Assembly: GCA_017427405.1 (NCBI GenBank)
Contig: JAFRSV010000002.1
Coordinates: 62,001-126,000 of the forward strand
Length of the DNA: 64,000 nt
Origin: Alphaproteobacteria bacterium
GTDB lineage: Bacteria; Pseudomonadota; Alphaproteobacteria; Rs-D84
Direction of reading: 5' to 3'
The position numbers and the translations under genes were made by a program. The stretch's first letter is position 1, and each line of letters starts with the position of its first letter. Below the pieces are notes generated by a model. It was not told the origin of the DNA, made no database searches, and saw nothing but the letters and a program-made list of their open reading frames with translations. Shown in pieces: positions 1 through 64,000 of the stretch.

Positions 1-218
1 CATCCACGGAACACCCGCGGACAATGTCACATTAGCAAAAATTTAGACAAAAATCAATTAGGAAAAATATTTAGAAAAAATCAAAATAATTTCACGCTAT
101 TCGTCATGGATTTTATAGACCCTATGGCGGACCAAGCCCGCCATGACAAAAAATACTAACACCACTAACCACTTACACCCGTCGCGGCACGCCGCGCCGC
201 GGTCGTGACGGACTAACA
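1..218. repeat. Intergenic region with inverted-repeat elements
   Basis: No gene seen. Around 104-157 a GTCATGG/CCATGAC palindrome with an inner GGCGG/CCGCC stem is followed by a run of A. From about 161 to 222 lies one copy of a dispersed element: arms of the ACTAACCACTTACAC type around a GC-rich palindromic core (CGTCGCGGCACGCCGCGCCG). Inverted or similar copies are at 5866-5930 and 39786-39895. Confidence 0.7.
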
Positions 219-851
219 CTAATCGCACATTTTTAATTCGTAATTATCTTCGTCTTGGTCAATGCGTTTATTACGGATTTCTTGGGCGGCGTTTATTTTT
301 TGATGAAGCAAAACTATCTCTGGATGTTTTTCAAGTTTTTTATACATATCATCAAGTAATGAATCTATGCTTTCCATGTCCGGCGCGTATATTGGCATTA
401 CCGAATTCATCGCATTAAAAATAGAATTTTTTATATCGGGTGCCAAATCTATTAAAATTGATAAATATGCATCGATGTGTTTTTCTTCGTGTTTCAAAAC
501 CGCATTATATGAACAAGAATCTTTTTTATGTGACCGGTCGATTTTAACTAAAAAATTTTCATAACCAACCGTCGCGTCAACACCATTTACAATTACACAA
601 TATCCATCGCGTTCGGGAATAACATTAAAATCGATATTATATTTTTCTATAAAACTTGTTTCCGTGATTCCATGCAGTTTAAAAGAAAAATATTTTCCGT
701 TATATTCATCCATCGGGTCATCTGATAATTCAACCGTCTTGGTCCATTCGGGGTTTTTTATATTTACAAATGGTGTTTTTTTATATTGAACACAATCGTC
801 CGCAAATGTCGCAAATGGTAATAAAATAAAAAACAGAATTTTTTTCAACAT
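219..851 (-). CDS. Secreted protein with HExxH motif (putative zinc peptidase-like)
   Basis: 210-residue protein starting at MLKKILFF, one base after the virB4 stop. An upstream in-frame start would overlap virB4 and is less likely. The first ~17 residues form a signal peptide ending in a FATFADD-type cleavage region. Near the middle is HEEKH, which fits the HExxH zinc-peptidase motif, in a helical context (AVLKHEEKHIDAYLSIL). Several cysteines suit a periplasmic location. It is the last gene of a VirB3-VirB4 block, so a role in cell-wall processing or envelope assembly for the secretion machine is possible but inferred. No family was recognised with certainty. Confidence 0.6.
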   Translation of the reverse strand: MLKKILFFILLPFATFADDCVQYKKTPFVNIKNPEWTKTVELSDDPMDEYNGKYFSFKLHGITETSFIEKYNIDFNVIPERDGYCVIVNGVDATVGYENFLVKIDRSHKKDSCSYNAVLKHEEKHIDAYLSILIDLAPDIKNSIFNAMNSVMPIYAPDMESIDSLLDDMYKKLEKHPEIVLLHQKINAAQEIRNKRIDQDEDNYELKMCD

Positions 852-852
852 A

Positions 853-3270
853 TTAAATATCGCCCGCACCTTGTTTTCGCAGATATTCTGCAACAAACGC
901 CGAACCGAATTGGCGATAAAGTTCTTCGGCGAGCAGCACCGACGAACGACCAGATTCAAATAATTTTAACAAACTGCCCAATCCCCCAAGTTCGGTATTC
1001 AAAATTACCGATTCATTATTTACCGGTCGTGACAATAACACCGCGCGTTTAAGGTTCGGATAGGCCTTGCCTTGGATAAACGCCATTTCAAGTGGATTCA
1101 AATTCCAATGTTCATAGTCCGCCGCGTCCGCCGCCGGATTGCGGAAAAACATTATCGTTTGTGCCTGGCCACGGACAACATCACCGATACCAAGTTTATC
1201 CAAAACATTTGCGCGTTGGAACGCAACCATATACGCCTGGCGATTTTTGCGTCCTTCTTGGAGGCCGGCAATAAAATTATCACGGAACATTTGGTTTTCA
1301 AGCATCGGCGCGGTTTCGTCAATCATAATAAGTGACGGATTTCCACCGGCAACCGTTGTATTATTTATTCGGTGTAATATATATGAAATAACCGCGGGGG
1401 CAAGGACGGGGTCTTGCAAAATTTCGGTAAAATCGAAAGTGGTCAGGCGCGATTGCAGGTCCAGCGTATCGCTTTCTTCATTAAATATGTCGCCGTATTG
1501 TAATGGGTCAACCCACTTTTTCAACGCGGCGCGCATTTTGCCGGATGACGAAAAACAACTTTCCCATAAATTTTTCAACATTCTATCTTTATTAACCAAA
1601 TAATCAAAATTCACCGATACCGCACGGGCGATTTCATCTTCGGAAAGTGGGTCGGATTGTTCGGATATCATTGAAAGCCAACGACGCAAAAATCCGCGGT
1701 TTGCCGCCGTATCCGACATTTTTAGTGGGTTCAGGTGCGCAAGGAAATTTGTTTCATTTTTTTCCTTGCCCTGCATTGTTATATATTTTCCACCGGTCGC
1801 AAGTGTAAAGATTTCCGCACCTTTGTTCCGGTCAAAGAAAAACGCCTTTAATTTCGGATGCCGCATAGATTGCGCAATAAGGAACGAAAACAGTGTTGTT
1901 TTACCACCGCCGGTTGGTCCGATGGTAAGTGTGTGTCCAACCGCCGCCGGTTTATCCGATACATGAAATTGGAATTGATACGGTGTGCCTTGGGCCGTTG
2001 GGAATATAACAAGTGGCCCCGGACCCCAATCGGAATTTGATATTCCGCGCGGGGCAGACGACATTGGAACACTTATTGCCGCGGCGCGCGATAACATTTT
2101 AAAGGTGCGCGGGAATGTATCAAACCCGGGGATAATTGAAAACCATGAAACCTTGGTTGCAAAACTTTCTTGGATTGGTGACACGCCAAATGATGCAGAA
2201 ATTTTTTTGAATTCATCAACATGTTCTTTTAATTCAGATTCACTTTTTGCAAAAACAATAAACAATGGATAATAATTCACAAGTGTTTGATTGCCGGAAA
2301 CATTTTCATCCATTACCGATTCCGCGTTTGAAATTTGTTCTTCGGTGGAATCGTTTTCTTTGTTTGCGACACTGCGGCGTTGGCGCATTACGGCCTCTAC
2401 ATCCGATGCGCCCATAATTTTAAAGCCGTTCATACAAATCATTTCTGTTTGAATTGTGTTTATCGAATCAAAAAAATCTTCGTCCAAATAATCCGGTGCA
2501 GCACGGAAAGATATAAGCGCCGCAAAATATTCATAATTACCACTTGTATATTTAACAGTTCCGTTTGGTAAAAATTCGACATCATCAACCGTTGCGTTTT
2601 CTGTGATTTTATCATCACACACCGCCGGCGCGGGTTTTGTTATTGGTGATAATATTCGGCCAAAAAACTTTGCCATATTGTCGCGCGATTTGTTTTCGAG
2701 CATTTGCGGTTTATACGGCGCAAGTATTGATTCGATATAATTTCCATACTGATTTAGTTTGTCGCGCGCATGCGCCCCACGAACCGATAACACAATATAA
2801 TAGTTGTTCAAAAATATCTTTAAACCTTGGGAATGCCATTTATCATAAATCTTTTGTAATACCGGTTGGTCAAATTCATAGTCAGTATTTTCCGCAACCG
2901 CATCACGGGTCGTAAAAAACCGCAAGATAACATTTGGGTCGTGAATTTGGTTGAATAATTGCGCACGCAGGTCAAGGAACTTTTCACGCTGTTCATCGGT
3001 TTGCATACTGGTTTGGACACCGGCAATCGAATAGACACGAATTAAACAACCGTCACTTAATTCAATAGAATTATCGGTATAAACCGTGTTAAATGGTATA
3101 TATTCCGCATAATGTTTATAACCAAACTTTGGAAATACATGTTTCACAATCATTGGAACATACATCAGTAAAACAATAAAAACGAATATAACCGCAACCG
3201 CCATAATTGTTAGTGTTATGGTGTTTGAAAATCCATTGCCGGCAAAATATTTGAAAAATTCAGGTATCAT
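853..3270 (-). CDS. virB4: VirB4-family type IV secretion ATPase
   Basis: 805 residues, the usual length for VirB4/TrbE/CagE ATPases, which power substrate transfer and pilus assembly at the inner membrane. A hydrophobic segment lies at about residues 17-43, as in forms fused to or associated with VirB3-like parts. The Walker A motif GPTGGGKTT is at ~451-459 and a Walker B-type strand SLIMIDE at ~646-652. It overlaps the upstream virB3-like gene by 4 bases, so the two are translationally coupled. No other VirB genes lie to the right; the remainder may be beyond the left edge or elsewhere. Whether it serves conjugation or effector secretion cannot be told. Confidence 0.9.
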   Translation of the reverse strand: MIPEFFKYFAGNGFSNTITLTIMAVAVIFVFIVLLMYVPMIVKHVFPKFGYKHYAEYIPFNTVYTDNSIELSDGCLIRVYSIAGVQTSMQTDEQREKFLDLRAQLFNQIHDPNVILRFFTTRDAVAENTDYEFDQPVLQKIYDKWHSQGLKIFLNNYYIVLSVRGAHARDKLNQYGNYIESILAPYKPQMLENKSRDNMAKFFGRILSPITKPAPAVCDDKITENATVDDVEFLPNGTVKYTSGNYEYFAALISFRAAPDYLDEDFFDSINTIQTEMICMNGFKIMGASDVEAVMRQRRSVANKENDSTEEQISNAESVMDENVSGNQTLVNYYPLFIVFAKSESELKEHVDEFKKISASFGVSPIQESFATKVSWFSIIPGFDTFPRTFKMLSRAAAISVPMSSAPRGISNSDWGPGPLVIFPTAQGTPYQFQFHVSDKPAAVGHTLTIGPTGGGKTTLFSFLIAQSMRHPKLKAFFFDRNKGAEIFTLATGGKYITMQGKEKNETNFLAHLNPLKMSDTAANRGFLRRWLSMISEQSDPLSEDEIARAVSVNFDYLVNKDRMLKNLWESCFSSSGKMRAALKKWVDPLQYGDIFNEESDTLDLQSRLTTFDFTEILQDPVLAPAVISYILHRINNTTVAGGNPSLIMIDETAPMLENQMFRDNFIAGLQEGRKNRQAYMVAFQRANVLDKLGIGDVVRGQAQTIMFFRNPAADAADYEHWNLNPLEMAFIQGKAYPNLKRAVLLSRPVNNESVILNTELGGLGSLLKLFESGRSSVLLAEELYRQFGSAFVAEYLRKQGAGDI

Positions 3271-3569
3271 GCGGCAATTCTCCGTGGAATTTTATTTCTT
3301 ATCATCTTGATTTTTGCAATTAAAATTTGGCCCAGTTGCGGGTCGCGCCGTGAATATCGTGCCAAAATAATATGAACCAAGCAGACCGATAATATGAAAT
3401 ACAGCGGATTTAGATAATCATTTAATTTATCGCCAAGGAAAAACATACCCACAATATATAATGTTATAAAAATCATAAACTGAACCATAAAATTCAACAC
3501 TGCCAAAGTATATGGCACATAAAACAGATGTGACGGATTCGCCAAAGCTTTTAGGACTTGTTGTTTCAT
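3267..3569 (-). CDS. virB3: VirB3-like inner-membrane protein
   Basis: 100 residues with two adjacent hydrophobic segments in the first half (about residues 19-70), followed by a short basic tail. This is the size and topology of VirB3/TrbD, the small partner of VirB4 in type IV secretion. Overlap ATGA with virB4 supports the assignment, which rests mainly on size, topology and position. A 69-residue alternative frame over the same region looks like a shadow. Confidence 0.75.
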   Translation of the reverse strand: MKQQVLKALANPSHLFYVPYTLAVLNFMVQFMIFITLYIVGMFFLGDKLNDYLNPLYFILSVCLVHIILARYSRRDPQLGQILIAKIKMIRNKIPRRIAA

Positions 3570-3610
3570 TTTGTGTCGATTTTCCCCCCACGGATATTTT
3601 TATTATACCA

Positions 3611-3796
3611 ATTTCCACATTTTTCAACAAGCACAAAAAATAAAAATCTTTGATTGTGGAAAATGTTGAAAACTTATGACTTTTTCAACAGGTTTTCCAC
3701 AGGGGGTATTTTTCCACATTTTTGCCAAAATTCCCAAAAAACCGCCAAAAAATTGTTGAAAACTTTGTTAAAAACGATTTTTCCACATTTTCAACA
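3611..3796. other. Candidate chromosomal replication origin: DnaA-box-like cluster
   Basis: Within about 190 bases there are five TTTTCCACA-type 9-mers (3611-3619 with one change, 3655-3663 inverted, 3693-3701, 3710-3718, 3779-3787) and five TTTTCAACA-type 9-mers (3621-3629, 3664-3672 inverted, 3682-3690, 3754-3762 inverted, 3788-3796). These resemble the DnaA box TTATCCACA. The flanks are very AT-rich. Genes to the left run leftward and most to the right run rightward, as around an origin. Alternatively the cluster could be a DnaA-regulated promoter or a titration site. Confidence 0.55.
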
Positions 3797-3880
3797 GCCC
3801 CAATAACAACAACAAAATATAATATATTATTTGATTTTTGTAAAAAACCGTTTATAATACTTGCGCAAAAAGGATTAGAT

Positions 3881-4015
3881 ATGAAGTTTTTGAGTTCTTT
3901 GAAAGCATGGAAAAAACGCGGGAACATTAAACAGGTTCGTCGTGGTAAACAGGTTATTTTGATGGACCCTGATAACCCAAAGTTTAAGGCAAAACAGGGT
4001 TTCAAACGTAAATAA
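3881..4015 (+). CDS. rpmJ: Ribosomal protein bL36
   Basis: 44-residue basic protein starting MKFLSSLKAWKK and containing VRRGKQVILMDPDNPKFKAKQG. This matches bL36 of the alphaproteobacterial type (N-SLK-W..R, VRRKGRVYVI, RFKARQG), a late-assembling 50S subunit protein. An AAAGGA ribosome-binding site precedes the ATG. The zinc-binding cysteines of the C+ form are absent, as usual for the C- paralogue. A longer upstream reading frame exists but would run through the candidate origin and is not supported. Confidence 0.88.
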   Translation: MKFLSSLKAWKKRGNIKQVRRGKQVILMDPDNPKFKAKQGFKRK

Positions 4016-4072
4016 TCCATTGTTTTATGCTATTTTTCGGCGTTTCTGTGGTTTCAGAAATGCCGATTTTAT

Positions 4073-4759
4073 TTAGAATAAATTAAAATCTTTTGTAAAT
4101 GCTTCTATCATCGCATCTTTGACTTCGGCGCCCGATAAGCCGGCGGTGCGCAGGTAATTTTCTTGTGGTCCAGTCACATGCATCATGTGTGCACTGTGTT
4201 CGGCAAAATTTGGAACAGATTTTATACGCTGTTTCGGGGTAAAGCGAATTTTTGCACTTTTATCCGTTGTATGACCCGCAAGGCGAATATCAGATTTAGT
4301 ATTCGGACAATTCGAATTTATAATCGCCGTGGCGGAAACGGTTGAATAACTGTTTTTATAACCGATTATTTTTGTTTGAATTAAAATTCCGGTATCGGGT
4401 GCGGCGTGTTCGGCAACGATTTTTCCGCCAAAATCAGAATAATTTTTTACCATTATATGGCCGCGTAATTCAGAATTTTTCCCGGCATTTTTGATAAAAA
4501 TGTTCAAAAAACCCGGGAAATTGTTTTCTAAATCAATGGTCAAAAATATGGATTGGTTTTCGGCGGTTATATTTATATTTAATGTAATTTCGCGGTCTAT
4601 TTTTCCTATATATATAATATGTATGGGTAAATCGTATTTTGTTGCAAAGTTTTCAGTTTCGGGAAGTGTTGAAATATCGGACTGAAAAACACCGTCGACA
4701 TAAACAAGCGTTTCGGACGGAAAGGTTTTTATATTGAATTTGTTCCACATGTATGACAT
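4073..4759 (-). CDS. Short SufB/SufD-like protein
   Basis: About 228 residues from the MSYMW start; a later Met at 4750 is also possible. The C-terminal part (HMMHVTGPQENYLRTAGLSG followed by AEVKDAMIEAF) follows the SufB/SufD ending in which a ligand region precedes YLRSRG and an EA..LL..AF helix. The middle is a run of beta-strand-like repeats, as in the SufBD beta-helix. SufBD proteins form the scaffold for Fe-S cluster assembly with SufC. At 228 residues it is about half the normal length, and no SufC or SufS is nearby, so it may be a reduced SufD. It is divergent to ychF. Confidence 0.55.
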   Translation of the reverse strand: MSYMWNKFNIKTFPSETLVYVDGVFQSDISTLPETENFATKYDLPIHIIYIGKIDREITLNINITAENQSIFLTIDLENNFPGFLNIFIKNAGKNSELRGHIMVKNYSDFGGKIVAEHAAPDTGILIQTKIIGYKNSYSTVSATAIINSNCPNTKSDIRLAGHTTDKSAKIRFTPKQRIKSVPNFAEHSAHMMHVTGPQENYLRTAGLSGAEVKDAMIEAFTKDFNLF

Positions 4760-4784
4760 ATTATATATTATAAAGGATTTTGTT

Positions 4785-5864
4785 ATGGGTTTCAATTGTG
4801 GAATTGTTGGATTGCCAAATGTTGGAAAATCGACACTGTTTAATGCATTGACGCAAAGTGCCGCGGCGGACGCGCAAAATTATCCTTTTTGCACCATAGA
4901 ACCGAATACCGGCCGCGTTGTTGTGCCGGATGAAACACTGCATAAATTGGCGGCGGTGGATAATTCGGCGAAGATTATACCGACGCAACTTGAAATTGTT
5001 GATATTGCGGGGTTGGTGCGCGGGGCGTCAAACGGCGAAGGTTTGGGAAATAAGTTTCTTGGTAATATATTGGAAACAGACGCGATTATTCATGTTGTGC
5101 GTTGCTTTGAAAACGATGATATTGTGCATGTAGATGGGCGGATTGACCCAATTGCCGATATTGATACGATTGAAACGGAACTTATGCTGGCGGATTTGGA
5201 AAGTTTGAATAAACAGATAAAAAATCTTGAAAAAAAGGCGCATGGGCTGGATAAAGTTGCGATAAAATTATTGGCGGATGCGAATGTAATAAAAGAAAGT
5301 CTGGAAAAATCTGTGCCGGCGCGGGATGTGGATATTGATGCCAAGCCGTTTAATTTACTAACATCAAAACCGGTGATTTATGTGTGTAATGTTGAAGAGG
5401 CCGCCGCCGCAAACGGAAATAAGTTTTCGGACGCGGTTAAACAAAAGTTTGGTGCGAAAAATCCTGTATTGGTTATATCCGGCAAGATAGAAATGGAAAT
5501 CGCACAAATTGTTGACCCGGACGAAAGAAAAATGTTTTTAGATGATTTGGGGCTTAAACAATCGGGGCTAGAGCAGGTGATAAAAACCGGGTATGAAACG
5601 CTTGGACTGCAAACTTTCTATACGGTCGGGCCAAAAGAAGCGCATGCGTGGACAATAACCCGTGGTATGACCGCACCCCAGGCCGCCGGTAAAATTCATA
5701 CTGATTTTGAGCGGGGATTTATAAGGGTGGAAATAATTTCACCGGCGGATTATATCGCGCTTGGCGGCGAAGTCGCGGTGAAAGAGGCGGGCAAAATGCG
5801 CCTTGTTGGTCGTGACTATGTTATGCAAGAAGGCGACATTTGCCATTTCTTGTTTAATAATTAG
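4785..5864 (+). CDS. ychF: YchF/OLA1-family P-loop ATPase
   Basis: 359 residues from MGFNCGIVGLPNVGKST, preceded by an AAAGGA site; an upstream in-frame ATG is not supported by a ribosome site. G1 motif GLPNVGKST is at residues ~9-17, then the DIAGLVRGAS G3 region typical of Obg-like proteins, and a C-terminal TGS domain (FYTVGPKEAHAWTI, GKIHTDFERGFIRVE). YchF binds ATP in preference to GTP, interacts with ribosomes and acts in stress response. Length and motifs match the family fully. Confidence 0.95.
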   Translation: MGFNCGIVGLPNVGKSTLFNALTQSAAADAQNYPFCTIEPNTGRVVVPDETLHKLAAVDNSAKIIPTQLEIVDIAGLVRGASNGEGLGNKFLGNILETDAIIHVVRCFENDDIVHVDGRIDPIADIDTIETELMLADLESLNKQIKNLEKKAHGLDKVAIKLLADANVIKESLEKSVPARDVDIDAKPFNLLTSKPVIYVCNVEEAAAANGNKFSDAVKQKFGAKNPVLVISGKIEMEIAQIVDPDERKMFLDDLGLKQSGLEQVIKTGYETLGLQTFYTVGPKEAHAWTITRGMTAPQAAGKIHTDFERGFIRVEIISPADYIALGGEVAVKEAGKMRLVGRDYVMQEGDICHFLFNN

Positions 5865-5865
5865 T

Positions 5866-5930
5866 GGGTAGTGTTAGTCCGTCACGACCGCGGCGCGGCG
5901 TGCCGCGACGGGTGTAAGTGGTTAGTGGGG
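5866..5930. repeat. Dispersed inverted-repeat element, copy in inverted orientation
   Basis: Reads GTAGTGTTAGTCC, a GC-rich palindromic core (GTCACGACCGCGGCGCGGCG followed by TGCCGCGACG), then GTGTAAGTGGTTAGTG. It is the reverse complement of the element at 161-222 and almost the same as the one at 39786-39895. It lies directly after the ychF stop and could form a strong hairpin in RNA. Confidence 0.85.
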
Positions 5931-5938
5931 GTAATTTT

Positions 5939-6751
5939 ATGGAAACGGCGTTAAAATTATTTGAAGATAAAAAAATTAGAACCCATTGGGATGAATCCCA
6001 AGAAAAATGGTATTTTTCTGTGGTTGATGTTGTCGCGGCGTTGACAGGGACAGAACGTCCACGAAAATATTGGAACGATTTGAAAATAAAATTACGTCAA
6101 GAAGGAAGTGAGTTGTCCGAAAAAATCGGACAACTGAAAATGCAATCGTCTGACGGTAAATTTTATAATACCGATGTTGCGGATACCGAACAAATTTTGC
6201 GCCTAATTCAATCTGTGCCATCAAAGAAGGCCGAACCTTTTAAAATATGGTTGGCAAAAGTTGGGTCTGAAAGAATTGATGAAATTGCCGACCCTGAAAT
6301 TGCGATTCAACGTGCGTTGCGGTATTATCAACGTATGGGATATTCCAACGAATGGATTGCCCAAAGATTAAAATCTATTGAAATTCGCAAGGATTTAACC
6401 AATGAATGGGACCGTGGCGGCGTTAAACATGGGTTAGAATACGCATTACTTACCGATGAAATAACGCGTGCGTGGTCGGGGATGAATACGCGTGATTATA
6501 AAAAAATAAAGGGGTTAAAAAAAGAATCTTTGCGCGATAATATGACGAATGCAGAATTGGTTTTGAATATGTTGGCCGAACTGTCCGCTACTGAAATATC
6601 AAAAAAAGAAAATCCAAAGGGTTTTCGTGAAAATATGCGTGTTGCATCCCGTGGTGGTGGCGTTGCGCGTGCGGCAAAATTGCAATTAGAAAAAGAAACC
6701 GGTAAAAAAATAATAACCGGCCGAAATGCTAAATTATTAAAAAAAGATTGA
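5939..6751 (+). CDS. Bro-N/antirepressor-like protein
   Basis: 270 residues from METALKLF. The N-terminal third (KIRTHWDESQEKWYFSVVDV, then ALTGTERPRKYWNDLKIKL) has the Bro-N pattern found in phage antirepressors and DinD-like proteins: a W-F-S-V-V-D-V strand followed by P..YW..LK. The central region with RALRYYQRMGYSNEWIAQRL and the C-terminal basic end fit DNA-damage-inducible or antirepressor proteins with extra domains. It sits between a repeat element and a terminator as a single-gene unit at the edge of the accessory region. The exact role is unknown; it may regulate a resident prophage or element. Confidence 0.75.
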   Translation: METALKLFEDKKIRTHWDESQEKWYFSVVDVVAALTGTERPRKYWNDLKIKLRQEGSELSEKIGQLKMQSSDGKFYNTDVADTEQILRLIQSVPSKKAEPFKIWLAKVGSERIDEIADPEIAIQRALRYYQRMGYSNEWIAQRLKSIEIRKDLTNEWDRGGVKHGLEYALLTDEITRAWSGMNTRDYKKIKGLKKESLRDNMTNAELVLNMLAELSATEISKKENPKGFRENMRVASRGGGVARAAKLQLEKETGKKIITGRNAKLLKKD

Positions 6752-6782
6752 TTAGTGGTGTTTAGTTTTTAAAAATATTGAA

Positions 6783-6809
6783 AAAACTTGCCCCGATGGG
6801 CAAGTTTTT
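6783..6809 (+). terminator. Rho-independent terminator after the Bro-N gene
   Basis: Stem ACTTGCCC/GGGCAAGT with a 4-base loop, followed by five T. Confidence 0.85.
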
Positions 6810-6814
6810 GATAC

Positions 6815-6990
6815 AGCCCGCCTTCGCGTAACGCTACGGCGCGGCACTGAATTTTTTAAACAAAAATACCGCAAACGCGGTATTTTTAGAAAATTCGTGG
6901 TTGTGCTCGGTGTGCGGTCCTCGAACTAATAACTATGTGGATTTAATAGCTATCGGTCATGAAATACAACTTTTTAAAGATAAATTAGGT
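6815..6990. repeat. tRNA-3'-end-like repeat, copy 1
   Basis: Two modules shared with 8760-9120. Read on the minus strand: a module ending GAGCACAACCA, then CGAATTTTC, a small hairpin with T-run (TACCGC/GCGGTA) and a GC-rich end (GCGCCGTAGCG). The same second module follows tRNA-like 3' ends at 8760-8844 and, in the opposite orientation, at 45099-45225. It fills most of the 6752-7075 gap; no gene is seen there. Confidence 0.7.
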
Positions 6991-7075
6991 TCACAGAATT
7001 TGCACTGAATATTATCAAACATATTGATTTTTGCGGTTTTTATTGTATAATTTTCTGTGAAACAAAAGGAAAAAT

Positions 7076-8104
7076 ATGAGTAAAACAGAAGTTATGTTAG
7101 TATATGATAGAAAAGATGGAAAACCTGCTATAAATCCACAATTTTTTAATAACAATATGTGGATGACAACAAAACAAATTGCAGATTTATTTGAAACCAC
7201 AACGCAAAATGTAGATTATCATAGAAATAATATATATAAAGATGGGGAATTGGCAGAAAATACGACAACCAAGGATTTTTTGGGTGTCGTAAATCGTGGT
7301 TTTCGCGGACAAGTACAAGATAGTGTACAGCACTATAGTTTGGATATGGTTATTGCTATCGGATACAGAATAAATTCTAAGAAAGCAACAGATTTTCGTA
7401 TTTGGGCAACAAATGTATTGCATGAATATATACAAAAAGGTTTTGCTTTGGATGACGAAAGGTTTAAGCAAGGTTATCCTGATGATAAGCAATATTTTAA
7501 AGAATTGCGCGAAAGAATCAAAGAAATTCGTGCAAGCGAGCGTATGTTGTATCAACAAATCAAAGATATTTATGCGCTGTCTGCGGATTATGATAATGAC
7601 CGTCAGCAGACAATGTTATTTTTTGCCAAGGTTCAAAATAAACTTTTATTCGCGATATCTGGAAAAACGGGGCCAGAAATAATTCATAGCAGGGTTGATT
7701 CAAATAAAGAAAATGTTGGGCTTACATCATTTAAAAACTCACCGGATGGCAGAGTCACAAAACAAGATGTTGAAATAGCAAAAAATTATCTGCAAGAGCC
7801 AGAAATGAAAGAATTGCGATATATAGTAAATCTTTTCCTTGATTATGCAGAACACAAGGCGGAATCCGAAGAAAAGATTTTTATGCGTGAATGGGAAATT
7901 TTGTTGGATGACTTTTTGGCATTTAATAGAAAAGAAATACTGCCACGGGCTGGTTCGATTTCTTTGGAAAAAGCATTAGAAAAAGCCCACAATGAATATT
8001 TTAAGTATCGTGAAAATTTAAAAATATCAGAAAGGAAAGAATCGGAAATAGAGCACAAAGAAGATATAAAAGAATTGGAAAAATTATTAAAAACGGTGGA
8101 ATAA
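7076..8104 (+). CDS. RhuM-family protein
   Basis: 342 residues, preceded by AAAAGGAA. The N-terminal region WMTTKQIADLFETTTQNVDY is a DNA-binding-like module, followed by HYSLDMVIAIGYRINSKKAT and FRIWATNVLHEYI, the signature block of the RhuM family (named from Salmonella SPI-3). The C-terminal half has long charged helices (HKAESEEKIF, LEKALEKAHNEYFKYRENLK). The molecular function of RhuM is not established. Members often lie in islands and defence-rich loci. The stop is immediately followed by the start of an HD-domain gene, so the pair is probably one functional unit. Confidence 0.8.
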   Translation: MSKTEVMLVYDRKDGKPAINPQFFNNNMWMTTKQIADLFETTTQNVDYHRNNIYKDGELAENTTTKDFLGVVNRGFRGQVQDSVQHYSLDMVIAIGYRINSKKATDFRIWATNVLHEYIQKGFALDDERFKQGYPDDKQYFKELRERIKEIRASERMLYQQIKDIYALSADYDNDRQQTMLFFAKVQNKLLFAISGKTGPEIIHSRVDSNKENVGLTSFKNSPDGRVTKQDVEIAKNYLQEPEMKELRYIVNLFLDYAEHKAESEEKIFMREWEILLDDFLAFNRKEILPRAGSISLEKALEKAHNEYFKYRENLKISERKESEIEHKEDIKELEKLLKTVE

Positions 8105-8674
8105 ATGCAGAATATTATTGAAATAATAAAAGAAAAATTGTGCGATTATTCAAAAAAATCTTTTGAAAAAGATGGGTATGATTTTTGGAATAATCATATC
8201 AAATATGTATTTAAACATTCTCACGATATGGCAATTAAACGAGGTGCAGATATCGAAGTTTGTGAACTGGCTGCGTTGTTTCATGATATGGCCATGGTCG
8301 CTGATTTTGGTCCAAGGGATGAACATGAAATTTATGGCGCACAAATGGCACGTTCTATGCTAACAGAATTAAATTATCCAAAAGACAAGATAGATTTAAT
8401 AGAACAATGTGTATTGCATCACAGGGGCAGTAAAAACGATGTTCGAACCACAAAAGAAGAACAAATTTTGGCAGATGCAGATTGTGTTGCACATTTTGAT
8501 AGTATCCCCTCATTGTTTAGTTTGGCTTACAATAAGATAGGTTTGCCAATGGAAGAAGGTAAAGAGTTTGTAAAAAACAAGTTAACAAGAAGTTATCAAA
8601 AGTTAAGTCGTGAGGGTCAAAAAGAATTAAAAGAACGGTTTAATACAATTATGAACGTATTATTTGTAGAATAA
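8105..8674 (+). CDS. HD-domain metal-dependent phosphohydrolase
   Basis: 189 residues. Histidines in KHSHDMAIKRG, the HD pair in LAALFHDMAMVADFG (~residues 59-60), and a later HHRGS plus DADCVAHFD make a complete HD-domain set (H...HD...D). Such enzymes hydrolyse nucleotides, cyclic nucleotides or other phosphoesters in the cytoplasm. It starts directly after the RhuM stop with no gap. A terminator with long stem follows. Substrate unknown; pairing with RhuM suggests a nucleotide-based defence or toxin role, which is inference. Confidence 0.82.
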   Translation: MQNIIEIIKEKLCDYSKKSFEKDGYDFWNNHIKYVFKHSHDMAIKRGADIEVCELAALFHDMAMVADFGPRDEHEIYGAQMARSMLTELNYPKDKIDLIEQCVLHHRGSKNDVRTTKEEQILADADCVAHFDSIPSLFSLAYNKIGLPMEEGKEFVKNKLTRSYQKLSREGQKELKERFNTIMNVLFVE

Positions 8675-8689
8675 AATATTAGAAAAATG

Positions 8690-8750
8690 GTTCGAAAGTG
8701 GCGAAAAATCGCCACTTTTTTAATTTTTAACTTTCGAACTTTTTGTAGGT
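8690..8750 (+). terminator. Terminator with nested palindrome after the HD gene
   Basis: Inner stem AAGTGGCG/CGCCACTT followed by six T. An outer perfect 10-base palindrome GTTCGAAAGT/ACTTTCGAAC encloses the whole terminator. Confidence 0.85.
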
Positions 8751-8759
8751 ATTGAAACA

Positions 8760-9120
8760 GTCCGCCTTCGCGTAACGCTACGGCGCGGCACTGAATTTTC
8801 TAAATAAAAATATCGCCAAGGCGATATTTTTAGAAAATTCGTGGTTGCGGGGGATGGATTTATTCCGCTGCGCTCCATTGGCTACGGATTTTTGCGCGTT
8901 GCGCAAACCGGCGCTTTCCAATCGCCTAATCCTTGCACTGAACCACCTTTACTCGGTGGTTCAAACCCAACACAACACACATATTTAACAAAAAAACATC
9001 CGCAAGGGATGTCTTTTGTTAAATCTTGGTTGTGCTCGGTGTGCAGTTCTCGAACTAATTACTATATGGATTTAATAGCTATCGGTCATGAAATACAACT
9101 TTTTAAAGATAAATTAGGTT
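8760..9120. repeat. tRNA-3'-end-like repeat copy 2 and likely att remnant
   Basis: Contains both modules of the 6815-6990 repeat, split by about 180 bases. At 8841-8851 it reads GTGGTTGCGGG, identical to the 3' end (plus-strand view) of the initiator tRNA-Met at 23642, in the same orientation. This makes it a candidate displaced attachment site for the island ending at that tRNA. A 98-codon reading frame through this stretch is judged spurious. The remainder of 9121-9262 shows no gene. Confidence 0.55.
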
Positions 9121-9356
9121 TACCGAATTTACATTAAATAATTTTTTAATAAGTTTGTGTCCTTATGGGCAAGAAGTTAAAAGTCTGTAAAACGCAAAAA
9201 AACGCGCTTTAGGGACTTTTTTTATATATGCAAAACGATTAAATTCAGTAAAATAATTTTTTGGCTCAAGTGCAAATAATGTATCTTTTTCAACCATAAA
9301 AACTTGATTTCTACGGAATTATATCATAAAATCCCCTTGAATTTAAGGAGATTATT

Positions 9357-9653
9357 ATGAAATTACTTATATGTTATGATATAGCCGAATCAGATGAAGA
9401 AAAAAGAAATAATATAGAAACAACTCTAATGAGTGAAAAAAACGCCACTGATTGGGTTAGACAAAACAAATCTGGTTGGGTTATTTTGACCGATAAATCA
9501 ACTGATTCATGGCAAAACTATTTTGATTTAAATTTAACAGATAAAAATAGCAAATATGAGATAATATCTATTACAAACATTGATATTAAGTATAAAGGTT
9601 ATGACAATAAGAAAAATGAAGATAGTTTAAAAATTATGACAGCTTCATATTAG
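9357..9653 (+). CDS. Small transposon passenger protein, possibly Cas2/SinR-like fold
   Basis: 98 residues, preceded by TTAAGGAG. It opens MKLLICYDI, has a central SGWVILTDKST strand and a later KYEIISITNID strand. This order (beta strand ending in YD, W-V-strand ending in TD, final strand) resembles the small ferredoxin-like SinR/Cas2-related proteins, but the match is only by pattern. The 3' end abuts the stop of a convergent small gene. Function unknown. Confidence 0.6.
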   Translation: MKLLICYDIAESDEEKRNNIETTLMSEKNATDWVRQNKSGWVILTDKSTDSWQNYFDLNLTDKNSKYEIISITNIDIKYKGYDNKKNEDSLKIMTASY

Positions 9654-9830
9654 TTATTTTTTATATGGGTTATGTTTATTGGTTCCAAATTTTACATTAT
9701 TTACTTCAAAATAGACCCCAAACAATATTGCCAATAAATCTAATACAATAAAACGCCAAAAAAATTTCTTATGATATTTGGTATTTGGACAATGTATTCT
9801 GTATTTTCGTTTAATATGTTTGATAAGCAT
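9654..9830 (-). CDS. 58-residue basic protein with one membrane segment
   Basis: Short gene with a strong AAAAGGAG ribosome site 8 bases before ATG. The sequence starts MLIKHIKRKYRIHCPNTKYH and contains a hydrophobic stretch FIVLDLLAILFGVYF at ~residues 27-41, then a polar tail ending NPYKK. Stop abuts the stop of the convergent 98-residue gene. No family recognised. Inside the transposon, so it is passenger cargo. Confidence 0.6.
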   Translation of the reverse strand: MLIKHIKRKYRIHCPNTKYHKKFFWRFIVLDLLAILFGVYFEVNNVKFGTNKHNPYKK

Positions 9831-10020
9831 ACTACTAACTCCTTTTTATAATTATTTATCTATAATATAGAACTCAAAAATTTTACTTTTTTGAGATTAA
9901 ATTTTTCCTTGTTTTTACAATCTTAAAAAATCGTATAACTCTTTGATTTTTGGTGATTTTTTGCTTTACAAATCTAAAATTTATGTTATAATATTTATGT
10001 CAATAAAAAGGTTATGAAAG

Positions 10021-10938
10021 ATGTATAACATTGAAGAATTTGTAAGCAGATTGAGCAGAGAAGAAAAGAAGCATTTGATTCAATTATTATCTGTTGATGA
10101 TATGAACGAATCAGGCAGATTTGAAAATGGTAATTATTGTCCATATTGCCATACTAAACACGTGATTAAAAAGGGTATAATTCGCAAACATCAAAGATTT
10201 TATTGTTTGGAATGTAAGAAATATTATACCGTATATGCTAAAACTATCTTAAATTATACCAAGAAAGATATAGTTATCTGGAAAAACTATATCAAAATGA
10301 TGTTCGCACCTAAACCAAAGACATTGAAACAAATCGCACAAGAATTATCAATTTGTTATAGAACAGCATTTAATTGGCGGCATAAAATCTTGAAAATGCT
10401 GAATGATAAATTTATGAACGATAATTTGAAAGGTATTGTAGAAGCAGACGAAACTTTTATTTTGACATCTCACAAAGGGCAACATATCACAGGTATCAAA
10501 GCAAGAAAGCGTGGTGGTGCATCAAAATATCGTGGTTTATCACACGAACAAACAGGTGTATTAGTTGCTGTTGATAGAAACAAAGACATTGTAAGTGAAG
10601 TATATGGCACAGGTAAAATAAGTGATACGCAGGTTGTAAAAGTATTATCAAATCGTATTGATAAAGAATCTTTGTTGATTACTGACGGTTGTATTGCGTA
10701 TAAAAACTTTGCGTGGTGTGAAAATTTGAAACTTAAACAACTAAAAGCAGGAAAATCACAAGGAAATGGAATACATTTGAATACTGTAAATTCATATCAT
10801 TCAAGATTAAAAAGATTCTTGTATGGATTCAATGGTATATCAACCAAATATTTGAATCATTATCTTGCTTGGTTCAAATTCACACAACAAAAAAATAATG
10901 ATTGTGGGTTCCTTTTCAATAACTTGATTTTACAATAA
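10021..10938 (+). CDS. IS1595-family (ISXO2-like) transposase
   Basis: 305 residues. N-terminal zinc ribbon CPYCHTKHVIKKG...CLECKKYY (~residues 40-65), then a helix-turn-helix-like region (KTLKQIAQELSICYRTAFNW), then the DDE domain with EADETF (first acidic residue), VLVAVDRN, LLITDGCIAY (second acidic residue) and VNSYHSRLKRFLYGFNGIS as the ending typical of ISXO2-like enzymes. It catalyses cut-and-paste or replicative movement of the flanking 28-bp repeats. Appears intact. Confidence 0.93.
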   Translation: MYNIEEFVSRLSREEKKHLIQLLSVDDMNESGRFENGNYCPYCHTKHVIKKGIIRKHQRFYCLECKKYYTVYAKTILNYTKKDIVIWKNYIKMMFAPKPKTLKQIAQELSICYRTAFNWRHKILKMLNDKFMNDNLKGIVEADETFILTSHKGQHITGIKARKRGGASKYRGLSHEQTGVLVAVDRNKDIVSEVYGTGKISDTQVVKVLSNRIDKESLLITDGCIAYKNFAWCENLKLKQLKAGKSQGNGIHLNTVNSYHSRLKRFLYGFNGISTKYLNHYLAWFKFTQQKNNDCGFLFNNLILQ

Positions 10939-10969
10939 ATCATGTTAAAGTTGTGAAAAAGGAGTATAG

Positions 10970-11182
10970 ATGATAAAATGTAAAGTACCAAGACCTAGTA
11001 AAAAAGATATAACGATAGAAATACAAAAAATTACAATACAAGTTTTGGAAGAACATTGTTCCATCCCATTGTCTCAGGTGTCGGCCGAAGTAAAACAGCG
11101 GATTGGAACAGAAAGATATGAAAGATTAACGAAAATCCTTGCCACAACACAACCAAAAAAGAAAACCAAAAAAATTCGTTAA
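10970..11182 (+). CDS. Small basic protein downstream of the transposase
   Basis: 70 residues starting MIKCKVPRPSKKDITIEIQK and ending in a lysine-rich tail (KKKTKKIR). Preceded by AAAAGGAG 32 bases after the transposase stop, so probably co-transcribed. No family recognised. Charge suggests nucleic-acid binding; it could assist transposition or be an independent passenger. Confidence 0.55.
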   Translation: MIKCKVPRPSKKDITIEIQKITIQVLEEHCSIPLSQVSAEVKQRIGTERYERLTKILATTQPKKKTKKIR

Positions 11183-11287
11183 TTTGTTGTAATTCATTGA
11201 TAATTTTTTGCCTGTTATAATTTCTTGTTCTGCTAAATATACTGCTTTTGTATTTAGATATTTATCATATAACGTCCATCGTGGCAT
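11126..11287 (-). CDS. Possible 53-residue ORF, antisense to the end of the preceding gene
   Basis: Starts MPRWTLYDKYLNTKAVYLAE with a good AAAAGGAT ribosome site and runs into the 3' end of the 70-residue gene on the opposite strand. No family recognised. The ribosome site is the main support. Confidence 0.35.
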   Translation of the reverse strand: MPRWTLYDKYLNTKAVYLAEQEIITGKKLSMNYNKLTNFFGFLFWLCCGKDFR

Positions 11288-11364
11288 TTACAATCCTTTT
11301 CTAAATAGAACTGAAATATAAAACTAAAAGAAAGTTGATTTTATTTAATTAATGTGATATAAAA

Positions 11365-11550
11365 CCCAAGACGGCGATAAAAAGTCGTTGAGGCTTCTAA
11401 CCTCTCAATCTACGCGTCTGGGATAAGACGATAATTATCTCCAAGCCTATTATGGTTTGGAGTTGTGCGAATATATTGAATAAACACAGCAATCTCGTAG
11501 ATATTGTTAGAAGCTCCAAACCACCTAGATAAAATGTCTTGGTGGTTATG
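11365..11550 (+). ncRNA. Candidate structured RNA inside the transposon
   Basis: Nested pairings: an outer stem GCTTCTAAC (11393-11401) with GTTAGAAGC (11506-11514); then TCTACG (11409-11414) with CGTAGA (11496-11501). Inside are hairpins CGTC/GACG (11415-11430) and CTCCAAGCC/GGTTTGGAG (11439-11462) and a weaker TGTG/CACA arm. An independent AACCACC/GGTGGTT hairpin (11519-11547) follows. This makes a multi-branch RNA just upstream of the TTG-started immunity-like gene. It could be a cis-regulatory leader or a stand-alone RNA. I do not match it to a known class. Confidence 0.6.
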
Positions 11551-11577
11551 AATTTATAAAAAACAAAGGAGCTAAAA

Positions 11578-11859
11578 TTGGATGATGCAGATATGTTTGC
11601 AGGCTTGATTGTCTTGCTAATTCTTATTAGTATTTATTTAATTCCTACAATTATTGCTATTTGTCGCAAAGCATATTATACAGCTGCGGCAATTACTATA
11701 AATATTCTATTGGGTTGGACTTTTTTAGGGTGGGTAATTGCGCTTATCTTATCTCTATTAAATAAACCTGATAGAACACCACAGCAGATTGTAATAAATC
11801 AAGTTGTGGGCGATAAAAACACTCTATCAAAATCAAAAACTACAACAGAAAAGGATTAA
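11578..11859 (+). CDS. Superinfection-immunity-like membrane protein
   Basis: 93 residues from a TTG start chosen because AAAGGAG lies 6 bases before it. Two membrane segments: LIVLLILISIYLIPTIIAI and ITINILLGWTFLGWVIALIL. The second has the LLGWTFLGWVIAL signature of the superinfection-immunity family related to phage T4 Imm, which blocks entry of later phage DNA at the inner membrane. The tail is polar. It is followed 2 bases later by another membrane-protein gene, so they form an operon. Function is inferred from the family; not every member is a true immunity protein. Confidence 0.8.
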   Translation: MDDADMFAGLIVLLILISIYLIPTIIAICRKAYYTAAAITINILLGWTFLGWVIALILSLLNKPDRTPQQIVINQVVGDKNTLSKSKTTTEKD

Positions 11860-11861
11860 AT

Positions 11862-12197
11862 ATGACAACAAAAGAATTAACCAACGAACAAAAACAACAA
11901 TCATTGAATATGCTTGGATGGTTTTGTGCATTTGCCGGCGTAATTGGTGGAATTTTACAAGCATTTTTTGGACAATTTGCAATATTTTCGGAAATGATTA
12001 TTTGCTTTGTGGATAGAAAATATGTGAAAGAATACACAAATAAATCTATTCCTTGGGGTTATTGTTTAATCACTCCATTATATCTTTATCAAAGGGCAAC
12101 GCAACTAAAAGAAAATAAAACCAAATTTATTATCAGTTTGATTATTTTTATAATTGGAACTTTGGCAACATTGCTTTCGATTGCGGCAATGCAATAA
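11862..12197 (+). CDS. Small multi-span membrane protein
   Basis: 111 residues, ATG 2 bases after the preceding stop. Hydrophobic segments at ~residues 18-40, ~61-75 and ~88-108, with a polar N-terminus rich in E/K/Q. No family recognised. As the second gene of the operon with the superinfection-immunity-like protein it may be a partner in the same membrane function. A terminator follows at 12219-12250. Confidence 0.65.
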   Translation: MTTKELTNEQKQQSLNMLGWFCAFAGVIGGILQAFFGQFAIFSEMIICFVDRKYVKEYTNKSIPWGYCLITPLYLYQRATQLKENKTKFIISLIIFIIGTLATLLSIAAMQ

Positions 12198-12218
12198 CAA
12201 AACAGAGTGTTTTTATCA

Positions 12219-12250
12219 AAAAGCCTCAAATATTAGGGGCATTTTTATTT
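12219..12250 (+). terminator. Terminator of the transposon membrane operon
   Basis: GCCTC/GGGGC stem (one G-U pair) with an 8-base loop, then TTTTTATTTTT, close to the right inverted repeat. Confidence 0.6.
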
Positions 12251-12482
12251 TTGTTAAAAAAAGATACATTATTTGCACTTGAGCCAATTTTTTTTGCTTT
12301 ACAAAATATTTTTTTGATGATACACTGAAAGTACATAATGAAAAGCAATTAGTAAATTACTTTAATTATGTTATCATGATGAAAAACAAATAGTAATTCG
12401 TTTTAATCATGTTTCTGGTGTCTTTTTGACGGGGTTTTTGTACCCTATTTTTTTTACTTTTTTTCTCAAATAAACTTCCCAA

Positions 12483-12530
12483 CAAACATTGTAGATAACT
12501 TGTGATATAATGGCACTTTTTTGTGCCTTT
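12483..12530 (+). promoter_or_regulatory. Extended -10 promoter followed at once by a terminator-like hairpin
   Basis: TGTGATATAAT (12501-12511) is an extended -10. Immediately after comes GGCAC/GTGCC with a T6 loop and then T6 (12512-12530). Any transcript reaching the methyltransferase must pass this hairpin and a second one at 12645-12682. Confidence 0.5.
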
Positions 12531-12592
12531 TTTATACAATGGGGATTTTTTTGCTTTTTCTTTAAAAAACCAAACAACCAAAGGAGAAACAA

Positions 12593-12682
12593 ATGACTTA
12601 GAATAAATCCCAATAAACTTTCTAAAACTAATTTAAATCATAAAAAGCACCCTCTGGCCTTTTGGCCAAGGGTGTTTTTTTT
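12593..12682 (+). promoter_or_regulatory. Leader with two-codon ORF and attenuator-like terminator before dcm
   Basis: AAAGGAGAAACAA precedes ATG ACT TAG (12593-12601), a minimal start-stop ORF with a strong ribosome site. It is followed by stem CACCCT..GGCC/GGCC..AGGGTG (12648-12674) and eight T. This may be a translation-coupled attenuator or the remnant of a deleted gene. The rest of 12294-12709 holds no supported gene. Confidence 0.5.
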
Positions 12683-12709
12683 ATCCAAAAACATATAAAG
12701 GAGTTAAAA

Positions 12710-14461
12710 ATGGATATATTTGCAAAACAATCAGGTCTTGAACAATCAGATTTAAATGAAGTAATTCAAGATATAGAAACATCTTTAAATGTTGAAACAA
12801 CAAGTAAAGATGAAATACAAGAACCAACAACAGAAGTAGAAATTGTATCCGAGCAGGCAGATATAAAATTGCCTGCTTTATTGTTGGATACAAATGCTGA
12901 TGTTGTTATACCAACAGACCCAGAGCAATTACAAAAATTTGTGATGGTGCAACAGACATGTGTTAATTTAGGTAAAGCTCTGTTGAAACGGCCTGATTTG
13001 CCAAAGGATATGTATATAAAAGTATTGGCAAACACACAGCAAAGTGCTGAAAGTTTGTTATATGCAGAATTAGAAATATCCAAGCAGTTAAACAATTTAC
13101 CAAAATCACCAGGTGTCCGTAAAGATTCTGGTGTTAAAACCAAAGCAGATTTAATTGCTGAAATGGGGCTGACACCGAAACAAGCTCGTGCAATAGGTCA
13201 ATTAGATGAAGCTTGCGTAGAAAGAGCTATCAACATGGCACGTGATTATAACGATATTGTATCAAGAAATTGGGCAATACGTATGAAACGCAAGGATAAA
13301 CAGAGTGGTATAATTACTGACGTTGAATATTCTGGTGAATTTGCAGAATGTTCATCAGATGAATTTGTTGAAAAATATGATGCGTCTGAACCGTTATATT
13401 ATACACAATTGTTCGCAAATGTTGGTATTGGTGAATATTACCTGCACGAACTAAACGTGATAAATGCGGTTGCAAACGAAATTATATCTGACCGTGTGCG
13501 CTGGTATAAAGAATTGTATCCACATTGTAATATGATTGAAGGTGATTTCACAAACGACGATGTCTTTAACGCACTAATTGCTGCACATCATGAAAGTGGA
13601 TGTAAAATAATTTTAGCAAGTCCACCGTGTCAGTCTTTTAGTCAAGCAGGTAAAAAAGATTATAACTCGGCAGAAGCAGCATTGTTTTTACGCACAGTAG
13701 AATTTATACGTGCTGTGAATGACGTGAATCAATATGTCATGATTGAAAATGTTCCGGAGTTTTTGAATGCTTGTCCGGATGTTTTGATTGGTATGAATTA
13801 TCAAAATATTGCCGATTACATCAAAGGCGAATTAGAATCTTTGGGATATAAAGTAAATATTGATGTATTGGATGCGGCTAATTATGGCACATGCCAAGCC
13901 AGGAAAAGAGCAATTATTACAGCTGCTAAATCTGGTCTTTGGAAATTTCCCAGTCCGGACAAGCGTAGACTAATGTTGTGGGAGTGTATCGGCGATTTGC
14001 CTTCGATAGAAGCAGGCGAAGATAGTGGCATTAAATATCATGTTGCAGACCCTTTGCCAGAATGCCAGGTTGAAGTGTTAAAACATACCCCAACAGGATG
14101 TTCGGCACACGACAATTCACCAGAATGGAAGCCGACAAATGTTGATGGTAGTCTTAGTAATTCATCGTTTAAATCCAGTTTTGAACGTAAATTCTGGGAC
14201 AGGCCATGCAACACAATAACTATGGCCAATGGCAACATAACAGGACACAGAACAATCCATCCAGGACGTCCTTTGTCTGATGGAACTTATTCTGATGCAC
14301 GTTGTTTGACTGTTTTGGAATTGTTGCGTGTGACAGGTTTGCCTGACAATTATCCGATACCGGAATGGGCCAGTAATAATTTGACTCGTGAAGTTATCGG
14401 CGAATGCTTTTTGCCAAAATTGGTTAAAAGGCTGATTGAAATGTTGCCGGTGGGTGACTAA
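12710..14461 (+). CDS. dcm: DNA (cytosine-5)-methyltransferase
   Basis: 583 residues from MDIFAKQ, chosen for the AAGGAG site; an in-frame TTG at 12662 lies inside the terminator and is rejected. The first ~230 residues are a non-catalytic region. The catalytic part has motif IV SPPCQSFSQAGK (catalytic Cys), motif VI ENVPEF, motif VIII QARKRAIITA and a C-terminal ending with TVLELLRVTGLPDNY and NLTREVIGECF (motifs IX-X). It transfers a methyl group to C5 of cytosine in DNA. The usual FxGxG motif I is not obvious where expected (FANVGIGEYYL may stand in). No restriction enzyme is next to it, so it may be an orphan or protect the island. Confidence 0.9.
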   Translation: MDIFAKQSGLEQSDLNEVIQDIETSLNVETTSKDEIQEPTTEVEIVSEQADIKLPALLLDTNADVVIPTDPEQLQKFVMVQQTCVNLGKALLKRPDLPKDMYIKVLANTQQSAESLLYAELEISKQLNNLPKSPGVRKDSGVKTKADLIAEMGLTPKQARAIGQLDEACVERAINMARDYNDIVSRNWAIRMKRKDKQSGIITDVEYSGEFAECSSDEFVEKYDASEPLYYTQLFANVGIGEYYLHELNVINAVANEIISDRVRWYKELYPHCNMIEGDFTNDDVFNALIAAHHESGCKIILASPPCQSFSQAGKKDYNSAEAALFLRTVEFIRAVNDVNQYVMIENVPEFLNACPDVLIGMNYQNIADYIKGELESLGYKVNIDVLDAANYGTCQARKRAIITAAKSGLWKFPSPDKRRLMLWECIGDLPSIEAGEDSGIKYHVADPLPECQVEVLKHTPTGCSAHDNSPEWKPTNVDGSLSNSSFKSSFERKFWDRPCNTITMANGNITGHRTIHPGRPLSDGTYSDARCLTVLELLRVTGLPDNYPIPEWASNNLTREVIGECFLPKLVKRLIEMLPVGD

Positions 14462-14534
14462 CGACTTCGTGCCCTTCGGGGCACAAGGTTATCTTTAATA
14501 CATCAATAACAAGCTAATAAATAAGGAGAAAACA

Positions 14535-15047
14535 ATGAAAATTAGCACGTTTTTTAAAAAAATTATGACAAAAGTTATCTACATTAACCGCAAAAACAAG
14601 GCTGTAAAACCGTATAATAGAGACCTGTTTGACTTGTATATGTTTGATTTGCCTGATTGGGTGGTAGGTATCGAAAATGTTGAAGTTTTTATGGACATTT
14701 TAGGTGGCTGCATAAACACGTATCAGCCATCTTTACCAACGAAGCAATCTTTGTCAAAGGCATCACGGCTTGTTTATAAAAAGAATAAATATACCAGAAA
14801 TCGCAAAGAACAAGAGATTATGTTGGCATATAATTCGGTATCAAAAGACGTGATGAAAGATGTTTTTGTTGAATATTCACAAATGGATGCTGTTATACCA
14901 TACGGTAAATGGATGATGTCAAGCTTGCATATACCTGTGTTTAATTTGAAACAAGTTGTTTTTGTTGACTATATGTTGCGACATCCAGAACTGTTTATTG
15001 CGATGAAAGAAATTAAAGCATTTGAAATTCAGGTCAAGTCCAGGTAA
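14535..15047 (+). CDS. Hypothetical protein of the island
   Basis: 170 residues, AAGGAG-type site before ATG. Mostly alpha/beta with no membrane segment. Notable segments: FDLPDWVVGIENVEVFMDIL, YKKNKYTRNRKEQEIMLAYN and IPYGKWMMSSLHIPVFNLKQ. No family recognised. Situated between dcm (a GTGCCC/GGGCAC UUCG hairpin in between) and its own terminator at 15048-15080. Codon use is AT-rich like the rest of the island. Confidence 0.6.
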   Translation: MKISTFFKKIMTKVIYINRKNKAVKPYNRDLFDLYMFDLPDWVVGIENVEVFMDILGGCINTYQPSLPTKQSLSKASRLVYKKNKYTRNRKEQEIMLAYNSVSKDVMKDVFVEYSQMDAVIPYGKWMMSSLHIPVFNLKQVVFVDYMLRHPELFIAMKEIKAFEIQVKSR

Positions 15048-15080
15048 TACACGCCCCATTTTTGGGGCATGTATTTTTTT
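15048..15080 (+). terminator. Terminator after the 170-residue gene
   Basis: TACACGCCCC/GGGGCATGTA stem, then seven T. It is followed by ACTATTTAGAAATTTTTT, which recurs after the terminator at 21768-21799. Confidence 0.85.
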
Positions 15081-15322
15081 ATTTACTATTTAGAAATTTT
15101 TTGGACAAAGTTTCGTAAAAAAATGCGTTCTATTGTTTGAGTCGTATATTTGAATCTTGTGGGCTGTGAATCGCCACAAAAGCGGAATATACCTGAAACA
15201 AATAATGTCAGAGTCAATAAAAATTGCTCTGTAATCTTTTATACCTTAAATAAAAATAGGATAATAAAAATGACTACTAATCTAATATTTAATAAAAATA
15301 ATACTTTGATGTTCAACAATCT

Positions 15323-15781
15323 TTGATATCTTGGTTTAGTTCTTTTAATCCACAATATTTTATTTCTATCCAATTTCCTAAACATTTACGTAATAATAAT
15401 TTAGATACAACAAATAAGAAGCTACTGAAGATTATGCGTGCCTTTGAAATAGATCTTTTAGGTAGACATTGGAATCGCAAACATATTCCTTTCGTAGCTA
15501 TTGCAGAAAAAGGTAAATCAACACATTGGCACTATCATATTTTAATTTATGATTGCCCCTTTAATTTTTTTCAAATTCAACTTACTTTTCATAATATTGT
15601 GGACAAGTATAATTTAACCAAAGAAACAATAGATGTGCGGCCTATTATTACATCAGGTGTCAATTCTTATACATCAAAAGAATTCAAAGCAGATATTAAC
15701 AAACATTTTGATTCAGACCGCATAATAACATCTGAAATCTTATTTAACTTGTCGTCTAAATCAAAAAAACATATCCCATAA
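15323..15781 (+). CDS. HUH-type Rep/relaxase-like protein, start possibly frameshifted
   Basis: 152 residues in the open frame. THWHYHILIYD matches the HUH metal-binding motif of rolling-circle Rep proteins and relaxases, and SGVNSYTSKEF is a candidate catalytic-tyrosine motif. A short ORF at 15270-15326 (MTTNLIFNKNNTLMF...) with its own AGGAT site ends just where this frame opens. A one-base shift would join them into one protein, so the gene may be broken or the first TTG (15323) may be used. If active, it would nick single-stranded origin DNA for replication or transfer of the island. At ~150-170 residues it is short for a relaxase. Confidence 0.65.
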   Translation: MISWFSSFNPQYFISIQFPKHLRNNNLDTTNKKLLKIMRAFEIDLLGRHWNRKHIPFVAIAEKGKSTHWHYHILIYDCPFNFFQIQLTFHNIVDKYNLTKETIDVRPIITSGVNSYTSKEFKADINKHFDSDRIITSEILFNLSSKSKKHIP

Positions 15782-15891
15782 TCACAGAATCATGTCAAGA
15801 ACGCACCAATTTAATATTTTAATAACTTATACATCAAATAAATTTGGAGCAAATCTCGGTCAATTCTAATAAAAGTAATTAAAAACCACCA

Positions 15892-15918
15892 ATTTTTATC
15901 TTGGTGGTCTTTTTTTTA
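15892..15918. terminator. Terminator between convergent units
   Basis: AACCACCAA/TTGGTGGT stem followed by T8 on the plus strand, between the HUH gene and the minus-strand operon. Confidence 0.75.
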
Positions 15919-16056
15919 ACAATTTATGATGTTCACACTCATTGCAATGTTGTTATCTTTTAATTTTTGTCTGGCTTGGCATGCTTGGTCGTATCTAAAA
16001 TATATTTCAGGTAAAGTAATTCCGTTCGCTACTAATTTAAAACATGTACAATTCAT
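15916..16056 (-). CDS. 46-residue cysteine-containing small protein
   Basis: Short ORF with a strong AAAAGGAT site 6 bases before ATG. It starts MNCTCFKLVANGITLPEIYF and continues RYDQACQARQKL. It is the third gene of a minus-strand unit with the DUF3768 gene upstream. No family recognised. Confidence 0.6.
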   Translation of the reverse strand: MNCTCFKLVANGITLPEIYFRYDQACQARQKLKDNNIAMSVNIINC

Positions 16057-16109
16057 TTCTTATCCTTTTGTTTGCGGTATTTTTATTAACTATTAAAATT
16101 GAATAGTTA

Positions 16110-16436
16110 TTAATATTCATCTGCACACATAATTGTTAAAACTCTTGTAGTTATATCTTCATTTGACGCATCTTCTGAACCATAGATTAAGTCATTATCG
16201 TAATAATCTATTTTAAAGAAATAATTTATACCTTTGTGTTCTATACGACCAAAATCGTGTTCTTTATATGTATCGTTTGCTTTATTAAAGTCATTAAAAT
16301 CAATAATTTTCTTTAATAAATTCATCCTATCAATAAGTGATAAAGTTGCTACCCCGGATGTAATAACAACTTTATTTTTACCGGGGTTAAATATATTTTT
16401 ACGCAACTTATCGTTTAATTCAGCAATATTTGACAT
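16110..16436 (-). CDS. DUF3768-family protein
   Basis: 108 residues. The blocks VVITSGVATLSLIDR, NDTYKEHDFGRIEH, INYFFKIDYYDNDLIYGSED and the ending TTRVLTIMCADEY are the full signature of DUF3768, a family common on alphaproteobacterial plasmids and integrative elements. Function is unknown. The ATG directly abuts the stop of the upstream gene. Its presence supports an alphaproteobacterial host and a plasmid-like origin of the island. Confidence 0.88.
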   Translation of the reverse strand: MSNIAELNDKLRKNIFNPGKNKVVITSGVATLSLIDRMNLLKKIIDFNDFNKANDTYKEHDFGRIEHKGINYFFKIDYYDNDLIYGSEDASNEDITTRVLTIMCADEY

Positions 16437-16715
16437 TTAAGCAGCTCTTGATTCCATAATAAACTTGTTAAATTGACGCAGACCACATCTAACAGCTCTA
16501 GATTTCATACGTCCTTTTACACTGCATTCACCCATATCTTCGTATTTTGGATAAATATCAGATATAGATTCAGCAAGTTCATCTATTGTCTTATTTTCCC
16601 ATTGGCATACATATTTTACACCGGTCAAATAATCGAACACTGTGGAAGGTTGATTATTAGCTGTAAATAATGCATATCCATTGTTAATTAACCAATTTTT
16701 AAAGTTTTTTGTCAT
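16437..16715 (-). CDS. Hypothetical protein, core-binding-like small protein
   Basis: 92 residues, first gene of the minus-strand unit that continues with DUF3768. The sequence NWLINNGYALFTANNQPSTV and FDYLTGVKYVCQWENKT, then RQFNKFIMESRAA, resembles an N-terminal core-binding helical domain of tyrosine recombinases without the catalytic part. That likeness is weak. Preceded on its strand by AAAGAGG. Function unknown. Confidence 0.55.
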   Translation of the reverse strand: MTKNFKNWLINNGYALFTANNQPSTVFDYLTGVKYVCQWENKTIDELAESISDIYPKYEDMGECSVKGRMKSRAVRCGLRQFNKFIMESRAA

Positions 16716-16839
16716 GATTTATACCTCTTTGTTTATCATTACAGGTATAATCCTACCGTGAAAAAATTGCTTTGCACACAAGTTTTTCAACAAAAAACCG
16801 CAGAAATCCGCAATTTTTAATAAAAAACTTACAAATTTA

Positions 16840-16916
16840 TTGATTTTTTATGTATTTTTTGGTATAATGGACGTATAAATATTAGTAATGACTCGGCTTT
16901 TTGGGCCGAGTTTTTT
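16840..16916 (+). promoter_or_regulatory. Promoter plus short-range terminator upstream of the RloA-like gene
   Basis: TTGATT (16840-16845), a 17-base spacer and TATAAT (16863-16868) form a near-consensus promoter. About 20 bases after the likely start point lies a terminator ACTCGGC/GCCGAGT with T6 (16891-16916). The expected transcript is only ~40 nt, so the downstream RloA/RloB genes may be controlled by attenuation. The rest of 16716-17017 has no gene. Confidence 0.65.
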
Positions 16917-17017
16917 ATTAATATAATAGGAATAAAACAAATTGTGACAATTTTTTTGTTGCAATTTATTAAAATACTGCTAAAATACTAGAAATTTATC
17001 AAATTAAGGGTCAAAAA

Positions 17018-18322
17018 ATGCTTATAGATTTTTCTGTAAAAAATTATAAATCTATCAAAAATTTGTTATCTGTTGATATGAATTTTTCTCAACAGGCTCC
17101 AAAGAATTATTTGAAAGAGGATAATTTATATTTTACAGATATTAAAAACAATAGAATTATACCATTTTTAGCTATTTATGGCGCTAATGCATCAGGAAAA
17201 ACAAATATAATTAGTGCATTAAACGATTTGAGATTGTTTATCGTGTCTGATTTTAATGCAAGAGAACGTCCGTTACCATATACACCATATTTATTATCTG
17301 ATTCAACAAGAAATGGTGTTATAGAGTTTTATATAACATTAGAAAAAAATTCAAATATCTACAGATATCAACTAGCTTTTACACAAAATGCCGTCGTAGA
17401 TGAGAGATTGTATAGAATAAAATCTAATAAGTCAGAAGAGTTAATTTTTGATACAAAGAACAAAGAATTCAATATTAATGTTGATTCATCTTATAATTTA
17501 ACGACCATTTTTGATAATGAATGTAATTATTTTTCAAGTTTTCTTGTAAAGTTGGCTACTCGTTATGTAGGATTTTCAAAAGAAATTAACGAAGTGTACG
17601 ATTTTATTAAGAATGATTTAGAAATATACCCATCAAATCGTTTTCATGAATCTTTTGCTATAGATAAAGCACAAATAACAAACGATGACGATTTTTCAAA
17701 AGCGGTTAGAAAAATATCTAGTATATTGTCTAATATGGATATTAATCTTGAAGGTGTTAATTGTAACCGTTCTATAAACACAATAGAAAATAATACAACA
17801 GTTAATGTACAACAATCACCAAACCAAAGAATATCTTGGAAAGTGGAAAATCCAAACAAAATTCAAATGAGATTAGATTCTTTCAAATCATATCATAAAG
17901 ATGACCAAGGAAACGATGTGGAATTTGATTTTCTTACACAAGAATCTTACGGCACAATTACATTATTTGGTTTGTTAGGTGTGATTATAGATGTACTTGC
18001 TAGAGGAAAGACATTAGTTATTGATGAAATAGAAAGAAGTTTACATTCTGATATTGTTAGATACATTATGAGAATGTTTAGAAATAAAAAGATAAACAAA
18101 AATCATGCTCAATTAATTTGTGCTTCTCATGATTTACATTCAATGGATGATTTAAAGAAAAGTGAAATAGCTATTGTTGATAAAATCAAAAATGCAACAG
18201 AATTAAAATATGTTTCGGACTTTGATGTTAGGAATGCTTTGAATTTTCAAAAAAATTATCTGTCTGGAAGGTTTGGCGGTCGTCCACGAATGGTGTTTGA
18301 TACTAATGTAATGGAGGACTAG
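17018..18322 (+). CDS. RloA-like AAA ATPase
   Basis: 434 residues. N-terminal ABC/SMC-type ATPase start (MLIDFSVKNYKSIKN), Walker A GANASGKT at ~residues 55-62, and a late Walker B region TLVIDEIERSLHSDIVRYIM with a following H-loop-like CASHDLHSMDDL. This is the layout of RloA/AbiLi-type ATPases (AAA_15). Such ATPases pair with RloB-type proteins in restriction-linked and abortive-infection loci. The next gene starts 4 bases after the stop. Likely part of an anti-phage unit; the trigger is unknown. Confidence 0.87.
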   Translation: MLIDFSVKNYKSIKNLLSVDMNFSQQAPKNYLKEDNLYFTDIKNNRIIPFLAIYGANASGKTNIISALNDLRLFIVSDFNARERPLPYTPYLLSDSTRNGVIEFYITLEKNSNIYRYQLAFTQNAVVDERLYRIKSNKSEELIFDTKNKEFNINVDSSYNLTTIFDNECNYFSSFLVKLATRYVGFSKEINEVYDFIKNDLEIYPSNRFHESFAIDKAQITNDDDFSKAVRKISSILSNMDINLEGVNCNRSINTIENNTTVNVQQSPNQRISWKVENPNKIQMRLDSFKSYHKDDQGNDVEFDFLTQESYGTITLFGLLGVIIDVLARGKTLVIDEIERSLHSDIVRYIMRMFRNKKINKNHAQLICASHDLHSMDDLKKSEIAIVDKIKNATELKYVSDFDVRNALNFQKNYLSGRFGGRPRMVFDTNVMED

Positions 18323-18326
18323 TGTT

Positions 18327-18965
18327 ATGGTTAGGGCAGCAAGAAAAACAAATCCGATAATATTTTATCATGTTGTTTGTGAAGGCGAGTCCGAAGTGTT
18401 TTATATGGAAAAACTTGTGCAATTTTTCAAAAATAATGGTATACATCCAGAAAAAGAAATAAAACCTTATAGGCCGCATGTAACAAATAATAATTTTACA
18501 TTGACTGACCCTATGCATTTATTGGACCGGGCAAAGAAGATAAAAAGTGATAAAATAAGATTTCAGCATCCTGATAAAATGTATGTTTTATTGGACAACG
18601 ATGTGTTTTTAACGGGACAATATGATAAAAATACATTCATAAGAGCTTGTAACGCAGAAGGTATAATTCCTTTGTTTCAGCAGAATAATTTTGAAGATTT
18701 TGTTATATGCCATTTGAATGATGAATCTGTAACAAAATGGAAAGCTATCGTAAGCACATATGATGCGCCACTAACAAGCGAACAAGTGAAACAAGAAATT
18801 GTAAGCATTATACCAAAATATAAAAAAGGTTCTATTCCTGCAGACATACAACACGTTGTTTTCTCTTTTGAAGCATTAAATAGAGCGATTCTGCATTCAA
18901 ATGATGTTAATATACCGTTCAAATCTGATTTAGTAACATTATTGCGAGAGTTTTTATGTAGTTAA
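18327..18965 (+). CDS. RloB-like protein
   Basis: 212 residues. The beginning NPIIFYHVVCEGESEVFYME matches the RloB pattern (I-CEGE-E--Y), and YVLLDNDVFLTGQYD gives the acidic strand expected of its TOPRIM-like core. FEDFVICHLNDESVT matches the conserved NF-FE-W region of the family. RloB proteins are thought to be nucleases working with RloA. Tight coupling to the ATPase gene supports the pair. Ends before a gene-free stretch with the adhesin terminator. Confidence 0.85.
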   Translation: MVRAARKTNPIIFYHVVCEGESEVFYMEKLVQFFKNNGIHPEKEIKPYRPHVTNNNFTLTDPMHLLDRAKKIKSDKIRFQHPDKMYVLLDNDVFLTGQYDKNTFIRACNAEGIIPLFQQNNFEDFVICHLNDESVTKWKAIVSTYDAPLTSEQVKQEIVSIIPKYKKGSIPADIQHVVFSFEALNRAILHSNDVNIPFKSDLVTLLREFLCS

Positions 18966-19094
18966 TAATAAACCATTAAATCTATATAGTTTATAACGCT
19001 TTCTATGCCAATATGATATAGATTACGCCCCATGGGGCATGATGTTCAATAAAACATACAAAAACAATCCATTTTTAAGCCGTAGCACCCGTTT

Positions 19095-19137
19095 AATTCA
19101 AAAAACAAATCCCAGTATTTGAATGCTGGGATTGTTT
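19095..19137 (-). terminator. Terminator of the adhesin gene
   Basis: AATCCCAG/CTGGGATT stem; on the minus strand it is followed by TTTGTTTTTT. The region 18966-19094 has no gene. Confidence 0.75.
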
Positions 19138-19166
19138 AATTAACAAAGATAAATCATTAAAATCTA

Positions 19167-20885
19167 TTAAAACAATTTAAATTTGTAATTTGTACCGGCA
19201 CGGAATGCAACCTGTGTTTTATCACCGCTTGCAATACCAGCACCTGCATTGATAGACCAGTTATCAGACAAGCCCATTGCTGCACCAAATGCCATTGCAG
19301 ATTGGCTGTTATAATAACCATATCCACCACCTACAGATACTTCACCTTTCTTTACATTAGATACTTCTACTGAAGATAATGCTGTAGCTGCTGCAACACC
19401 ACCAGATACATTCTTTTCAAGTGTGTTCACGCGGCTGTCTGTGTAAGAGTTCGCTTTTGACAATGTCAAAGCATCAGCAGCGGCAATTTCACCACGGATA
19501 GCAGCTTCTTGTGCTGTAGCGCGAGCAACTTCGTTATCAATATTGTTCTGCAGGGTTGTATCCGCATTAGCACGAGCCAAAGCTTCAGCATCAATATTGT
19601 TCTGCAAAGTCGTATCAGCAGCTGCAAATTCACTACGGATAGCAGCTTCTTCACCTTGTGCACGTGTCTTTTCGGCATCAGCTGAACCCGCTGCATCATA
19701 GTTAGACGCTAAACCATCAGCATATGCTTGAGCATTTGCTAACACTGTTTCATCCTTTGCATCTATACTTTTACCTAAAGAATTTTCATAGTTATTATAT
19801 GCAGTTGCAACCGGAGTATATATTGCTAAATCAGCAGCATAAGCCCCTTGTGCTTCTGATAAGTTTCCAGCAGCAGCAGTTTGATTCGCCTGTGCTTCTG
19901 CAAAGCTTGTTTCATAATTACCATAATTAGTATTTAATGTGCTTTGAGTATTTGTATCAGATTCATAAACACCATGAACAGTATTATAATGGCCAACTGC
20001 ACTGTTATAATTGGTTGTGTTTGTCGCAACAGCATTATTGAACAATGTTGTGTCAGCAATTAAATTTGCAGATTGTGATGAAACTTGTGCATCCGCAGCT
20101 GCAATATCTGCTGCATCCAATACAACATCGCCATCATAATTATAAGAATACAAGTGTGTAGATTCATTATAAACCAAATCAAAGTTTCCTGTGCTACCAT
20201 CATGTAAATCAACAGTAAAACCGTATTGGTCGATACTTGGTTTGTTTGTTTCATCATTACCGTTAACTGTGATTGCACCTGTTGTCAAAGTGACATCGTT
20301 ATGAAATGAAGCCAATTCTGGTGCATCTGCTGTCAAGGCTGTCAATGCATCACCAGAGTTATCAAAGTTTGCCATATATTGATAATTTCCTAAATCAACG
20401 GTTGTTGTGTTAGCTTCTAATGTTGTCAAATCAGTTGTACCATCAGCAACATCTATTGTTCCGGCCGCACCTGTAAAATCACTTGTTGTAAATCCAGTTG
20501 CATTATCACCTAAGTTAGTTGTTGCACCAGTATTGTCTGTATATGTGAATACTGCATTATCTAATGTTTCAGTACCATTGTTTGTAGTTAATGCAATTTC
20601 AGCTGTTTCTGGATTATTATCATGGTCGTATGTATATAACCCATATCCAGCTTCGGTGCTATAATCTGTTGTTCCTGCATTAAAATCACCCATGCTAGTT
20701 GTATAATTTCCATCCGATTGCACCATATTGATACTATCGTTAATGGCACTAATATCACTAGGCGTAATTGTTGCGTTCGCACTATTAGCGGTTGCGACAG
20801 CCATAACACCAGCAATAAAAGCACGTTTTAACACGCTACGATATTGAGCGGTTAATTCTTTTAAAGTTGTTTTTGATTGTCTCAT
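19167..20885 (-). CDS. Trimeric autotransporter (YadA-like) adhesin
   Basis: 572 residues from MRQSKTTLKE, chosen for the AAAGGAA site; an upstream in-frame start lacks one. An extended signal peptide (~residues 1-38, ending ATANSANA) is followed by a Ser/Thr/Asn/Asp-rich passenger. A coiled-coil stalk contains two ADTTLQNNID repeats and TAQEAAIRGEIAAAD. The C-terminus (~500-572) is a YadA-anchor barrel (VEVSNVKKGEVSVGGGYGYY, ending in NYKFKLF with final aromatic). Such proteins trimerise in the outer membrane and mediate adhesion. It is island cargo next to an invertase-like recombinase. Confidence 0.88.
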   Translation of the reverse strand: MRQSKTTLKELTAQYRSVLKRAFIAGVMAVATANSANATITPSDISAINDSINMVQSDGNYTTSMGDFNAGTTDYSTEAGYGLYTYDHDNNPETAEIALTTNNGTETLDNAVFTYTDNTGATTNLGDNATGFTTSDFTGAAGTIDVADGTTDLTTLEANTTTVDLGNYQYMANFDNSGDALTALTADAPELASFHNDVTLTTGAITVNGNDETNKPSIDQYGFTVDLHDGSTGNFDLVYNESTHLYSYNYDGDVVLDAADIAAADAQVSSQSANLIADTTLFNNAVATNTTNYNSAVGHYNTVHGVYESDTNTQSTLNTNYGNYETSFAEAQANQTAAAGNLSEAQGAYAADLAIYTPVATAYNNYENSLGKSIDAKDETVLANAQAYADGLASNYDAAGSADAEKTRAQGEEAAIRSEFAAADTTLQNNIDAEALARANADTTLQNNIDNEVARATAQEAAIRGEIAAADALTLSKANSYTDSRVNTLEKNVSGGVAAATALSSVEVSNVKKGEVSVGGGYGYYNSQSAMAFGAAMGLSDNWSINAGAGIASGDKTQVAFRAGTNYKFKLF

Positions 20886-21145
20886 TTTTTTTCCTTTTAT
20901 TTTTAATATTAAAAACTGTGAATACTTCTTTTTATCCACGAATAGGACTATAAAACAAACCAACGATTGTTTATTAAACCGGTTAACCAGAACATCTAAA
21001 CAATATCAAAATCTTGTATATGTTGCTTTTCTAAGGTTTTTTGACTGTCGTAATTTTTGTAATAACTAATTCAAATTAGGAAAAAACATGTTGATTTTAT
21101 CGTTCTATTAAATTGAAGCATTTTATCAACAAAAGGATTAAAAAA

Positions 21146-21745
21146 ATGGCAGTTATTGGATATATTCGCGTATCATCAAATAAACAAACATGTGAACATC
21201 AACATTTTGAAATTGAACAATTTGCAGAACATAACAACATCAATGTAGACAAGTGGGTTGAAGAAACAATCACATCACGCAAACCATTAAATAAAAGAAA
21301 ACTTGGGCAATTATTGGATGACCTGCAACCTAATGACATTTTAATTGCTGCCGAAATATCCAGATTGGGTCGTTCTTTGTTAGAAGTTATGCATATTCTG
21401 GAATACTGTTTGAATAAAAATTGTCAGGTCTGGACCATCAAAGAAAATTATCGTCTCGGCAACGACATTCAAAGTAAAGTTATGGCATTTGCATTTGGTT
21501 TATCTGCTGAAATCGAACGTAATTTAATATCACAACGCACCAAAGCATCATTGGAAAGCGTTCGTGCAACCGGCAAACGTCTGGGGCGACCATTTTCGGC
21601 ACAATCAAAGAAATTAAAGTTATCCCGCAACACCAAAAAAGTTAAAGAATTGTTGGATATGGGTTTAACCATATATCGAATTGCAAAAATCATGCAGGTC
21701 AAACAAACAACAGTATCAAGATTCATAAATCGTATGGGTTGGTAA
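21146..21745 (+). CDS. Small serine recombinase (resolvase/invertase family)
   Basis: 199 residues from MAVIGYIRVSSNKQ, with AAAAGGAT before it. The catalytic serine is in YIRVSSNKQT, and IAAEISRLGRSLLEVMHILE carries the conserved arginines. LSAEIERNLISQRTKASLES is the long E helix, and the C-terminal helix-turn-helix reads GLTIYRIAKIMQVKQTTVSR. This is the Hin/Gin/resolvase architecture. It is divergently placed next to the adhesin, so it might invert or resolve DNA locally; no flanking inverted repeats were identified. A strong terminator follows. Confidence 0.93.
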   Translation: MAVIGYIRVSSNKQTCEHQHFEIEQFAEHNNINVDKWVEETITSRKPLNKRKLGQLLDDLQPNDILIAAEISRLGRSLLEVMHILEYCLNKNCQVWTIKENYRLGNDIQSKVMAFAFGLSAEIERNLISQRTKASLESVRATGKRLGRPFSAQSKKLKLSRNTKKVKELLDMGLTIYRIAKIMQVKQTTVSRFINRMGW

Positions 21746-21767
21746 TAATTTTTTCTGCGCTGGATTT

Positions 21768-21799
21768 AACATCCTGCCCCTGTGGGCAGGATGTTTTTT
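21768..21799 (+). terminator. Terminator after the small serine recombinase
   Basis: AACATCCTGCCC/GGGCAGGATGTT stem and a T-run. Confidence 0.88.
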
Positions 21800-21897
21800 C
21801 ACTATTTAGAAATTTTTTTATCTGAAGTTTTTGGCTCTTTCACATTCTAAACAACGTCGGTAGGTCAGCTATCGGCAAAAATAAAGGACGGCTGCAA

Positions 21898-22114
21898 ATG
21901 ACTAATTTTGAAATATTGCGACAGGAAATTCAATCTTGGTATCCAGATTACCAATTTACAGATGTTGAATTAAATGAAGCAACACAAGATTTAATTAAGT
22001 TTTTTGCAGAAGGAGCACTAGAAATATATAGGCAAAAAAAAGCAGAAAATAAAAATAAAGGTCTGCAAAACGAAAAAAACACGGTAGAATCAAATAGAAA
22101 ACAAGAGGACAAAG

Positions 22115-22140
<26 letters not shown>
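21898..22140 (+). CDS. Small acidic/charged protein preceding the large recombinase
   Basis: 80 residues starting MTNFEILRQEIQSWYPDYQF, then DVELNEATQDLIKFFAEGAL, and a lysine/glutamate-rich tail. Its 3' end overlaps the recombinase start by 26 bases, so the two are co-expressed. Size and position are those of a recombinase accessory factor or regulator. No family recognised. Confidence 0.6.
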
Positions 22141-23722
<1,582 letters not shown>

Positions 23723-23773
23723 ACGGGAATTATTATATATCATATTTTGTTATTGTCAAACAAAATGTGATTT

Positions 23774-25606
23774 TTAGTATGATGGATGCGACATATTTAA
23801 CATTTGTTGTGTTAAAATATCACTTGGTTGCTGTGGTATAGTGATGTCACTGTCTGAATTACCGGTATTAGAAAAATCTTTATTTATTAAAGTTTCGATA
23901 TCTATATACCCCTTGGCGTCTAATTCTTGTTGTGTGTATGTTTGTTTTTTATATGCATTATCCCGTAAATCACGGTATTTATTACTTGCTTTCTTTGTGT
24001 TATGATGTTCGATATAACCTATGGATATAATAATCAGTCCATCGGGGCCATCGGCAATACCCCAAACAATACGTTTTGAATCAGTATGGTTGGAACTATC
24101 GATACTTTGGACCAAACAACAACCAGATTCACGTGTGACTGTGGCGGATACGGTTTCTTTGTTGTCTTTTATTATATGAACCGCACCTTGGAGTTGCATT
24201 TCCAATGGATCAAGGTTTATTTCATTTATTGCCTGTAATACGGTATTCACATTTTGTTTTGAAGATTTTTCAATCTTTTTTAACAAGTCTGTTGTTATAT
24301 ATTTTTTTATTTTTATTGGTTTGCGTTTAACAGGTTCTGTTTTTAAAAATTCGTTCGTTTTTGTTGGAATATATTCTGTTATAGTTTTTTCTTCCTTTAT
24401 GCGTTCATTTATAACGTTTTGTAAATCTTGTTTAACAAGTTCAATCTGAGATTTATTTATGCATATAACATTTACACCATCCGCACGGCGCATAGTTTTC
24501 TTTTGTATTCCATTTTTACGTTGGTCAGATAAGACCAATCTTATAAAACGGTCTAATTCTCCGTCTGTGTATATATTATATTGTGGTAATGTGCGTAAAA
24601 TGGTTAATATTTCTTTGACTTCCAAATGTTGGCCTTGGATTTTTTCTTCAAATGTTTTTTCAGATGGTGTTGTTGTAATTTCAATAACAGTTGGTTCTTG
24701 GGTTACTTTTTTATCGCGACATTTTTCAACCAACATATCCAATAAATTATTGCCCTTGGTATCAAGAACAGTAACATATGGGTAATGTTCGATAAAATTT
24801 AATACATTTGTAAAATGTTCTTTATTTTGTGATAAAAATTCTTTTTTTATCAATTTTGGTTCAACAATCAATGTTTTTACATGTGTTGTATCAAATTCAT
24901 CATAATTATTATCGTATCGTTTTGGCATTATGTTCATAAGGACATCAAAGTCGGTGATACTGTATGCGCAATTGATTTTATGTGTTATTGGTAAAACTGT
25001 ATCTTTGGTGATATAATCTTTACCAAGCCCGGAACAATCAAAAGTTCCATCAACCCGGTGCGGAAAAATTTTATTATATTTTGACGGATAAAAATCACCA
25101 GAAACAATAATATCCCTTAAATAAGAATAATCAGTTTTGTCTTTCTTGTTAACTGTATTTCTTAAATCTAAATCGCCGTTGATTTTTATATAACATCCTG
25201 GATATTCTGATAAAAAGTTTTCGTGTACATTTGATAATGTTTCAAAAGGGCATTCACCACCAGAATTGATAATATTACCTTTGAAATCAACGATATTAAA
25301 ATTTAATAAATTACGTTGGGTGACACCTTTTCGACGATATGCCGCGTTTGTAATAATGTCCATGATTTCGGGGGTTGTGCCACGGTTAAAATTTAATTTT
25401 AACGCAATCATACCATTTATTTTTTCTTCGGATATCGTCATTTTCTTTAATGCATCGATAATATCAAAAACGTTTATTTTTGGTGGAATTTTTTTAATTG
25501 ATGTTAAGATATTTAGTCTAAAATTATCCAGTTCAAGAAGTTCGTTCTTGATATCTTCTTCGGTTTTTGAAATTTCCGTTTGTAACGCATTTGGTAAATC
25601 GTGCAT
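23774..25606 (-). CDS. Large hypothetical protein
   Basis: 610 residues, no signal peptide or membrane segment. N-terminus (residues 1-60) is helical and likely coiled (LQTEISKTEEDIKNELLELD). Residues ~110-220 contain strand-rich segments such as CYIKINGDLDLRNTVNKKD and SYLRDIIVSGDFYP that resemble a solenoid with a CSGLGKDYI motif. A basic linker (PVKRKPIKIKKYI) lies near residue 420, and a globular C-terminal part has SKRIVWGIADGPDGLIIISI, a domain with YIEHH. No family recognised. Base composition lies between island and core. It may be a lineage-specific effector-like protein; that is a guess. Confidence 0.7.
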   Translation of the reverse strand: MHDLPNALQTEISKTEEDIKNELLELDNFRLNILTSIKKIPPKINVFDIIDALKKMTISEEKINGMIALKLNFNRGTTPEIMDIITNAAYRRKGVTQRNLLNFNIVDFKGNIINSGGECPFETLSNVHENFLSEYPGCYIKINGDLDLRNTVNKKDKTDYSYLRDIIVSGDFYPSKYNKIFPHRVDGTFDCSGLGKDYITKDTVLPITHKINCAYSITDFDVLMNIMPKRYDNNYDEFDTTHVKTLIVEPKLIKKEFLSQNKEHFTNVLNFIEHYPYVTVLDTKGNNLLDMLVEKCRDKKVTQEPTVIEITTTPSEKTFEEKIQGQHLEVKEILTILRTLPQYNIYTDGELDRFIRLVLSDQRKNGIQKKTMRRADGVNVICINKSQIELVKQDLQNVINERIKEEKTITEYIPTKTNEFLKTEPVKRKPIKIKKYITTDLLKKIEKSSKQNVNTVLQAINEINLDPLEMQLQGAVHIIKDNKETVSATVTRESGCCLVQSIDSSNHTDSKRIVWGIADGPDGLIIISIGYIEHHNTKKASNKYRDLRDNAYKKQTYTQQELDAKGYIDIETLINKDFSNTGNSDSDITIPQQPSDILTQQMLNMSHPSY

Positions 25607-25714
25607 TTTTGTTCCTTTTTTGTGTTATATAACACAAAATAAAACAATTGTCAAGTTTTTTATTCTTTTATTTTTTTGTGGTTTTGTGTAAAATACTAAA
25701 CAGAGAGAGTTCAA

Positions 25715-26068
25715 ATGCGGTATTTATTCCAATTTATGATTATTTTGATATTTGTATTCCTTGGTGAATTATGTGAGTTTTTAATTCCTTTGCCAATCGC
25801 GGGCAGTATTTATGGACTTTTGTTGTTATTTATTGCGCTTTGCACAAAAATTGTAAAGTTAGATTGGGTGGCAGATGTCGCAGATTGGTTCCATTCAGTG
25901 ATGGCGTTGTTCTTTGTTGCGCCGGCGGTGGCGGTTATTGATATTTGGTCGGAAATTTCAGATATTTGGCCGTATTTGGTTTTTATGTTGGTGTTGGCGT
26001 ATTTTGTGACGATGGTTATAACCGGGAAAACCGCAGATTTCTTTTTGAATCGCAAGGATAAAAAATGA
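25715..26068 (+). CDS. lrgA: LrgA/CidA-family membrane protein
   Basis: 117 residues with four membrane segments. The motif ELCEFLIPLPIAGSIYGLLL is the LrgA/CidA signature (P-PGS--G). These holin-like proteins work with LrgB in cell lysis control and, in some bacteria, pyruvate transport. It overlaps lrgB by 4 bases. A plausible promoter (TTGTCA, TAAAAT) is at 25649-25696. Confidence 0.9.
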   Translation: MRYLFQFMIILIFVFLGELCEFLIPLPIAGSIYGLLLLFIALCTKIVKLDWVADVADWFHSVMALFFVAPAVAVIDIWSEISDIWPYLVFMLVLAYFVTMVITGKTADFFLNRKDKK

Positions 26069-26766
26069 TGGAAATGGTGACGAATTCGACATATTTTGGT
26101 GTTGTTTTGACGGTTGGTGCGTTTGTTGTCGCGACATTTATCAATAAAAAATTTCCAAATCCATTTACAACACCGCTGTTTTTGGCGACCATTATGGTTA
26201 TCGTGGTTTTGTTGTTATTCAAAATTCCGTATGAAAATTACAACACCGGGGCAAAGTATTTAACATATTTCTTGGTTCCGGTTACGGTTTGCTTTGCGGT
26301 GCCGATGTATCGGCAATTACCGTTGTTAAAACGACATATTTGGACTATACTTTTTGCGGTTTTTGTTGGGTGTGTTGCGTCGGTTGCATCGATTTGTATC
26401 GTTGTTATTTTGGTTGGTTTGGCGGATGTGATTGCGCGGTCTTTGGTTTCGATTTCGGTGACAACGGCATTGGCGGTTGGAATTACGCGAAAACTTGGTG
26501 GAATTGTGTCTTTGACTGTGTCGGCGGTGATTGTGACCGGTATTTTGGGGGCGTCGGTTAGTGATAAACTGTGTCGATGGATGCGGTTAAAAAGCCCGAT
26601 ATCACGTGGAATTTCAATTGGAAATGCGTCGCATGCCGCCGGTACAGTCAAGGCGATGGAAATGGGTGCAATAGAAGGTTCATTTAGTAGTTTGGCGATT
26701 GTTTTATCTGGGTTGATGACCGCGGTTTTGGCGCCGGTTGCAATTTGGATTTATTTTGGTGGATAA
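26065..26766 (+). CDS. lrgB: LrgB-family membrane protein
   Basis: 233 residues with about seven membrane segments. FVPV-type core reads YFLVPVTVCFAVPMYRQLPL, followed by SVTTALAVGITRKLGGI and RGISIGNASHAAGTVKAMEM, the classic LrgB/YohK signature (G-ASHA-GT--A-E-G). Forms a unit with LrgA in the inner membrane. Start overlaps the lrgA stop (ATGA). Confidence 0.93.
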   Translation: MMEMVTNSTYFGVVLTVGAFVVATFINKKFPNPFTTPLFLATIMVIVVLLLFKIPYENYNTGAKYLTYFLVPVTVCFAVPMYRQLPLLKRHIWTILFAVFVGCVASVASICIVVILVGLADVIARSLVSISVTTALAVGITRKLGGIVSLTVSAVIVTGILGASVSDKLCRWMRLKSPISRGISIGNASHAAGTVKAMEMGAIEGSFSSLAIVLSGLMTAVLAPVAIWIYFGG

Positions 26767-26826
26767 GGACGGTATTCCCAATGTATGCTTGAAATATGAT
26801 TTTTTTGTTGGTAAAATTGCGGTGTT

Positions 26827-27606
26827 ATGTTCAGAAAAGTTTGGAAAAAATTTTGGGAACCGATTTTGGGGCTGTCGATTTTTCAATGGATTATCGCCGG
26901 AATTATGGCTGTGATAATTTGGTTTGTGTATTTTACATGTCGGAAAAAAATTGTAAATTACGAAACTTTTAAGAAATTTCGGCACCGGCCCGCGATTTTT
27001 GTGTTCTGGCACGGGCGCAGTTTTATGTTGTCACCGATTGTGTGTTTGGGTGGTATGAAGTCCTATGCGGTGGCAAGCAAACACAAAGACGGCCGTATGA
27101 TGGCAAAATTGCAACATTTATTCGGTTTGCGTGCGATTTATGGCAGTTCGCATAATGGTGGTTTGTCGGTGTTGCGCGATGGGGTACGGGTGTTGCGACG
27201 CGGCGACCATTCACTTTGTATTTCCCCTGATGGGCCGGGCGGGCCGTCGTTGCGTGTCCAAGAAGGTGCGCTTTATTTTGCAAAAATGACCGGGGCGCCG
27301 ATTATTCCGGTTTGCTTTTCGGCGCGGCATGTTTGGATTCAACGCCGGTGGGATAGGTATTTATTGGTATATCCTTTTACCCATGTAAAGTGTATTGTTG
27401 GGGAACCGATGTATATTGATTCAAAAATTTCTGATTCCGAATTTAAATCGCGGCGCAAAGAATTGGAAGATATTATGGTCGGACAACTTCGCGAATTGGA
27501 TGCGGAATTTAATTTGCCGGTCATCGAACAAGATTTGAATTCGGCGGATTTTAAAAAAGCAAAAAGAGAGGGCAGGGAACCAAAACTTATAAAAAGGTAT
27601 AGATAA
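26827..27606 (+). CDS. DUF374 lysophospholipid acyltransferase-like protein
   Basis: 259 residues with one N-terminal membrane segment (~residues 20-38). FVFWHGRSFMLSP provides the H-x-x-x-x-type acyltransferase motif variant of DUF374, and CISPDGPGGPSLRVQEGALY is its signature. Members are thought to add acyl chains to lipid A precursors or related lipids. Position directly upstream of lpxK and lpxC supports a role in outer-membrane lipid synthesis. The C-terminal tail is basic. Confidence 0.88.
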   Translation: MFRKVWKKFWEPILGLSIFQWIIAGIMAVIIWFVYFTCRKKIVNYETFKKFRHRPAIFVFWHGRSFMLSPIVCLGGMKSYAVASKHKDGRMMAKLQHLFGLRAIYGSSHNGGLSVLRDGVRVLRRGDHSLCISPDGPGGPSLRVQEGALYFAKMTGAPIIPVCFSARHVWIQRRWDRYLLVYPFTHVKCIVGEPMYIDSKISDSEFKSRRKELEDIMVGQLRELDAEFNLPVIEQDLNSADFKKAKREGREPKLIKRYR

Positions 27607-27607
27607 A

Positions 27608-28519
27608 ATGAAGACACCTTGGTGGTTTTTACATAAAACACCGCTTAGTTTTTTATTGTTGCCGATTGCGTTTGTTTACTATGGCATTGGGCGTGTTGTT
27701 TATGGATGGCGGAAAATGTTCGCGTATAAATCGCGGCGCAAGATAATTTGTATTGGTGGAATTTTTGCCGGCGGTGTCGGAAAAACGCCGATAGTGCGCA
27801 TAATTGCAAACTTTTTGGATGCACCAGTTGTTATGCGCGGATATAAACGGACGGCAAATACAAATAATATCGGGGACGAGGCCGCAATGCTTATGTCCGA
27901 TGGAATTGCGGTGCATGTTGGACATCGGAAAAGTAATATATTGTTATTAAATCGGCAAAAAGATAATACGCCGATTGTTATGGATGATGGTTTACAAAAT
28001 CCGTCGATTAAAAAAGATATTTCAATTTATGTCTTTGACGAAGGTTTGGGGTTTGGTAATGGATTTTTATTGCCGGCGGGGCCGTTAAGGGAAACAAAGT
28101 CACATATTCAAAATGCCGATGCGATTATTGTTATAAAAAATAAAAAACCACGGAAAAAGTTTTCTTTACCGATGGGAATTCCAATCTTTTACGCGGAAAA
28201 TAAAACCGTATCGCCGTATGGGCGCGGGGAACGGTTGTTTGCGTTTGCGGGAATTGGATATCCGAAAAAGTTCTTTAATTCATTGACGGGGGTTGTCGCA
28301 AAACGTGGATTTGGTGACCATTATCAATATACGGAAAAAGATATTGCGGATTTAATCGAAAGCGCACGACGCAAAAAAGCAAAACTTGTCACGACGGAAA
28401 AAGATTGGGTGCGACTTCCCATCGATGTGCGTGAAAAAATAAAGTTCGCGCGGTTGGAAACAAAAATAGATGAAAGATTCTTTGATTGGTTAAAGGGGAA
28501 ATTAAATTGCGGACAATAA
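27608..28519 (+). CDS. lpxK: Tetraacyldisaccharide 4'-kinase LpxK
   Basis: 303 residues. N-terminal membrane helix, then P-loop GGIFAGGVGKTPIV (~residues 51-64). Further LpxK landmarks: VVMRGYKR, GDEAAML, DDGLQNPSIKKD, FAFAGIGYPKKFF, GDHYQYTEKDI and LVTTEKDWVRLP. It phosphorylates the 4' position of the lipid A disaccharide at the inner membrane. It starts one base after the preceding stop and its 3' end overlaps lpxC by 13 bases. Confidence 0.95.
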   Translation: MKTPWWFLHKTPLSFLLLPIAFVYYGIGRVVYGWRKMFAYKSRRKIICIGGIFAGGVGKTPIVRIIANFLDAPVVMRGYKRTANTNNIGDEAAMLMSDGIAVHVGHRKSNILLLNRQKDNTPIVMDDGLQNPSIKKDISIYVFDEGLGFGNGFLLPAGPLRETKSHIQNADAIIVIKNKKPRKKFSLPMGIPIFYAENKTVSPYGRGERLFAFAGIGYPKKFFNSLTGVVAKRGFGDHYQYTEKDIADLIESARRKKAKLVTTEKDWVRLPIDVREKIKFARLETKIDERFFDWLKGKLNCGQ

Positions 28520-29451
28520 AAAATAATGTTGTTTGTTCGGGTGTTGGTATTCATTCGGGTGACCCGATAAATATGATTGTGCGCCCGTTTGATAGGCCGG
28601 GAATTTTCTTTCGCCGCGTTGATTTGGATGATAAAAATTTAATTCCCGCGACATATGATAATGTGTGTGATACAAAAATGCGTAATACGACGATTGGTAA
28701 TCTTGGTGGTGCGCATGTTAAAACAATTGAACATTTGATGGCGGCGCTTTTTATTGCGGGTGTGGATAGTGCATTGGTTGATGTTGATGGGGCCGAAGTG
28801 CCAATTATGAACGGCAGTGCAAGTTTGTTTTATCGCCGAATAATAGAGGCCGGTGTCACAAAGGGTAAATATAAAAAGATTATTGTGAAAAAGCCCGTCG
28901 TTGTCACCGCGCGGGAAATGTTGCGGGCGTTGCCTTTGCGTGAACGCGTTGTGGGTTTTATTTCGGGATTGTTTTACCGGCGGCGTGGGTTGGACGGATA
29001 TGTTAAACTTTCGCCATCAAAAGACAAGGCGTTGAATATAAAGGCGACATTGATTTACCCCGAACCGATTATTGGAAAACAAAGTTTTGTTTATTCTTTT
29101 GATGAAACAAAATGGTCGATTGATAATTTTATAAAAAATATCGCGTCGGCGCGGACATTTGGAAAATATGCGGAATGGGGTTATTTAAAGGCGCACGGTA
29201 TGGCGCGTGGGGCGGATGAAAAAAATGTTATTGTGTTGGACTATGGTGGGGAAAAAACACTAAACCGAATTTATTGGCCGGACGAGTTTGTGCGTCATAA
29301 AATTATCGATGCGATTGGTGATATGTTTACATCTGGCGGGTTTATTGTTGGAAATTTGGAATCGTACAAGGGCAGTCATGCGTTAAATAATGCGGTGCTT
29401 AAAAAATTGTTTAGTAATCCTGATAATTATGATATAATAGATGCCGAATAA
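28507..29451 (+). CDS. lpxC: UDP-3-O-acyl-N-acetylglucosamine deacetylase LpxC
   Basis: 314 residues from a TTG start (MRTIKNNVVCSGVGIHSG), chosen because the known LpxC N-terminus begins here and AAAGGGG lies just upstream; an earlier TTG at 28486 is less likely. Motifs: KTIEHLMAALFIAGVDSALV, VDGAEVPIMNGSASLF, HKIIDAIGDMF and SHALNNAV, including the zinc-binding histidines and aspartate. An insertion of ~25 residues (ALPLRERVVGFISGL...) is present in the middle. Catalyses the committed step of lipid A synthesis. Its placement downstream of lpxK, not in the division cluster, is unusual. Confidence 0.95.
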   Translation: MRTIKNNVVCSGVGIHSGDPINMIVRPFDRPGIFFRRVDLDDKNLIPATYDNVCDTKMRNTTIGNLGGAHVKTIEHLMAALFIAGVDSALVDVDGAEVPIMNGSASLFYRRIIEAGVTKGKYKKIIVKKPVVVTAREMLRALPLRERVVGFISGLFYRRRGLDGYVKLSPSKDKALNIKATLIYPEPIIGKQSFVYSFDETKWSIDNFIKNIASARTFGKYAEWGYLKAHGMARGADEKNVIVLDYGGEKTLNRIYWPDEFVRHKIIDAIGDMFTSGGFIVGNLESYKGSHALNNAVLKKLFSNPDNYDIIDAE

Positions 29452-29469
29452 AACAAAAGAGGGAAGTAT

Positions 29470-29907
29470 ATGAAAAAATATCTTGGATTATTTTTGGGTT
29501 TGTTCGCACTTTGTGGTTGTGGTGGATATATTAAAAATGAAAACGGCAGTGAATATATCAAACAATTAGATGGTGAACCGATTGGGTGTGTTTTCCTGTA
29601 TAAACTGGAATCCGAAGTTTCGGTTTACGATGCAGATGATGCGCGCCGTTATTTGGAAAATCGTATCGCCGACCAGGCGCGGCCCGGTAATGCGTATTGG
29701 TTGGTAAGTCAACGGACACGACCGAACGAATGGGTTTTGTTTGGACCGGAACGCGCGTTTGTTTTGGCGGCCAATGTTTATGAATGTCCGAATTTGCATG
29801 CGGTAAAGACCGCACGCACCGATAAACCGTTCCCGGACTATGATGCGAAACCATCATGTGCAAACGGTTCGTTTTACGGTATCGGTGGTGGTGGGTGCGG
29901 ACAATAG
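29470..29907 (+). CDS. Putative lipoprotein
   Basis: 145 residues with a lipoprotein signal ending LFALCGC (cysteine ~17). The body has DADDARRYLENRIADQ and a GGGGCGQ glycine-rich end with paired cysteines. AGAGGGA site precedes ATG. No family recognised. Likely outer-membrane or periplasmic. Confidence 0.7.
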   Translation: MKKYLGLFLGLFALCGCGGYIKNENGSEYIKQLDGEPIGCVFLYKLESEVSVYDADDARRYLENRIADQARPGNAYWLVSQRTRPNEWVLFGPERAFVLAANVYECPNLHAVKTARTDKPFPDYDAKPSCANGSFYGIGGGGCGQ

Positions 29908-30068
29908 AATAGTGTTAGTGGATAGTGTAAGTGGTTAGTCGTTTCTGGAATAAACCCGTAATTACAAGATAATTCCAGAAACAACTAACCACTAATCACT
30001 AACACAAAACACGGGCGCATCCGCGCCCGCACTAACCACTTACACTAGCCACTAACACTTGTCACTAA
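29908..30068. repeat. Dispersed inverted-repeat element with two hairpins
   Basis: Arms AGTGTTAGTGGATAGTGTAAG / AGTGGTTAG and their complements flank a hairpin TTTCTGGAATAA.../...TTATTCCAGAAA-like stem, then a GGGCGC/GCGCCC hairpin (30010-30030) and a second set of arms. The inner CTGGAATAA-type stem is also found at 38970-39010. No gene. Confidence 0.8.
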
Positions 30069-30125
30069 TTTACACTGGAATTAGATATTCGATTTGTGTT
30101 ATAATCTTGCAAAGCGAGAGAGATT

Positions 30126-31394
30126 TTGTCAGGTCAATATGTCCATATTAAACGGAAAAAATACGCGTCGGGATTGGTGTGGCAACCGATGGTGGCGGGT
30201 TTTACAACGCGCGCGTATGCACAAAAATTGGCAAATGGTATTGACCGGCGGTTAAACCTTTATGTGCGTTATAACGAAATGGTTGGCCTTGGGGCGCGGT
30301 CAAATGGTTTGCATTCCGGGATGCCGTCAATAGCCATTGAAATTATAAATGCTTTGCCGGGGTATTCATCGTTGCTGGCGGCGTTCAAAGTTGAAGATAA
30401 ATTCGTTTTGGTTGCGGTTAGAAACGGCGTTATTTTACAAGATTTATTATTCAATGATGAAAATGCGGCGCGTGAAAAGTATGCGGAATTAAATGAAATT
30501 CCGGATTGGAATGCAACATTTGCGCCGGCGGCGTGGGGTATTCCGCGTGCGGTTGATAGAAGTATATTTGATTTGATTTCGGGTCGTGTTCATGCGGTTT
30601 TGCGCCCCGTTAGTCGTTTGGCGTCGGGTATGATATCTTTGATTTTGTTGGTGATTTTTGCGGTGGTGTTTTTGTATTTCTTTCGCGAACCGATAAACAA
30701 AGTTTTTGCGCCAAAACCACAAATATCAAAAATAAATCCGGAATTGGCCGAAGAATATAAAAGAAAAATTGAAGAAAAAGATAAAGAATTGGATGCGCAA
30801 TTTGAAATACGCCAAGAACCAGAATATCAGCCGATTGAAATGCCGTATGATTCTTTGCCGGACCCATATGAACGCGCGGATTTGTGCTATCGCGCGATTG
30901 GGTTTTTAATGCAACAAGTTATCGGATGGAATCAAACCGTGGTTGAATGTGATAAAACATACGCAAGTGCAACATTTCGGCGGTCTTTTGGAACATTGGA
31001 CGATTTTTATGTTATTGCCAGTGATATAATGCCGGGTGTGTTTGTTCAAGAATTAAATGATGATGAAATTTTGGTGCGTGCAAAATTGCCAGAACGTGTG
31101 GTTTCGTCGTCGTATGATTTGCGTGATGTTGATACGATTGTTCGTGAATTGACAAGTCGTTTTCAATCGATAAATTTGGATGCGTCCGTTGTTCCGGTTG
31201 CAGATGTTATTTCAAATGGCTTTCAATCGGCGGATGTTTATTTTGTTGGAATTACGGTGGATACAAAACTTATACCCGAACAATTTATAAAAATTTTTGA
31301 AGATTTTGGTGGTGTGTATATGACCAAAGTGTCGTGGAATGCCACCAGAAAAATGTGGAACTATGAGGTGATAATCTATGCAAAACAAAATTAA
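30126..31394 (+). CDS. PilO2-like type IVB pilus assembly protein
   Basis: 422 residues from a TTG start with GAGAGA upstream. A soluble N-terminal region (~residues 1-160), one membrane helix at ~169-187 (MISLILLVIFAVVFLYFF) and a periplasmic part with a coiled coil at ~205-225 match PilO2/PilO of R64-type thin pili. Position before PilP-, PilQ- and PilR-like genes confirms the context. It forms the inner-membrane alignment platform. Overlaps the next gene by 17 bases. Confidence 0.78.
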   Translation: MSGQYVHIKRKKYASGLVWQPMVAGFTTRAYAQKLANGIDRRLNLYVRYNEMVGLGARSNGLHSGMPSIAIEIINALPGYSSLLAAFKVEDKFVLVAVRNGVILQDLLFNDENAAREKYAELNEIPDWNATFAPAAWGIPRAVDRSIFDLISGRVHAVLRPVSRLASGMISLILLVIFAVVFLYFFREPINKVFAPKPQISKINPELAEEYKRKIEEKDKELDAQFEIRQEPEYQPIEMPYDSLPDPYERADLCYRAIGFLMQQVIGWNQTVVECDKTYASATFRRSFGTLDDFYVIASDIMPGVFVQELNDDEILVRAKLPERVVSSSYDLRDVDTIVRELTSRFQSINLDASVVPVADVISNGFQSADVYFVGITVDTKLIPEQFIKIFEDFGGVYMTKVSWNATRKMWNYEVIIYAKQN

Positions 31395-32061
31395 ACTTTT
31401 ATTATGTGTGTGTGCGTTTGGGATAACACAGGCGTGTTATGCCGAAGAAATTGATATAAATATTGATGACGCGGCGGCAAACGAACAATTTTCCGCGGAT
31501 GCAATTGAAGAATACAATGTCGATGGGTCGCTGTTTCAACAAATTACAGATTTGGAACAGGAAAAAGTATTGATGCAACTGGAAAAAGAACGCGCGCAAT
31601 TAAACCTTGATTTGGATAGATTGGCCGCGGAAAAAATAAAACTGCATATGGAAATTGATACTTTGTCGGGACGTGCAGAGCAACAACAACAGGAATTTGA
31701 AACAGAGCGTGCACGGTTGCAAAACGAAGCAAAGCGTTTGGAAAACGAACGCGAAGCGTTGAATAATAAACAACAGGTCGCACCAACACCGTCATATGCG
31801 CCATCGCAACCGGTGTATTCGGAACAGGCGCAACCAAAACCGGAAACAGATATAACAAAAAAATATAAACTTTTGAATGTGTTTGGTGCCGGGTCACAAT
31901 TACAGGCGACAATTCAAGATTTGGCGAATGGTCAAAATAAAAAGTTAAGTGTCGGTAAAGATTTGGACGGATACACGGTAAAATCTATATCATTGGACGA
32001 AGGTGTCGTGTTTTCAAAAGATGGTGAAATTCAAACACTGAATGTTGCAAATGGTAATTAA
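31378..32061 (+). CDS. PilP-like type IVB pilus biogenesis protein
   Basis: 227 residues with signal peptide (~1-22), a coiled coil at ~55-125 rich in E/K/Q/L, a proline-rich linker and a C-terminal beta domain (KYKLLNVFGAGSQLQATIQD, KDLDGYTVKSISLDE). This matches the PilP (R64) periplasmic protein that links the inner-membrane complex to the secretin. Third-position composition is like the core genes. Confidence 0.8.
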   Translation: MQNKIKLLLCVCAFGITQACYAEEIDINIDDAAANEQFSADAIEEYNVDGSLFQQITDLEQEKVLMQLEKERAQLNLDLDRLAAEKIKLHMEIDTLSGRAEQQQQEFETERARLQNEAKRLENEREALNNKQQVAPTPSYAPSQPVYSEQAQPKPETDITKKYKLLNVFGAGSQLQATIQDLANGQNKKLSVGKDLDGYTVKSISLDEGVVFSKDGEIQTLNVANGN

Positions 32062-32063
32062 AG

Positions 32064-33686
32064 ATGAAAGATTTTTCAAACAATATAGTCTTTGAAAAAA
32101 AACCGAGTGTCCCGGTGGGGATGGAACGGTCGGATGCGGACGATATTGTTGAATATCTTTTTTCTGAAAACAATAAATTACTTACCGCAAATGGCGCAGA
32201 ATTTGAATTGCCAAAAGAAACCCAAGGGTTGTTGGCGTATTTTTCAGGTGGAAATTTGGTTATATCGCGGACACATCGGTATGATGGGCGGGTGCTTGCG
32301 TTTTTAGATTTATTGCGTAAAAAAAATCGGTCAATGCTTTTGCCTTTTTATGCGGATTTGGGTTTGATTTCGTCGATATATAAACATTATGAAAACAAAG
32401 TCGGTGGCGCGCGCGCGCGGGTTGATTACAACAACCAAATGCAAAAAGATTTTGTTGATATCGTTGCCAAGGCCGCCGCACAAAAAGTTTCTGATATTCA
32501 TATAGAGGTTGCAGACCAAACAACAATTTATTTTCGTATAGATGGCAGTATGCAACCGGTGTTGGAATTTAATTCGGGATGGGGTGAATCTTTTGTTCGC
32601 GCCGCGTTTGCGTCCGCCGATATTTCAAATTCAAACTATGCACAAAACGAATATCAATCGGCACAGAAAGATGGGCGCACACCGCTTCGCGGGACCAAAG
32701 ATTTGTATTTGCCCGAAGGCGTGCTTAGTATTCGTATGCAATTTAATCCGGTGGCGTTTGGGTCGCGGTATGTTGTGATGCGGTTGCTGTATGATAATCC
32801 GTCGGAAAGCATAACAACCGAACAAGAATTTGGACCTTATGAACAAAAATTATTGCATAGACTTCGTTCGTTTCCAACGGGATTGGTTGTTGTTGCGGGA
32901 CCCACCAGTTCGGGTAAATCAACAACACTTGTTCGTAATATGGTTTTGATGTTAAAGGAACATCATTATGAAATAAACCTTATTACGGTCGAAGACCCGG
33001 TCGAACAAAAAATTTTTGGTGCACACCAAATTCCGGTTATAAACACAACTAACGAAGAACAACGCGAAAATGAATATACCGAAGCGTTGGCGGCGGCATT
33101 GCGCAGTGACCCCGATACGTTGATGGTTGGTGAAATTCGAACATTGGCGGCGGCGCAATTGACCGTCAAAGGTGCGCTTTCGGGGCATAATGTTTGGACA
33201 ACATTGCATGCAAATTCTGCGATGGCGGCGTTGGTGCGTTTGTTGGATATGGGGGTCGAAGCGTTTAAGTTAAAAGAAGAAACGATGATGCGCGGACTTA
33301 TTTCTATGCGTTTATTCAAACGTCTTTGTCCGCATTGTCGGGAACGGTTGATGAGTCATCCAGAAAGGTCAGAGTATGCCCGTGTTAAAGATGCGTTCGG
33401 TGATTTGGGTTTGAATCAGGTTTATGTTCGTGGCGGTGGGTGTGAACATTGCAACGGAACTGGAACAATGGGGCGTATCAAGGCGGGTGAAATTATTATC
33501 ACAAACAGTGATTTTCTTAAACTTGCACTTGCGGGTGATACAGATGCGGCGGTCAAATACTGGTTGGAAGAAATGGACGGGCGCACATTAAAAGAAGCGG
33601 CGTGTTCGTTGATGTTGCAAGGTATAATCGGTGTTGATGAATTGGAACGTTGGGTTGGTTTGTTAGATAGGCCGGGGGTATATTAA
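32064..33686 (+). CDS. PilQ/PulE-type assembly ATPase
   Basis: 540 residues. N-terminal adaptor, then the GspE/PilB core: Walker A GPTSSGKSTT, Asp box TVEDPVEQKI, Walker B ALRSDPDTLMVGEIRT, His box TTLHANSAM, and a tetracysteine zinc module CPHCRE...CEHCNGTG. It is the cytoplasmic motor for pilus extension. Gaps to neighbours are 2 bases on each side, so one operon. Length is typical for R64 PilQ. Confidence 0.93.
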   Translation: MKDFSNNIVFEKKPSVPVGMERSDADDIVEYLFSENNKLLTANGAEFELPKETQGLLAYFSGGNLVISRTHRYDGRVLAFLDLLRKKNRSMLLPFYADLGLISSIYKHYENKVGGARARVDYNNQMQKDFVDIVAKAAAQKVSDIHIEVADQTTIYFRIDGSMQPVLEFNSGWGESFVRAAFASADISNSNYAQNEYQSAQKDGRTPLRGTKDLYLPEGVLSIRMQFNPVAFGSRYVVMRLLYDNPSESITTEQEFGPYEQKLLHRLRSFPTGLVVVAGPTSSGKSTTLVRNMVLMLKEHHYEINLITVEDPVEQKIFGAHQIPVINTTNEEQRENEYTEALAAALRSDPDTLMVGEIRTLAAAQLTVKGALSGHNVWTTLHANSAMAALVRLLDMGVEAFKLKEETMMRGLISMRLFKRLCPHCRERLMSHPERSEYARVKDAFGDLGLNQVYVRGGGCEHCNGTGTMGRIKAGEIIITNSDFLKLALAGDTDAAVKYWLEEMDGRTLKEAACSLMLQGIIGVDELERWVGLLDRPGVY

Positions 33687-33688
33687 AA

Positions 33689-34759
33689 ATGACAAGTATT
33701 GAAATTTTTTACGCAAAAATGGTTTGTCGGTTTAGTACGAACAAACGTGTTGCGATGTGGCGCAAATTGGTGTCGTTGCTTAAAAACGATTTTACATTGG
33801 TGAATGCACTAAACCGGTTGCAGATGACAGAATCGCGTGGTGGTGCAAAACCAAACGAACCTTTTGCAATATGTTTGCGTGAATGGGAAAGAAACCTTGA
33901 ACGCGGGTACAGTTTTTCCGAGGCCACACGTGGTTGGATTCCAACCGAAGAAACATTACTGCTTACATCCAGTAATATGTCAAGTTTGATTGTCGCACTT
34001 GAAAATGTTAGTCGTATGGTTGTTGCAAACAAAAGGATTGGGCGTGCGGTGTTTGGTGCGATTGCATATCCGCTGTTATTATTGGTGTTGGTGTTCGGTA
34101 TAATTATTATGGTCGGAATTTATCTTGTGCCGCCGTTGGCCGAAGTTGCCGGTGATGGTATGGTTTGGTCCGGTGGTGCGGCGTCACTTATATGGTTATC
34201 GGAATGGGCGGGACGGTATTGGAAATTTATCGCGTTTGTGTTTGTTTTGATAATTGTTTTTGCGTGGCTTTCGTTGCCAAATTGGTCCGGGCGGTTGCGT
34301 GCAATGTTTGATAAATTGCCACCATGGAATATATATAAAATTCGTGTTTCGGTTGGTTGGATGATGTCAATGGCGGCGATGGTTTCGTCGGGTGTTTCGG
34401 TACCGGACGCGATGCGTGTGATTGCCGATAATGCGAATAATTATTTGCGGAATATTTTGGATAAAACACTGCGACATATTGCGAATGGTGATAACCTTGG
34501 GAACGCATTGCAAAATACGGGGATGGATTTTCCAAGTGAAGAATTGATTGGTGATTTAGCGGTCTATTCAGATATGAACGATTTTGATGAAAATTTGAAT
34601 CATATCGCGAATGAGTATTTGGAAGAATCGGTGCGAAAAATCGAATCTTTGTCAGATGCGCTGAACACGGTTGGTATTTTGTTGATATCGGGCGTGATTG
34701 CGTGGGTCGTCCTTGGGACATTCCAAATGCAAGACCAAATTACGGCGTTCTTTAGTTAA
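33689..34759 (+). CDS. PilR/GspF-type inner-membrane platform protein
   Basis: 356 residues. Two T2SSF domains: residues ~25-140 and ~230-340, with three membrane segments (~120-145, ~170-195, ~325-345). Sequence GYSFSEATRGWIPTEETLLL and NGDNLGNALQNTGMDFPSEE are the paired GspF-type repeats. It anchors the ATPase at the inner membrane. Same operon as the ATPase. Confidence 0.92.
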   Translation: MTSIEIFYAKMVCRFSTNKRVAMWRKLVSLLKNDFTLVNALNRLQMTESRGGAKPNEPFAICLREWERNLERGYSFSEATRGWIPTEETLLLTSSNMSSLIVALENVSRMVVANKRIGRAVFGAIAYPLLLLVLVFGIIIMVGIYLVPPLAEVAGDGMVWSGGAASLIWLSEWAGRYWKFIAFVFVLIIVFAWLSLPNWSGRLRAMFDKLPPWNIYKIRVSVGWMMSMAAMVSSGVSVPDAMRVIADNANNYLRNILDKTLRHIANGDNLGNALQNTGMDFPSEELIGDLAVYSDMNDFDENLNHIANEYLEESVRKIESLSDALNTVGILLISGVIAWVVLGTFQMQDQITAFFS

Positions 34760-34778
34760 ACAGTCAAAAGGATAAAAA

Positions 34779-34901
34779 ATGGAAACACCGTTATATGCCG
34801 CGATTTTGGAATTTTTTGTAAAAAATCCAGGATATAAAATATCGCCCGATGAATTTGTCGGTTTGGTTAATATGCTATCCAAAGAGGCATTAAAACACTA
34901 A
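34779..34901 (+). CDS. 40-residue small protein at the end of the pilus operon
   Basis: Starts METPLYAAILEFFVKNPGYK and ends SKEALKH, with AAAAGGAT upstream. Helical, no membrane segment. Its last bases overlap the convergent RusA-like gene by four. Function unknown. Confidence 0.55.
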   Translation: METPLYAAILEFFVKNPGYKISPDEFVGLVNMLSKEALKH

Positions 34902-35470
34902 ACCATAAACGGCAGGTTTTCCAAAGTTCCTTCGGCAACACGCAGGTTTACGTCAATCATCATAAATACACAATCCGGACTTGACGTTGCTAGTTCTGGG
35001 TCGAATATATGATTTGACAGCAGGTGGCTTGTGTTCACGGATACCTTGGTAATCAAATGGTCGTCGTCAAGAAGTGTATAAATTGGTCCGGCATCACGTG
35101 GGATATTTTGTCCGATTTCGTGTTCGTTTTGCGGACAACGCAGGCCGTCAAACAATGTCTTCATGCGGTTATCAATGTCCGAACGCGGGACACCGATGAT
35201 TTCCGGATGCAACATTTGAATATCTAATTCCGCAATAAGTTTTAGTTTTGGTGTAATAATCGGATTCCAATCTATGCCACCGACATGGCGGGTTATAATC
35301 GGGCTTTTTTGTGCATTTGGCCCCATATATTGGGTCAGGTTATTCCACGGTTGGTGTTCCAATAGTTTTTTAAGTTGTGGGTGAAATTGCATGCGGATAT
35401 CAGAAACATGCTGGGCCCGTTTTTTAGGATTGATTAAAATTTCACCAAAATATAGCAGTTTGAATTTCAT
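34898..35470 (-). CDS. RusA-like Holliday-junction resolvase-type protein
   Basis: 190 residues from MKFKLLYFGE; upstream in-frame extension is rejected because the preceding gene ends there. The block PRSDIDNRMKTLFDGLRCP, followed by LLDDDHLITKVSV, matches the RusA pattern D-DN--K---D-L...DD--I. RusA enzymes cut Holliday junctions and are usually phage-derived. Overlaps the upstream gene by 4 bases. At 190 residues it is longer than E. coli RusA (120), with an N-terminal addition. Confidence 0.6.
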   Translation of the reverse strand: MKFKLLYFGEILINPKKRAQHVSDIRMQFHPQLKKLLEHQPWNNLTQYMGPNAQKSPIITRHVGGIDWNPIITPKLKLIAELDIQMLHPEIIGVPRSDIDNRMKTLFDGLRCPQNEHEIGQNIPRDAGPIYTLLDDDHLITKVSVNTSHLLSNHIFDPELATSSPDCVFMMIDVNLRVAEGTLENLPFMV

Positions 35471-35721
35471 TTTTGTTGTCCTTGGATTTGTGTGATAATT
35501 GTGTTTAGCTTTTCGTGTGCCGCCGGTTCCGGACGGATATGACGCTTGCCGTCTTTGCTTATGATAATTTCGCGTTTTTGACCGCCGTGGTTCCCATTTA
35601 TGCTGGCGTGGTCGCGCCATGCTTTTTCAACAGCGGCTTTTACAACGTCCGCGGGTACACCGTATGTATCCGCATACTTTGTCGGGGTTAAATAGTCATT
35701 TTTTTTGTATGTTTCTGTCAT
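35467..35721 (-). CDS. Small DNA-binding-like protein
   Basis: 84 residues from MTETYKKNDYLTPTKYADTY. The segment TPTKYADTYGVPADVVKAAV looks like a helix-turn-helix, followed by a basic tail. ATG is preceded on its strand by AAAGGAAA. First gene of a two-gene unit with the RusA-like gene. No family recognised. Confidence 0.6.
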   Translation of the reverse strand: MTETYKKNDYLTPTKYADTYGVPADVVKAAVEKAWRDHASINGNHGGQKREIIISKDGKRHIRPEPAAHEKLNTIITQIQGQQK

Positions 35722-35790
35722 AATTTTTTCCTTTATTTTTTGCCTTTTTCTTTGACAATTATACCATAATTTGCTATGTTTTTGGTATAA

Positions 35791-38220
<2,430 letters not shown>

Positions 38221-38874
38221 ATGTTCACGGCGGATTGGTTCTTTGATTTAGAGAAAAAAATAAAAGATTTGGGCGCGGCATCTGACGCCCAATCTTTTGA
38301 TGAAATTCGTGAAATGTTGTCGCGGCCGCGGCGGTTTTCATCGGATGAATTTGCGACCATGTGTGCCTATGTGATTTTGGCGGGTGGTTTTTCACAAAAA
38401 ACCGCAAAACGAATTCATAAAGATATTATGGAATACATTTATAAAAATGGCGCGAATTATGATGCGATTTTTCAAATGTTTCATAATAAAAACAAGGTAA
38501 GTGCAATTTGTAAAATCTGGGAAAATAGGGCGGATTTTTGCGATGGTTTTTATAATTGTGTGACGGATTCGGAAAAGTTGAAATATCTATCGACATTGCC
38601 GCATATTGGAAAAATAACCGCAAATCATTTGGCGCGAAATTTGGGCGTTGATGTTGTGAAATATGATGTTTGGATTCGACGCTTGGGGGCGCTATACGCC
38701 GGAATCCGCCGCATAGACGAAAATGGTAAATTGACGCCGGAAATAAAACGGGCGTGTGATGATATGTTTTCGCATTTGGTTTCGGTGACGGGATTACCAC
38801 GTGGGTATATAGATGTGGTGTTGTGGAAAGCGTGTCAGTTAAAAATTATTTCTATGGATGCATGCTTGTGTTGA
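38221..38874 (+). CDS. HhH-type DNA glycosylase/endonuclease-III-like protein
   Basis: 217 residues, ATG adjoining the gyrB stop. STLPHIGKITANHLARNLGV is a helix-hairpin-helix (LP-IG--TA), followed by VVKYDVWIRRLGALY, where the family's catalytic Asp would be (KYDVWIRR, compare VDTHVxR). No C-terminal Fe-S cysteines of EndoIII are seen. This suggests a base-excision glycosylase of unknown specificity. Coupled to gyrB. Confidence 0.6.
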   Translation: MFTADWFFDLEKKIKDLGAASDAQSFDEIREMLSRPRRFSSDEFATMCAYVILAGGFSQKTAKRIHKDIMEYIYKNGANYDAIFQMFHNKNKVSAICKIWENRADFCDGFYNCVTDSEKLKYLSTLPHIGKITANHLARNLGVDVVKYDVWIRRLGALYAGIRRIDENGKLTPEIKRACDDMFSHLVSVTGLPRGYIDVVLWKACQLKIISMDACLC

Positions 38875-38941
38875 TTTCGGTCATGTATGTTTTATACACT
38901 CCCTTAATCAACACGGCGCAATCATATAAATAATTTTTAAT

Positions 38942-39050
38942 AAGTGTTAGTGTTAGTGTTAGTGGTTAGTAGTATCTAGAATAATTTCGCAATTATGAAC
39001 TAATTCCAGAGTTTACTAACCACTTACACTTGCACTAACCACTAAGTGAA
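38942..39050. repeat. Dispersed inverted-repeat element
   Basis: Starts with three tandem GTGTTA units (AGTGTTAGTGTTAGTGTTAG), then AGTGGTTAG, a weak ...AGAATAATTTCGCAAT... hairpin related to the 29936-29975 stem, and returning arms CTAACCACTTACAC. No gene between 38875 and 39061. Confidence 0.8.
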
Positions 39051-39061
39051 CGGAGTGAACG

Positions 39062-39727
39062 ATGGTGCAAGTAAAAATCGAAGAATCTTGGAAACGAGTG
39101 TTGGCGGATGAATTTGATAAAGATTATTTTATTAAACTTACTGATTTTGTGCGCGGGGAATATATGGCGGGGAAAAAAATTTACCCGGCGGCAAAAAATA
39201 TATTTAATGCGTTCAATTTGTGTCCGTTTGATTCTGTGCGGGTTGTGATTATTGGTCAAGACCCGTATCATGAACCGGGTCAGGCGCATGGCCTTTGTTT
39301 TTCTGTGCCGGACGGGATTACGCCACCGCCGTCGTTGGTTAATATCTATAAAGAAATTGAATCGGATTTGGGGCGGGCAAGTGCAACACATGGTGATTTA
39401 ACATCGTGGGCGCGTGCGGGGGTATTATTGCTAAATTCCACACTTACCGTGGCGGCGCATTTGGCGGCATCGCATGCGGGGCGCGGGTGGGAACAATTTA
39501 CCGATGCGGTGATTCGGGCGTTGTCCGCGCGCGATGGGTTGGTTTATATGCTGTGGGGAAGTTATGCGCAACGCAAGGCGGAATTTGTAGATGGAACAAA
39601 AAATCTAGTTTTGAAAAGTGCACATCCATCGCCGCTTTCGGCGTATCGCGGTTTTTTCGGTTGTCGGCATTTTAGCAAGGCAAATGAATATATTGTTGCG
39701 CACGGTGGTCGGCCGATTGAGTGGTGA
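39062..39727 (+). CDS. ung: Uracil-DNA glycosylase (family 1)
   Basis: 221 residues. VVIIGQDPYHEPGQAHGLCF contains the catalytic Asp and water-activating motif; SVPDGITPPPSLVNIYKEIE, VLLLNSTLTV and KSAHPSPLSAYRGFFGCRHF complete the UNG signature. Removes uracil from DNA. Normal length. Start ATG is just after a repeat element; the ribosome site is weak. Confidence 0.95.
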   Translation: MVQVKIEESWKRVLADEFDKDYFIKLTDFVRGEYMAGKKIYPAAKNIFNAFNLCPFDSVRVVIIGQDPYHEPGQAHGLCFSVPDGITPPPSLVNIYKEIESDLGRASATHGDLTSWARAGVLLLNSTLTVAAHLAASHAGRGWEQFTDAVIRALSARDGLVYMLWGSYAQRKAEFVDGTKNLVLKSAHPSPLSAYRGFFGCRHFSKANEYIVAHGGRPIEW

Positions 39728-39728
39728 G

Positions 39729-39893
39729 GTTATCCGTCTCCGCACGTCACCGCGAAGCGGTGCTGTGACTACGCCGAGACTGCGCTGGGGTTTTGCCCCA
39801 GCTTGGTGTTAGTGTAAGTGGGTAGTGGTTAGTTCGTCGCGGCACGCCGCGCCGCGGTCGTGACGGACTAATCACTTACACTAGCCACTGACA
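39729..39893. repeat. Intergenic repeats between ung and the PagL-like gene
   Basis: 39735-39782 contains a TCCGTCTCCGC/GCCGAGAC element also seen at 48502-48530. It is followed by a GCTGGGG/CCCCAGC hairpin (39784-39806) and another copy of the AGTGTTAGTGT element with the GC-rich palindromic core (39786-39895). Confidence 0.75.
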
Positions 39894-40460
39894 CTAAAAA
39901 CTATATGTCACGCCAAGGCCATAAAATGCATAGGAATAATTTTGGGGTGCGGTATTGCCGTTTGAAAAGTGGTGCATAAATGCCTCTATGCCCCAATTGT
40001 TATTTATATGATATCCGACGGTTATTTTGAATTGGAATAATAATTTTGCACCAAGACGTTCGTTTTGTTGCGCCTGCATTCCGACACCCGCGCCCGCCGC
40101 AACATAAAGGTTTTTATATTCCGAAAGGCGCACATCGCCCGAAAGCATTACCATTGGAATTGTGTATTTGTCCCAATCCCAGCCATACTTTGAACCAAAC
40201 CCCAGTGTTTGTCCGACACTAAGTGACTGGCGCGCGGGTAGGCTAAAAAAAGTTGTTGGTTGCGAATATTGCAGGTTGAACAGGTAAAACGGAACGGGCT
40301 TTAATGGTGGCGGCAGCAAAAATCCACTATCGATACCCTGGCCGAAATACAAAGAAAATTGATTCTTGTAATACCCGGTAAAGGCATTGCGGGTCACATC
40401 AGCAAATGCCGAACCACCCGTCGCTATTACAGCAAGTGAAATAATCGCAATTTTTTTCAT
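39894..40460 (-). CDS. PagL-like lipid A deacylase-type outer-membrane barrel
   Basis: 188 residues with a signal peptide (~1-20, ending GGSAFA). Beta-barrel strands follow. The C-terminal NNNWGIEAFMHHFSNGNTAP carries the PagL-like H-x-S-N motif, and the final residue pattern GLGVTYSF ends in an aromatic as for barrel insertion. PagL removes the 3-O-acyl chain of lipid A. The catalytic role is inferred from the family pattern; the rest of the sequence is weakly diagnostic. Confidence 0.68.
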   Translation of the reverse strand: MKKIAIISLAVIATGGSAFADVTRNAFTGYYKNQFSLYFGQGIDSGFLLPPPLKPVPFYLFNLQYSQPTTFFSLPARQSLSVGQTLGFGSKYGWDWDKYTIPMVMLSGDVRLSEYKNLYVAAGAGVGMQAQQNERLGAKLLFQFKITVGYHINNNWGIEAFMHHFSNGNTAPQNYSYAFYGLGVTYSF

Positions 40461-40549
40461 GACAGATTATTATACACTATTTTTGGCCTATGTTCAAATG
40501 GTAAAATTTATTGAGATTTTTGTCTGAATTGTGGGCGCGCATGAAATTC

Positions 40550-40577
40550 TTGCAATTGGGAAAAACTTTGTTATAAT
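40550..40577 (+). promoter_or_regulatory. Promoter of tRNA-Met
   Basis: TTGCAA (40550-40555), 16-base spacer, TATAAT (40572-40577), 13 bases before the tRNA 5' end. Confidence 0.75.
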
Positions 40578-40589
40578 GCGCGATGTTAT

Positions 40590-40664
40590 GGCGGCGTAGC
40601 TCAGTGGTAGAGCAGAGGAATCATAATCCTTTGGTCAGGGGTCCGAATCCCTTCGCCGCTACCA
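40590..40664 (+). tRNA. Elongator tRNA-Met (CAU), integration site
   Basis: 75-base gene with encoded CCA. Loop ATCATAA gives anticodon CAU; first pair is G-U, unlike the initiator. Bases 40620-40646 are repeated exactly at 44965-44991, marking attL of the island. Its T-loop TCCGAAT is intact here. A terminator (TCCCAG/CTGGGA + T6) follows at 40668-40692. A tRNA-Ile with modified CAU is the alternative. Confidence 0.93.
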
Positions 40665-40725
40665 AAATTTCCCAGGTTTCTGGGATTTTTTATTTTTTAT
40701 AAAAATTCCGTAAGAGCACGATTTT

Positions 40726-40754
40726 TTACACGGCGTTTACACGTGAGTTACACG
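40726..40754. repeat. Three TTACACG direct repeats, 11-base phasing
   Basis: TTACACG at 40726, 40737 and 40748. One helical turn apart, inside the island near attL. Likely arm-type sites for the integrase or its excisionase-like domain. Confidence 0.75.
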
Positions 40755-40822
40755 AATATTTATATAAACAAAAAAGCCCAATAAGGATAGGTATTTTTAT
40801 TGGTTGTGTTTTTTCAAAATTT

Positions 40823-41305
40823 TTATACGGTTAATCCGTGTAATTGTAGCAAATAAAATATCGTTTCACAATCATTTGCTACAATGCCAAATTCTAGTGC
40901 TTTTGGAATAATTTGAAATTGTTCCAAACGTTTTAGAGCTTCATTGTTATATATAGTTCTGTTTGCCTTATCTGGCAATGGATTCTTATCGTATGCTAAA
41001 AAGTACTTTGTATTACTGAATCTCTTATCACATCGGTTTACCGCATTCGACAATTGATTATGAATATCAAACATTATAGCATCCAATTTTTTTCCTTTAT
41101 TAACAAATTTGTAAATATTTTTAAATTCTATAAAATAACCAGTAATAGTATCAAGATCATAAACAGCGTCGCAACTCTCTTCATGATTTGGTAACTTTAG
41201 AAAACTAGGAACTTGTCTACAGGATCTCTTTAGGCCGCAACGACAAATTCCCTTATCCCCAGTATCACAACATTCACAATACGTTTTCCTTAATAAAGTG
41301 CTCAC
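40823..41305 (-). CDS. Cys-rich protein with possible ExK nuclease motif, partner of the ATPase
   Basis: 160 residues. The N-terminus holds a cluster of six cysteines (CECCDTGDKGICRCG...C, residues ~10-29), a likely zinc site. Then YDLDTITGYFIEFKNIYKF gives a D...E-x-K arrangement resembling the PD-(D/E)xK nuclease core (E57, K59 approx). It is the second gene of a two-gene unit, 10 bases after the ATPase stop. No family recognised; nuclease activity is inference. It could also be a zinc-binding adaptor. Confidence 0.6.
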   Translation of the reverse strand: MSTLLRKTYCECCDTGDKGICRCGLKRSCRQVPSFLKLPNHEESCDAVYDLDTITGYFIEFKNIYKFVNKGKKLDAIMFDIHNQLSNAVNRCDKRFSNTKYFLAYDKNPLPDKANRTIYNNEALKRLEQFQIIPKALEFGIVANDCETIFYLLQLHGLTV

Positions 41306-41315
41306 AATAATACCT

Positions 41316-42668
41316 TTATTGATTCATGCTTTCCTTCATAATATAATCATACACATTATCCATAGGTATAGATAAGTTTTCTAAAATATCTGCTTCTCTA
41401 CCTGTTTTGTCAATTATATCGTATTTTGTAATATTCTGTGTTTTTTCACTTTCTTCTGATAAATAAAATTTTGCTTTATCTGTTTCTAATTTTTGTTTAT
41501 CAGCTTCCACTCTCAACGTTTGTATAAAATCTGGACTATGAGAAGTAATCAATACAGATACCCCGTTTTTAACAAGCTCTATTATTACTTCTGCTAATTT
41601 TACTTGCCAGGCGGTATGCAAATGATTTTCTGGTTCGTCCAATACAATTAAATTATTGCCACTGAACAGTTCTAATCTTGCCATTCTTTGAAGAATACCA
41701 AATTCTTTTATACCAGAAGCTGCGTTATTGAACGATAATTTCGCAGAGGTGTTATATTTATCAATTGTGAACTCTCTCTCACGTGTGTTGTAAACAAGTT
41801 CTCCTCCCATAATCTCTGTGAATAAGGCGTTAATTTCCTTGTTTAATAAACTTGATGTATTGCCTAATTCTGGAGTTATTCTAAGTTTATCAATTAGATC
41901 ATTCCAGTAGTGCGGTGCAGAACGCAAAGTATTTCTATATTGAAGAATTAAAGGTGATTCTATAAACGTGACATCAGAAAAAGCTATAGCTTGCTTAATA
42001 ATATCTTCGTCTACATGTTCTATATCAAATTCAGATAATCCCGAAGAAATGGTGTAATTTAGTACATTGTTAATAGAAACTTTTGCGGGTTCATTTGTAT
42101 AAATATTAGTAACTTGTCCAGAAAAAACGTCTCTATACATTTTTAATAACCCCGAACTAAAAGATTCATAAAAAGTAGGATGTTTTTGTAAACAGTAAAT
42201 AATCCAATCTATATGTTTTACAGCAAGGTCTCTGTTGTTTTCTGTTAAATTATTAACTAAAATGTTCTTATAATTATCCGCTAACCTTATGGCTTCAACA
42301 AAATTATCTTCCTTTAAACAATTTAAAAATTCATCTGGTATATCATCTGTTGCCATAATGATTTTGTATAATAATTCTCCTAATTGTGTTCTTTTGTGTG
42401 ATTCGCCGGAAAATAAACCTATGCTATCAAATGTTGCAGCTCCACTTTTTCTTATTATGGCCGAAATTTCAATGAAACTTTGTCTAATATTACGAATTTT
42501 TTCTTGATATGCCATTAAATTGTGTTCTTTCAGTGCTTTAATAGCGGCATATAACGTCTTACCAACAGTAGTTTTTCCGCTTTCATTTGGACCAGCAATG
42601 ACAGCCAGCCCATTTAAACTAACAGTGGCTGAACGTATAGCACCAACATTTTTTAAAGTTATTTGCAT
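41316..42668 (-). CDS. AAA (SMC/OLD-like) ATPase of the island
   Basis: 450 residues. Start MQITLKNVGAIRSATVSLNG and Walker A GPNESGKTT (~26-34); late SGIKEFGILQRMARLELFSG and Walker B NLIVLDEPENHLH, plus VSVLITSHSPDFIQTLR H-loop. This is an AAA_15/AAA_21 type ATPase like those in OLD and Gabija proteins, without a fused nuclease domain. First gene of a two-gene operon with the Cys-rich partner. Likely an anti-phage or anti-plasmid unit. Confidence 0.82.
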   Translation of the reverse strand: MQITLKNVGAIRSATVSLNGLAVIAGPNESGKTTVGKTLYAAIKALKEHNLMAYQEKIRNIRQSFIEISAIIRKSGAATFDSIGLFSGESHKRTQLGELLYKIIMATDDIPDEFLNCLKEDNFVEAIRLADNYKNILVNNLTENNRDLAVKHIDWIIYCLQKHPTFYESFSSGLLKMYRDVFSGQVTNIYTNEPAKVSINNVLNYTISSGLSEFDIEHVDEDIIKQAIAFSDVTFIESPLILQYRNTLRSAPHYWNDLIDKLRITPELGNTSSLLNKEINALFTEIMGGELVYNTREREFTIDKYNTSAKLSFNNAASGIKEFGILQRMARLELFSGNNLIVLDEPENHLHTAWQVKLAEVIIELVKNGVSVLITSHSPDFIQTLRVEADKQKLETDKAKFYLSEESEKTQNITKYDIIDKTGREADILENLSIPMDNVYDYIMKESMNQ

Positions 42669-42964
42669 GTGTAAATACCTTATTTTTATAAGAAATATAC
42701 TATATAAATAGTGTTTCTCAAGTTTATTCTATCGTTTTTTAATAAAAAAAACCACCAAAAAACGATGGTCTTAGTTGCTAGCAAATTTTCTTTGCTTTTA
42801 TGCTAGCAACTTTATCACAAAAAAATGAAAAAATCAACAAAAAACACATTATGTACAAATGTTAAAATTGTTGACAAATTTTTATCTGCTAAAACGAATC
42901 GTTTTGAAAAGCAAAATACTTGGTATTATATATAGTGTGTTATATGCAAACAAAAGAGGTAACA

Positions 42965-43186
42965 ATGCCGGATATAACGATGTGTGATAATAAAAAATGT
43001 GTTCTTAGGAATATATGTTATAGATACCGTGCGGTACCGGATTGCTATCAATCATATTCTGTGTTTGAACCCAAATTCACCAAAGGTAAATATGTTTGTG
43101 ATTCTTTTTGGAATTGTGAAAAAACAGGATACAAACTGCGTGATACAAAAGTAGTGGATAATCAAAAACCAGTATTTGATGAATAA
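42965..43186 (+). CDS. Small Cys-rich protein
   Basis: 73 residues from MPDITMCDNKKCVLRNICYR, preceded by AAGAGG; in-frame upstream ATG is not supported. Cysteines at ~7, 12, 18, 27 and in YVCDSFWNCEKTGY suggest metal or disulfide sites. No family recognised. Lies alone between the cargo operon and the integrase; the 42669-42964 spacer has no gene. Confidence 0.6.
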   Translation: MPDITMCDNKKCVLRNICYRYRAVPDCYQSYSVFEPKFTKGKYVCDSFWNCEKTGYKLRDTKVVDNQKPVFDE

Positions 43187-43241
43187 AAAATAATTTTTTT
43201 ATTGTGCCGACCAGTACGTGCCGGCACATATGATAAAAATA

Positions 43242-44672
43242 TCATTTTCCAACTATTGCCAGCGCAATTTTATCGGCTGTTTCTCGTCTTGTTTTATCCG
43301 AAATGTGTGAATATATTGCTGTTGTTGCTATGTCTGCGTGGCCGATTGCTTTTGATACTGCCTGTATCGGCATTCCCAGGGTGTCGGTTCCTATGCTGAT
43401 GAATGAATGTCTGAAGTCGTGTTTACGCATCTTTGGCAGTCCGGCACGTTCTAACGCCCATTCGTGTGCTTTACGCAGGTCCAGTAATGCATTTGGTCCG
43501 CCTCGTGTGGCAGGGAATACATAGTCGCTGTCTGCTGGTGCCTCTTGCAGGGCAATTCGTAATTCGTCTATTGCCGGTTGACCCAGTGGGTGTTTTTCTT
43601 CGTTGTTCTTGCTTTCGTTCAAATATATAAATCCGTTGTCCAGGTCCACACAGTCTTTTTTCAATCGTGTGATTTCGGTTGTTCTGCATCCGGTAAGCAT
43701 CAGCACTTTCAATGCACGAAACATTCTTGGATTGTATTGTGAATGCATAAATCCATCATCGATTGCATCAAGCAGTCTTTTGTATTCGTCCAGTGTCAGT
43801 GGTTTCACAACCAGTTTTTTATTTTTGCCCTTTGGTATCTTGTTGCATGGGTTGCTGTTCAACGGCAGGTATTTATATGTTTCGCACCAGTTCCAGAAAT
43901 TTGATATCAGTGCGATGTAATGGTTCGCTGTTGAAAATGATGTTCTGTCTGCTGTCTTCTGATAAAAATCTATCAGCTTTGGCAGATCCAGGTCTGCTAT
44001 GAATAATTCGCCCAGTTCTGCTTTTATGTTTTTGATAATGAAAACGTCAGACCGTTGGCTGCTGGTTTTTTTATAAACTTTGCAGTGTTTCTCAAAGTAC
44101 ATATCCAACAGGTCGGTTATCTTTGCTTGTTTTGCACGTTCTTCTTCCTTTCGTTTTTGTTCGGCTATGATATCAGCAAATGGGTCTTTGCCGTCTGATA
44201 TTTGTTGGCGAAATTTTATTGCTCGTGTGCGGATTTCTTCTAACTTAAAGTCGCAATATTTTCCAATCAATAGGTTGCGTTGTATTTTAGAGTGTCTTAC
44301 TTTATATGCTAAATAAAAAGATATATGTCCGGTCTTTTGATAAAAACGCAGTTGTAAACCTGGTATACAAGTATCGCTGATACATAGGTTTATATCTGAC
44401 TTTAATGATTTAATCCACGCATCAGCAAACATTCTTTTATAGCATTTCCAGTGGGTAATTTGATTTCTGCTTTTTTTATATTTCTTGTTACCTGCGGGTT
44501 TATTTTTAAGTTCTTTGACCCAGTCATTTATATCGGACATTTGATAACGAACCAAATGTCCTATTTTTATATATCTTGGACCAGTTCCGTTTTTTCTATG
44601 TTGGACCAATGCAGTGTATTTTATACCTAAATATTCAGATAATTGTTTTGTGTTTATAAGTCTTTCGTCCAT
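43242..44672 (-). CDS. int: Tyrosine integrase with N-terminal excisionase-like HTH domain
   Basis: 476 residues. Residues ~1-58 (MDERLINTKQLSEYLGIKYT, RKNGTGPRYIKIGHLVRY, SDINDWV) form an AlpA/MerR-like HTH_17 module of the kind used as stand-alone excisionases. The arm/core region follows, then the catalytic domain: TGCRTTEITRLKKD (Arg), HDFRHSF (His, Arg), IGHADIATTAIYSHI (His, nucleophile Tyr). A single open frame joins both parts. It catalyses tRNA-targeted integration and excision. Typical integrases are ~70 residues shorter. The start agrees with AAAAGGAT upstream. Confidence 0.92.
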   Translation of the reverse strand: MDERLINTKQLSEYLGIKYTALVQHRKNGTGPRYIKIGHLVRYQMSDINDWVKELKNKPAGNKKYKKSRNQITHWKCYKRMFADAWIKSLKSDINLCISDTCIPGLQLRFYQKTGHISFYLAYKVRHSKIQRNLLIGKYCDFKLEEIRTRAIKFRQQISDGKDPFADIIAEQKRKEEERAKQAKITDLLDMYFEKHCKVYKKTSSQRSDVFIIKNIKAELGELFIADLDLPKLIDFYQKTADRTSFSTANHYIALISNFWNWCETYKYLPLNSNPCNKIPKGKNKKLVVKPLTLDEYKRLLDAIDDGFMHSQYNPRMFRALKVLMLTGCRTTEITRLKKDCVDLDNGFIYLNESKNNEEKHPLGQPAIDELRIALQEAPADSDYVFPATRGGPNALLDLRKAHEWALERAGLPKMRKHDFRHSFISIGTDTLGMPIQAVSKAIGHADIATTAIYSHISDKTRRETADKIALAIVGK

Positions 44673-44742
44673 TTTGTGATCCTTTTGGTTTGGTTACAAA
44701 AAAATCATAAAAGGCGAATTACAAAAAGTCATTCCCATTTCG

Positions 44743-44792
44743 TCTCAAAATATCTCACATTTTCTCATTTTTTCTCGCTTTATCTCAAAGTG
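44743..44792. repeat. Five TCTCA direct repeats, exact 10-base phasing
   Basis: TCTCA at 44743, 44753, 44763 and 44783, TCTCG at 44773. They sit upstream of the integrase start and 170 bases from attR. The spacing of one helical turn suggests cooperative binding, perhaps by the fused HTH domain. Confidence 0.8.
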
Positions 44793-44964
44793 TTAAGTTT
44801 TATTAACTTTTGTGTGGTTTAGTAAATCTTGGATTTAGTTATAAACACATACGGTTTAAGTTGGAATTTTGTTCTACACTATTTCTACACATAAGAATTT
44901 TTATAGATAGAAAATCACCGGAAAGCCGCAGAAAAGCGTGTTATGTGGTTTTATATGCAAAGCC

Positions 44965-45098
44965 ATCATAATCCTTTGGTCAGGGGTCCGACAAAATAGC
45001 AGTTGAGAACAAGCAAAAGCGCCGTTCGAAACGTTGCGATTTGGAAATGGGCCCACGAATAAAATGAGTGGGAATATACAATCCCTTCGCCGCTACCA
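44965..45098 (+). pseudogene. attR and tRNA-Met 3' half with 89-base insert in the T-loop
   Basis: 44965-44991 equals bases 40620-40646 of the tRNA gene. Then 89 bases (44992-45080) separate it from ATCCCTTCGCCGCTACCA (45081-45098), the exact remaining tRNA 3' end. The insert interrupts the T-loop between A58 and A59. The insert has a CCCAC/GTGGG stem. A second, diverged unit lies at 45281-45395. A terminator follows (45114-45139). No CDS is seen in 44673-45472. Confidence 0.65.
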
Positions 45099-45225
45099 CG
45101 AATTTTCGTTAGTAAAAATCCCGCGTTTGCGGGATTTTTAGTTAAGAAAATTCAGTGTCCCGCCGTAGCCCCGCGTTTTTTGTTGAATATTCATTGATAA
45201 AGAACGGCGAAGGCGGACATGTCTT
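45099..45225. repeat. tRNA-3'-end-associated repeat, inverted copy
   Basis: ACGAATTTT, then a hairpin AAAAATCCCGC/GCGGGATTTTT, then a GC-rich tail related to ...GCCGTAGC.... It is the reverse complement arrangement of the second module of the repeats at 6815-6905 and 8760-8844. Confidence 0.65.
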
Positions 45226-45280
45226 TTTTTGGTGTGTCCCGGTTTTAATTTTTGGTATAGTCGCGATGGATGAGGACCCC

Positions 45281-45395
45281 AGGGTCCGACACGATAGTTG
45301 ACGAGAACGAGTAAAACGAAGTTCGAGTCTTACGAGTGGAAAGGGTTCCCGCAAGCGAAGCGCGGTGGGAATGTGCAATCCCTTCGTCGCTACCA
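45281..45395 (+). repeat. Second T-loop-insert unit (tRNA-like end)
   Basis: AGGGTCCGA (45281-45289), an 88-base insert (45290-45377) and ATCCCTTCGTCGCTACCA (45378-45395). Its insert aligns with that of 44992-45080 and pairs TTCCCGC with GCGGTGGGAA where the other pairs CCCAC with GTGGG. Preceded by a GGACCC/GGGTCC hairpin. Confidence 0.6.
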
Positions 45396-45472
45396 CGAAT
45401 TTTTTATACGATTTTCTTGACTTGTTGGGTTTTTGTGCTAGTGTTCAGTTTTAAGAGTCAAAAAGGTAATAA

Positions 45473-46066
45473 ATGGGTCATATAACAAGTAAAGATTATA
45501 TCGTTATCACACCAACAAAGGTCGCTGTTGGTGGACAAGAAACAGCAAAATTTCTTGGACAAGAGATCGATTTGGTTAAGGAATTGCCGGGTATGTTTGA
45601 ACATATTCAAGACAAGACGTATAAAGAATGGGGTATTCAACCGATTGAGATGCACATAGTTACTTCAAAAACTAATGGAAATCAGATGATGCTTGGTGAA
45701 CCGTCCCCAAAACATGGTACACATGCGTGGTCCAGGTTTGTTTTTGAACATGATATTTACTCACGTTGGTTGTATCAGATTTCGCACGATTCTATATCCA
45801 GGAATGCGAGGTGGATGGCATACTATTGCGTTGAAGAAATGTTGCATGCTCCTGTTTTGCGGGAGGAACTTGTTCATTCTGCGGCGAAAAAGATTCTAAA
45901 AAATCAAAAAGACCTGAAAGAATGCTTTTCTAATTTTAGCAATGATGCTTATTATGATCCTGAGTTTGTTCGGTTTATGGGATGGGAAAAGATTTCAAAA
46001 GACCAGAACGCGGAAGTGTTGAAAAAACTGTCAGCTATGGGCTGTTTAACTATAAAGAAAAGATAA
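45473..46066 (+). CDS. Hypothetical protein
   Basis: 197 residues, AAAAGGT site. Contains HITSKDYIVITPTKVAVGGQ, WSRFVFEHDIYSRWLYQISH and MAYYCVEEMLHAPVLREELV. Appears soluble and mixed alpha/beta. No family recognised. Stands alone downstream of the tRNA-like units; its promoter region ATTTTCTTGACTTG...TTTTGTG is plausible. Confidence 0.65.
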   Translation: MGHITSKDYIVITPTKVAVGGQETAKFLGQEIDLVKELPGMFEHIQDKTYKEWGIQPIEMHIVTSKTNGNQMMLGEPSPKHGTHAWSRFVFEHDIYSRWLYQISHDSISRNARWMAYYCVEEMLHAPVLREELVHSAAKKILKNQKDLKECFSNFSNDAYYDPEFVRFMGWEKISKDQNAEVLKKLSAMGCLTIKKR

Positions 46067-46164
46067 AATCGGGCTTGTCCCGATTTTGTTTTTGGTATAG
46101 TCGCAAATTTTATTGATGTTTTTTGTTTTGTTTCGATTCATAATAAAAATAAAAGGGGGCGGGC

Positions 46165-46419
46165 ATGCAAAAAATATGTCAGAGTTGCGCGATGCCGATG
46201 AACGATGAATCGGTGTTTGGAACGAACAAAGATGGTTCGAAAAATTCGGACTATTGCGCTTATTGTTATAAAAATGGTGAATTTGTGGACGATGTTTCCA
46301 TGGAAAAATATATCGAAATGATGGTGCCTTTTGCGGCCCAGGCAAATATGACCGGTGATGAAATGCGCGCGTATTGTGAAAATGTTTTTCCGACACTGAA
46401 AAGATGGAAAAAGAATTAA
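46165..46419 (+). CDS. Small zinc-ribbon protein
   Basis: 84 residues. ICQSCAMPMNDESVFGTNKD, then SDYCAYCYKNGEFV supply two CxxC pairs, as in the zinc-ribbon family Zn_ribbon_2. AAAGGGGGCGGGC upstream. C-terminal half is helical. Function unknown; the family is common in anaerobes and proposed as a transcription-related factor. Confidence 0.8.
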   Translation: MQKICQSCAMPMNDESVFGTNKDGSKNSDYCAYCYKNGEFVDDVSMEKYIEMMVPFAAQANMTGDEMRAYCENVFPTLKRWKKN

Positions 46420-46483
46420 AATATCATATTGCAATTGGAAATAATTTTTCGCTATGATTTATCACGGAAGGAAAGGAGGATTT

Positions 46484-47053
46484 ATGAAAATCTTGAAATT
46501 TTTGGTTTTCGCGGTGTTTTTCGTCTTTGGGGCGGCGCGTGCGGAAAATTTAATCGTGTATTTTTCTGATTCGGGGAACACTGAACGTGTGGCGAATACT
46601 ATTTATGAATTGGTTGGTGGGGATGTGGCGCGTATCGTTTCGGTGATGCCGTATCCAAAATCTCAGACCGATAAAACATATGTCGCAAAGCGCGAACAGG
46701 AAAGTGACGCACGGCCGGAATATGAAGATTTGGGCGTTGATGTTGCGGATTATGACCTGGTGTTCCTTGGGTATCCGATATGGTGGGGCGGAATGCCGAT
46801 GGTTGTTTATACTTTCTTGGAAAACAATAATTTTGATGGCAAGATTATTGTTCCGTTTGCGACATATGGAACATCGGGGCTTGGTAATTCGGTTGAAGAA
46901 ATTAAACGCGTTGCTCCGGGCGCGACCGTGACCGAAGGGTTCGGAATGCCGGGTAAAGAAACAACAAAGGACTACACTAAGGTATTAGCAGAATGGTTGA
47001 GTGATGTGGTTGTAACAGAATGGTTGAATAAAATTTCCGGTGATGCAGAGTAA
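46484..47053 (+). CDS. Flavodoxin-like protein with signal peptide
   Basis: 189 residues from MKILKFLVFAVFFVFGAARA, chosen for the GGAGGA site; the first ~20 residues look like a signal peptide. Then NLIVYFSDSGNTERVANTIY is a flavodoxin FMN-phosphate loop (S-SGNT), followed by FLGYPIWWGGMPMVVYTFL and PFATYGTSGLGNSVEEIK. Family members carry FMN for electron transfer or quinone reduction. Secretion would be unusual. Its 3' end overlaps the AlkD gene. Confidence 0.85.
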   Translation: MKILKFLVFAVFFVFGAARAENLIVYFSDSGNTERVANTIYELVGGDVARIVSVMPYPKSQTDKTYVAKREQESDARPEYEDLGVDVADYDLVFLGYPIWWGGMPMVVYTFLENNNFDGKIIVPFATYGTSGLGNSVEEIKRVAPGATVTEGFGMPGKETTKDYTKVLAEWLSDVVVTEWLNKISGDAE

Positions 47054-47729
47054 AAATTCAATTCTTGATTCCCTGTATGCGGCGGCGGATGCCGTATACA
47101 GGGATTTTAGTTTAAAAATTATTCCAACGGTAAATGTAAAAAAAATCATTGGTGTGCGGACACCGGTATTGCGTGCAATGGCGCGCAATATGGCTAAATC
47201 CGGCGTATACAAAGATTTTATTCATAAATTTCCACATAAATATTTCGAAGAAAACCAATTGCATGCGTTTATGATTTCGGGGTTTCGCGATTTTGATTCT
47301 GCGGTGCGTGCGGTGGACGAATTCTTGGTATGCGTTGATAACTGGGCAACTTGTGACCAAATGTCGCCAAAGGTTTTTGCAAAAAATGCTGATAAACTTT
47401 TGCCGTATATCAAAAAATGGTTGCGGGCAAAACACGTCTATACGGTGCGTTTCGCGGTGCTTTGCCTGATGCGTTATTATATGGATGCGAATTTTGATAC
47501 AAAGTATGCCGATATGGTTTTGGGTATAAAATCAGATGAATACTATGTAAATATGATGCGGGCATGGTATTTCGCAACCGCCGCCGCAAAGCACTTTGAT
47601 TTGGTTTATCCATATTTTGAACGACTTGATTCCTGGACGCGGGCGCGCGCAATTCAAAAGGCCATAGAATCCTATCGTGTTTTGCCGGAACATAAGGTAA
47701 AATTACGGGCGTTAAGAGGGAAATTATGA
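47043..47729 (+). CDS. AlkD-like DNA alkylation repair protein
   Basis: 228 residues. HEAT-like helical repeats; GVRTPVLRAMARNMAKSG, FEENQLHAFMISGFRDFDSA, VDNWATCDQMSPKVF and YTVRFAVLCLMRYYMDANF follow the AlkC/AlkD layout, in which W and D residues (WATCD) line the DNA-binding groove. Excises alkylated bases by a glycosylase that avoids base flipping. Starts within the flavodoxin gene; overlaps the nitroreductase by 4. Confidence 0.85.
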   Translation: MQSKNSILDSLYAAADAVYRDFSLKIIPTVNVKKIIGVRTPVLRAMARNMAKSGVYKDFIHKFPHKYFEENQLHAFMISGFRDFDSAVRAVDEFLVCVDNWATCDQMSPKVFAKNADKLLPYIKKWLRAKHVYTVRFAVLCLMRYYMDANFDTKYADMVLGIKSDEYYVNMMRAWYFATAAAKHFDLVYPYFERLDSWTRARAIQKAIESYRVLPEHKVKLRALRGKL

Positions 47730-48313
47730 TGGATTTTATAAGTATGCTTAAAAATCGCCGGTCGGTTTATTCATTGGATAAAACTTTGCCGGTTGCGGAA
47801 AACGCGGTTGCCGACCTGGTGCGCGCCGCGGTACAGTATGTGCCGGACGCATTCAATATGAAGAGTCAGCGTGTCGTTCTTGTTATGGGAGAAAAGCACG
47901 ACAAATTTTGGAATGCGGTTTATGATGAAATGGTGAAATTTACCGGCGGGCGGTTTTCGCGCGATAAAATCGATTCGTTTGCGGCGGCGTATGGAACGGT
48001 TCTTTATTTCTATGATACGGCGGCGGTCGAAGAAACCCGGCGGGCGTATCCGGGATATGCTGAAAATTTTCATGATTGGGTTATGCAGTCGAATGCGATG
48101 CTGCAATTTGCGATTTGGGTCGGGTTTGCTGATATGAATATCGGTGCGAATTTGCAACACTATAACCCAGTTATCGATAATATGGTGCGGGAAATGTTTG
48201 GTTTGCCGGACGGGTGGACATTGGTCGCCCAGATGCCGTTTGGTGGAATTGCCGGCGCACCGAGGCCGAGGTCAAATACGGATATGGCCGGGCGGGTTAG
48301 GGTGGTGGGGTAA
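47726..48313 (+). CDS. Nitroreductase-family protein
   Basis: 195 residues. ISMLKNRRSVYSLDKTLPVA is the FMN-binding N-terminal RRSxR-like motif and FNMKSQRVVLVMGEKHDKFW and QMPFGGIAGAPRPRSNTDMA match nitroreductase ends (P-G-P). Reduces nitro groups or quinones with NAD(P)H. It overlaps AlkD gene stop, so one operon from the flavodoxin. Confidence 0.9.
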   Translation: MMDFISMLKNRRSVYSLDKTLPVAENAVADLVRAAVQYVPDAFNMKSQRVVLVMGEKHDKFWNAVYDEMVKFTGGRFSRDKIDSFAAAYGTVLYFYDTAAVEETRRAYPGYAENFHDWVMQSNAMLQFAIWVGFADMNIGANLQHYNPVIDNMVREMFGLPDGWTLVAQMPFGGIAGAPRPRSNTDMAGRVRVVG

Positions 48314-48427
48314 AAAAAGACCACTACCCCACCGCGTTCCGCGGTCCCCCCTTCGCCAGCGAAGGGGAACGTTTTTCCTTGATTTTTTTGTGGGCGGCCG
48401 TATAATCAACGAGTGTTTTTGCGAATT
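48314..48427. repeat. Intergenic GC-rich repeat
   Basis: AAAAAGACCACTACCCCACCGCG-like block ending GAAGGGGAACG. A related block (AAAAAGACCACCCC...GAGGGGAAC) follows aspS at 51046-51090. Confidence 0.6.
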
Positions 48428-48501
48428 GCCCTAATAGTCTAGTGGTAAAACACGTCCTTGGTAAGGACGAGTCGCAAGTCCGATTCTTGCTTAGGGCACC
48501 A
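48428..48501 (+). tRNA. tRNA-Thr (GGU)
   Basis: 74-base gene with encoded CCA. Acceptor GCCCTAA/TTAGGGC, anticodon stem CGTCC/GGACG, loop TTGGTAA gives anticodon GGU. Confidence 0.93.
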
Positions 48502-48603
48502 TCCGTCTGCGCTTGCGCTGCGCCGAGACAAGCAAAAGCGTCATCTATTTTGCGTTTGTTCGTTTTTGTGATATAATATCGCTGTTGTAATGAGGAGTTT
48601 GCC

Positions 48604-49050
48604 ATGGAAAAATCTAAGGAGTTTTATCCTATATCTGACAGAGTTTGGAATATAATAAAATCTATGCCACGTTTAAAGCGCGACCCAAAAAGAGATTCTC
48701 TTGCGAGTATTCAGAATCCACTTTCACCAGATGGATATCCGCCAGTAAAGGCTTTGGTTGGGGTGTTTACATGGACACATAATAGAATTTTTGCTAAAGA
48801 AATTTTAGAGTTGTTAAATACCGAAGAGGAACGTGCGGGTCTTTTGTCCGAAGCGGTTAGGTATTACAAGTTGCATCATGGTGATGAAGATGCATCTTTT
48901 TTCAACGAATGGATATGGCGTGATTTATTGGCGCTTGTAGATGGTGGTACAATATCTTTGGAGACGGCTTCTAAATTAAAAGACCAAGCTAATAGGGCTG
49001 ATTCAAATGTACCGGTTTTTGTTATGTCAGGGCAATCAAGGCAAATGTAA
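48604..49050 (+). CDS. Hypothetical protein
   Basis: 148 residues, AGGAG site. FYPISDRVWNIIKSMPRLKR at the N-terminus, then a helical middle (LELLNTEEERAGLLSEAVRY) and a C-terminal helix. No family recognised. Monocistronic before the T-box leader. Confidence 0.65.
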   Translation: MEKSKEFYPISDRVWNIIKSMPRLKRDPKRDSLASIQNPLSPDGYPPVKALVGVFTWTHNRIFAKEILELLNTEEERAGLLSEAVRYYKLHHGDEDASFFNEWIWRDLLALVDGGTISLETASKLKDQANRADSNVPVFVMSGQSRQM

Positions 49051-49074
49051 CAAAAATCGTTGCAAACTGTAAAA

Positions 49075-49250
49075 TTTGTTTATAAAATACGAAAGACTTT
49101 TGAACCTTAGACAATGATGTGACCAACAACCACGGAGTCGGATTCAAAAACAAAAAAGTGATAAATTCGGGTGGCACCGCGCATAGCCAAATATGCGCCC
49201 CGAAAAAAATTGTTTAACCAATGGGTGCCAAAATTCAGTTTGTTTTTTGT
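49075..49250 (+). promoter_or_regulatory. T-box riboswitch leader of aspS
   Basis: Antiterminator: TTCGGG (49166-49171), T-box bulge TGGCACC (49172-49178), GCGCAT (49179-49184), loop, then ATGCGC and CCCGAA (49193-49204), giving 6+6 perfect pairs with the 7-base bulge on the 5' side. The bulge reads UGGC, so it pairs with GCCA of uncharged tRNA; tRNA-Asp has G73. A competing stem pairs TGGCACC with GGTGCCA (49224-49230) and is followed by a T-rich run (49240-49249). A short upstream stem (GACTT/GAGTC region 49092-49140) may be a reduced stem I. Identity as T-box is well supported; the specifier codon is not firmly located. Confidence 0.88.
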
Positions 49251-49276
49251 CGCCCCACAAAGTAAAAGGCAAAAAA

Positions 49277-51046
49277 ATGTTATCACTTCAATCAAAATAT
49301 AGAACGCATACTTGCGGGGAATTGTCCGCAAAAAACGTTGGTGAAACCGTGACGCTTTCGGGCTGGGTTCATCGGAAACGCGACCATGGGTCGTTGCTGT
49401 TTATTGACCTGCGCGATAATTATGGAATTACACAGATTGTCATTGACGGCGGAAATGACGAATTGGAACGCGTGCGGCCGGAATCTGTATTACAGGTGAC
49501 CGGCAAAGTTGTTGCGCGTGACGCGTCCCAGGTGAATGAAAAAATTCCAACCGGCGCAATTGAAATAAGTGTTGAATCTTGGAAAGTTTTGACGAACGCG
49601 GAAACTTTACCCTTCCAGGTGTTTGGTGATGATGAAACAAGTGAAGAATTGCGGTATAAATATCGATTTTTGGATTTGCGGCGCGAACGGTTGCACTATA
49701 ACATTTTGATGCGTAATAAAATGATGAAGTGGTTACGTGATAAAATGTGGGATTTGGGTTTTTCGGAATTTCAAACGCCATTGCTAACCGCAGATTCGCC
49801 CGAAGGTGCGCGCAGTTTCCTTGTCCCGTCGCGTTTGCATCATGGTAAATTCTATGCGTTGCCCCAGGCACCACAAATGTTCAAACAATTATTACAAGTT
49901 GCGGGCTTTGACCGGTATTTTCAAATTGCACCGTGTTTCCGCGATGAAGATTTGCGCGCCGACAGGCTGTTGGAATTTTATCAATTAGATTTGGAAATGT
50001 CGTTTGTTGATTTGCCAGATATTCAGGCGGTTGGCGAAGCGGTTTTGCCGGAAATGGTTAAAACCTTTGCGCCGGATGCAAATGTGTATCCGGAAATTCC
50101 GCATATTTCGTTCGATGATGCGATGTTAAAGTATGGGTCGGATAAGCCCGATTTGCGTAATCCGATTCTTATTTCAGATGTGACGGAAATTTTCCGCGGG
50201 TCGGATTTTGGAATCTTTGCGAACGCGATTGAAAATGGCGCGGTGGTGCGTGCGATTCCGGCACCAAACAGTGCGGACAAACCGCGGTCTTGGTTTGATA
50301 AACTTGGCGAATACGCGGTCAAGGAACTTGGACTTGGGGGACTTGGGTATATTGTTTTTGCGGACGAAGCCAAAGGGCCAGTTGCAAAAAAATTGGATGC
50401 GGACCGTATTGCAAAGTTGCATGAAATCGCCGGTGATAATTCGTCGCTGTTCTTTGTGTGCGATATGGTGGATACGGCGGCCAAAGCGGCGGGCAAATTG
50501 CGTAATAAACTTGGCGAAGATTTGGGATTGGTTAAACCGCGTGATTTTGCATTTTGTTGGGTTGATAATTTTCCGTTCTTTGAACCGGATGAAAACAGGG
50601 GCGGTGCGCCGATGTTCACACACAACCCGTTTTCATATCCACTTGCAACACTGGAAGAATTGTCCACGCGTGACCCGTTCACGATTAAGGCGGCGCAATT
50701 TGATATGGTGTTAAATGGAATTGAAATTTGCAGTGGTGGATTGCGAAACTATAACCCAGATGTTATGAAAAAATGTTTTGAAATCGCCGGATATCCGATA
50801 GAGGCGGTTGAAAAGAACTTTTCGGGGTTATATACCGCGTTCCAATATGGTGCGCCACCACATGGTGGATGTGCGTTTGGTATTGAACGCGTTGTGTCGG
50901 AAATTTTGGGCAACGGCGACAGTTTGCGCGAAATCGTTGCGTTCCCGGCGAATCAACGCGGGCAAGATTTGCTGATGGGGTCGCCAAACGAAGTGACCGA
51001 ACAGCAGTTGCGTGATGTTCATATTCAGGTTAGAAAGAAGAATTAA
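49277..51046 (+). CDS. aspS: Aspartyl-tRNA synthetase
   Basis: 589 residues from MLSLQSKYRTHTCGELS; upstream in-frame starts are part of the leader. N-terminal OB fold (VTLSGWVHRKRDHGSLLFID), motif 2 region PQAPQMFKQLLQVAGFDRYF then FRDEDLRADR, insertion domain in the middle, and motif 3 GCAFGIERV. Charges tRNA-Asp (perhaps also Asn). Length is normal for the bacterial type. Controlled by the T-box just upstream. Confidence 0.96.
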   Translation: MLSLQSKYRTHTCGELSAKNVGETVTLSGWVHRKRDHGSLLFIDLRDNYGITQIVIDGGNDELERVRPESVLQVTGKVVARDASQVNEKIPTGAIEISVESWKVLTNAETLPFQVFGDDETSEELRYKYRFLDLRRERLHYNILMRNKMMKWLRDKMWDLGFSEFQTPLLTADSPEGARSFLVPSRLHHGKFYALPQAPQMFKQLLQVAGFDRYFQIAPCFRDEDLRADRLLEFYQLDLEMSFVDLPDIQAVGEAVLPEMVKTFAPDANVYPEIPHISFDDAMLKYGSDKPDLRNPILISDVTEIFRGSDFGIFANAIENGAVVRAIPAPNSADKPRSWFDKLGEYAVKELGLGGLGYIVFADEAKGPVAKKLDADRIAKLHEIAGDNSSLFFVCDMVDTAAKAAGKLRNKLGEDLGLVKPRDFAFCWVDNFPFFEPDENRGGAPMFTHNPFSYPLATLEELSTRDPFTIKAAQFDMVLNGIEICSGGLRNYNPDVMKKCFEIAGYPIEAVEKNFSGLYTAFQYGAPPHGGCAFGIERVVSEILGNGDSLREIVAFPANQRGQDLLMGSPNEVTEQQLRDVHIQVRKKN

Positions 51047-51093
51047 AAAGACCACCCCGGCCTTCGGCCACCCCTCCACAGGAGGGGAACTTG

Positions 51094-51120
51094 TCGCCCG
51101 CGGTTGCGGGCGATTTTTTT
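51094..51120 (+). terminator. Terminator after aspS
   Basis: TCGCCCGC/GCGGGCGA stem with GTT loop, then seven T. Confidence 0.88.
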
Positions 51121-51196
51121 ATTGACGTTTGGGATTTTTGTGGTAATTGTGTAGAAACATAAGTATTAATTTAACCAAGAACAAAGGTGTGTGTTT

Positions 51197-52006
51197 ATGT
51201 CTGACAATCAGCAGTTATTGTGTGGTGATACAGGTATTCATATGGTCTATAATCGAATCGGTGTATGTGGGGATTTTGGCCCGAATAAAAAAAATTATGA
51301 TTTGGGGGTGACACAGCCGATTGGTTCGAAGATTTGGAAGCTGAAGGGTGACTTGGACAGAGATGGTTTTAAAAAATTACCCGTAGCCAAGGCGCAACAA
51401 ATTATGCTGATAACGTTATTTCAAATATTGGTTAATTTGAATGAGCGCGCGAAACAGGATGCACTTTTTGAATCCGTGGTAGGAAGTAAAGAGTATCGTG
51501 ACGCTGTTCAGGCATTACGGGGTGAGGTCGATTTTATGCAAGAACGCATCGCTGAAATATTACCAAAGTTTGATTCAGATGATTTGGATACTGTTTTTGC
51601 ACAGTATAAAGGGTTGAGACACAGATATGCTTATTATATTTCGGGAGATAGACCGTGGGATAGTAAGCGTGAATATGAAATCAGGGCTGTAAACCGTTAT
51701 TGTGGGAACAGAGTTCAATATGATGGGTCTTTTATGTATAATTATGCGAAAATGGTATATAGACATACCGAATTCGGAAATTATAAACTGTTGCGTAAAA
51801 ATGAAATTAGGTATGGATTGGGCTGCGATGCGCGCCGAAGCATTTATGATACACGAAGTGGGCGGTGCACAATTGAAATGTGTAAACTTATAGAAGCCGT
51901 AAAAATGCCTGGATATGGGGCGGATTTATATGCAAATGCACTTTTGCATGCTATTCGTGAAAGACAACAATCGTATTCCAAACTAGTGAATAGTGTGTCG
52001 CATTAA
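51197..52006 (+). CDS. Hypothetical protein
   Basis: 269 residues from MSDNQQLLCG (AAAGGTG upstream; the GTG two codons earlier is less likely). Soluble, helical regions in the centre (AQALRGEVDFMQERIAEIL type), tyrosine-rich later part (YIRHRYAYYISGD-like). No family recognised. Convergent with the AsmA-like gene, overlapping it by four bases. Confidence 0.65.
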   Translation: MSDNQQLLCGDTGIHMVYNRIGVCGDFGPNKKNYDLGVTQPIGSKIWKLKGDLDRDGFKKLPVAKAQQIMLITLFQILVNLNERAKQDALFESVVGSKEYRDAVQALRGEVDFMQERIAEILPKFDSDDLDTVFAQYKGLRHRYAYYISGDRPWDSKREYEIRAVNRYCGNRVQYDGSFMYNYAKMVYRHTEFGNYKLLRKNEIRYGLGCDARRSIYDTRSGRCTIEMCKLIEAVKMPGYGADLYANALLHAIRERQQSYSKLVNSVSH

Positions 52007-54477
52007 AATTTTTCATGCGTTTTTATAAATTCGCGCATGTATGCCGGGTCAAAGTATCGAATCATTTCGCCCATTGAATAACCACGCCGGCCGTTTGGTG
52101 CGATGCCGACGGATACCGTCACTGGGTCGGGGGCGGTGCCGCGCATTGTGATATTTAATTCGGTTGTCATTGCGCCGTTTGTGATATTCATTTTTCCAAC
52201 CGCGTCCGCATGGCGCATTGATATTTCCATTGGATTGGTCGTTTCAAATGTTCCGTGGTCATATTTACCAATTATGCGTATACTTTTAATTTTTGTGACA
52301 CCGGATTCAAGTGCCGTCATAAGGCGGTCTTCGATATTCAATCGGGTTAAATCATCGTATGCGATATAAAATGCGTCAAGACCAATGCCGTCAATATATC
52401 CGCCATCAAATGTTAAATCAATATCGCCCGTCATGTTATACCAAATGTCATGTGCAATGTGGCCGGATGTGTTTAGTGAAAGTTCCGCAGTTATGGCTGT
52501 GTTCATTATGTTTAATGGAAAGTTTTTGGTCAGCAACGCGCCGTTTATCACGAAATTATTTAACTGAATAAATATGTCATAATTCGAACGTTCTTTGATA
52601 ATTGTCGCAAGCAGGTTTCCGCGTGCGCGGTCGGTGATTGAAAATGTTTGCGTGCCGGACTTTAACGAATACACAAAATTTTTGTATGCGTTGTCGTCAT
52701 AAACAAGTGTGTTCGCCGAAAGATATAAATTTTTTCCAATGTCGAAAAGTGATACGATTGGGGCGTTTGTTAAAAATTCCATTTCTGCGTAATTGTCAAA
52801 GAATTTGTGATTTAGAAAATCGTCAATGCGAAGTGTGTCGGTCTTTAATGTTATGCCGTTTGCATCAACCGCGCCGGTAAATACATGTCCGGCGATTTTT
52901 AGGGTCAGGTTTGATATGTCGCCGCGTTCGTTGTATGAACCAGATGCGATGTATTCAAGACCGCGCAGGAATTGTAAATCGAACTTTGGAACCCAATCTT
53001 TGATATTTGTTCCGGTCAGGTAGAAAGAATTACCCTGGACAACCAATGACCATGCGTCCGTGTTTGGTATAAATGTTATTGCGTCGCCGTTCCAAACGAT
53101 GTTGCCGGGTTCGTTTAGCATTGTTTCCGGCAATATATGCAAGTTTGGATTTAATGATGAAAGGGTTTGGTTATATATGTATTCGTATTCCGTATTTGAT
53201 TCGTGGCCGTTTGATGTATATGTGCCACCGACATTTGCAAATGTGAATTTTATGTTTGCCGGTCGGCCATCAAGTTTTGCAATGTATGATGAAAGCCCGC
53301 GCGAATCGATTGTGTCGTTTGATTTTATTTCGGCGGTTATGCGATTATTGTTATTCTTTATGAATCCATAAATGTTGCCGTATTTAAAATTTTTACATTC
53401 CCATTTTTCGGGTGTTCCGGAAAACATACATTCGATATCTGTGCCGTCAATGTTTGTGTTTATCATTATGTCGTGTGCGCCGCCGGCATCAATCATACCG
53501 CCGGTAAATGTTGTGTTGTCTGCGATAATTTTATCAATTTGGATGTAATCTTCGGTGCCGATGGCATTTATTTTAAGATGCTCAAATTTTTGGTTTTCAA
53601 ATGTTAAATCTCCATAGAAATCAATGTTTAATCGTGTGTCGCGCAACAGTTTTGTAGAGCGCGCAAGGAAAGAAAAATCAAAAGTGACATTGTTTGATGT
53701 TAAATCAATTGTGCGCCATCCGTTTGGGCCAAGTTCTATGTTTCCGTGGACATTATTTGCAACAATATCGTTAAATTTGAATCCATATCCACCGTCCCAT
53801 ATAAAGTCCGTTGATAGTTTTACACGCTTGGTTATTTTTGGTTCGGAAAATTCAAACCAATTGTTTATTTTATCTGTATTAATCGTAAGTGTTCCAAATG
53901 CGCCACCCGATGGGTAAAGTTCACCAGTAACATTTAAATCAATATTTTTGTTTGTGATTGTGAATTTTTCATCATGAAATTCGATGTTATATTTATGTTG
54001 GCCGGTTCGAACAAGTCCGTTAAATGTTCCGTCATGAAAAACACCTTCGATAATTTGATAATTTTTGCCCATAAATTTTATTACGGAATCTTTGACGGCG
54101 ATATTGTAATTCCGCATAAACGGTGCAAGTGAATCTATTTTTATTTCGGCGCCGGATATTAACATTGTTCCGGTAAGTGTCGCGTTTTGAATGTCAAATA
54201 AATCACGAAACGGGATTTGAACGGAAATTTTGCTGATGTTGCCAAAGGGCGTATAAACATCGTTTGCAAGTATTGTTGTTTTTCCAACAATGCCAAATGT
54301 TATGTCGCCTTTGATTTCAACATCCATACCCGTCTGTGTTGCGATTGCCGTTTCAAGACGACCACGAACATTATTCAAATTCATAAACGCGGGCGCAACC
54401 AATAACCCCGCCATAATAATCGCGACAATGGTTAAAAATATCCATAAAAATATATGTTTGCTTGGGTTGAATGACAT
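52003..54477 (-). CDS. AsmA-family protein
   Basis: 824 residues with an N-terminal membrane helix (~10-32) then LNNVRGRLETAIATQTGMDV, the AsmA N-terminal pattern (IQN-TG--V). Long repeated beta-strand segments (bridge-like) follow, ending with DIDLTFDGGYIDGIGLDAFY and TELNITMRGTAPDPVTVSVG, which match the AsmA C-terminal domain. AsmA-like proteins are proposed to move lipids between the inner and outer membranes. Length suits the larger members. Confidence 0.85.
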   Translation of the reverse strand: MSFNPSKHIFLWIFLTIVAIIMAGLLVAPAFMNLNNVRGRLETAIATQTGMDVEIKGDITFGIVGKTTILANDVYTPFGNISKISVQIPFRDLFDIQNATLTGTMLISGAEIKIDSLAPFMRNYNIAVKDSVIKFMGKNYQIIEGVFHDGTFNGLVRTGQHKYNIEFHDEKFTITNKNIDLNVTGELYPSGGAFGTLTINTDKINNWFEFSEPKITKRVKLSTDFIWDGGYGFKFNDIVANNVHGNIELGPNGWRTIDLTSNNVTFDFSFLARSTKLLRDTRLNIDFYGDLTFENQKFEHLKINAIGTEDYIQIDKIIADNTTFTGGMIDAGGAHDIMINTNIDGTDIECMFSGTPEKWECKNFKYGNIYGFIKNNNNRITAEIKSNDTIDSRGLSSYIAKLDGRPANIKFTFANVGGTYTSNGHESNTEYEYIYNQTLSSLNPNLHILPETMLNEPGNIVWNGDAITFIPNTDAWSLVVQGNSFYLTGTNIKDWVPKFDLQFLRGLEYIASGSYNERGDISNLTLKIAGHVFTGAVDANGITLKTDTLRIDDFLNHKFFDNYAEMEFLTNAPIVSLFDIGKNLYLSANTLVYDDNAYKNFVYSLKSGTQTFSITDRARGNLLATIIKERSNYDIFIQLNNFVINGALLTKNFPLNIMNTAITAELSLNTSGHIAHDIWYNMTGDIDLTFDGGYIDGIGLDAFYIAYDDLTRLNIEDRLMTALESGVTKIKSIRIIGKYDHGTFETTNPMEISMRHADAVGKMNITNGAMTTELNITMRGTAPDPVTVSVGIAPNGRRGYSMGEMIRYFDPAYMREFIKTHEKF

Positions 54478-54520
54478 TCTCTCTGGGCCTCTTGTTTTTT
54501 CATTATAATTTATTATACTT

Positions 54521-56515
54521 ATGCTTGTGAATAAAAAAATTTTTAATCTTGAAAGCGATTACAAACCGATGGGTGACCAACCATCGGCAATTTCTGATTT
54601 GGTGAACGGAATCAATGATGGTCGCCGGTCCCAGGTTTTACTTGGCGTGACGGGTTCGGGAAAAACATTTACAATGGCAAATGTTATTGCGGAATTGGGG
54701 CGGCCGGCGTTGCTTATGGCGCCGAATAAAATCTTGGCGGCGCAATTGTTCACGGAAATGAAATCTTTTTTTCCGCATAATCATGTGGAATATTTTGTTT
54801 CGTATTATGATTATTATCAACCCGAAGCGTACTTGCCAACGACCGATACATACATTGATAAAGATGCGTCGATAAATGACCAATTGGACCGTATGCGGCA
54901 CAGTGCGACGCGTGCAATGTTAGAAGAACGCGATGTTATTGTTGTGTCTTCGGTGTCGTCGATATATGGACTTGGGACGCCGGAACAGTATTCAAGTATG
55001 AAGGTTGTGTTGCATGTTAGTGATGTTATGGGAATTGCCGATGTGATGCGCGAATTGGTGGATATACAATATAAGCGAAACGATGTTGCGTTTGAACGCG
55101 GAAATTTTCGTGTGCGTGGTGACACATTGGATATATTTCCATCACACAGTCAAGATATCGGTTGGAAAATTTCTTTTTGGGGTGATGAAATCGAAGAAAT
55201 TTGGGAATTTGATGCACTGACCGGGGCAAAGTTGCGAAAAATCGATAGAATCGCGGTTTATCCGAATACTCACTATGCGACCCCTATGCCGTCGGTATTA
55301 CAGGCCATTGGCAACATTCGCGCGGATTTGGACGAACGGTTAAAATACTTTCATGATAATATGAAATATATCGAAGAACAACGTTTGCGCGAACGCGTGA
55401 ATATGGATATTGAAATGATGGAATCGACCGGAACATGTCGCGGAATTGAAAACTATTCGCGATATTTATCCGGGCGTATGCCGGGGCAACCGCCACCGAC
55501 ACTGTTTGAATATCTGCCGCGTGATGCAATTTTGTTTATTGATGAAAGTCATGTGACCGTACCGCAAATTGCCGCGATGTCGCGTGGGGATAGGGCGCGC
55601 AAAGAAACACTTGCACAATATGGTTTTCGGTTGCCGTCGTGTATCGATAACCGGCCGTTGACCTTTGATGAATGGGATGCGATGCGGCCACAAACGATTT
55701 TTGTTTCCGCAACGCCCGCCGAATGGGAAATGAAACAATCAAACGGAATAGTGGCAGAGCAGGTGATACGGCCGACGGGGCTGCTGGACCCGGAATGTAT
55801 TGTGCGACCGATAAAAAATCAAGTTGATGATTTGCTTGGTGAAGTGAAATCAATTAAGGGTCGCGTGTTGGTGACGACACTTACCAAAAAAATGGCGGAA
55901 CAATTGACGGACTATTTCGTGGAAAACGGTGTTCGGGCGCGATATTTGCACAGTGATATCGAAACATTGGAACGTATTGAATTGTTACGCGATTTGCGAA
56001 TCGGAAAATTTGATGTGCTGGTTGGAATAAATTTGCTGCGTGAAGGTTTGGATGTTCCCGAATGTGAATTGGTTGCAATTATGGATGCTGATAAAGAAGG
56101 GTTCTTGCGGTCGACGCGGTCACTGATTCAAACGATTGGGCGGGCGGCACGAAATGCAAATGGGCGTGTGATACTTTATGCCGATGTTATAACAGAATCT
56201 ATGCGGGCGGCACTGGATGAAACAAATCGTCGCCGTCAAAAACAAATGGCGTATAATGCCGAACATGGAATCGTGCCGAAAACCGTGACCAAGGCGGTGT
56301 TTGATAATGTTGCCGATACAAATGAAAAGACCGATAAAAAACGCCGGTTTGTTTATACCAAAGATGGTGTGTGGGACGCGGAAAGTTTGCAACGTGAAAT
56401 AAAGAAGTTAAATAAAAAAATGCGCGATGCGGCGGAAAATTTGGACTTTGAAACCGCGGCGGAAATTCGTGACGCAATTCGAAAAATGGAAGATGATTTA
56501 TTGTTATTGGAGTAA
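54521..56515 (+). CDS. uvrB: Excinuclease ABC subunit B
   Basis: 664 residues. Motif I GVTGSGKTFTMAN, YYQPEAYLPTTDTYIDKD beta-hairpin region, motif II FIDESHVTVPQI, helicase motifs VSATPAEWE and LREGLDVPECELVAIMDADK, IQTIGRAARNANG, and a C-terminal UVR motif LDFETAAEIRDAIRKME. Nucleotide excision repair damage verification with UvrA and UvrC. Length normal. Confidence 0.97.
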   Translation: MLVNKKIFNLESDYKPMGDQPSAISDLVNGINDGRRSQVLLGVTGSGKTFTMANVIAELGRPALLMAPNKILAAQLFTEMKSFFPHNHVEYFVSYYDYYQPEAYLPTTDTYIDKDASINDQLDRMRHSATRAMLEERDVIVVSSVSSIYGLGTPEQYSSMKVVLHVSDVMGIADVMRELVDIQYKRNDVAFERGNFRVRGDTLDIFPSHSQDIGWKISFWGDEIEEIWEFDALTGAKLRKIDRIAVYPNTHYATPMPSVLQAIGNIRADLDERLKYFHDNMKYIEEQRLRERVNMDIEMMESTGTCRGIENYSRYLSGRMPGQPPPTLFEYLPRDAILFIDESHVTVPQIAAMSRGDRARKETLAQYGFRLPSCIDNRPLTFDEWDAMRPQTIFVSATPAEWEMKQSNGIVAEQVIRPTGLLDPECIVRPIKNQVDDLLGEVKSIKGRVLVTTLTKKMAEQLTDYFVENGVRARYLHSDIETLERIELLRDLRIGKFDVLVGINLLREGLDVPECELVAIMDADKEGFLRSTRSLIQTIGRAARNANGRVILYADVITESMRAALDETNRRRQKQMAYNAEHGIVPKTVTKAVFDNVADTNEKTDKKRRFVYTKDGVWDAESLQREIKKLNKKMRDAAENLDFETAAEIRDAIRKMEDDLLLLE

Positions 56516-56518
56516 TAA

Positions 56519-56932
56519 ATGAAAATATATATAACAAAAGATATAAATGAAACACGCCGGTGGGCGGCGGATTTTGCGAAAATTCTGCGTGCGCCGGTGA
56601 CGGTTGCGTTGCATGGTGATTTGGGTGTTGGAAAATCGGAAATTGCACGAACAATTATTCAAACACTTTGTGGGGCGGATACGGTTGTCCCAAGTCCGAC
56701 ATTTACAATCGTGCAATCGTACGAAAATGAAAAGGGGCGAATATCACATTTTGATTTGTATCGTGTGTCGGACGCGTTCGAATTGGTTGAAATTGGTTTG
56801 CCGTATGCGGTGCAAAATGATATCACACTAATTGAATGGCCGGATATTGCGAAAAATTTCTTGCCGAAAGATACGATTCATTTATATATAACCGAATTTG
56901 AAAACGGTCGAAAAATAGAAGTTGCTGATTAA
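56519..56932 (+). CDS. tsaE: tRNA threonylcarbamoyladenosine biosynthesis ATPase TsaE
   Basis: 137 residues. VALHGDLGVGKSEIARTIIQ is Walker A; PSPTFTIVQSYE and HFDLYRVSDAFELVEIGLPY, then ITLIEWPDIAKNFLP complete the TsaE signature. Required for t6A37 of tRNA. Ends four bases into the convergent ftsA-rpe gene. Starts 3 bases after the uvrB stop. Confidence 0.95.
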   Translation: MKIYITKDINETRRWAADFAKILRAPVTVALHGDLGVGKSEIARTIIQTLCGADTVVPSPTFTIVQSYENEKGRISHFDLYRVSDAFELVEIGLPYAVQNDITLIEWPDIAKNFLPKDTIHLYITEFENGRKIEVAD

Positions 56933-58716
56933 ATACTTTTTGCCGATGGTAACAGTGACATCACCGCAAGTGGAAAATCCGCAGCGTGTGCAAGGTATGA
57001 ACCACTGACCAACAAATCGGCACCGGCACCCCAACATAATCTTGCCGTTTCGGGGTTTATTCCGCCATCAACCGATATTGTAAATCGCAGGCCATATTTT
57101 TTCCTTGTTCCCGCAAGTACAGATATTTTATTCAACACATTCATATTAAACTTTTGTCCCGCCGCGCCGGGTGCAACACCCATTACCATAATTTCATCAA
57201 TGTCACGCAAAATTGTTTTAAGTAACGATACCGAAGATTCCGGATTTAATGCGATACCAACACGTTTTCCGGCGGCACGCACAATTTGAACCGCGCGGCG
57301 CAGGCCGACCGTGTTTGTTGAAAGTATTACCGTGTCCGCGCCGGCGTTTATTGCATCGGTTGCCCATGATGATGGCGCATCGGTCATTAAATGAACATGC
57401 AAATGCCCCGGCCATGCGGCGCGTATTTTTCGTAATTCTTCGATACCGCCAGTTATTTTATCAACGTAAAGTCCGTCCATAATATCAACATGTATTACTG
57501 ATATTCCGCCCGCGCGAAACATTGTGTATGTTTCGGGGCGTGACATATCAAAGCAAAGTGTGCTTGGCATAATCGGAACGGCGGTTTGGCGTTTTTTCTT
57601 TCGTTTTTTGCGATGGAAAATGCCAAAAATTTTGTCGGTTGTTCTTTGCCATTTTTTAAGACGTGCAATGTATGCGCGCCGATATGGGCGCGCCGATTCC
57701 CATATATATTTTGCAAGTGCGCGAACATTTGTGTCGGGGCCGGTTTGTGTTATTTCAATGCCAAATGTTTGCGAAAGTAATTCGACAATTCCATTTAACC
57801 TTGCGCCGCCGCCGGTTATGATTATTTCAGTTGGGTTATATCTTTGGATGTATCGCGCCGAATCATTTTTTATTTGTTCAATCAAATTATAAAAAAACGG
57901 AACAACGATTTCGTTTACATCGGCGCACGAAAAAGCGTACGCGGTGTCCGCCGGACTAAATCGTGCCATTTCATTTGAATAGAGATTTGCCACGCCACGT
58001 TTTATCCTTTCCGCTTCGGAAAAACCTATATCAAGTTTTGTTGATATTTCATTTGTTAAATCATTTCCGCCGATAAAGTGGCCGTCATACCATACTGGGC
58101 CACGGTCGGTCCAAATTGATGCAGTTGTGTGTTCGGCACCAAAGTCAATAAACATTACATTTTTTTTCTTTTGACGCAGAACACATGATGTTAAAAATTG
58201 CGGTGCATAAAATGCCGATGGTTGTATGTGTGATTGACGCAATAAACTTAAAATTTTTTGCATACGTTCGTTTTCAAAAAAAATTCCAGAAATCGTAGAT
58301 GTAAGTTTTGTGTCAATTTGGCCAATTGGGGTCAACAGATTCCGCCCCATTGGCGTATCGTATCGCAGTGGTATAATGTGCATAGGGTAAAAACCATCGG
58401 GGCTATCGATTTTTGCAATTTGTGATTTTACATCAGATGGGGTGATTTTATGTTCACCGTTCCAAACGGTTTCCTTGGTTGATATATTAAAAAATGCGGT
58501 GCCAAAATTTCCGGTTATGTATGCCGTGTCGAAATGCGTCCCCATTTGCCGTTCAAGTTCGTCCGCCACAGATTTTAGTGCAAAAACCGTATCAAAATCA
58601 TCAACCGCATAATATGCCGATTTATCAATCATTGCGTTTCTAACGCGGTGCGCAACCCCACGGACACCGCATGTTCCGATATCAAGACACAAAAAACAAG
58701 AATCAATCATATGCAT
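56929..58716 (-). CDS. ftsA-rpe: Fused cell-division FtsA and ribulose-phosphate 3-epimerase
   Basis: 595 residues in one open frame. Residues ~1-345: FtsA actin-like ATPase, with LDIGTCGVRG (phosphate 1), subdomain 1C with ISTKE..., FIDFGAEHTTASI (phosphate 2, ~189-201) and ITGGGARLNGI (adenosine, ~300-310). A basic linker ~350-378 (ARLKKWQRTTDKIFGIFHRK) resembles the FtsA membrane-targeting helix. Residues ~381-590: Rpe TIM barrel with IHVDIMDGLYV (His409, Asp411), HLHVHLMTDAP (His442), MGVAPGAAGQKFN and ISVDGGINPE (Asp550). All four catalytic positions are kept. Starts 2 bases after the ftsQ stop. No ftsZ follows. Confidence 0.88.
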   Translation of the reverse strand: MHMIDSCFLCLDIGTCGVRGVAHRVRNAMIDKSAYYAVDDFDTVFALKSVADELERQMGTHFDTAYITGNFGTAFFNISTKETVWNGEHKITPSDVKSQIAKIDSPDGFYPMHIIPLRYDTPMGRNLLTPIGQIDTKLTSTISGIFFENERMQKILSLLRQSHIQPSAFYAPQFLTSCVLRQKKKNVMFIDFGAEHTTASIWTDRGPVWYDGHFIGGNDLTNEISTKLDIGFSEAERIKRGVANLYSNEMARFSPADTAYAFSCADVNEIVVPFFYNLIEQIKNDSARYIQRYNPTEIIITGGGARLNGIVELLSQTFGIEITQTGPDTNVRALAKYIWESARPYRRAYIARLKKWQRTTDKIFGIFHRKKRKKKRQTAVPIMPSTLCFDMSRPETYTMFRAGGISVIHVDIMDGLYVDKITGGIEELRKIRAAWPGHLHVHLMTDAPSSWATDAINAGADTVILSTNTVGLRRAVQIVRAAGKRVGIALNPESSVSLLKTILRDIDEIMVMGVAPGAAGQKFNMNVLNKISVLAGTRKKYGLRFTISVDGGINPETARLCWGAGADLLVSGSYLAHAADFPLAVMSLLPSAKSI

Positions 58717-58718
58717 TT

Positions 58719-59399
58719 TTATTTAACCAAAATTCTTGTGTCATCGCGCATATCGATGATTTTTATATCCTTGGATAAGATATTGTGTTTTTTATCCAAA
58801 ACAACAATGTTTCCGATTGCGGCGATTGGGTCATTTTCAGGCAACATAATTGTAATTCCACCAAGTGTCACCAAATTCCACCGACGGCCGTCAATCCATT
58901 CTAAATAATCAAGATTGCCAACAAGATTGTGCGCCGCCTTGGTAATTTCGCCGATTTCGTTTGGAACATTCCCGCGGAAAACAATTGTTCCAATTCCCCG
59001 TGTTTCCGACGGTTTTTTTACGATTGTGCCATCCGCAGATATTGGATAATAAAATGTCCCGTCCGTCCATTCTGCGACCGCGGTGTAAAGTTTTACGCGT
59101 ATCGCAAGGTTGCCGTTTGATAACCGTCGAACCGTGGATTTGCGAACCCCGGGTGTTTGCGCAATGCGTTCGTTCACAAGTTCAAGATTTATTGCACGCG
59201 AATGTGTGCCAGGCGCGATACCTGCCGCCGCAATAATCGGCGTAAGGTCTTTGTCATTTGTGTCGGCGGATATGGATATATGCTGAATCATTGCGGTTGG
59301 GCCATATCCCATATGTGCCATAATAATTCGTGCCGCAAAATAAATGCTAAGCAAAATAGCGGCAATAAAATACATCCAAAACCAAAGATTTCGTTTCAT
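58719..59399 (-). CDS. ftsQ: Cell-division protein FtsQ
   Basis: 226 residues from MKRNLWFWMYFIAAILLSIY, the single membrane helix near the N-terminus; a longer frame upstream is rejected. A POTRA domain follows (QHISISADTNDKDLTPIIAA, then SRAINLELVNERIAQTPGVR and RRLSNGNLAIRVKLYTAVAEW), ending with the FtsQ beta domain. It links the early and late divisome in the periplasm. Its stop is followed at once by the ftsA-rpe start, so they form a division operon. Confidence 0.85.
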   Translation of the reverse strand: MKRNLWFWMYFIAAILLSIYFAARIIMAHMGYGPTAMIQHISISADTNDKDLTPIIAAAGIAPGTHSRAINLELVNERIAQTPGVRKSTVRRLSNGNLAIRVKLYTAVAEWTDGTFYYPISADGTIVKKPSETRGIGTIVFRGNVPNEIGEITKAAHNLVGNLDYLEWIDGRRWNLVTLGGITIMLPENDPIAAIGNIVVLDKKHNILSKDIKIIDMRDDTRILVK

Positions 59400-59452
59400 T
59401 GTGGATATTATAGCATATTTTTGTTTGATATGAAAGTTTTGGGGGTAAATTT

Positions 59453-59833
59453 TTATGTTGCGCGGAGTAAATAACCGCGTTTGAACATGCATTTGCGATA
59501 CGAACCGACCGAACGCGAAGTTGTGTTTCGTGGTACCGAAAGCAGGGCGCGTTGACCAACATCCCGATATTCATTTGATTGGAATGTGACCCAAAGGCCG
59601 TCCCAATCCGGCATACGAACCGTCTGATTCGGCGAAAGCAATTTTGCAATTCGTGAACGGGGCAGGTAAGACGGCTTTGTTATCCCCAGGCATGATTTAT
59701 GGTCACGAACAAACTGTTCCATTGTGACAGATTCATTTTCCCAATTTAGGATTGTTGCGTCATCAATGCTGCCCCCGTTGGGGGATGCACAGGCACATAA
59801 ACCCAGTAATAAAATCACTTTTAATATTTTCAT
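59453..59833 (-). CDS. Putative lipoprotein
   Basis: 126 residues with lipobox LLGLCAC (cysteine ~14). Body includes NWENESVTMEQFVRDHKSC and a C-terminal SVGSYRKCMFKRGY; two cysteines may pair. No family recognised. Located upstream of ftsQ on the same strand. Confidence 0.7.
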   Translation of the reverse strand: MKILKVILLLGLCACASPNGGSIDDATILNWENESVTMEQFVRDHKSCLGITKPSYLPRSRIAKLLSPNQTVRMPDWDGLWVTFQSNEYRDVGQRALLSVPRNTTSRSVGSYRKCMFKRGYLLRAT

Positions 59834-59909
59834 ATTTTACATTATAATTTAATTGCGTTTTTGTGGCAATAGTTTTTATAATGTGTAAAACTATATCGGG
59901 AGAAAAGAG

Positions 59910-60233
59910 ATGGCAACAAACGTTCAGAATTTTATAAAGTTGGCAAATTTCTATAATCAAATGGCCAAGACCATGTCTGCGATATGTGTTAGCAAAGGCG
60001 GAATTCCAATGGAAAAATATGTCGGGCGTTTTTTTGCCGCCGATGTATTAGAATTTGTTGTGGAATATGGGGAACGTTTGCTAAAATCAAAAAAAGATGT
60101 GGCACCGGATGTTGTGTCGGTTATCAATATGTTCAAAAAACAGTTGGCGGGTGTTAAAGAATGGGTGACCGGTTCCCAAAAACCGATATATGAAATGTCA
60201 CTTGAAGAATTCGAACGGGCGATGAATATATAA
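59910..60233 (+). CDS. Hypothetical protein of the secretin unit
   Basis: 107 residues, AGGAGAAAA-like site before ATG. Helical: MATNVQNFIKLANFYNQMAK, FFAADVLEFVVEYGERLLKS and a C-terminal EMSLEEFERAMNI. No family recognised. Probably co-transcribed with the secretin gene 10 bases downstream; it may be a pilotin-like or chaperone-like factor, which is inference. Confidence 0.6.
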   Translation: MATNVQNFIKLANFYNQMAKTMSAICVSKGGIPMEKYVGRFFAADVLEFVVEYGERLLKSKKDVAPDVVSVINMFKKQLAGVKEWVTGSQKPIYEMSLEEFERAMNI

Positions 60234-60243
60234 AGGATGCGGT

Positions 60244-61569
60244 ATGAAAAAATTGATATGTTTTTTGTGTCTTGGGTTTGTGCTTTCGGGGTGTATGGAG
60301 GTTCAAGACCCGTATGATATAGAAGAGGTTGAATATAACACCACCCAGGTTATTGATAATTTGGTTATCGATGATAATTCCGTGCCGATTTTCCCGAAAA
60401 AGGCGGCACTTACCACAGATACCGCACGGCGGTTTTCGGTTGAATTGCCACGGCGTTGCACCGTGAATTGGGATTCGCAACAGGTTGTATCCGTTGTGCC
60501 GGATGAAAAAATCGAAATCGTTCGTTTGAATGTTGGTGACCCCTTGCCAGATTTGACGGTATCAAACTATGATTTTAGAAAGCAGGGTGTGCGTGATACA
60601 TTGGATAAATTACTTGCAGGGACCGATATTGCCGTTATCGAACAAGAACAGATTTATGAACGTATATCGGGGTCGATTGTTGGTGGAAATTTGGCAGATG
60701 CGGTGAATTTAATCACTCATCTTGGGCGTGCGTATTATTCATATGACGAAAAACTTGGTGAATTAAAATTGTTTAGTCGTGGAAAGTGGCTAATTAAAAT
60801 GCCGAAAAATGAAGATATTGTTATGGCGATTTTGGATGCGATGCATGGTGCCGATGTGCGTAATGTTATCGTTGATTGGGGGGATAATACTGTTGTGTTC
60901 GAAGGGAACTATCAGACAGAACGTGAGGTCGCACGTATAATTTCTGATATTGCGTCAAAGAAATATGTGATGGCGTGGGATATGGATGTGTATCGTGTTT
61001 ATCCGCGGACTGATAATCCGATAATCTGGATGAATATGTTGCCGGCGTTTGGTGAAAAGAATATAAAAATGTCAATTCCGGGCGTTGTGGGGCGTGCGTT
61101 GGTTGTTGGACCAGAGGTGAATACGAAAACATTGCAAGAATTTTTGGCGCAACAGGCAAATGTTGTTTTGATATCCCAGGGGCATTTTGTGGTGCCTGAT
61201 GGATGGCAATCGCGATTCGATATTGGTCAGTGTGGCAAGGAGGAAAGATTGGAAACAGACCTGATTGTTGGTGCAACCGCAAAGTATGGCGATTTTGGGG
61301 GCAAGGATAAAATTGATGCAAAAATTGTTCTGCGGACCAGTAATGGCGAACTTTCATCGTTCACAATTCCGTCCAGTGTTGGTGATAACTATGTGATTGT
61401 TGGAATTCCGACACATTCGTTTGTGACAACGCCGGAAACATTGATAAGTCCGTTTGCGGAATTGGTTGTGTTTATGTCGCCACGAATTGTTTCAATTGTA
61501 AATCCGGCGGATGTTCCGGATGATGCGCCGCTTGTTGGTGATGCGTTGCGCGATTGGTTAAAGGAATAA
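60244..61569 (+). CDS. PilN-like outer-membrane secretin (lipoprotein)
   Basis: 441 residues with lipobox LSGC (~cysteine 17) and AAAGGA site. N-domain part, then a secretin region: FEGNYQTEREVARIISDIAS, VNTKTLQEFLAQQANVVLIS and the ending FAELVVFMSPRIVSIVNPA, which matches the secretin terminal strand (--V-LTPRIV). This is the R64 PilN class: a lipoprotein pore for the pilus. It probably works with the PilO/P/Q/R-like genes 26 kb upstream. Confidence 0.78.
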   Translation: MKKLICFLCLGFVLSGCMEVQDPYDIEEVEYNTTQVIDNLVIDDNSVPIFPKKAALTTDTARRFSVELPRRCTVNWDSQQVVSVVPDEKIEIVRLNVGDPLPDLTVSNYDFRKQGVRDTLDKLLAGTDIAVIEQEQIYERISGSIVGGNLADAVNLITHLGRAYYSYDEKLGELKLFSRGKWLIKMPKNEDIVMAILDAMHGADVRNVIVDWGDNTVVFEGNYQTEREVARIISDIASKKYVMAWDMDVYRVYPRTDNPIIWMNMLPAFGEKNIKMSIPGVVGRALVVGPEVNTKTLQEFLAQQANVVLISQGHFVVPDGWQSRFDIGQCGKEERLETDLIVGATAKYGDFGGKDKIDAKIVLRTSNGELSSFTIPSSVGDNYVIVGIPTHSFVTTPETLISPFAELVVFMSPRIVSIVNPADVPDDAPLVGDALRDWLKE

Positions 61570-61573
61570 AGAT

Positions 61574-62827
61574 ATGTTTACGAAACTTGAACGAAAAATT
61601 GCATTTAGATATTTGGCGGCGCGGCGGCGTGGGTTTGGGTCGGTTGTGTCGTGGGTGTCACTTTTGGGAATTATGTTGGGGGTTGCGACACTTATTGTTG
61701 TGATGTCGGTGATGGGCGGTTTTCATGATACATTGCTTGCGCGGATTGTTGGAATGAATGGGCATGTCGTTGTTTATCACCAAGACGGTGCGATTGCGGA
61801 CTATGATTTCTTGGGCGAAAAAATGATGGAAAATAAAACGGTGGCGCGCTCGGTGTCCGCCATTGTGCCAATTGCCGAAGGCCAGGTTATGGTGACCGCG
61901 AACGGAAAAAATTCTGGGGCGATGGTGCGCGGTATTCGTATGGATGATTTGATGACCAAAACCAACAGTGGTGTGCGTATGTATGGGCACGATTTATCTG
62001 ATATTCGTGATGGGGAACTTATTATTGGGTCAACGCTTTCGCGGAATTTAGGGGTGCATATGGGCGAAAGTGTTTCACTTGTTTCCGCCGATAATGCAAC
62101 GCCAACGCCGTTTGGAACAATGCCACGGATTATGTCGTACCCGGTAATGACATCTTTCTTTATGGGAATGTATGAATATGATTCGGGGTATATATTTATG
62201 CCATTGGAAACCGCGCAAAAATATCTGAACCTTGGTGACGCGGTGACGCATATTGATTTGTTCTTGCGTAATCCCGATGATACCGATGCTGTGCGTGATG
62301 CGTTGATTGATGTGTTGCCGGACGGATATATTGTTCGTGATTGGCGCGATTTGAATCGGGGCTTTGTTGGTGCGTTGCAAGTTGAATCTAATGTTATGTT
62401 TTTAATTTTGATGTTGATTGTTATTGTCGCAGCGTTTAATATAGTTTCATCGTTGGTTATGCTGGTCAAGGATAAATCCAAAGACATCGCTGTGTTGCGG
62501 ACATTTGGTGTTTCACGGCGTTCGATGATGCGCATATTTATTTTGTCGGGAACAAGCATTGGTGTCATCGGTGCGGTGTTTGGAACGATATTGGGTGTGG
62601 TGGTTGCGATTTATATCGAACCGATACGGCGATTCTTTCAATGGATGACGGGGCGTGACCTGTTTCCGGCGGAATTGTATTATTTGTCGGAATTGCCATC
62701 GCGTGTGGAATTTGCAAGTGTTTTGGGAATTGCGTTGATTGCGATTGCACTTGCGTTTTTGGCCACGATATATCCGGCATGGAAAGCGGCAAACACCGAC
62801 CCGGTAGAGGTTTTAAGGAATGAATAA
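61574..62827 (+). CDS. lolC: Lipoprotein-releasing permease LolC/LolE
   Basis: 417 residues, four membrane segments (~25-50, ~275-300, ~325-350, ~380-400). N-terminal FRYLAARRRGFGSVVSWVSL and LGIMLGVATLIVVMSVMGGF, and FNIVSSLVMLVKDKSKDIAV then LRTFGVSRRSMMRIFI, are Lol/MacB signatures. Extracts lipoproteins from the inner membrane for transport by LolA. The next gene, lolD, follows 10 bases later. Confidence 0.92.
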   Translation: MFTKLERKIAFRYLAARRRGFGSVVSWVSLLGIMLGVATLIVVMSVMGGFHDTLLARIVGMNGHVVVYHQDGAIADYDFLGEKMMENKTVARSVSAIVPIAEGQVMVTANGKNSGAMVRGIRMDDLMTKTNSGVRMYGHDLSDIRDGELIIGSTLSRNLGVHMGESVSLVSADNATPTPFGTMPRIMSYPVMTSFFMGMYEYDSGYIFMPLETAQKYLNLGDAVTHIDLFLRNPDDTDAVRDALIDVLPDGYIVRDWRDLNRGFVGALQVESNVMFLILMLIVIVAAFNIVSSLVMLVKDKSKDIAVLRTFGVSRRSMMRIFILSGTSIGVIGAVFGTILGVVVAIYIEPIRRFFQWMTGRDLFPAELYYLSELPSRVEFASVLGIALIAIALAFLATIYPAWKAANTDPVEVLRNE

Positions 62828-62837
62828 AGAGAATTAA

Positions 62838-63548
62838 ATGGCGTCGATATTAAATTCTTTGTCACGGGTGAAAAAGGGCGAAGTCGTCCTTTCGGTGCGT
62901 GATATCAAAAAGACATTTATCGAAGGTGGGCAACCATTGCATATTCTAACCGGTGGTGGGTTTGATTTGCACCGTGGTGAGATTGTTGCACTGGTTGGGC
63001 CATCGGGCAGTGGAAAATCCACACTGTTGCAATGTGTTGGGTTGTTGGATAAACCGTCGGGGGGCAGTATTGTTGTATCGGGAACACCGGTGCATAAAAT
63101 GAGTGATGAAATGCGGACAATGGTGCGGCGGCGGAAAATGGGATTTGTGTATCAGCGGCATAATTTATTGTCTGATTTTACGGCGATTGAAAATGTTATG
63201 TTGCCGATGCTTGCCAATGGGGTGGATGCAAGTGTCGCCGCCGCGCGTGCCAAAAATTTATTAAAGGCGGCAAATGTTGCACATCGTGCATCACACTTGC
63301 CGGGGCAAATGTCCGGCGGGGAACAGCAACGAACCGCGGTGGCGCGCGCGCTTGCCAATAATCCCGATATATTGTTGGCGGACGAACCCACGGGCAGTTT
63401 GGATCCAAATCATGCGATTGCGGTTTTTGAACTCTTGTTAGATTTGGTGCGCAAAAATAAAATGGCGATGTTATTTGTCACGCATGATATGTCACTCGCT
63501 AATCGTGCGGACCGACGCATAACAATTAAGGCTGGAAAAGTTAAATAA
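62838..63548 (+). CDS. lolD: Lipoprotein-releasing ATP-binding protein LolD
   Basis: 236 residues. Walker A GPSGSGKSTLLQ, Q-loop region FVYQRHNLLSDFTAIENVML, signature SGGEQQRTAVARALA, Walker B ILLADEPTGSLD and H-loop FVTHD. ATPase of the LolCDE complex. Normal length. Confidence 0.94.
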   Translation: MASILNSLSRVKKGEVVLSVRDIKKTFIEGGQPLHILTGGGFDLHRGEIVALVGPSGSGKSTLLQCVGLLDKPSGGSIVVSGTPVHKMSDEMRTMVRRRKMGFVYQRHNLLSDFTAIENVMLPMLANGVDASVAAARAKNLLKAANVAHRASHLPGQMSGGEQQRTAVARALANNPDILLADEPTGSLDPNHAIAVFELLLDLVRKNKMAMLFVTHDMSLANRADRRITIKAGKVK

Positions 63549-63585
63549 AAAATAATAAACTAATAAAAAAAAGGAGAGAGAAAAA

Positions 63586-64000
63586 ATGAAAGACATTAAA
63601 AATACAAATTGTGAAAATTGCTATATCTGTTCGCGGAAACAAAAGTTTTGGGCGTGGGTTTTGCTGTTTGGTATATTTGGGTGTGGGGTTATGACGGGGC
63701 TTTATCCGTTGGGACATAAATTGACCAATACGCCGGATTCCGCCGTAAAGACGGAATCAAAAGAACCGGATGTTGTTGTTGATTTGTCGGACCCGGAACC
63801 ACAAAAACCGTGCGAAATAAACGAAAAGGTTTTGAAAACGCGTCTTGCGCGGAACATTGATGATACGCACCCGGGGGCATTTACCGCACACCAAAATAAT
63901 ATGTTGGTTTATAAACGGTTGTTTAATACGGGGTGTTTGGAAAATCGCGATTATTTTTCGGAAATGGCGGCAAATGAACGGATATACATGGATGCACTTG
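63586..64000 (+). CDS. Partial membrane-anchored protein, runs off the window
   Basis: 5' part only (138 codons). AAGGAGAG site precedes ATG. N-terminus MKDIKNTNCENCYICSRKQK has cysteines, then a membrane helix (WAWVLLFGIFGCGVMTGLY), then a polar region with a PEPQKP-type linker and ...TGCLENRDYFSEM. No stop within the window. Family not recognised. Spacing and strand suggest co-transcription with lolCD. Confidence 0.6.
   Translation, partial: MKDIKNTNCENCYICSRKQKFWAWVLLFGIFGCGVMTGLYPLGHKLTNTPDSAVKTESKEPDVVVDLSDPEPQKPCEINEKVLKTRLARNIDDTHPGAFTAHQNNMLVYKRLFNTGCLENRDYFSEMAANERIYMDAL

Follow-up and report, generated by a model that had tools for sequence, protein, structure and literature searches.

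An FtsA-Rpe fusion gene in a family of small-genome Alphaproteobacteria in which FtsZ is undetected

One family of its order (here f1), made up of small-genome Alphaproteobacteria of which several come from ruminant guts, carries a gene that joins an FtsA-family domain to a ribulose-phosphate 3-epimerase (Rpe) domain in a single frame, and FtsZ is undetected in the same family. The explanation that we consider reasonably probable from these sequences is that the FtsA-Rpe fusion is real and that FtsZ has been lost, with an FtsA half that would organize septal wall synthesis and an Rpe half that would be a working epimerase. The earlier note expected a new link between pentose metabolism and division; what the sequence demonstrates of such a link is confined to FtsA and Rpe on one chain.

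Architecture of the fusion protein

The window, which is the whole stretch of 64,000 nucleotides that was analyzed, belongs to a 1.06-Mb genome assembly (G000; 16 contigs, 95% complete). The frame described in the earlier note, 595 codons for an FtsA-like protein and a complete Rpe barrel, is indeed uninterrupted (Table 1), and both folds are matched. Under the base composition of the window, with bases assumed to be independent, 595 open codons would arise by chance with a probability of ~2e-19. A second in-frame ATG at 58710 is aligned with the start assumed for the relatives. An assembly artefact is ruled out: the fusion recurs throughout the family and in 12 named MAG loci, some of which are possibly identical to our numbered genomes, and its recurrence in one frame in relatives excludes a frameshift or a chimeric contig.

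Table 1 Coordinates of the fusion gene, its parts, and its neighbors in the window
Feature	Positions	Strand	Basis and remarks
ftsA-rpe fusion gene, 595 aa	56929..58716	-	ATG at 58716; ORF, Pfam, NCBIfam, and family matches
FtsA part, residues 1-345	57682..58716	-	Actin-like FtsA fold (Pfam, NCBIfam, model)
Linker, residues 346-380	57577..57681	-	Extends predicted helix 329-367, then K/R-rich; least conserved part
Rpe part, residues 381-595	56932..57576	-	Barrel; the genome's only Rpe
ftsQ	58719..59399	-	Pfam; start inferred as the internal ATG without overlap with the next gene
Small gene, 126 aa	59453..59833	-	Precedes ftsQ
tsaE	56519..56932	+	Convergent neighbor; 4-base overlap with the fusion stop codon; context only

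The gene order given in the earlier note also holds, since ftsQ lies directly upstream, its stop codon ending 2 bases before the fusion ATG; the longest ftsQ frame reaches 59492. The fusion gene stands directly behind ftsQ in both family genomes examined for this, the window and G041, a single-contig relative that is 99% complete. Neither Pfam nor NCBIfam matches the small gene before ftsQ at E 0.001, and G041 has a 129-aa frame at the same position. Elsewhere in the window, positions 853-3270 (-) encode a VirB4-family type IV secretion/conjugal ATPase (TIGR00929, 374.8 bits; cut-off, 643.1).

Pfam and NCBIfam place the first ~340 residues as an FtsA/PilM-type actin domain. Pfam FtsA (PF14450) matches residues 189-326 with 41.7 bits (cut-off, 31.8), and the NCBIfam ftsA model (TIGR01174) matches residues 43-336 with 67.2 bits, below its cut-off of 175.85, meaning that the FtsA half is divergent. 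Judged by its sequence, it is an FtsA-family domain rather than an FtsA equivalog; the equivalog cut-off is missed by all 24 genomes searched from the window's genus and passed by 8 of 16 genomes outside the family. Positions that we take to form the FtsA ATP site are retained in most of 78 distinct fusions (reduced from 88 sequences, which are the best-matching loci and hence over-represent close relatives): D12 in 74, G14 in 78, D191 in 74, G193 in 78, G302 in 78, G303 in 73, and G304 in 71.

The second half matches Pfam Ribul_P_3_epim (PF00834) at residues 383-575 (1.6e-41, 142.4 bits; cut-off, 21.1). It stays below the cut-offs of the Rpe equivalog TIGR01163 (150.4 bits against 212.6) and the Rpe subfamily NF004076 (162.8 bits against 165). 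S385, H409, D411, M413, H442, and D550 are kept in 76 to 78 of the 78 fusions. Four of these, presumably metal or catalytic residues of Rpe, had been singled out in the earlier note as retained, and so they are across the distinct fusions: H409, H442, and D550 in 78/78 and D411 in 77/78, with one E. Residues 466 to 469 differ from what we take to be the HPE-type segment of E. coli Rpe. Judged by its fold and its active site, the second half is an Rpe-family domain with a predicted epimerase specificity.

An AlphaFold model of the whole protein (mean pLDDT, 83.1; pTM, 0.57; 13-sequence alignment) retrieves FtsA chains at PDB ranks 1 to 19 in Foldseek, followed by Rpe chains. Among the FtsA chains, 7q6f reaches a TMt of 0.74 over 381 columns, and the Rpe structure 2fli reaches a TMt of 0.91 with an rmsd of 1.6, both against the predicted model. 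In this model the long helix that begins in FtsA runs into the basic linker, which is followed by the barrel.

The two halves are conserved to different degrees. Among 35 sequences, 33 of 345 positions are invariant in the FtsA half, 66 of 210 in the Rpe half, and 2 of 35 in the linker; conservation is therefore far lower in the FtsA half than in the Rpe half. Rough dN/dS estimates for seven pairs, several with dS > 1 and one linker value undefined, range from 0.06 to 0.11 for the FtsA half, 0.03 to 0.11 for the Rpe half, and 0.08 to 0.31 for the linker. On these sequence comparisons, both halves are maintained under purifying selection and the junction is loosely constrained. At one place in the alignment rows displayed, the FtsA half has a gap of ~10 columns. 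We do not claim a clean loss of FtsZ-binding residues in this half, because the FtsA proteins of other families (n = 13) conserve few positions.

The linker, for which the earlier note had proposed a basic stretch, is strongly basic and poorly conserved over residues ~346 to 380. The amphipathicity of the window protein's linker is no better than chance, its hydrophobic moment being reached by 24% of shuffled linkers, and in three members of genus g15 (L232, L235, and L236) the linker has just 13 to 24 residues. The FtsA proteins displayed from other families mostly end in the typical short helix; most family members displayed have a similar stretch within the linker, followed by K/R-rich sequence. 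It is unlikely that the family as a rule translates Rpe on its own from an internal start, since residue 383 is Met in only 49 of the 78 fusions and 60 of the 78 lack any Met at residues 346 to 382.

Distribution and origin of the fusion

The same architecture is found in relatives, with the fusion matched in 176 of 184 f1 genomes from 13 genera. Within the window's genus it is matched in 150 of 157 genomes, including 103 of the 104 good ones (G099 is the exception). Among the 149 genus matches listed (G160 is absent from them), 146 span the query from residue 1-5 to at least residue 589 in one frame; the partial ones are G086 (residues 2-528), G146 (1-401), and G100 (1-352, confined to the FtsA part and close to the end of a contig). 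For 7 of the 146 the search counts a single stop codon, which should be the terminal stop because those frames are 591 to 602 aa long. Outside this genus, the family's 12 other genera add matches in 26 of 27 genomes, of which 17 are near full length and 8, from the diverged genera g15 and g19, are single frames of 555 to 617 aa. In G179 the fusion lies in two pieces on two contigs, G173 has a 472-aa frame with Rpe, and the fusion is not matched in G182 (72% complete). The 12 named MAG loci, from sources that include cattle, buffalo, yak, red deer, and horse, show 49 to 95% identity in the best segment. In GTDB terms the order may be RF32 and the family CAG-239, two names that a paper on the buffalo rumen mentions (PMC11177756). 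G041 also encodes a 693-aa fusion of YbeY (residues 41-158) and apolipoprotein N-acyltransferase Lnt (residues 205-371 and 491-644) at L274:17898-19979 (-).

Do separate ftsA and rpe genes exist beside the fusion? In the window genome, PF00834 has one match, the fusion. TIGR01174 has three: the fusion, MreB on contig C16, and a weak match on C9, which lies in a 633-aa frame that appears to be DnaK-sized and not ftsA. Hence no separate copy of either gene is found in G000. The possibility raised in the earlier note, that relatives keep ftsA and rpe apart, applies to other families of the order and fails within f1, where none of the 176 matching genomes has two separate complete genes.

In the other families, rpe is a gene of its own in 12 of 16 genomes searched, and no match was found in G027, G029, G030, and G033. 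The ftsA and rpe genes are direct neighbors in four genomes (G024 of f2, G025 of f3, and G028 and G031 of f6), their frames, as called in this analysis, abutting or overlapping by ≤17 bases. In family f4, an ABC-transporter gene is inserted between them, identified by Pfam in G026 (PF00664 and PF00005, L244:9630-11411) and by gene order and length in the remaining f4 genomes. An ABC transporter with the same two domains is seen in G029 (f2, L255:4403-6151), where it follows an FtsA-like gene of 353 aa that has diverged strongly, and G034 (f4) has a second rpe on a different contig (C15:11524-12093). A second fusion type, suspected from an 891-aa frame ending in Rpe in G037, was rejected: this frame just stays open across a 586-aa gene that is read in another frame, and the rpe starts on its own.

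An Rpe tree was built from 25 of the 78 fusions, 11 other-family sequences, and 7 outgroup sequences, after 2 of 13 other-family loci and 1 of 8 outgroup loci had dropped out, unmatched by the motif filter. All 25 family sequences fall in one clade (support, 100/100) on a long stem (1.26). The deep branches are open, two f6 sequences stand apart from the rest, and the family Rpe is not joined to the Rpe of the order. The tree neither supports nor refutes an origin from the neighboring rpe, so this origin rests on gene order. Adjacent ftsA and rpe genes probably gave rise to the fusion in a single event at the base of f1.

FtsZ, retained division genes, and explanations of the fusion

A search of 202 genomes with TIGR00065 (E ≤ 0.001) found no FtsZ in any of the 184 f1 genomes and a match in each of the 18 genomes from other families of the order: 16 score above the cut-off, G029 scores below it, and G027 has a 31-bit remnant. 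A smaller comparison gave 0 of 24 in the family versus 16 of 16 outside. PF00091 is above cut-off in none of 157 genus genomes, with four scraps of 11.7 to 14.8 bits. A profile of ten FtsZ sequences from the order scores 427 to 542 bits in 17 of the 18 outside genomes, among them the ten from which it was built, and yields just eight scraps of 9.6 to 16.1 bits in the 184 family genomes; this genome search missed the G027 remnant that TIGR00065 caught. An unfiltered FtsZ profile gave at most 8.3 bits over 2,145 frames from G000 and G041 stretches. The G027 (f5) remnant is a degenerate FtsZ-like protein of 422 aa without GGGTG (L172:1171-2436, -), scoring 57.9 bits with the order's FtsZ profile when searched directly, meaning that FtsZ can decay in this order; the FtsZ of f1 might conceivably have decayed further. 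G027 has no rpe match, and its FtsA matches are limited to MreB- and DnaK-sized ones.

Genes for wall synthesis are kept. A SEDS protein (FtsW/RodA family) is present in 184 of 184 family genomes, with two or more matches in 141 of 157 genus genomes and 22 of 27 other family genomes, counts in which a split gene would appear twice. The window genome has MreB, PBP2, and ftsQ; FtsQ is also present in G041, and an MreB-type match, judged from length and range, occurs in 23 of 24 genus genomes. Sampled at 42%, G041 further contains an FtsK-type translocase (395.5 bits with an E. coli-type model; cut-off, 1566), an FtsE-like ATPase (261.4 bits; cut-off, 264.85), and PBP1A (600 bits; cut-off, 509). 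FtsI, a separate FtsW, and transketolase were not located by motif scans of the G000 and G041 stretches or among two 20-frame Pfam batches of long G041 frames. The motif scan also missed the G041 RodA, found by the SEDS search, and its PBP-length neighbor, so this failure is no evidence of absence. The rest of the pentose-phosphate pathway was likewise not found in these stretches by the weak motif scan. Overall, f1 appears as a family with FtsZ undetected and wall synthases kept, its wall being predicted from genes.

Published work reports that FtsN binding leads FtsA to form MreB-like antiparallel double filaments, which are proposed to guide septal wall synthesis (PMC7613929); a review reports genetic studies suggesting that FtsA activates FtsW (PMC10591338). 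An FtsA able to assemble and to address the synthases could organize division without FtsZ. In the explanation that we prefer, the FtsA half would still bind ATP, bind the membrane via a basic helix in the linker, and assemble as an actin-like filament that would organize FtsQ/FtsW-type septal wall synthesis without a Z-ring, and the Rpe half at the cytoplasmic face of this assembly would serve as the cell's working ribulose-phosphate 3-epimerase. The fusion protein would then not be an FtsZ anchor but may act in an FtsA-like manner towards the wall synthases. Rpe enzymes are oligomers, and the fused barrel could therefore, speculatively, cross-link FtsA protomers. A fuller version, in which the family divides with an FtsA ring whose filaments are held by the oligomerizing Rpe, coupling constriction to pentose-phosphate metabolism, seems unlikely.

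The main rival is a neutral fusion: neighboring genes of a shrinking genome merged, the halves act independently, the junction has no function, and the loss of FtsZ is coincidental. We hold this to be a real, if doubtful, possibility. The abutting or overlapping ftsA and rpe frames of f2, f3, and f6 relatives, the other fusion (YbeY-Lnt) in G041, and the low conservation of the linker all fit it, but no matching f1 genome shows two separate complete genes, and the one family in which FtsZ is undetected is also the one in which the fusion is fixed. The fusion and the undetected FtsZ mark the same family; each looks like a single event, so their coincidence counts as one data point.

By analogy with UgtP, OpgH, and KidO/GdhZ, metabolic enzymes that act on FtsZ, substrate or product binding by Rpe might alter FtsA assembly, so that division would track pentose-phosphate supply. 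A complete active site beside a divisome ATPase on one chain speaks for such a switch, but any working epimerase would keep that site, no allosteric feature is seen, the linker is variable, and the weak motif scan found nothing of the rest of the pathway; we regard this switch as improbable. Equally improbable is a reading in which the FtsA half no longer takes part in division and serves just to anchor or order the epimerase, with division carried out by MreB or another system, as proposed for Chlamydia. The divergence of this half, its gap of ~10 columns, the missing FtsZ partner, and the MreB-type matches speak for it; the ATP-site positions kept in most fusions, the purifying selection, and the place of the gene behind ftsQ in the window and G041 speak against it. 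A conventional divisome of FtsZ and FtsA that carries a fused enzyme and whose FtsZ is too degenerate to recognize would be in line with the G027 protein missed by the ten-FtsZ search but is very improbable, given that TIGR00065 caught that remnant and nothing in f1, PF00091 gave nothing above cut-off, and the unfiltered profile stayed at or below 8.3 bits in the G000 and G041 frames.

Comparison with known systems

FtsZ is treated as a near-indispensable organizer of bacterial division. Division without FtsZ is as such already known: reviews discuss Chlamydia, Planctomycetes, and some mollicutes, far from the proteobacterial models. Family f1 would be a family-level alphaproteobacterial lineage that retains an FtsA-type actin and in which FtsZ is undetected. 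Other families of its order bear FtsZ and allow a comparison, which makes testable what FtsA is capable of on its own and by what route FtsZ can be lost. The fusion offers a single-gene marker of this transition and physically attaches an enzyme of central metabolism to a division protein. No report of an FtsA-Rpe fusion or of gut Alphaproteobacteria having lost FtsZ was found in the open-licence PMC literature, among the matches listed.

The fusion resembles FtsA (PF14450; 7q6f, 4a2a, and 1e4g) in fold, in ATP-site positions, and in its place directly behind ftsQ. It differs in being divergent and below the equivalog cut-off, in a C terminus that continues into Rpe, and in the undetected FtsZ partner. 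With Rpe (PF00834; 2fli) it shares the barrel and the metal and catalytic residues, whereas its Rpe half is the C-terminal domain of a division protein and falls below the Rpe equivalog cut-off. Chlamydia is alike in synthesizing wall when it divides without FtsZ, with FtsK and MreB implicated there (PMC4164004, PMC11975371, and PMC7613929). In the text of the paper on the Chlamydia divisome (PMC11975371), however, "FtsA" occurs 0 times, whereas f1 keeps an FtsA-type actin, fused to an enzyme, within the Alphaproteobacteria.
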